Shown piece by piece: positions 1 through 20,367 of a stretch of DNA of 20,367 bases. Below the pieces are notes generated by a model. The model saw nothing but the letters and a program-made list of their open reading frames with translations, was not told the DNA's origin and searched no databases. The position numbers and the translations under genes are program-made. Numbering within the stretch: position 1 is the stretch's first letter; every line of letters starts with the position of its first letter. Source of the DNA: a virus; the IMG/VR virus record IMGVR_UViG_3300024264_000200, positions 1 to 20,367 of that record, one strand, 5' to 3'.

Positions 1-730
1 TCTCCAGCTTAGAACCACTTAGGTTAGATGCACCTAGTATTTTAAACTGTACGAAATTTCTGCTTAGTTCTACATCAACACCGTCAACCTTTCTGGTATA
101 TGTACCGTCTTGGTACAGTGAGTTCCATTGGTCCATGCTAGGCGCACGCCAAATAAATACTTGTAGGGGTCCGACTGCAGCAGGTACAGGGACTTCTCTA
201 GTCTCATTAGTAGCTGCAGATGTTTCGATAGGTGGTGAAACCATCCATCCATCTACAGGAGTATAGATGTTAGCGTACTTAATACTAGGGTCCTTCTTTG
301 AGGTGTTATGTTTTATTCTTATTATACATCCTGACCCTACCATCTGTGCCATGTGAAGGACCTTCGAGTTAGGTCTACGCATTTTATTAAACAGCTTAAA
401 GTACTTAGCCCGTTCATTAGTAGAAAGCTTAATTGTTTCTCTGTGAATTGTTGGTACTATATTCTCTGCTTCCCCTTCCTTAGCTACGTTCTTCATATAG
501 GCAGGTCCGTTAAGCTCCCATGTTAATGTTACCATAGGTGCATCAGGTTTCTCTTGTCCCTGATATGGTCTCTGGGGTTGGTATCCTAATTCAACATACC
601 CTATAAGCCTAGCTGTAGTTACACCCTCAGGTGTTACAGGTCTTACGTATGCAGATTTAGTTACTGTTTGGTTTTCTAATGAACCAGAAGATGCTAGTTC
701 TTTAATGTCGTTTAGTAATGAGTTAGTCAT
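1..730 (-). CDS. Unrecognised phage protein downstream of DNA polymerase, 3' end outside window
   Basis: The reading frame is open from ATG at 730 to the window edge, giving at least 243 residues. It begins MTNSLLNDIKELASSG, and GGAG sits six bases before the ATG. There are no signal peptide or membrane segments. The visible protein is soluble, with beta-strand-like stretches (RLIGYVELGY around residue 42, APMVTLTWEL around residue 65) and scattered basic patches. I do not recognise the family. It lies next to the polymerase and has its own promoter-like repeat at 778-798. That suggests a replication accessory role such as a single-stranded DNA-binding protein, but no motif proves it and the C-terminus, where an acidic SSB tail would sit, is missing. 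Coding status is firm; function is inference. Confidence 0.85.
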   Translation of the reverse strand, partial: MTNSLLNDIKELASSGSLENQTVTKSAYVRPVTPEGVTTARLIGYVELGYQPQRPYQGQEKPDAPMVTLTWELNGPAYMKNVAKEGEAENIVPTIHRETIKLSTNERAKYFKLFNKMRRPNSKVLHMAQMVGSGCIIRIKHNTSKKDPSIKYANIYTPVDGWMVSPPIETSAATNETREVPVPAAVGPLQVFIWRAPSMDQWNSLYQDGTYTRKVDGVDVELSRNFVQFKILGASNLSGSKLE

Positions 731-777
731 ATTAGCTCCGTTATATAATAATTGGTTTTAATTAAGAGAAACTTACG

Positions 778-798
778 TTCTCTATAGAGAAGCATTAA
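778..798 (-). promoter_or_regulatory. Promoter-like repeat P1 (T7-like promoter form)
   Basis: On the minus strand this reads TTAATGCTTCTCTATAGAGA, with near-identical copies at 14751-14771 and 14969-14988. The core CTATAGAGA resembles the CTATAGGGA initiation core of T7-family promoters. It overlaps the polymerase stop codon and lies about 50 bases upstream of the ATG at 730. The last 14 bases (778-791) are a perfect palindrome. A transcript starting at the G of position 787 would fold a 5' hairpin GAGAA/TTCTC. Promoter function is inferred from repetition, position and similarity to the T7 type. Confidence 0.55.
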
Positions 799-3029
799 GC
801 TTCTAAGTGATGTAGGTCTAACATATTCCTACCCATCTCTACATCCACAGGGAATGGGACAGGACAGTCTATGTTAAAATGTTTCTTTAGATAAGTTGGT
901 ACTCCTTCCATAATAATTTTAGCAGTCTTTAAGACTTCTTCTGCGACTGACGCATCCATGTCGAACCACACACAGTCATGCACTGTATTAACTAAGAACG
1001 CTTTACCATTCCAGTTATCTTTCTTCATGAAGTAACGCCATAGTTTACCTAGTACTAGCTGTACTATCTCCCCGCCTGTGCCTTGAACAGGATAGTTCTT
1101 AAGCTCAGGTGGACTGAACGTATCTATGATACCACGCTTCTTGAGAAAGGACGGTGCATCATATGTTCTCCACGAATACATTGTACCCGTAGGGGATTGC
1201 CATTCTCCTCTCCTGAATGCTCGGTATCCCATAAGCGGGTCTCTGAATCCCTCAGCCGTTGCTGTAACTGTACGCTCTACATCAGCATTGAAACTGATAA
1301 CGCCTGGGTATAGTTTATTCTCTGCCTCTATCAACTCTTCTACATCCTGAATGGACATACCAGTTGACAGTGAAATGGTACTAGCCCCTGCACCATAGGT
1401 ACGTTGGAAACTAAACTCCTTAGCACCTTGTCTGCGTGGCTGCCATGTCTTGTAGTTAGGGTCAGTCTCATCCTTACACCACTTCACAGCATCCTTGTAG
1501 TCTATATTAAACTTAGCGGATACACGCTTGCAGTGAAAGTCTACACGGTTAATCAAGTCAGAGACTAGCTGCTTGTCATTAGTAAGCAGCCCCTGTACTA
1601 CAACTTCTAGCTGGGAGTAATCTATCTCTCCCACCATACCGTCCTTGAATCTGGATACGAACATAGCTTTGACACGCGAAGGTGACTTCGGTATGTTCTG
1701 ACAGTTAGGATTAGAACTAGATAGTCTGCTTGTTACTGTAGTAGTATGGTTAAGCATGTGGTGCAGGACATTATCCTCAGGACTTACGCAAGTCAGCATA
1801 CCTTTCATGTTACCATTAGCATCTACAGTTACGTAGTACGTACCTATCTCCTTGTCTAATCTAATCTTCTCAGCTAACGCTTTAAGGAAGGGTACGTCTG
1901 AGTTACCTAACATAATCATTGTCTCTGAGTCAGTTGAGTAAAGTACATTACCCCTGCCATCAGTGTTCTTAGTTTTCTCAGCTGCCACCTCAGTAGGGTT
2001 AACATATCCTGGCAAGTCATAGTATCTATCTTGTAGCCTAGTCTTCAGCTCTCCTTCCACAGATACATTCTTGAACCTAAGCTTGCCCTTGTTCTTGCCT
2101 GACAGAAATACATCTTGTGTCTGTGTACCTAGCAGCTCTGGTTTTACAGGTACTGCATTAACTAGGGGCCACTTCTCTGTAGCCTTAAGTCTTGCAAGCT
2201 TGCCTGTCTTCTCGTCTAAGTAGGTGTCACGTACACGGTAGCGTATTGAACCACCATATATTATAGCAGACTTACATACAGTAGAGGACCATTTGAATCC
2301 TACTTCCTCAGGTATATCTGCTATGTATTTACTCAGGTCTTCCTTGGCAGCTTTCAGTTGTTCACTGAGAAGTGATAAGTCTTTCTTGGCTGTGGTAGTA
2401 CATACCTTAAGCCCATTGTATTCCATCTCAGTTGTTGCTGCAAGGCCATCCATACGTAAACGTAATGATTCTGTCATGCCTAGTGCGTGGGCAGATTTAA
2501 GTTGCCCAAGGTATATTAGTTCAGTGTTGCCTATGTCGCCTGAGTTCCTGTCCTCAGCCTCAGTACCAATCAAGTAATCTTTGACTAGCTCTGGGTCAAT
2601 GTCTGCGGTCTGTACTCCTGCTTGCCACAAGGCTTTCATTCCATCTATTTTCTTTCTACCTCCATAAGTTTCTACAATACTATCCATAGAGTTCATGTGA
2701 TACTGTCGCTGCATAGCGTTCAGTAAGTACTCAGCGTACTGCGTACACCAGATACTACCACCACGTTTATAGAACTCACGTAGATAAGGATTGCCAGCTT
2801 GCATCTCGTAAAGTAAATCGAACTTAATGTTGTGTCCTACTAGTACAGTTACGTCATCGTCAATTACTAACCAGTTATCCTGGGAAGGTTTGTAGAACTG
2901 CACAGAGTTCTGTGCATCTCCTTCTTTCTTCCATCCCCTAGCAACTACATAGTTTTCAGGTATGAAAGGATTAGCAGTACGTTTATACTTCTTATGTATC
3001 TGGGTCTCACTATCGAACACTAAGTACAT
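795..3029 (-). CDS. polA: Family A DNA polymerase with 3'-5' proofreading domain
   Basis: This 744-residue replicative polymerase copies the phage genome. The N-terminal exonuclease domain shows motif I FDSET (residues 5-9) and motif II GHNIKFD (65-71). A probable motif III lies at GDIGNTELIY (164-173), where the usual tyrosine four residues before the Asp is not obvious. The polymerase domain has SRLSSSNPNCQNIP (434-447), motif A DYSQLE (470-475), motif B R533-K537-F541-Y545-G546 and motif C VHD (683-685). The residue matching E. coli Pol I position 762 is Phe. The length is close to T7 gp5 (704), and there is no 5'-3' exonuclease domain. The ATG directly follows the upstream stop and is preceded by GGAGGAG, an excellent ribosome site. 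Confidence 0.97.
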   Translation of the reverse strand: MYLVFDSETQIHKKYKRTANPFIPENYVVARGWKKEGDAQNSVQFYKPSQDNWLVIDDDVTVLVGHNIKFDLLYEMQAGNPYLREFYKRGGSIWCTQYAEYLLNAMQRQYHMNSMDSIVETYGGRKKIDGMKALWQAGVQTADIDPELVKDYLIGTEAEDRNSGDIGNTELIYLGQLKSAHALGMTESLRLRMDGLAATTEMEYNGLKVCTTTAKKDLSLLSEQLKAAKEDLSKYIADIPEEVGFKWSSTVCKSAIIYGGSIRYRVRDTYLDEKTGKLARLKATEKWPLVNAVPVKPELLGTQTQDVFLSGKNKGKLRFKNVSVEGELKTRLQDRYYDLPGYVNPTEVAAEKTKNTDGRGNVLYSTDSETMIMLGNSDVPFLKALAEKIRLDKEIGTYYVTVDANGNMKGMLTCVSPEDNVLHHMLNHTTTVTSRLSSSNPNCQNIPKSPSRVKAMFVSRFKDGMVGEIDYSQLEVVVQGLLTNDKQLVSDLINRVDFHCKRVSAKFNIDYKDAVKWCKDETDPNYKTWQPRRQGAKEFSFQRTYGAGASTISLSTGMSIQDVEELIEAENKLYPGVISFNADVERTVTATAEGFRDPLMGYRAFRRGEWQSPTGTMYSWRTYDAPSFLKKRGIIDTFSPPELKNYPVQGTGGEIVQLVLGKLWRYFMKKDNWNGKAFLVNTVHDCVWFDMDASVAEEVLKTAKIIMEGVPTYLKKHFNIDCPVPFPVDVEMGRNMLDLHHLEA

Positions 3030-3242
3030 TTACTCCTCCAAAATTTTTATCACAAAATATGTGTTAGTATATTCTAATTCTAAGTCGTGTATCATTTTTT
3101 CTATTTGATACTCAAGAGGCTCTGCCTCAGTCTCGCATAGTACAATCTCATCCTCCCTACCTATGCCAGAGATACGGGCAACTCGCCCCTGTTTCCTTAA
3201 GTTATTCTCAAGGTTACTATTTATATAGTCATAAATATCCAT
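3030..3242 (-). CDS. Small acidic protein of unknown function
   Basis: This is a 70-residue protein beginning MDIYDYINSN. It is acidic overall with no membrane segment or Cys pairs and matches no family I recognise. Its ATG overlaps the stop of the phosphoesterase gene by one base (TAATG), and its own stop abuts the polymerase ATG. It is therefore very likely translated by coupling within the replication operon. The ribosome site is poor, which fits coupled reinitiation. The conserved placement between two replication genes argues that it is real. Its role is unknown; a small accessory factor for the neighbouring enzymes is speculation. Confidence 0.75.
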   Translation of the reverse strand: MDIYDYINSNLENNLRKQGRVARISGIGREDEIVLCETEAEPLEYQIEKMIHDLELEYTNTYFVIKILEE

Positions 3243-4459
3243 TAGTCAATATGTCCCAACTGAATTGCAAAACTATCGAATATAGTTGTACGTCGGTTGT
3301 CCTTTCTTTTTACATGTGCGAACATAATCTGAGCAGGTTCACCATCGTATCCTACGATACCTGAGTACTCTTCCCCGTGTCTGCTGTCACCAAAGAATGC
3401 ACCATTAACTACGTACCTGTTGTTATTGAACTGACATATGTTATGTTTGTCACCCATTCTAAACAGAGTGATGTACGTTTTTAACTGGTCAGTTCTTTTA
3501 GCTAGGTGATTCTTCATCTGAGTATACCCAGCTCCAACACCTACACCATGTTCATATAGAACCTTAGTTCCGTAGATATCGTGGACGTGGAATGCTCCCT
3601 CAGGTATAATGAACTCAGTATCCATGTCACTTATTTCACACATAGCTTTCAATGCATGATACAGCGGCCATGATAGCTGCTCTCTTCCTGGCTTGAACAT
3701 AAACAATCCGTGTCCATCCCAGTCATGGTTCCCTGTAATACATATAACTTTCATAGGCGCGTTCACTGTAGCTAGTTCTCGCAGCACTACATTATATAGT
3801 ATATCTATGCTGCGTTTAATCTGGTCAGCTGTTCCTATATCACACGCTCTGGCAGATTGCAATCCATGTTTCTTATCAGACTCAATAATATCTCCTAACA
3901 ATGCCAGAGTTATACCATCTATCTTATAGCCCAGGGTCTTGTACTGTTCTATACGCTGCATGGCTACAGTAATCCATTCCTGAACACGTCGGTAGGCTAC
4001 ATCAGAATCATACCCAGACATCAGCTTACCTATCTGTAAGTCAGAGAAGAGTAGTTCAATGATTATACCCTTACCCTTAGAGTTGTTAGGTCGTAACTGG
4101 ATAGGGCCTAGAGACCTCAAGGATGCTTCCTGAGCAGCGTTTTTAATTTCTAGCAGTACTGTATCCTTTGTCACAGCAATGGTCTCAGCAGCCTTTAAAT
4201 TCCTTCGCAGCTTTGTGTTAGTTAGCATCAACTTCCTATTAGTTTTCTGTAATGAGAAGTTATCTGATAGCTCAGACAAGTCTTCGCTTGGGTCAATCCA
4301 AGTCTGAAGGTTCTGTCTTGATACCTTACTACGTTCTCCTGCTCTTATAAAGGACTTGTATATATGATTAAGTTTACTAGCTGCTTGTGTTAAGTTACCA
4401 TTAGATTCCTTAACAGCATCAGATAGTTCTTTATCCGTCCAATCTTTTCTTTTACCCAT
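3242..4459 (-). CDS. Calcineurin-like metallophosphoesterase with N-terminal helical DNA-binding-like domain
   Basis: This 405-residue protein has two parts. Residues 1-55 are a basic helical segment beginning MGKRKDWTDKELSDAVKESN, which looks like a helix-turn-helix; a probable coiled-coil linker (65-115) follows. Residues 130-405 carry metallophosphoesterase metal-binding blocks in order: SDLQ (139-142), LLGD (187-190), GNHD (243-246), YEHG (302-305) and GDKH (336-339). The fold uses two metals to cut phosphodiester or phosphomonoester bonds. Family motif I is normally D-x-H; here it is D140-L-Q142, so one ligand is altered. The gene sits between helicase and polymerase, which suggests a nuclease in replication or recombination (SbcD/Mre11-like chemistry), but a phosphatase is not excluded. 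AGGAG precedes the ATG. Confidence 0.9.
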   Translation of the reverse strand: MGKRKDWTDKELSDAVKESNGNLTQAASKLNHIYKSFIRAGERSKVSRQNLQTWIDPSEDLSELSDNFSLQKTNRKLMLTNTKLRRNLKAAETIAVTKDTVLLEIKNAAQEASLRSLGPIQLRPNNSKGKGIIIELLFSDLQIGKLMSGYDSDVAYRRVQEWITVAMQRIEQYKTLGYKIDGITLALLGDIIESDKKHGLQSARACDIGTADQIKRSIDILYNVVLRELATVNAPMKVICITGNHDWDGHGLFMFKPGREQLSWPLYHALKAMCEISDMDTEFIIPEGAFHVHDIYGTKVLYEHGVGVGAGYTQMKNHLAKRTDQLKTYITLFRMGDKHNICQFNNNRYVVNGAFFGDSRHGEEYSGIVGYDGEPAQIMFAHVKRKDNRRTTIFDSFAIQLGHID

Positions 4460-4468
4460 GTTAATCTC

Positions 4469-5731
4469 CTAATCTAAGTTCGCTGCTTCAATAGGTAAGT
4501 CCTCGAAGCGTGCTATCTGGGGTTTAAATGCTACTGTAGACCTAGGGCAGCTCGCTGCACCTTCCCTACGTAACTTGTTCTTTGGTAGACCTAAGTATCT
4601 ATAGCCTTCATAAGACGGCTCATTCAAAGCTCCTATCATTAGCTGGAAGTCACATGCTCCCTGCTTACCTGTCTTACTATCCTTTAGCATACCCAGGGAC
4701 GGGAATGAAAGGTTGTCTCCCTCATTACTTATCTGTGATGTAGCTAGGCCCACAGCATCATACTTGACACCAATCTCCCTGGCCCAGGAGTACATCTCTT
4801 CTAGTGCTAGGTCAGTCCTAGCTTCACTTTTAAATCCCCTTATCTTATCTATCATATCATAAACTATTATAGCTGGGTCGTTAGCACGTATTAAGTTCTC
4901 AACTGCATACGTATCTTGACCATGTATATCCACAATCCTAATCTTGTAGGGGTCATCTGACTTGATAGCTTTCTTGTAAGCTTCCATTGGGTTAGGTAAG
5001 TTACGTATCTGTGACACCTGCATACCTAACGCAGCTTGTACTAGTCTCAGGAATATTCTATCTCCTCTTCCTTCATTGTTTAACCATAGGATAGTTTTAT
5101 CCTCAGGTATTTGTGTTACTAAGTGCGTTAGCTCTGACGCTAGGAAAGTAGTCTTACCCTTGTCAGGTCTACCCGCTATAATACCGAAGTCACCTGGACG
5201 TAAGCCACGCTGTGATTTACGTAGGCTCTCAAGCCTCCAATGATACCCAGAGGTTTCTTTACTATCCTCTAGTAACTCATTCAGGTCAGGCTTTAGATAA
5301 TCCAAGGACTTTATTTCACAGTCCCTCTCGAACTCATCTGATACACCTCGCAGCTCTGCATGTAGGTTAGCCACGTCACCCATATCCCACTTGTCAATAA
5401 GGTTAGCTATATCTGTACCCATACGCAGCTCTAACAAGGAACGCATGACTCCAGACTTCTCTTCTTCTGACACGTCATTAACTATATGAGATATGATACC
5501 TTCATAAGCAGTCCGTGTCTCCTCAGCCATGTCAGGGTTGTTAGCTCTGAATATAGTAAGCAGCTTCTGAGCATCTACGCTCTTAGCCTCAGGACAGTTC
5601 TTAAAGTATGTCTCATAGGACTTAAGTATCTGTATAGTCTGAGGGTCTAAGGCTTTGTTAGGTATCCTACCTTTAATCCTAAAGAACTCTCCGCGATACT
5701 TAAGCATCTGTAGCAATGTTAAGTCTATCAT
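4469..5731 (-). CDS. DnaB/RecA-type replicative DNA helicase
   Basis: This 420-residue protein unwinds DNA ahead of the polymerase. The C-terminal RecA-like domain starts near residue 165. It has Walker A GRPDKGKTT (187-195), the Asp of Walker B in IIVYD (288-292), a downstream TSQIS segment (331-335) like the DnaB glutamine-containing motif, and a basic KNKLRRE stretch (384-390) near the arginine-finger region. The N-terminal 160 residues are helical and unlike a primase, so the helicase is not fused to primase as in T7 gp4; primase is the separate gene at 9284-10042. GGAG lies six bases before the ATG. The stop is followed within ten bases by the phosphoesterase ATG, whose ribosome site overlaps this gene's end. 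Confidence 0.93.
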   Translation of the reverse strand: MIDLTLLQMLKYRGEFFRIKGRIPNKALDPQTIQILKSYETYFKNCPEAKSVDAQKLLTIFRANNPDMAEETRTAYEGIISHIVNDVSEEEKSGVMRSLLELRMGTDIANLIDKWDMGDVANLHAELRGVSDEFERDCEIKSLDYLKPDLNELLEDSKETSGYHWRLESLRKSQRGLRPGDFGIIAGRPDKGKTTFLASELTHLVTQIPEDKTILWLNNEGRGDRIFLRLVQAALGMQVSQIRNLPNPMEAYKKAIKSDDPYKIRIVDIHGQDTYAVENLIRANDPAIIVYDMIDKIRGFKSEARTDLALEEMYSWAREIGVKYDAVGLATSQISNEGDNLSFPSLGMLKDSKTGKQGACDFQLMIGALNEPSYEGYRYLGLPKNKLRREGAASCPRSTVAFKPQIARFEDLPIEAANLD

Positions 5732-5734
5732 AAT

Positions 5735-6244
5735 TTACTCCGTTAATACAGACCGCATGACACATTCTACAGCATGCCTTAGGTCGTTTAAGTCTCCGTT
5801 GTTATGTATTACTATATCGTGGTCCCCAGGCCCAATGTCAAGCCAAGGCTCTAAATTTTCTTCACCTAACCTTCCTGTAGCATCTACCCAGATGGTTAAA
5901 TCAAACAATTCCTTTACCTTTTCGAACTCAGACCGTCTACGTATACCTACACGCAAGTCTCCACCTGTTAGGCACTCAATAGTAAGCTTATCAGGACCAA
6001 AGTTTCTCACGTACTCGTACCACCACTCTCTACGCTTAACTCTATCCAGATAACACATCATTATCTGGTCTTCTAAGCAGCCATAGCCATAGTAATTCTT
6101 TGGTAACGCATGCAGCACGATATCTCTGGCTACAATCATAGAAGCATCTTTCTTTCTAAAGTTATAGCTTGTTAAGATATCTGCAACAGCATCCTTTCCA
6201 TGCCTAGCGTAACCATTAATCATTATTTTCATTCTATCATCCAT
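5735..6244 (-). CDS. Deoxynucleoside monophosphate kinase-like P-loop protein
   Basis: This is a 169-residue P-loop kinase. The nucleotide-binding loop GYARHGKDA is at residues 11-19, and an arginine-rich lid-like segment GIRRRSEFE follows near residues 100-108. An IWVDA strand is near 118. The arrangement resembles T4 gp1, which phosphorylates dNMPs to dNDPs. With NrdAB immediately upstream, the product fits dNTP supply. The start at 6244 overlaps the last eight bases of nrdB and has GGGAG seven bases upstream; Met5 and Met8 are weaker alternatives. Substrate specificity cannot be read from the sequence, so dNMP kinase is a family-level inference. Confidence 0.82.
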   Translation of the reverse strand: MDDRMKIMINGYARHGKDAVADILTSYNFRKKDASMIVARDIVLHALPKNYYGYGCLEDQIMMCYLDRVKRREWWYEYVRNFGPDKLTIECLTGGDLRVGIRRRSEFEKVKELFDLTIWVDATGRLGEENLEPWLDIGPGDHDIVIHNNGDLNDLRHAVECVMRSVLTE

Positions 6245-7199
6245 TTACATTCTCCCAATCCCAGTCACCTGACATACCAGCAGTAGAATATTCCGTCACA
6301 CGTTTCTCAAAGAAATTATCATGTGATGCTCCATTCAGTATCCACTCTAGCCAAGGCAAGGGGTTGTCTTTCACTTTAAAGTTAGGTTTCATTCCTAGTT
6401 GCAGCAGCCTCCTATCTGCTATGTGTCTTATGTACTGCTTAACATCCTTTTCAGTTAGTCCTTCCATGTCTAGCCCGTTAAAGGCTAACTCAATAAACTT
6501 ATCCTCCAGCGACACCACGTCCCTAGCTATTTGATACACTTTAGACTTCAGCTCATCTGTTACAATCTTAGGATGCTCTGAACAGAACTCCCTGAACAAT
6601 TTTGCATTGCCTTGTACGTGCAAATTCTCATCTCGTATTGACCACTCAACAATAGTACCCATACCCTTCATTTTACCAAAGCGTTGGAAGTTAAGTAGCA
6701 TCACAAAGGACGCGAACACAGACAGGCCCTCATTGAACACAGACTTAGCTAATGCAAGGGCAGTACCTTGAAAAGTATTACTAGTCTTGTCACTCATGAA
6801 TGCTATCTTGTCAGCCATCTCAGTATACTCAAGGAACTTATGAAAGTCCTCATCTGGTAGACCTAACGTATCATTCAGTAGAGCGTAGGCCCTCTGGTGG
6901 ATAGCTTCCCTAGCTGCGAATGAGGATAACATATTCCTAGCCTCATTATTCTTGAACACAGGGATAAGCATTTCATGATAGTTCTGTCCTACCTGTACAT
7001 CAGCCTGTGTAAACATCCGCAGCACCTGCGTGATAAAAGTTTTCTCTTCCTGGGTCAGCTTAGTCTTCCAGTCTTGAATGTCCTCAGATAATTCTGCCTC
7101 ATCCTCAATCCAGTGTACCTCTTCATGTTTTTTTGATAGCTCTACTGCCCAAGGGTACTTGAAAGGCTTGTAAGCTTTACTGTAGTCTAATAATGTCAT
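6237..7199 (-). CDS. nrdB: Ribonucleotide reductase class I small (radical) subunit
   Basis: This 320-residue protein generates the tyrosyl radical that NrdA uses to reduce ribonucleotides. All expected diiron ligands can be placed: D67 (FTQADV), E98 and H101 (REAIH), E157 (NEG), E191 and H194 (DENLH). The radical tyrosine is Y105, seven residues after E98, as in E. coli Y122. Spacing between ligands matches E. coli NrdB except for a shorter loop before E157. The retained tyrosine argues for a tyrosyl-radical cofactor rather than the tyrosine-free subclasses. The ATG has TGGAGAA upstream, and an AT-rich repeat (7221-7260) lies just before that. It is followed by the overlapping kinase gene. 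Confidence 0.97.
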   Translation of the reverse strand: MTLLDYSKAYKPFKYPWAVELSKKHEEVHWIEDEAELSEDIQDWKTKLTQEEKTFITQVLRMFTQADVQVGQNYHEMLIPVFKNNEARNMLSSFAAREAIHQRAYALLNDTLGLPDEDFHKFLEYTEMADKIAFMSDKTSNTFQGTALALAKSVFNEGLSVFASFVMLLNFQRFGKMKGMGTIVEWSIRDENLHVQGNAKLFREFCSEHPKIVTDELKSKVYQIARDVVSLEDKFIELAFNGLDMEGLTEKDVKQYIRHIADRRLLQLGMKPNFKVKDNPLPWLEWILNGASHDNFFEKRVTEYSTAGMSGDWDWENVNG

Positions 7200-7220
7200 G
7201 TTTTCTCCATTTTTGGCTTA

Positions 7221-7260
7221 AAAAATTTTGTTATATTTTTGTGAATGAGTGCAGACGTAT
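7221..7260 (-). promoter_or_regulatory. AT-rich leader repeat D upstream of nrdB
   Basis: On the minus strand this reads TCTGCACTCATTCAC followed by an A-rich run. It shares the CTCATTCA core and A-tract with repeat E before nrdA, and it aligns with copies A, B and C in the early region. It fills the 60-base gap between nrdA and nrdB, ending about 22 bases before the nrdB ATG. It is a candidate promoter or translation-leader element. A weak -35-like TTCACA is present, but there is no good -10 match. Confidence 0.4.
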
Positions 7261-9287
7261 CATCCTTCACAGGCTAGGCATTCTTCAGTCTCTATAGGCG
7301 CAGCATTGTCTAGATGTTTCATCATGTCCTCGTATCCTCCGATATATTGTCCTTGTAGGTAAACCTGTGGGACTGTATTAACACTCCTACCTGTTACCTC
7401 CTTAGCAGTCTTGCCCATATCAGTTAGCGATATATATTCAAAAGGTATACCTCTAAGGGATAACTCTTCTTTAGCTAACTCACACCACGGGCAGTCACTC
7501 TTACCATATATAATGCTTCTTGTATCACTTTGCAAGGCTACCCTCTCAACTTTCTCAGATACATTCTCTGCTCTGGATGTAGACTCTGTGCGTAGATAGT
7601 ACAATCCCTTGAGACCACTCTTCCAAGCTTTTAGATGCGTCTTACTCACGTAGCTCTTACTAGCACCAGATGGAAAGAACAGGTTAACAGATTGGCCCTG
7701 ACATATATAAGGCTGTCTATCAGATGCGTGCTTAATTACCCAGTTCTGGTTAAGCTCATCTGCTGTTTTGAATACAGCTTTCTCACCCTCTTTTAGGAAA
7801 GGTAGATGTTGTACAGAACCTTTGTTAGTTATGATTGAAGTCCATGTTGCATCATTGTTTTCTCCACGCTTATCCAGAACCTTACTAAGGTGTTTATTCT
7901 TTACCAAGAAAGAACCAGCCCGTGTTCTATGCGTATACGCATTAGCCTTGAGAGGCTCAATAGACGGGGAAGTAGAAAGTATTATACCTGATGAAGCGTT
8001 AGGGGCTATCGCTAGTAGGTGGGAGTTACGTCTACCCGTACCCTTACCATCTAAGTACTCGCCGCGCTCTTCTGCAAGCTTCCTTGTCTGTTGCAAGGCC
8101 CTTGCTTTTATTGTCATAAAGACAGCCTTGTTTATATCTCTAGCCGCCTCACTCTCCCAAGGTACACCACTCTTTTGTAAGAGGCTGTGGAATCCCATAG
8201 CCCCTAGTCCAAGAGAGCGCTCTTGTTTAGCTGAAAAGACTGCCTTGCTCAGTGCAGGAGGTGCTTGGTTTATGAAGTAGGTCAGAATGTTATCTAGCAT
8301 AGTAATTAAATCCTCTACTATAGTCGTATCTTTCCACTCATCATAGAACTCTAAGTTAAGTGAGGATAAGCAACATACAGCAGTTCTATCTTTACTGGTA
8401 GGTAAGTGTATCTCATTGCATAGGTTGGAACCGTGTATCTTTAATCCCTTATCCTTGAGGGCCTTAGGCATAGCATCATTGGCTGTATCTATGAAGTTCA
8501 GATACGGCTCGCCTGTCCTGAAGCGTACCTCCATTATGCGCTCCCATACCTTACGTGCCTTCAAGGTTTCTTTTACACTATTGTCCTTAGGGTCTCGCAA
8601 CTCATAGTCTTTATCAGCTACCACTGCTTCCATGAACTCATTAGTTACATTGAGGGCGTTATGTATATTCAAAGCCTTGCGCTGCACGTCACCTGTAGGG
8701 ATACGAATGTTTAGGAACTCCATTAAGTCTGGATGATGGACTGACATATAAGCAGCATAGGAACCCTTGCGAGTTTTACCCTGCCTGTAGGCTATCATGT
8801 CAGCATCTACAGTATGTAGGAATGGAATCGGGCCAGGGGCTATATCGGACACAGTTCTAACATTATCCCAATGTCCACCTACGCCACCACCTAACACACT
8901 TAGCCAACGTAGCTCAGTACTATGTTCTATTAATCCCTCTACCGTATCTGGTACGTAAGTAAGAAAGCAGGAGATAGGTAAGCCTTTAGACTTAGGGGCC
9001 TTATCTTTACAGAAAGGATTTACTGGCGCGTTGGATAGGACAGGACTTGAGAACATAAACCATTTTTTACTTGCGTACTCGTATAGTCTTTTAGCCAGAG
9101 CCCTAGTCTCTGCGTTGTCATAGGATGCTATGTTTGTATTAGGGAATGGCCTTGACCATGCCTCTGCCGCCCTTGCGTACCCTTCCTGTGGGGAGGTCTC
9201 ACCTTCTATGAGATAAAAGTCTTTAAGCATACCTATGGCGTACTCTGTCAGTAGCTTATCCCTTTTTTTATTTATTCTTATATTCAT
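7260..9287 (-). CDS. nrdA: Ribonucleotide reductase large subunit with internal glutaredoxin domain
   Basis: This 675-residue catalytic subunit reduces NDPs to dNDPs. Active-site residues are visible: redox Cys107 (PISCF) and Cys305 (AVCCLSS), N288-C290-E292 (NLCNE) for the thiyl-radical site, and the Y563-Y564 radical-transfer pair. The N-terminus starts directly in the catalytic fold, so the roughly 90-residue ATP-cone that gives dATP shut-off in E. coli NrdA is absent. Residues 590-660 are a glutaredoxin domain with CPWC (599-602) and the TVP cis-proline loop (638-640). The last residues then carry C670-x-x-C673, the position of the mobile reductant tail. The domain therefore sits between the catalytic core and the tail. 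GGAG precedes the ATG, which overlaps the primase stop by four bases. Confidence 0.97.
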   Translation of the reverse strand: MNIRINKKRDKLLTEYAIGMLKDFYLIEGETSPQEGYARAAEAWSRPFPNTNIASYDNAETRALAKRLYEYASKKWFMFSSPVLSNAPVNPFCKDKAPKSKGLPISCFLTYVPDTVEGLIEHSTELRWLSVLGGGVGGHWDNVRTVSDIAPGPIPFLHTVDADMIAYRQGKTRKGSYAAYMSVHHPDLMEFLNIRIPTGDVQRKALNIHNALNVTNEFMEAVVADKDYELRDPKDNSVKETLKARKVWERIMEVRFRTGEPYLNFIDTANDAMPKALKDKGLKIHGSNLCNEIHLPTSKDRTAVCCLSSLNLEFYDEWKDTTIVEDLITMLDNILTYFINQAPPALSKAVFSAKQERSLGLGAMGFHSLLQKSGVPWESEAARDINKAVFMTIKARALQQTRKLAEERGEYLDGKGTGRRNSHLLAIAPNASSGIILSTSPSIEPLKANAYTHRTRAGSFLVKNKHLSKVLDKRGENNDATWTSIITNKGSVQHLPFLKEGEKAVFKTADELNQNWVIKHASDRQPYICQGQSVNLFFPSGASKSYVSKTHLKAWKSGLKGLYYLRTESTSRAENVSEKVERVALQSDTRSIIYGKSDCPWCELAKEELSLRGIPFEYISLTDMGKTAKEVTGRSVNTVPQVYLQGQYIGGYEDMMKHLDNAAPIETEECLACEG

Positions 9288-10042
9288 ATATTCTCCATTA
9301 ATTTTCTTATTGTTTTTTTATGAATGAGTTTAGGGTCATCATCTGTTACTATACGCCTGACCTTGACGGGATACAGAGCTAACTTTTTACGCAACTTAAC
9401 ATAAGCAGCATCTCCAGCCTTATCGCTATCAGTCCATATTATAATGTTTGGATAACGGGCTATCCTACTAGCTATAGCAGGGGATATAGCTGTGCCCAGT
9501 ATAGACAGGGTACTATATCCGACTGAATTAACTTTAATAGCGGATAGTATATCTTCTGTTACTACAACGGTATCCATATCAACAGGTAGTTCATACACGG
9601 TAGTTGTAGAGGATTTTATATACTTAGGGCGCTCATTAAATACAGCCCTAGCCAAGAAACCATTCTCTAGGGGTATAAGTACCCGCCTTGTGAATGGGTC
9701 GTATAACATACCATACATCCTGTTAGCATCCTCTGGAAGCAAGCCTGACTGTAGCACCCAAGCATGTGCCTCTGTAGGAACGGACGGGTCAGTCAAAGAT
9801 ATAGCTCTGGAGGGCATAGCCTTCGAAGCCTTGAGACTATGAGTTGCCTTACGTGCCGCTAGTATCTCAGACACGCTACGCTTGCCATGTGGTATAAAGG
9901 TATTGAAGTCCGTACACCTGAAGCAATGGAACCTGATACCAAATCTATTATTAGATATCAGAGCAGAGGGTGAGCTACCACAGCACATAATTTTACGCTT
10001 ACTGTTACAGTCTAAGGCTTTAGCCATATCTTTCCACATCAT
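9284..10042 (-). CDS. Stand-alone TOPRIM DNA primase with zinc-binding N-terminus
   Basis: This 252-residue protein would make RNA primers for the replication fork. A probable zinc site is formed by C20, C21, C40 and C43 (HCFRC at 39-43). The TOPRIM catalytic domain has VVTED with E163 and IIWTDSD with D205 and D207, the conserved metal-binding acidic set. It resembles the primase half of T7 gp4, but the helicase half is encoded separately at 4469-5731. The start ATG at 10042 overlaps the upstream stop as ATGA. There is no strong ribosome site, so translation is probably coupled; the adjacent second ATG at 10039 is an alternative. The 3' end of the gene contains the AT-rich repeat preceding nrdA. 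Confidence 0.9.
   Translation of the reverse strand: MMWKDMAKALDCNSKRKIMCCGSSPSALISNNRFGIRFHCFRCTDFNTFIPHGKRSVSEILAARKATHSLKASKAMPSRAISLTDPSVPTEAHAWVLQSGLLPEDANRMYGMLYDPFTRRVLIPLENGFLARAVFNERPKYIKSSTTTVYELPVDMDTVVVTEDILSAIKVNSVGYSTLSILGTAISPAIASRIARYPNIIIWTDSDKAGDAAYVKLRKKLALYPVKVRRIVTDDDPKLIHKKTIRKLMENI
9299..9335 (-). promoter_or_regulatory. AT-rich leader repeat E at end of primase gene, before nrdA
   Basis: On the minus strand this reads CCCTAAACTCATTCAT and then an A-rich run, matching repeat D before nrdB in the CTCATTCA core. It lies inside the primase coding sequence and ends 12 bases before the nrdA ATG. Presence in coding DNA at the same position relative to the next start supports a functional element (promoter or leader), but the A-rich codons there could also be chance. 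Confidence 0.3.
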
Positions 10043-10377
10043 ATTAAATCCATATCATATAAGTCCTGTTCAGATAAAAAGGACGATACCTTTTCGCTAA
10101 CTAGCATGTAGTACTCATCTTTAGACTCTGCTCTCTCTATCCCAACATAACTATTTATGCGGCCAGAGTCGATATCCTCTGATAAATCTACTAGCCAAGG
10201 TTGATTAGGTATAGCTACCCAACAAGCGTAGAATGGATTGCTAACCCATACCAATTGAATACCTGTATCCTCATAAAATTCTTTATTGAGTGATGGGTTA
10301 TTCATATCTTTAAGTCTGACGATACTAGCAGTTAATTTAACTTTATCATCGAAGTGTTCGTAATTTATTTTAGGCAT
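10039..10377 (-). CDS. Unrecognised small protein upstream of primase
   Basis: This is a 112-residue acidic protein beginning MPKINYEHFDDKVKLTAS. It is soluble and mixed alpha/beta in appearance, with a tryptophan-rich centre (VWVSNPFYACW near residues 43-53, QPWL near 58-61). It has no recognised domain. GGAGAG lies five bases before the ATG. The gene overlaps the end of the preceding gene by eight bases and shares an ATGA junction with primase. Tight coupling to primase may indicate a related role, but nothing in the sequence shows one. Confidence 0.8.
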   Translation of the reverse strand: MPKINYEHFDDKVKLTASIVRLKDMNNPSLNKEFYEDTGIQLVWVSNPFYACWVAIPNQPWLVDLSEDIDSGRINSYVGIERAESKDEYYMLVSEKVSSFLSEQDLYDMDLI

Positions 10378-10621
10378 AGTTCTCTCCAGTTTTAATAATA
10401 GGTTCTATACGGTCTGTGACCATGTTAAATTCTAAGGGATGACCTGCGGCAACATTCAGTGCATTTATAATTGACTGCGTATCATTATTAAATTCTAAAC
10501 AATCAATCTTAGGGTCAGTCATATACTTTGATATTGTTTCAGCCTCCTTCATAGTTGCTACGTGGATACCGTGGTGGGTATCCTCAGTATCGAAGTCTAA
10601 TACTCTGTAAATTTTAGTCAT
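10370..10621 (-). CDS. Small protein of unknown function (start corrected)
   Basis: This 83-residue protein begins MTKIYRVLDFDTEDTHHG. A longer frame exists from a TTG at 10642, but AAGGAG lies seven bases before the ATG at 10621 and overlaps the previous stop. I therefore take 10621 as the start. The protein is acidic and soluble, without Cys pairs or membrane segments, and I do not recognise it. It belongs to the run of small genes preceding primase. Confidence 0.8.
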   Translation of the reverse strand: MTKIYRVLDFDTEDTHHGIHVATMKEAETISKYMTDPKIDCLEFNNDTQSIINALNVAAGHPLEFNMVTDRIEPIIKTGENYA

Positions 10622-10631
10622 AGTTTTCTCC

Positions 10632-10949
10632 TTAAAGTTCAAAGGGGTTACGCGCAGGGTTATCCTCGCAGAATTCTATTTCGTATTGTCTGTCCGTGGC
10701 TTCTCGACGCAAGTCAGTTATGGCTTCTTCAAGCTCAGTGTCATCAATAGCCCTTCCATACTCTTCTTTATAATATTGCTTACGCATGTTAGCGAATATA
10801 ATGGCCGTTTTCGTAGCCCAATCCTCCACAGCGTCCTCAGCTTTTAAGAAGTCTAAGTCATTGAGGCCTTGATAGAATAATTCTTGGTCATCAATTAACT
10901 CAACTAGTAAACACTTGAGGTCTACTATCTCATTTATTTTATAAGTCAT
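10632..10949 (-). CDS. Small acidic helical protein of unknown function
   Basis: This is a 105-residue, strongly acidic, probably all-helical protein beginning MTYKINEIVDLKCLL, with a charged helix around residues 55-95. No family is recognised. AAGGA lies upstream of the ATG, overlapping the end of the preceding zinc-binding-like gene. Small acidic early phage proteins often bind host enzymes, but that is only a general analogy here. Confidence 0.8.
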   Translation of the reverse strand: MTYKINEIVDLKCLLVELIDDQELFYQGLNDLDFLKAEDAVEDWATKTAIIFANMRKQYYKEEYGRAIDDTELEEAITDLRREATDRQYEIEFCEDNPARNPFEL

Positions 10950-11210
10950 TTAGTTCCTTTCTTTTGATACTTGTTCTTGATGAGTGCACCAGTCACATAC
11001 TATATGGTTATCCTTAAGCGAATAGTCAAGGGTAGCATCCCCACATTTATCACATTCCATCAGCTGACAGTCACGGCAAATGTAACCTTTGTATAGGGGC
11101 GCACCTTCTCCAGCTTGCCGCTCACATGGGATGGAATCTAAGTCTAAGGGACCCCCGCAATCTATACACCACGTATAGTCCTCTATGATTTCGTATTCTA
11201 ATTTATACAT
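10950..11210 (-). CDS. Small protein with four CxxC pairs, probable zinc-binding
   Basis: This 86-residue protein contains C15-x2-C18, C45-x2-C48, C53-x2-C56 and C72-x2-C75, plus C29. The four pairs are enough for two treble-clef or zinc-ribbon-like knuckles. The N-terminus is acidic. AGGGAG lies upstream of the ATG. Proteins of this shape often bind nucleic acid or another protein, but no specific family can be named. It lies among small early genes and is followed directly by the 105-residue acidic protein. Confidence 0.85.
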   Translation of the reverse strand: MYKLEYEIIEDYTWCIDCGGPLDLDSIPCERQAGEGAPLYKGYICRDCQLMECDKCGDATLDYSLKDNHIVCDWCTHQEQVSKERN

Positions 11211-11219
11211 AAGTTCTCC

Positions 11220-11441
11220 CTAACAAGGTTCTAGCTGTTGTACTTCACCGAATTTACCACTATCGATGAGACTATGGACAACCTCTGTCCAATTACGAAA
11301 ATAGTCTTTGGTTTCATAGCACCAATTATCCAGTATACCCTCGTCCTCGTCATAACATACATGTATATTATCTTCAGGGGTGAGTACACCATAGCACCAA
11401 ACTTCTTGGTCTTTATACTTTATGATTACTTTATTACTCAT
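11220..11441 (-). CDS. Small acidic protein of unknown function
   Basis: This 73-residue protein begins MSNKVIIKYKDQEVWCYG. It is rich in Asp, Glu and Trp, with three scattered Cys but no CxxC pair. GAGGAG at the end of the preceding 49-residue gene serves as ribosome site. No family is recognised. The 111-residue neighbour at 11602-11937 has a similar Asp/Glu/Trp-rich style, so the two could be distant relatives; this is an impression, not an alignment. Confidence 0.75.
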   Translation of the reverse strand: MSNKVIIKYKDQEVWCYGVLTPEDNIHVCYDEDEGILDNWCYETKDYFRNWTEVVHSLIDSGKFGEVQQLEPC

Positions 11442-11442
11442 A

Positions 11443-11592
11443 TTACTTCTCCTCTATAATTCTATAGTTACTATACTTTTTACCTGTTGCTAATTTACTA
11501 GCGTAAATTTTAGCAGATTCTCTGCTAGTAAAATTAAATTTAACAGGCTCCCACGCTTGGAACTCGTTGTTATATCCTAATATTAAATACAT
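11443..11592 (-). CDS. 49-residue small protein
   Basis: This short frame encodes MYLILGYNNEFQAWEPVK and continues to IIEEK, 49 residues in all, rich in Lys, Tyr and Ser. GGAG lies seven bases before the ATG, and the stop is one base before the ATG of the next gene. It fills the gap between two other early genes precisely. The second half (around TSRESAKIYASKLATGKK) is helical and basic. No function can be assigned. Confidence 0.75.
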   Translation of the reverse strand: MYLILGYNNEFQAWEPVKFNFTSRESAKIYASKLATGKKYSNYRIIEEK

Positions 11593-11601
11593 ATTACTCT
11601 C

Positions 11602-11937
11602 CTATATATTATCAGCATAGTCAGACCATAAAAACTCTGTGTTATAATCTCGCATGTTCATTTCTATGTCGAATTCAGTTACTTCACAGCACCAGATTGT
11701 ATCGCCCTCTTCTGTTAGCTCCTGCCAATAGTCCGCGTCGTAGTCTTTGCCGTTAAACTTGAATGCTATAACGCAATCCTCGAAGGGTAATCCTGGATTA
11801 CCTTGTATTTCTTTTCGAAGTAGCTCAAGAGTCATGTCACACACTATGGACAGGTCAGTGTGGCTAAATAGTTCGTTATGCGTACCCGTTAGCAGTTGTT
11901 CTACTGTTTTGTTAATTGCTTCTTTTAGTTTAGTCAT
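11602..11937 (-). CDS. Acidic early-region protein of unknown function
   Basis: This 111-residue protein begins MTKLKEAINKTVEQLLTG. The N-terminal half is helical; the C-terminal half is very acidic with many aromatic residues (DYDADYW, DTIWCCEVTEFD). AAGGA lies eight bases before the ATG. The gene overlaps the stop of the 35-residue membrane peptide by eight bases. The acidic, aromatic C-terminus could be DNA-mimic-like, but this is weak. No family is recognised. Confidence 0.8.
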   Translation of the reverse strand: MTKLKEAINKTVEQLLTGTHNELFSHTDLSIVCDMTLELLRKEIQGNPGLPFEDCVIAFKFNGKDYDADYWQELTEEGDTIWCCEVTEFDIEMNMRDYNTEFLWSDYADNI

Positions 11938-12037
11938 GGCTTTCTTCCTTTTTAATGTAGTAGTTATAGAATACTTTGGTAAGATAGCAGGTAAATACTA
12001 TACCATACGCTATTTCTGATAATAGTTGTGCTGACAT
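11930..12037 (-). CDS. 35-residue single-pass membrane peptide
   Basis: This short frame encodes MSAQLLSEIAYGIVFTCYL and continues into a basic tail, KKEESHD. Residues 5-27 are hydrophobic and aromatic, and the tail carries lysines. GGAGAG lies eight bases before the ATG, and the end overlaps the next ATG by eight bases. AT-rich repeat A is directly upstream, so it may be the first gene of a transcription unit. Function unknown; membrane location is inferred. Confidence 0.65.
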   Translation of the reverse strand: MSAQLLSEIAYGIVFTCYLTKVFYNYYIKKEESHD

Positions 12038-12060
12038 ATACAATTCTCTCCATTGTTGTT

Positions 12061-12096
12061 AATATTTTTTATTGAAATTATGTAAATGAATACAGG
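12061..12096 (-). promoter_or_regulatory. AT-rich leader repeat A
   Basis: On the minus strand this reads CCTGTATTCATTTACATAAT followed by TTCAATAAAAAAT. It matches repeats B (13891-13927) and C (14125-14161) over about 30 bases. It ends 24 bases before the ATG at 12037. A -35-like TTTACA with a 17-base spacer precedes a poor -10 (ATTAAC). It is a candidate promoter or other transcription or translation signal. Confidence 0.5.
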
Positions 12097-12104
12097 CGTA
12101 CTCA

Positions 12105-12214
12105 TACCCTACCTAGTACTATAGCCAGACCTATAGTATCTTGTCACATTACTCTTGCGCTCTCGCTTCATGGATTGCAGACAGTCCATAGCGGTTATAG
12201 TACAAGATAGGGTA
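12105..12214. other. Long imperfect inverted repeat with alternative pairings, probable structured RNA
   Basis: Arms 105-126 and 193-214 (offsets from 12000) pair over 22 positions: 19 Watson-Crick, one GU and two mismatches, reading the plus strand. A perfect 8-bp hairpin TACTATAG/CTATAGTA (12117-12124 with 12131-12138) competes with the outer stem. TATCTTGT at 12137-12144 can pair perfectly with ACAAGATA at 12202-12209, which is a third option. A further 8-bp hairpin ATGGATTG/CAGTCCAT, with one GU on the plus strand, is at 12170-12189. The block lies between two genes and just upstream of repeat A. No T-run follows on either strand. It is not a recognised RNA family. Confidence 0.55.
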
Positions 12215-12223
12215 GTTGTTGTT

Positions 12224-12856
12224 TTAACAGTTTTTAAATACTACGCTATCAACTAGATTGTAGAAGGTATCTGATTTGATGCAGTAAGTCCAACCTAATG
12301 AGTTAGGCGGGAAGTCCCAATCTTCTATCCTTTGTAGTCTACTATAAGAAGAGATAACGTCCCCCGTCCCGTTTTCGATTAGTTCTATTCCAGGCGCTCT
12401 GGTGGTGACAAATACACCGTAGTTGTTGTTTACTACTTCAAGTAGTAGGTAGCTGTGTTGCTCTCTTACATAACCTAGCTCTTGCACAAATGTGTAAAAA
12501 TGTTTATCACTGACAGCGTAAGCGAATTCCTTTCTACCGTCATAGCACCCCTCTAGTATTACTATTTCATCTGACCTGTACTGGCTAAGGAAGTGATGCA
12601 AGAAGCGTTTATTTGCTGATATAGATTTTTCAGTTGCTTCTAATGTATTCTCCCCATGTTCAAACCAGTCAGCACCATCAATTGAAAATATAACTACGTT
12701 AGTTAGGCTATGCTTATAAAAGTTTTCAAGAGATGGGAAGTTACTTTTATTGTATGGTGTATTATTTACTTGCACGATTGTTTTAGTCATTTGTTTACGT
12801 CTTTCCTCATATTGTGATAGGTTTATTGTTTCTAGTTTTATGTTATTATTAGTCAT
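12224..12856 (-). CDS. Unrecognised early-region protein (start corrected)
   Basis: This 210-residue protein begins MTNNNIKLETINLSQYEE. The frame stays open further upstream to 12943, but that stretch overlaps a better small gene. GGAG lies seven bases before the ATG at 12856, so I use that start; Met at 12790 (MTKTIVQVNN) is an alternative. The protein is soluble with no clear motif: FSIDGADWFEHGE, EIVILEGCYDG and a tryptophan-containing C-terminus are visible. It overlaps the preceding 44-residue gene by eight bases. The inverted repeat at 12105-12214 begins ten bases after its stop. Confidence 0.78.
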   Translation of the reverse strand: MTNNNIKLETINLSQYEERRKQMTKTIVQVNNTPYNKSNFPSLENFYKHSLTNVVIFSIDGADWFEHGENTLEATEKSISANKRFLHHFLSQYRSDEIVILEGCYDGRKEFAYAVSDKHFYTFVQELGYVREQHSYLLLEVVNNNYGVFVTTRAPGIELIENGTGDVISSYSRLQRIEDWDFPPNSLGWTYCIKSDTFYNLVDSVVFKNC

Positions 12857-12983
12857 TGTCACTCTCCATGATTTGATTGACTGGTGTATTGTATAGCTCA
12901 GACACGTCAGGCATGTCAAGCCAGTCGTCACTATATAATTCATTTAATTGTTTTTCTGATATTAGTAATGTTGCGTTGCTCAT
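12849..12983 (-). CDS. 44-residue acidic small protein
   Basis: This short frame encodes MSNATLLISEKQLNELYSDD and ends NQIMESDND. It is acidic and probably helical. The ATG overlaps the previous stop as ATGA, and TGGAGG lies upstream within the end of the coiled-coil gene. Its 3' end contains the ribosome site and start of the 210-residue gene. This phase fits the local gene packing better than the N-terminal extension of the 12224 frame. Function unknown. Confidence 0.72.
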   Translation of the reverse strand: MSNATLLISEKQLNELYSDDWLDMPDVSELYNTPVNQIMESDND

Positions 12984-13621
12984 TTGTTAGCCTCCAGCTC
13001 TTTGAAAAATGTTTCTAGTTCATCCATACCCTCATAAAATTCATCTGTTGTTTCTACATGTGGTATAACCTCATTGCCAAGGAAGTAAACGAAATTATTT
13101 ACTAGCTCTTCACCAGTCATATCAAGCGCACTCATACCTAAGCCAATTCCCGACTCTTGTGAAGAAGCCTCAACAAATTGCATAGCTTGCAAGGGTGTTA
13201 TGTTATGACTATCTAGCCACTCATAACACTTATCATGACCAATGATATAATAGCAATGGTTAAATGCGAAGTGTTGTAAGTCGCTGATGTTACTATTATC
13301 TAATGGATATTCGCAAACCACGTCCAGGGCGTGCTTTCTTAGTTCAGTAATAGCACTAAGGAATTTAGACAGTCTCGCATTACGCTCAATTCTCTGGCGT
13401 TCTGCAACTATACGGCGCTCTTCTGCTAACTTGCGCTGGTTCTCTTCCTCCTCAGCTTTCTTATAGGTTGTTAGTTCTCTCTTGGTCTCCTTTAGACGGC
13501 TATCAGTGGCAAGCGCTAGTTGCTCCATAGCATATGCTTTGTTGTTAGCGTTATACAATTCTATTTCTAAGTCTTTTAGACGTGTTTTGTTTGTTATTGT
13601 ATTTAGCAGGTTCTTTAACAT
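12980..13621 (-). CDS. Coiled-coil early-region protein
   Basis: This is a 213-residue protein. Residues 10-90 are a long charged coiled coil with an Arg/Glu-rich core (AEERRIVAERQRIERNAR around residues 65-82). The C-terminal half is a separate domain with aromatic helices (HFAFNHCYYIIGHDKCYEWL around 117-136) and an acidic tail. No family is recognised. GGGAGAG lies six bases before the ATG. Coiled-coil early proteins may oligomerise or bind host complexes, but no specific role can be shown. Confidence 0.82.
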   Translation of the reverse strand: MLKNLLNTITNKTRLKDLEIELYNANNKAYAMEQLALATDSRLKETKRELTTYKKAEEEENQRKLAEERRIVAERQRIERNARLSKFLSAITELRKHALDVVCEYPLDNSNISDLQHFAFNHCYYIIGHDKCYEWLDSHNITPLQAMQFVEASSQESGIGLGMSALDMTGEELVNNFVYFLGNEVIPHVETTDEFYEGMDELETFFKELEANK

Positions 13622-13622
13622 G

Positions 13623-13874
13623 TTATTCTCTCCCTATATAATTGATGTCTATATCAGTTGTGTTACGCATAAAGCTTAACATTGTCTCAACAGTATCTAT
13701 GGTATTACTAAATGCCCAGTCATAACTAACTATATTACTTTTGTCACTACGTTTTGCTTGTCTTATATATGTTAGTGCTTTATCGAATTCTTTGTATTTA
13801 AGGAAACTATAGGATACGTGTAGCATTTCATTTTTATATATGTATTTAACTGTTATTGTGTGTACTGTTGCCAT
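13623..13874 (-). CDS. Small protein of unknown function
   Basis: This 83-residue protein begins MATVHTITVKYIYKNEML and is mixed beta then helical, slightly basic in the middle (YIRQAKRSDK). It is preceded by AT-rich repeat B, which ends 17 bases before its ATG. The ribosome site AGAAAG is weak. It appears to be the first gene of the unit running on through the coiled-coil gene. No family is recognised. Confidence 0.75.
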   Translation of the reverse strand: MATVHTITVKYIYKNEMLHVSYSFLKYKEFDKALTYIRQAKRSDKSNIVSYDWAFSNTIDTVETMLSFMRNTTDIDINYIGRE

Positions 13875-13890
13875 TGGCTTACTTTCTATT

Positions 13891-13927
13891 GTTATTTTTT
13901 ACTAAAATTACTTGATTGAATTCAGGG
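13891..13927 (-). promoter_or_regulatory. AT-rich leader repeat B
   Basis: On the minus strand this reads CCCTGAATTCAATCAAGTAA followed by TTTTAGTAAAAAATAAC. It shares GAATTCAATCA, then TAATTT and AAAAAAT, with repeat C. It sits immediately before the 83-residue gene and just after the stop of the 27-residue peptide gene. Candidate promoter or leader element. Confidence 0.5.
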
Positions 13928-13930
13928 TTA

Positions 13931-14014
13931 TCACCCAAATATATGTACTACTAAACAATTTAGAATTGTAAAAGGTATCATAAAACTTAGTATAATAATA
14001 TCATCTGTACTCAT
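13931..14014 (-). CDS. 27-residue hydrophobic peptide
   Basis: This short frame encodes MSTDDIIILSFMIPFTILNC and then LVVHIFG. Residues 6-26 could span a membrane. GGAG lies seven bases before the ATG, with TAATGGAGAATGCA upstream. A 6-bp hairpin GAAGCT/AGCTTC at 14034-14048 precedes the ribosome site. If real, it is the first gene after the long non-coding stretch. The tiny size limits confidence. Confidence 0.5.
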   Translation of the reverse strand: MSTDDIIILSFMIPFTILNCLVVHIFG

Positions 14015-14077
14015 TGCATTCTCCATTAATAATTGAAGCTGAAAGCTTCATAAACATAAACTTCTTAATCATTACAT

Positions 14078-14111
14078 CGCGACGCGCGAAGCGCGGAGCG
14101 TTTTTTTTTTT
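14078..14111 (+). terminator. Intrinsic terminator-like hairpin on the plus strand
   Basis: The stem CGC-GA-CGCGC / GCGCG-GA-GCG closes a GAA loop: five GC pairs at the loop, a tandem G-A mismatch (the sheared type, which is stable), then three more GC pairs. Eleven T residues follow immediately on the plus strand. This is the classic form of a factor-independent terminator for rightward transcription, yet no rightward gene is seen. On the minus strand the same DNA would be an A-tract followed by a hairpin in an early leader. Confidence 0.6.
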
Positions 14112-14124
14112 CTCGAAATGAGAT

Positions 14125-14161
14125 ATATAATTTTTTATTGAAATTATGTGATTGAATTCGT
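14125..14161 (-). promoter_or_regulatory. AT-rich leader repeat C
   Basis: On the minus strand this reads GAATTCAATCACATAATTTC and then AATAAAAAATTATATA. It is the closest partner of repeats A and B. Here a -10-like TATATA follows a 17-base spacer from ATCACA, so a sigma70-like reading is possible. It lies upstream of the plus-strand terminator-like hairpin and about 110 bases before the 27-residue gene. Confidence 0.5.
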
Positions 14162-14189
14162 AAGTTTCAACCACATAACTCAAACGGTA

Positions 14190-14465
14190 TTTGCAAACCC
14201 TGTTTTAATCCTTCAAGAGAATGTCCCGTTAAAGTTTTTGGCCTTAGTCCTTAGACTGCTGTCGCGTGGCTATATTAAACTTTGAAACAACGCCGCAACC
14301 GCTAGAGGTTGCGCCGCTCTTGAAACCTAGGACGCAACTACCACAGTTGGCCCCCAGAATTCAGACACTTCAAAACCTCCGAGAAGTGCGGCCCTAATTT
14401 TATGCTCTTGGTCTAAATCCTTAATAACGTGTTGAGCGTCTTAAGTTATGGTCCGACCCGTAGTA
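14190..14465. ncRNA. Candidate structured RNA or packaging-site segment, GC-richer than surroundings
   Basis: This segment is visibly GC-richer than its flanks and broken by stops in all frames. Many short stems occur in series: AAAGTTT/AAACTTT enclosing AGTC/GACT (about 14234-14284), GCAACC/GGTTGC (14293-14310), CAACT/AGTTG (about 14335-14350), CACTTC/GAAGTG (about 14368-14390), and CTTAA-ACG/CGT-TTAAG (about 14420-14446). No tRNA T-loop or other signature I know is present. Strand is undetermined. Stems of this length can arise by chance, so an RNA gene is only a possibility. Confidence 0.3.
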
Positions 14466-14750
14466 ATTCTTTTTACAATTATATGAGTACATTATTATTT
14501 GGGGGCTGTCTACAATAAAATGCATATTATTTTATTATATTTGATATTAGTTCTTTTTGTGACATAATTACAACAGTATTGATACATAAGGATTTGAGCC
14601 TTTTATATACTATGATTAGGAAATCCCTCTCGCGCTCTCTCTGGTCATTCTATGAGCTTTTAGAGTATATAATCATTTTAGTATTTTTGCCGCTCTCCAT
14701 TTGTTATTTTGGCTTTTATATAGGGGGCTTGTAATTTATATATATACTAT

Positions 14751-14771
14751 TCCCCTAGAGAGAAGCATTAA
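14751..14771 (-). promoter_or_regulatory. Promoter-like repeat P2 (T7-like promoter form)
   Basis: On the minus strand this reads TTAATGCTTCTCTCTAGGGG, identical to P1 over TTAATGCTTCTCT and again at TAG. A CTAGGGG core in place of CTATAGGG keeps a G-run start as in T7-family promoters. It would drive leftward transcription into the early region. Because it is followed by A/T-rich DNA, a transcript starting GGGG could pair with a CCCCC about 28 bases later. Confidence 0.55.
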
Positions 14772-14968
14772 GTAAGATTGTAGAGATTGGCAAAAGAGAT
14801 ATAGCCCACGAATTAATGTATTATTCTCTGAATAATTCGATATATTATAGAAATAATGTTAAATATAAAAGAATTGAAGGCAAAGAAGGCTAAGGGGGAA
14901 ATGAAATGAAAGAATAATAAGATGCCCCCTCACAATTTTGTACCATTTTTTTATAAACGCTGCTTATA

Positions 14969-14988
14969 TCCTCAGAGAGAAGCACTAA
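14969..14988 (-). promoter_or_regulatory. Promoter-like repeat P3 (T7-like promoter form)
   Basis: On the minus strand this reads TTAGTGCTTCTCTCTGAGGA. It is the most diverged of the three copies, with changes at the fourth base and around the start site. It lies about 85 bases after the last late gene, pointing at the early region. Two leftward copies near the presumed genome end recall the end-proximal promoters of T7-like phages. Confidence 0.5.
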
Positions 14989-15008
14989 TTCATAAATATA
15001 CAAGTATA

Positions 15009-15056
15009 CCTAGAAAGTCCATATCGCTCTCAGTGAGCATTACAGAGCTTTCTAGG
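15009..15056. other. Inverted repeat downstream of the last late gene
   Basis: A perfect 9-bp stem, CCTAGAAAG (15009-15017) with CTTTCTAGG (15048-15056), encloses a smaller GCTC/GAGC hairpin (15026-15038). It lies 16 bases after the stop of the 55-residue gene in the direction of transcription. No T-run follows, so it is not a standard intrinsic terminator. It may be an RNA-processing site, a 3'-end stabiliser or a terminator for a phage polymerase. Confidence 0.45.
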
Positions 15057-15071
15057 CTATGTCTACAGACC

Positions 15072-15239
15072 TTAGTAAGACTTCTTCTTCTTACGCTTAG
15101 GGTTCTGTGATTTCTTTAGTGCTTTCTGTGTTGGAGCACCCTTTGTTCCTGGTTTTCTCATCTTCTCGCCACTTCCTTTTGCAATGCGTTTACGTTTAGC
15201 GTGGATGTTATCCCACAATCCTTTTTTCTTAGCTGCCAT
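15072..15239 (-). CDS. 55-residue Lys-rich phage protein
   Basis: This short frame encodes MAAKKKGLWDNIHAKRKRI, with RKPGTKGAPT in the middle and a final RKKKKSY. About a third of residues are Lys or Arg. I recall very similar small proteins beside lysis and packaging genes of marine phages, where they remain of unknown function. It starts three bases after the stop of another basic protein that shares a KPGT-x-KG motif. Very basic composition suggests nucleic-acid or membrane-surface binding; this is inference. Confidence 0.85.
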   Translation of the reverse strand: MAAKKKGLWDNIHAKRKRIAKGSGEKMRKPGTKGAPTQKALKKSQNPKRKKKKSY

Positions 15240-15241
15240 AA

Positions 15242-15502
15242 CTACTTCCTTGATTTAGAACCGCTGCACTTCCAACGTTTACGTGATAAGTTATTGGGTG
15301 TGTTAGGGTCGTTCTGTTTAGATTTAGGTAATCCCCTCTTTATACCAAGGCTTCGTGCGCAGTAAGAGTCACCTTTACTTGTACCTGGCTTAACCCTGGG
15401 GCCACCGCCCTTGGCTTTACCAGCCTGGCCGTAACTAACCTTCTTACCAGAAGCAGTTATCTTGACCTTAGCTTTTCCCTTACGGGGTTTCTTAGTTGCC
15501 AT
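15242..15502 (-). CDS. 86-residue Gly/Lys-rich phage protein
   Basis: The start is taken at MATKKPRKGKAKVKI (15502) because the 11-residue extension upstream lies wholly in the holin gene and related proteins begin at this Met. AAGGG is ten bases upstream. The protein is very basic, with SYGQAGKAKGGGPRVKPGT around residues 24-42, then DSYCARS and a final KRWKCSGSKSRK. The conserved style (two Cys, Gly-Lys-rich core) occurs in marine phage proteins of unknown function. It overlaps the holin by 11 bases. Confidence 0.82.
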   Translation of the reverse strand: MATKKPRKGKAKVKITASGKKVSYGQAGKAKGGGPRVKPGTSKGDSYCARSLGIKRGLPKSKQNDPNTPNNLSRKRWKCSGSKSRK

Positions 15503-15971
15503 CTCTTTGTTTCCCTTTTCTAATAGTGCCTCCATCAGGAGTCATGTCGTTACGTGATGCACCCTGTACTTTCTCATAGGTTCTAAGTGTCCCTAGTCCT
15601 AACATACCAAGTAGTACAGGCATTAATGTTCCTAAGTCAAACTCAGGTAGACCTGATAGGTCTAGTTCTGTTCCTGTGAACTCTGCTATATAGAATGCAA
15701 TAGATTGTATAACTCTAGAGACTACAAAGGTCCAGGCTAATGCTATACCACATACCCATCCTACAAACGGTCTCCAGCCTGATACAAATAATCTACCACT
15801 CTTAGCTTCTTCTTTATTAACAGCAAGCTGTGCTAAGTCGGCTTCTCTAGCTAACTTAGTTATACGGAACTTCATTGCTGCTTTTTCTTCATCAGAAGTG
15901 TGCAGGTCATCTATTATACCAAACACTCCTCCTACTACATCACCTATGATGCCTGTTGTAAATATACCCAT
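15492..15971 (-). CDS. Holin of the 3TM family
   Basis: This 159-residue membrane protein would open the inner membrane so the endolysin reaches the wall. The N-terminus (3-20) is Gly/Ile/Val-rich and hydrophobic. A charged helix follows (28-58), then SGWRPFVGWVCGIALAW (64-80), the sequence style of 3TM-type holins. A second membrane pair covers roughly 67-95 and 113-129. The C-terminus is polar. The ATG overlaps the endolysin stop by one base (TAATG). Adjacent endolysin and holin form a lysis cassette. Confidence 0.87.
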   Translation of the reverse strand: MGIFTTGIIGDVVGGVFGIIDDLHTSDEEKAAMKFRITKLAREADLAQLAVNKEEAKSGRLFVSGWRPFVGWVCGIALAWTFVVSRVIQSIAFYIAEFTGTELDLSGLPEFDLGTLMPVLLGMLGLGTLRTYEKVQGASRNDMTPDGGTIRKGKQRDGN

Positions 15972-16579
15972 TACATCTCCTTCAATGCTGTGTAGAACTT
16001 AGTAGCATACCCAGCTATCATAGGACCATTCTTTCCTACGTCACCGTTTATAATACCTCTAGCCTTAGTCCACTCAGAGTACGTAGGGTTCTCGTAGGGT
16101 AACATATCAGCTAGGCTTTTATTCCTATAGCTCCCTGTCTTCATACCCCATATCATAGCGCGTACTGATACTTCTAAGTCTAGCATAAGGTCTGGGTACG
16201 TTACCAGGTCTAACCCTAGTGCATGTCCTGTACTTGCATAGTTACTTAGATGTGTTAGCTGTACTAACCCTCGGCCATAATAGCTCTTACCGTTACTCTG
16301 TGGTAACGCATAGTCTACGCTTATTACACCCTTCTCATATAACCTAGCTACTGCCTTACGGCTACCAGCGTCGGTCTTACAGAACCCTTCTCGTACAGGT
16401 TCCATGCGTCCACCTGTCTCATGGTAAGCTGTAGCCAGTACATAGGCTATCTGTTCCATTGTAAGGTCGGACTCTAAACAAGAATTTATAAGACACTCAA
16501 AGCCTACTACCTGTGCAGCAGTTAGCTTACTGTCTTTCATAAAGGGACGTACAGAATCAAAGAATGCTGCTATGTCCAT
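15971..16579 (-). CDS. Endolysin, GH19 chitinase/lysozyme-like
   Basis: This 202-residue enzyme would cut peptidoglycan glycan strands at lysis. Residues 43-66 read QIAYVLATAYHETGGRMEPV with the catalytic-type Glu54 in HETGG. SYYGRGLVQLTHLSNY is near 99-114. Both are core motifs of GH19-like phage lysins. There is no signal peptide or separate wall-binding domain, so export probably depends on the holin. The start overlaps the previous stop as TAATG and the ribosome site is weak, consistent with coupling. Confidence 0.93.
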   Translation of the reverse strand: MDIAAFFDSVRPFMKDSKLTAAQVVGFECLINSCLESDLTMEQIAYVLATAYHETGGRMEPVREGFCKTDAGSRKAVARLYEKGVISVDYALPQSNGKSYYGRGLVQLTHLSNYASTGHALGLDLVTYPDLMLDLEVSVRAMIWGMKTGSYRNKSLADMLPYENPTYSEWTKARGIINGDVGKNGPMIAGYATKFYTALKEM

Positions 16580-16956
16580 TAGCTTAACAACTTCTTTATC
16601 TCAGACTCAACACGTTTTATCTCAGCCCTCTTAGACTTTACTCTTTGTCTTAGTTCACTTTTCAATAGCTCTGCATTAAGAGCTTTACGGTCTTGCATTG
16701 CTTTTACTTTAACTTTCATTTCTACTTGCTGCTCTTCCATACGCTCTATAGCATACAGCCTAGCTACCTCTAGCGTTTCTAGTACTTTCTTTAGATTATC
16801 TTCTGAACCCATGATACGTCCTATGGCGCGTACAGCACCTCTACGTAGTTCCTGAGTTGAGCCTGAGTTATCCTGAGGCCAGGGTAGTTTATTAGAATTA
16901 GTACCAACTACTCTTACAGTTGGCTTAGTCTGGGTCGGTTTGTCTTTCTTAGACAT
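16579..16956 (-). CDS. Basic coiled-coil protein between terminase and endolysin
   Basis: This is a 125-residue protein. The first 30 residues are disordered and Thr/Pro/Lys-rich. A C-terminal helix (about 60-124) is strongly charged, with heptad-like repeats and KSKRAEIKRVESEIKKLLS at the end. There is no membrane segment, so it is not an inner-membrane spanin despite its place in the lysis block. AGGGAG lies upstream of the ATG. Function unknown. Confidence 0.8.
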   Translation of the reverse strand: MSKKDKPTQTKPTVRVVGTNSNKLPWPQDNSGSTQELRRGAVRAIGRIMGSEDNLKKVLETLEVARLYAIERMEEQQVEMKVKVKAMQDRKALNAELLKSELRQRVKSKRAEIKRVESEIKKLLS

Positions 16957-16966
16957 TGGGTTCTCC

Positions 16967-18784
16967 CTAGTATCGTTGTTTTAAATTATTAAGTACATTC
17001 GGACTTAAAGTATTCAAGCCGAACATTGAGTTATAGTTATTAATAGGTCTACCGTTTCCTAACGGGTCTTCCATCATAGTCCTATATCGTTGTGCTTCTG
17101 CTGCCACTTGCGCTTGCAAATCATCTACAGCTAGTAAGTCTATCCAATTACCTACGCTACCAGCTACTGCATCAAGTCTATCGTCATGTGACAGACTACC
17201 TCGGTCCCTGGTTACTTTAGCAAGCTGGTGAAAGAAACTATACGAAGCTCGGTTTACAGCAGAGTACTTCTGCACAGAAGCCCAGTCATCCTGGATAAGG
17301 TCTAGCTCTACAACCAATCTACCTGAACCTATAACAGGCTCTAGCTTATCAATTATACGTAGTTCCTTCTGCCCTGTTTCCCAGGGGTCATCTATCTCTA
17401 CGCCAGCATTTACTTCCTTCATAGCCTTGTATAAAGTCGGCTCCCATACTTTTTGCAAAGCACCATTACCGTAGTTACGTTCTATGGATATCTTATTAGG
17501 TTTCCATTTAACAGCTACTCTAGTTAGTTCTTCTAAGTCAGAAGCTTCTAGTCCTCCAGGTACACCGCCTACAGCTACCAGGTAAACCTTATTACCTAAG
17601 AACCTAGTTACAGCATAGCCTGTCTCATCTCCGTTCTGTCCACCACCAGCAGGGTCAACATACATATGCGTACCTGTGAACTCCCCGTACTCAGTACCAA
17701 AGTCAGAGCACATATACATAGGGTCTCTAATAGGATAGTCACTTGGAGTCGGTACTCTGTTATGTATAGACGGTTGGTGGTTAAGAAGTATAGGACTTCT
17801 ACCTTTATTTATATTCATAAAGATTAATTTATTTAGTTTCAAGGGATACCTAGCTTCGTCTGCAAGTCTAGTATCTAGCATATGCTGCAGCTGGAAGTAA
17901 GCAGCTCCCTGGTCAATCTCTTTCTTAACTAGGATATCTTCTCCTAGTATAACACTATCTGTTGGCTTACCTCTGTTACCGAGTAGACCAGCACCTGTTG
18001 CCAGTGACGGGTCTTTCTTAACTGCCTCTGATATCATAGGAGCTAAGTGTTCTCCGTAGTTATCTAATTCTCTTTCTGTAGGATATCTACCAGGCCATAT
18101 ACGTATATCAAAGCCACGTCCAGGTAAAGCATTATATATACTGTCTACACTCTGTGGCGTACCTAGATATATAATATCTCCCTGTGAACATATAGAAGTA
18201 AAGTCCCTAGTTAAGTTCGTAAGCTTTATCCTAGCATCTGCAGTCAAAGCATTCTTAGCACTCTCGATATCATCTGCAATAAGTACGTCAGCACGTTTAC
18301 CTTGCAGGTTAGATGTAATACCCACACACGCTACACTAGGAGACTTCTCAGGTCCCTTTAGTACATAGTGTATATCATATGCAGTAACAGATGCTCGGTC
18401 TCCTGCAGACTTATCTGGCAGCATACAGGACAGCTCTTCCATACCATTTAGTATCTGGATAATCCAATTACTAATCTCCTTAGCCATTGTATCACCAGCA
18501 GATATAATAAGTATCCTAGCTGTCGGGTTATGTATTAGTCTCCATACAGCATACGCAGCAGTAGCCGTGGTCTTAGCCTGGCCACGCTGCGCCTGTATCA
18601 TTCTATATAACGGACCGTACTGTAAGTAGTTCGCCATATCTAATTGATTATTAGTACAGTTAAATCCCATAAGGTTAACCATTACGTCATATAAGAAGTC
18701 TTGAAAGTTAGGGTAAGCCTCCTGAATAATAAGCAGCTCTTTAATACGGTCTGCTTTATTCATTTCCCTAGCATCACGCCCCAT
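16967..18784 (-). CDS. terL: Terminase large subunit, T7 gp19-like
   Basis: This 605-residue DNA-packaging motor has ATPase and nuclease domains. Walker A is QAQRGQAKT (64-72), Walker B is DVLIADDIE (166-174), and the coupling motif is YLGTPQS (206-212). The nuclease domain shows MYVDPAGGG (D377), ISIERN (E435) and HDDRLD (D534, D535, D538). The length is close to T7 gp19 (about 586). The ATG is two bases after the small-subunit stop (TAAGATG), so translation is probably coupled; Met8 is an alternative. T7-type terminases cut concatemers and leave terminal repeats, which bears on the non-coding region at 14184-15071. Confidence 0.97.
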   Translation of the reverse strand: MGRDAREMNKADRIKELLIIQEAYPNFQDFLYDVMVNLMGFNCTNNQLDMANYLQYGPLYRMIQAQRGQAKTTATAAYAVWRLIHNPTARILIISAGDTMAKEISNWIIQILNGMEELSCMLPDKSAGDRASVTAYDIHYVLKGPEKSPSVACVGITSNLQGKRADVLIADDIESAKNALTADARIKLTNLTRDFTSICSQGDIIYLGTPQSVDSIYNALPGRGFDIRIWPGRYPTERELDNYGEHLAPMISEAVKKDPSLATGAGLLGNRGKPTDSVILGEDILVKKEIDQGAAYFQLQHMLDTRLADEARYPLKLNKLIFMNINKGRSPILLNHQPSIHNRVPTPSDYPIRDPMYMCSDFGTEYGEFTGTHMYVDPAGGGQNGDETGYAVTRFLGNKVYLVAVGGVPGGLEASDLEELTRVAVKWKPNKISIERNYGNGALQKVWEPTLYKAMKEVNAGVEIDDPWETGQKELRIIDKLEPVIGSGRLVVELDLIQDDWASVQKYSAVNRASYSFFHQLAKVTRDRGSLSHDDRLDAVAGSVGNWIDLLAVDDLQAQVAAEAQRYRTMMEDPLGNGRPINNYNSMFGLNTLSPNVLNNLKQRY

Positions 18785-18785
18785 C

Positions 18786-19136
18786 TTATTGAGTACCTGT
18801 CAAAGGTAAAGATGTTACGTTAGAAAAGTCTGGTCTATTAGCTTTCTTATTTCTTAGTCTTTGTTCAAGTTCACTTAACTCATCTATCTGTTCAGAATCA
18901 TAACTTATGTTATTATCTTTTAAGAACTTAGCTATAGCAGATAACATAGCGGGACTAGGTTCTATACTTAAGTATTCTAGTTCACTCATTATCTCTGAGT
19001 TAAATTCATCTGAGTTAAATGCTTCTTGAGCTTTATCTAGTTTATCTAAGTAACCCTGTAACACTCTAGTAAATATTGTTGTAAGTGTTGAATGTAAGTT
19101 ACCAAGATTCTTTTCTGTTGCAGCTCCTTTTGCCAT
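18786..19136 (-). CDS. terS: Terminase small subunit, T7 gp18-like
   Basis: This 116-residue protein recognises concatemeric DNA and presents it to the large subunit. It is helical, with a coiled-coil start (11-40) and the segment PSPAMLSAIAKFLKDNNISY (around 60-79), typical of phage terminase small subunits of this type. A Leu/Glu-rich helix and a short polar tail follow. AAGGAG lies six bases before the ATG. Position directly before the large subunit supports the call. Confidence 0.87.
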   Translation of the reverse strand: MAKGAATEKNLGNLHSTLTTIFTRVLQGYLDKLDKAQEAFNSDEFNSEIMSELEYLSIEPSPAMLSAIAKFLKDNNISYDSEQIDELSELEQRLRNKKANRPDFSNVTSLPLTGTQ

Positions 19137-19146
19137 TATAATCTCC

Positions 19147-19389
19147 TTATAAAAATGTTTTAGTTAGTAACCAGCCAAGAGCAGTGAATAGAATAGGTGT
19201 TACTGTTACCGTAGTTGTATATACTACAGCCCTAGCATAACTAGCTTTTTCTAATACCTTGATTCTATTTGAATGATTGTTTAACCTTTCTTCTACTGCT
19301 GTAAATTTATTAAGAACAGTTTTTAAGTCAGCACTCATAGAACCAAGAAGCATATATAATTGAGTATCCTCTTCAGGTAAGTTAGGCAC
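19147..19389 (-). CDS. Tail-anchored coiled-coil membrane protein, holin-associated candidate
   Basis: This 80-residue protein starts at GTG (19389), with AAAGGAGG five bases upstream. Residues 15-50 form a coiled coil, and 52-77 are a single membrane segment (AVVYTTTVTVTPILFTALGW) near the C-terminus. T7 keeps its holin gene 17.5 at this exact spot, between tail fibre and small terminase. The shape also resembles XhlA-type lysis helpers. Because a 3TM holin is encoded nearby, this may be a second holin or an accessory. Confidence 0.7.
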   Translation of the reverse strand: MPNLPEEDTQLYMLLGSMSADLKTVLNKFTAVEERLNNHSNRIKVLEKASYARAVVYTTTVTVTPILFTALGWLLTKTFL

Positions 19390-19408
19390 GATAGCCTCCT
19401 TTAGTAAT

Positions 19409-19426
19409 AGGGGGCCGAAGCCCCCT
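19409..19426 (-). terminator. GC-rich UUCG-loop hairpin after the tail-fibre gene
   Basis: On the minus strand AGGGGGC-TTCG-GCCCCCT forms seven pairs around a C(UUCG)G tetraloop, one of the most stable RNA hairpins. It begins four bases after the tail-fibre stop and is followed by TATTACT rather than a T-run. The next gene's ribosome site is close behind. It may be a partial terminator or an mRNA processing or stability element that separates tail-fibre from packaging expression. Confidence 0.6.
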
Positions 19427-19429
19427 GGT

Positions 19430-20367
19430 TTAATTTTCTAAATTAGCCATTCGTAACTCTAGGTCATCAATCTTAGCTAATGCTTCTTGTAGTGCAGATG
19501 TAAGTAAAGGTACAAGTTTAGACTGGTCAATGCCTTGATAGTCTGGAACCTCTACACCATCCTTGTTAGTTTTAGTAGCATCCTTTTCTCCACTAACAGC
19601 TTCTGGTACTACCTCTTGAGCTTCATGTGCTAAGAAACCATCTACTCTAGTACCGTCTTCTTTCCACTCAAAGTTAACAGGCTTCAATGCTTTTACTCTG
19701 TCAATACTTCCTTGCATAGGCTGTATATCAGTCTTGAGCCTATAGTCTGAACTAGTTACATAACTTACTGAAAATGCACTAACATCTATTCTACCTATCT
19801 CACCATAAGGATTTTCAAATCCTATATGGGTCTGAGTAGTGTTAACATTACCTACAGTTTGTAAAGCACGAGAAGGTCCTACAACAGTAGATTCTATAAA
19901 GCCACTACCTGCTGCACTAGCACCACCAACGTTTAATGCATTACCTACGTCTAGATTAGCAGGAATATTTATACCTGTACCGCTTGTAATTAGATTAGTC
20001 GTTGCGCCATTTGCAGTTAATACTTTAACTTCACCTGTATTCGTTTGTAATCTTAAATCACCACCACCTCCACAATATACAGACCTAGATGAAGTACCTA
20101 GATATACATTGCCTTCGACATGGAGCTTATCTGCACAAGTTGTAGTACCTATACCAACGTTTCCGCCCTGTGGGTTTAGCGCTAGCGCGTAAGTTGCTAA
20201 ACCTAAGTTTGCTACAAAGCCTGATTGTATATAGCTTTTAAATCCAGTAGTATTTAATGTACCAAATAACATACCATTACCGCCACTACCTTCAACACAT
20301 AGGTTAGAGTTAGCTTCAGTTACAGTTGAGTTAGATGAACCTAGTATTGCCATTTTAGCAACGGGTG
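19430..20367 (-). CDS. Tail-fibre C-terminal region with S74 self-cleaving chaperone domain (5' end outside window)
   Basis: The frame is open to the window edge. The Met at 20353 has no ribosome site and the codons before it (PVAK) are in frame, so the gene very likely starts outside. From that Met, residues 1-195 are Gly/Asn/Thr-rich fibre sequence with a GNVGIGTT motif (64-71). SSDYRLK (201-207) marks the S74 intramolecular chaperone; auto-cleavage is expected before Ser202, releasing about 106 residues after trimer folding. The end (279-307) is a coiled coil. The product forms the receptor-binding fibre. Confidence 0.92.
   Translation of the reverse strand, partial: PVAKMAILGSSNSTVTEANSNLCVEGSGGNGMLFGTLNTTGFKSYIQSGFVANLGLATYALALNPQGGNVGIGTTTCADKLHVEGNVYLGTSSRSVYCGGGGDLRLQTNTGEVKVLTANGATTNLITSGTGINIPANLDVGNALNVGGASAAGSGFIESTVVGPSRALQTVGNVNTTQTHIGFENPYGEIGRIDVSAFSVSYVTSSDYRLKTDIQPMQGSIDRVKALKPVNFEWKEDGTRVDGFLAHEAQEVVPEAVSGEKDATKTNKDGVEVPDYQGIDQSKLVPLLTSALQEALAKIDDLELRMANLEN

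Follow-up and report, generated by a model that had tools for sequence, protein, structure and literature searches.

The window analysed here is a stretch of 20,367 bases of DNA from the IMG/VR virus record IMGVR_UViG_3300024264_000200, and it encodes, among other proteins, a family A DNA polymerase, a DnaB-type helicase, a primase, ribonucleotide reductase subunits and a T7-type terminase. Because of this protein set, and because a near-complete relative, g4, encodes an RNA polymerase of the T7 group (L023:14536-16998), the window is, judging from gene content, a fragment of a T7-like (Autographivirus-type) phage. All of its recognisable or annotatable genes lie on the minus strand, so that the element considered here follows the ORF 12943-12224 and precedes the small ORF 12037-11930. 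Along this strand, the stop codon of a 239-aa ORF is followed by 9 nt, a long rod-shaped hairpin, a conserved leader of 52 nt and the next ORF, as listed below.

12224-12943, minus strand: upstream ORF of 239 aa, without a family match, its stop codon 9 nt before the hairpin
12105-12214, minus strand: whole rod hairpin element, predicted part of an early polycistronic mRNA, conserved in the relatives L002-L005
12192-12214, minus strand: 5' arm of the outer stem, UACCCUAUCUUGUACUAUAACCG
12128-12191, minus strand: apical domain, with the rod helices CUAUGG/CUAUAG and CUGUC-GCA/UGU-GAC-AAG
12157-12164, minus strand: variable loop of 8 nt, with a pairwise difference of 0.445 (0.05-0.13 in the rest of the element)
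12105-12127, minus strand: 3' arm of the outer stem, UGGCUAUAGUACUAGGUAGGGUA, holding the invariant U of a U-U mismatch that lies one turn of the helix above the base
12053-12104, minus strand: conserved leader, with a 6-bp mini-hairpin GAGUACGCCUGUAUUC (12103-12088) and an A/U-rich stretch reaching to the ribosome-binding site
11930-12037, minus strand: small downstream ORF of 35 aa, MSAQLLSEIAYGIVF...
7210-7263, minus strand: further copy of the leader, lying between the genes for the large and the small subunit of ribonucleotide reductase (before nrdB), without a rod hairpin

Searches with the 239-aa upstream protein returned no match. A sequence-only reading of the window had placed the structured block ahead of a repeat A and of a membrane peptide gene; along the minus strand this order is correct, the repeat lying within the leader and the peptide being the 35-aa ORF, which is absent in L002 and L003, where the next gene follows directly. 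The leader is the most conserved stretch of the locus, with 4 of 52 columns varying and a pairwise difference of 3.8%. Its second copy likewise occurs in three relatives and in a further contig, L061, and the two copies of about 55 nt in the window (7263-7210 and 12104-12053, minus strand) share the mini-hairpin GAGUACGYCUGYAYUC and an A-rich stretch. There is also an A/T-rich repeat of 48 nt with three copies on the minus strand (13894-13941, 14130-14177 and 12064-12111), two of them shortly before early ORFs; these repeats are possible host-type promoters or leaders.

Other features of these genomes were recorded alongside. The contig of g4 (G004, 41957 bases) has an exact end overlap of 144 bp, giving a circular map of about 41.8 kb on which the early region comes directly after the lysis genes. 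A motif with the consensus TTARTGCTTCTCTMTAGAGA is probably the promoter used by the RNA polymerase of the phage itself. It occurs in the window at 798-775, 14771-14748 and 14988-14965 (minus strand), where one copy follows the polymerase gene and the other two lie close to the presumed genome end; in g4 it is also found after the RNA polymerase gene. A strong hairpin of 50 nt at 15057-15008 (minus strand), kept in three relatives, follows the last gene of the lysis region about 20 nt before a phage promoter, and is possibly linked to the genome end. An unusually G+C-rich, strongly folding non-coding stretch (14268-14417, minus strand; about -49 kcal/mol per 150 nt) separates the lysis genes of the window from its first early genes, and at a similar position g4 carries a G+C-rich stretch of different sequence (L025, about 580-870); neither matched Rfam at the gathering score. 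Within g4, a hammerhead-ribozyme-like sequence (L025:862-915, contig positions 40862-40915) scores 20.7 bits against Rfam RF00008, which is below the gathering score, with an E-value of 0.037 in a search of 241 bases. It has the core CUGAUGAG...ACGAAAC, a GUC site and a stem II of just 2 bp, and lies a few bases upstream of the ribosome-binding site of an early ORF; the core pattern was not found in the window.

On the minus strand, RNAalifold folds the five available sequences of the element (the window and four IMG/VR relatives, L002, L003, L004 and L005, compared at the same genomic place) into one long imperfect hairpin, the outer stem of which comprises about 21 pairs (9-10 pairs, an invariant U-U mismatch, then 11-12 pairs). 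In each of the five phages, the pairs of this stem have a mean probability of 0.88-0.94. The outer stem of 22 positions that had been noticed from the sequence at 12105-12214 is present, as is an inner hairpin of 8 pairs with one G-U on the plus strand (AUGGAUUG/CAGUCCAU). In the window, the plus-strand fold has a stability z-score of -5.0 and is matched by 0 of 200 shuffles; for the minus-strand fold the z-score is -3.2, and 2 of 200 shuffles are as stable. A strict rod scan, which replaced a scan with a lenient mismatch penalty that did not discriminate, places the element first among the rod hairpins of the window and of each of the four relatives, with scores of 37-45.5. Among 20 shuffles, the highest score was 37.0 for the window, 37.5 for the relative g2 (in which the element scores 37.0) and 33-36 for the other relatives; the element thus equals or exceeds its best shuffle in the window and three relatives, and is slightly under it in the fourth.

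It had further been proposed that an alternative perfect helix of 8 bp (UAUCUUGU/ACAAGAUA), mutually exclusive with the outer stem and sharing its bases, gives the block two exclusive folds. The helix exists and is perfect in the window, but in all four relatives it carries a C-A on the minus strand (a G-U on the plus strand); a structure forced to contain it is about 10-25 kcal/mol less stable than the best fold, and on both strands of the five sequences its pairs have a mean probability of 0.0. The part of the proposal that stands is local: a hairpin AUGGACUG/CAAUCCAU competes with the apical rod helices (12128-12191, minus strand), the rod extension and the local hairpin lying within about 3 kcal/mol of each other. 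Bistability is thus confined to the apical part.

The element is 94% identical to the window in L003, 94% in L002, 91% in L004 and 87% in L005, whereas at the fourfold-degenerate sites of the primase gene, at a distance of 2 kb, identity is 73% in L003, 69% in L002, 60% in L004 and 61% in L005. In the gene that comes next downstream (ORF 11602), such sites show 41-44% identity in the two more distant relatives. Core replication genes farther away retain 78-90% identity at such sites, and the contrast is therefore local. Within the element, pairwise difference amounts to 12.6% in the 5' arm, 7.0% in the 3' arm, 6.7% and 4.8% in the two apical halves and 44.5% in the 8-nt loop, which is the sole freely evolving part.

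The pattern of substitutions favours an RNA of the minus strand, i.e., in the sense of the genes. Wobble-preserving changes occur on this strand at four pairs (13-110, 14-109, 24-99 and 33-87; variants A-U/G-U, C-G/U-G and, twice, U-A/U-G), against one pair on the plus strand, where several of these pairs turn into A-C or C-A mismatches. The single G-U that had been taken as a slight hint for a plus-strand RNA is thereby outweighed, and the hint reversed. On the minus strand, pair 27-96 has undergone a compensatory change from C-G to U-A, and pair 43-75 is G-U, G-A or U-A among the five sequences. Across the alignment 96.1% of cells are paired and two pairs have changed on both sides; the covariation score is reached by 34 of 500 shuffles, and with five related sequences covariation support can be called modest to moderate. 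Stability points the same way: in each of the four relatives the minus-strand fold is better than the plus-strand fold by 2-10 kcal/mol, and in the window the two strands are equal. Had the relatives lost the pairing, the idea of a structured RNA in this short intergenic region would have fallen; instead, the pairing is kept, most stem substitutions preserve the helices and the folds are more stable than shuffles. The hairpin is real and conserved.

A search of IMG/VR for copies of the element recovered L002-L005 only, and no sequence homologue was found in 50,697 phage records, where one 40-nt match (E 0.6) is due to chance. A covariance model of the element (R1) scores the five copies at 132-138 bits and, in a search of 30-odd phage loci, found just these copies and their reverse complements. 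No copy was found in the contig of the further relative L061, and a pattern match in L010 was rejected as a chance hit inside a gene. Rfam 15 gave no match at or above the gathering score, and ARAGORN found neither a cloverleaf nor a tmRNA, in agreement with the initial impression that the block does not look like a tRNA. No intrinsic terminator, i.e., a G+C-rich stem with an immediate U run, is present at the element on the minus strand, the 3' flank being UGAGUACGCC. Hidden coding was likewise rejected: an ORF MDCLQSMKRERKSNVTRYYRSGYSTR is open in the window, L003 and L005, and by eye it is interrupted by a stop in L002 and by a frameshift in L004.

Hairpins of comparable shape were surveyed in distant contigs, obtained through a primase-profile scan, and in annotated relatives from a phage collection. 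In 18 annotated Autographiviridae records, 45 rods score above the shuffle median, and 20 of them are intergenic, where 12% would be expected (binomial p 5e-8, with homologous rods such as the ParMal1/ParKuw1 pairs counted separately and with survey criteria that were set after the first examples had been seen). The strong intergenic rods measure 50-127 nt and typically end 2-74 nt before the next CDS, usually just before the ribosome-binding site of an early gene. In many of the genomes examined, contigs included, the strongest rods lie between genes and ahead of early ones, as in the following.

L037, 3180-3268: intergenic rod before an early gene
ParMal1, 8374-8489 and 7730-7780 (locus coordinates): intergenic rods
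ParKuw1, 7363-7478, 10527-10626 and 6706-6769 (locus coordinates): intergenic rods
Atu_ph03, 822-927 (locus coordinates): intergenic rod
Alteromonas R8W, 7868-7947 (locus coordinates): intergenic rod
Lullwater, 1423-1549 and 6368-6452 (locus coordinates): intergenic rods
RHph_X3_9, 796-918 and 5729-5828 (locus coordinates): intergenic rods
Percy, 1214-1334 (locus coordinates): intergenic rod
phiKMV, 1682-1731 (locus coordinates): intergenic rod
L031:8371-8492, L032:7360-7481, L038:4150-4270, L039:4111-4231 and L044:3318-3433: structured RNA of the Paracoccus type (model R2)

The phages JG068, P14 and Vibrio phage 526E57-1 show no such intergenic tendency. The hairpin of L037 lies in the equivalent area of a genome with 50% primase identity and has a similar shape, with just 8 nt of shared apical sequence. 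Several rods have 1x1 mismatches about 10 and about 13 bp from the base, and many share a succession of 8-9 bp, a 1x1 mismatch, 2 bp, a second 1x1 mismatch and an upper stem; one extra mismatch in the outer stem of L003 gives the window-type stem exactly this double-1x1 pattern. Stated as 6-10 bp, 1x1, 2-3 bp, 1x1, the pattern is found in 7 of 89 intergenic rods against 7 of 588 rods in CDS (p 9e-4) and in 14 of 1207 shuffles. In the Paracoccus-type RNA (108-116 nt), both sides have changed at 13 pairs and the apex is conserved in sequence; among the loci searched, the model of this RNA had no match outside its own group.

It is textbook knowledge that RNase III processes the early mRNA of T7, which carries the five sites R0.3, R0.5, R1, R1.1 and R1.3. 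By analogy, the best explanation of the element, which we hold with about even confidence, is that the hairpin serves in the processing of the early polycistronic mRNA and holds a putative cleavage site. Host RNase III would bind the outer stem of about 21 pairs and cut near the mismatch located one helical turn above the stem base. The cut would leave the downstream mRNA with a defined 5' end, consisting of the mini-hairpin and the A-rich leader, and would protect or separate the upstream message. The sequence conservation of the apex seems to exceed what RNase III alone would demand, and the apical domain may thus have a second, sequence-specific role, e.g., in protein binding or in the tuning of cleavage.

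Since cutting by RNase III would not by itself account for the conserved apex, the main rival makes the apex the working part: a protein-binding or antitermination element (put/nut-like) acting on host RNA polymerase, or a released small RNA, any RNase III cutting being secondary. The greater conservation of the apical halves (4.8% and 6.7%) than of the 5' arm (12.6%), around a free 8-nt loop, speaks for it, as do the apical segments of the Paracoccus-type RNA (CACCGCCCUACC, UAAG and CCACCUG...CAGCAGGGCAG), which are conserved in sequence in three of four sequences. Yet the lineages share no apical sequence (the longest strings common to unrelated rods are 7-8 nt), some rods in equivalent places have just 49-64 nt and plain loops, and no known family matches, which leaves this reading rather doubtful. 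A bistable attenuator or riboswitch-like switch controlling the downstream gene, as the sequence-only reading had suggested from its exclusive folds, would draw on the two near-isoenergetic apical folds, within about 3 kcal/mol, and on the local hairpin, which would be expected to form first in minus-strand transcription. It is an improbable reading, and the element is probably not a two-state switch: the outer stem stays closed in all five phages, the exclusive helix, imperfect in the relatives and costly, has zero probability, neither a U-tract nor a terminator-like site accompanies the element, and neither fold includes the leader or the ribosome-binding site.

Inverted repeats keep their pairing in DNA too, and the element could be a palindrome serving as a replication origin, a primase or recombination site or a hairpin for genome-end processing. 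It is situated upstream of replication genes and followed by an A/T-rich stretch, and the contigs g3 and g4 both start about 520 nt before it, but at least in g4 a circular assembly with the 144-bp end overlap is the simpler reason for the contig start. The G-U-tolerant, one-strand changes at four pairs are those expected of RNA, and analogous hairpins recur several times per genome before ribosome-binding sites; we give the DNA reading little credence. A promoter region is the least credible reading, and we regard it as very improbable. Its basis is a minus-strand ACTATAGG together with a sigma-70-like GTGACA-18-TATAGT inside the element. However, ACTATAGG-like sites are no commoner than in shuffles, i.e., at chance frequency; the phage's own polymerase apparently uses the different motif TTARTGCTTCTCTMTAGAGA, which is absent from the element; and in L004 and L005 the sigma-70-like boxes have degenerated to GAGACA and TGTAGT.

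The conservation of the apex, joined to the survey, also leads to a broader and tentative proposal, that large early-junction rods (80-127 nt) with a lineage-specific conserved apex form an undescribed class of phage structured RNA across many Autographiviridae, combining an RNase III-type stem with a second apical function. That function could be the binding of a phage or host protein, antitermination or the release of a small RNA, and the element of the window would be the version of one lineage. If the rods are the counterpart of the T7 sites, the processing strategy extends to T7 relatives of Paracoccus, Caulobacter, Agrobacterium, Rhizobium and Alteromonas, and the processing sites of those relatives have gained a conserved extra domain. 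Rods of this kind are easily spotted in a genome sequence and can be tested in cultured phages such as ParMal1 and Lullwater, which makes the partitioning of early transcripts directly testable.

When folded, the five T7 sites are hairpins of about 50 nt just before the next gene, and in R0.3 and R1 the stem is irregular about 10 nt from its base, below an upper stem of about 9 bp. The rod scan ranks true T7 sites 2nd, 4th and 6th in the T7 early region, not above shuffles, and it thus detects strong hairpins rather than RNase III sites specifically. Like the T7 sites, the element is an irregular hairpin of the sense strand at a junction of early genes, shortly upstream of the next ribosome-binding site on a presumably common transcript and without a terminator, and its double-stranded RNA extends over about two helical turns, with an irregularity about one turn above the base and a second helical segment after it. 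It differs from them in size (110 nt, with a long conserved apical domain of 64 nt, against a compact hairpin of about 50-60 nt with a small terminal loop, a tetraloop), in the irregularity itself (a 1x1 mismatch against a larger asymmetric loop) and in number (one strong gene-junction rod in the early region of the window against several, five in T7), and it shares no sequence with them. We propose that the element works like a T7 site and do not claim membership in the class, because its size and site number depart from that class, cleavage is putative and the collections searched hold no sequence homologue beyond the five phages.

Another comparable structure is the hairpin of phiKMV (NC_005045 1682-1731), a rod with a 1x1 mismatch after 9 bp that ends 15 nt before the first early gene (ORF1); it differs in having 50 nt and a small loop, and we know of no cleavage at this site. 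The rods of the Paracoccus group (ParMal1, ParKuw1, L038, L039 and L044), large hairpins of which we know no earlier description, differ from the element in that they share no sequence similarity with it, have two 1x1 mismatches instead of one and occur several times per genome. They resemble it in an outer stem that measures about 20 bp and is interrupted by 1x1 mismatches, in their place at an early-gene junction, in a length of 108-116 nt and in a structured, conserved apex, and in them covariation is strong.
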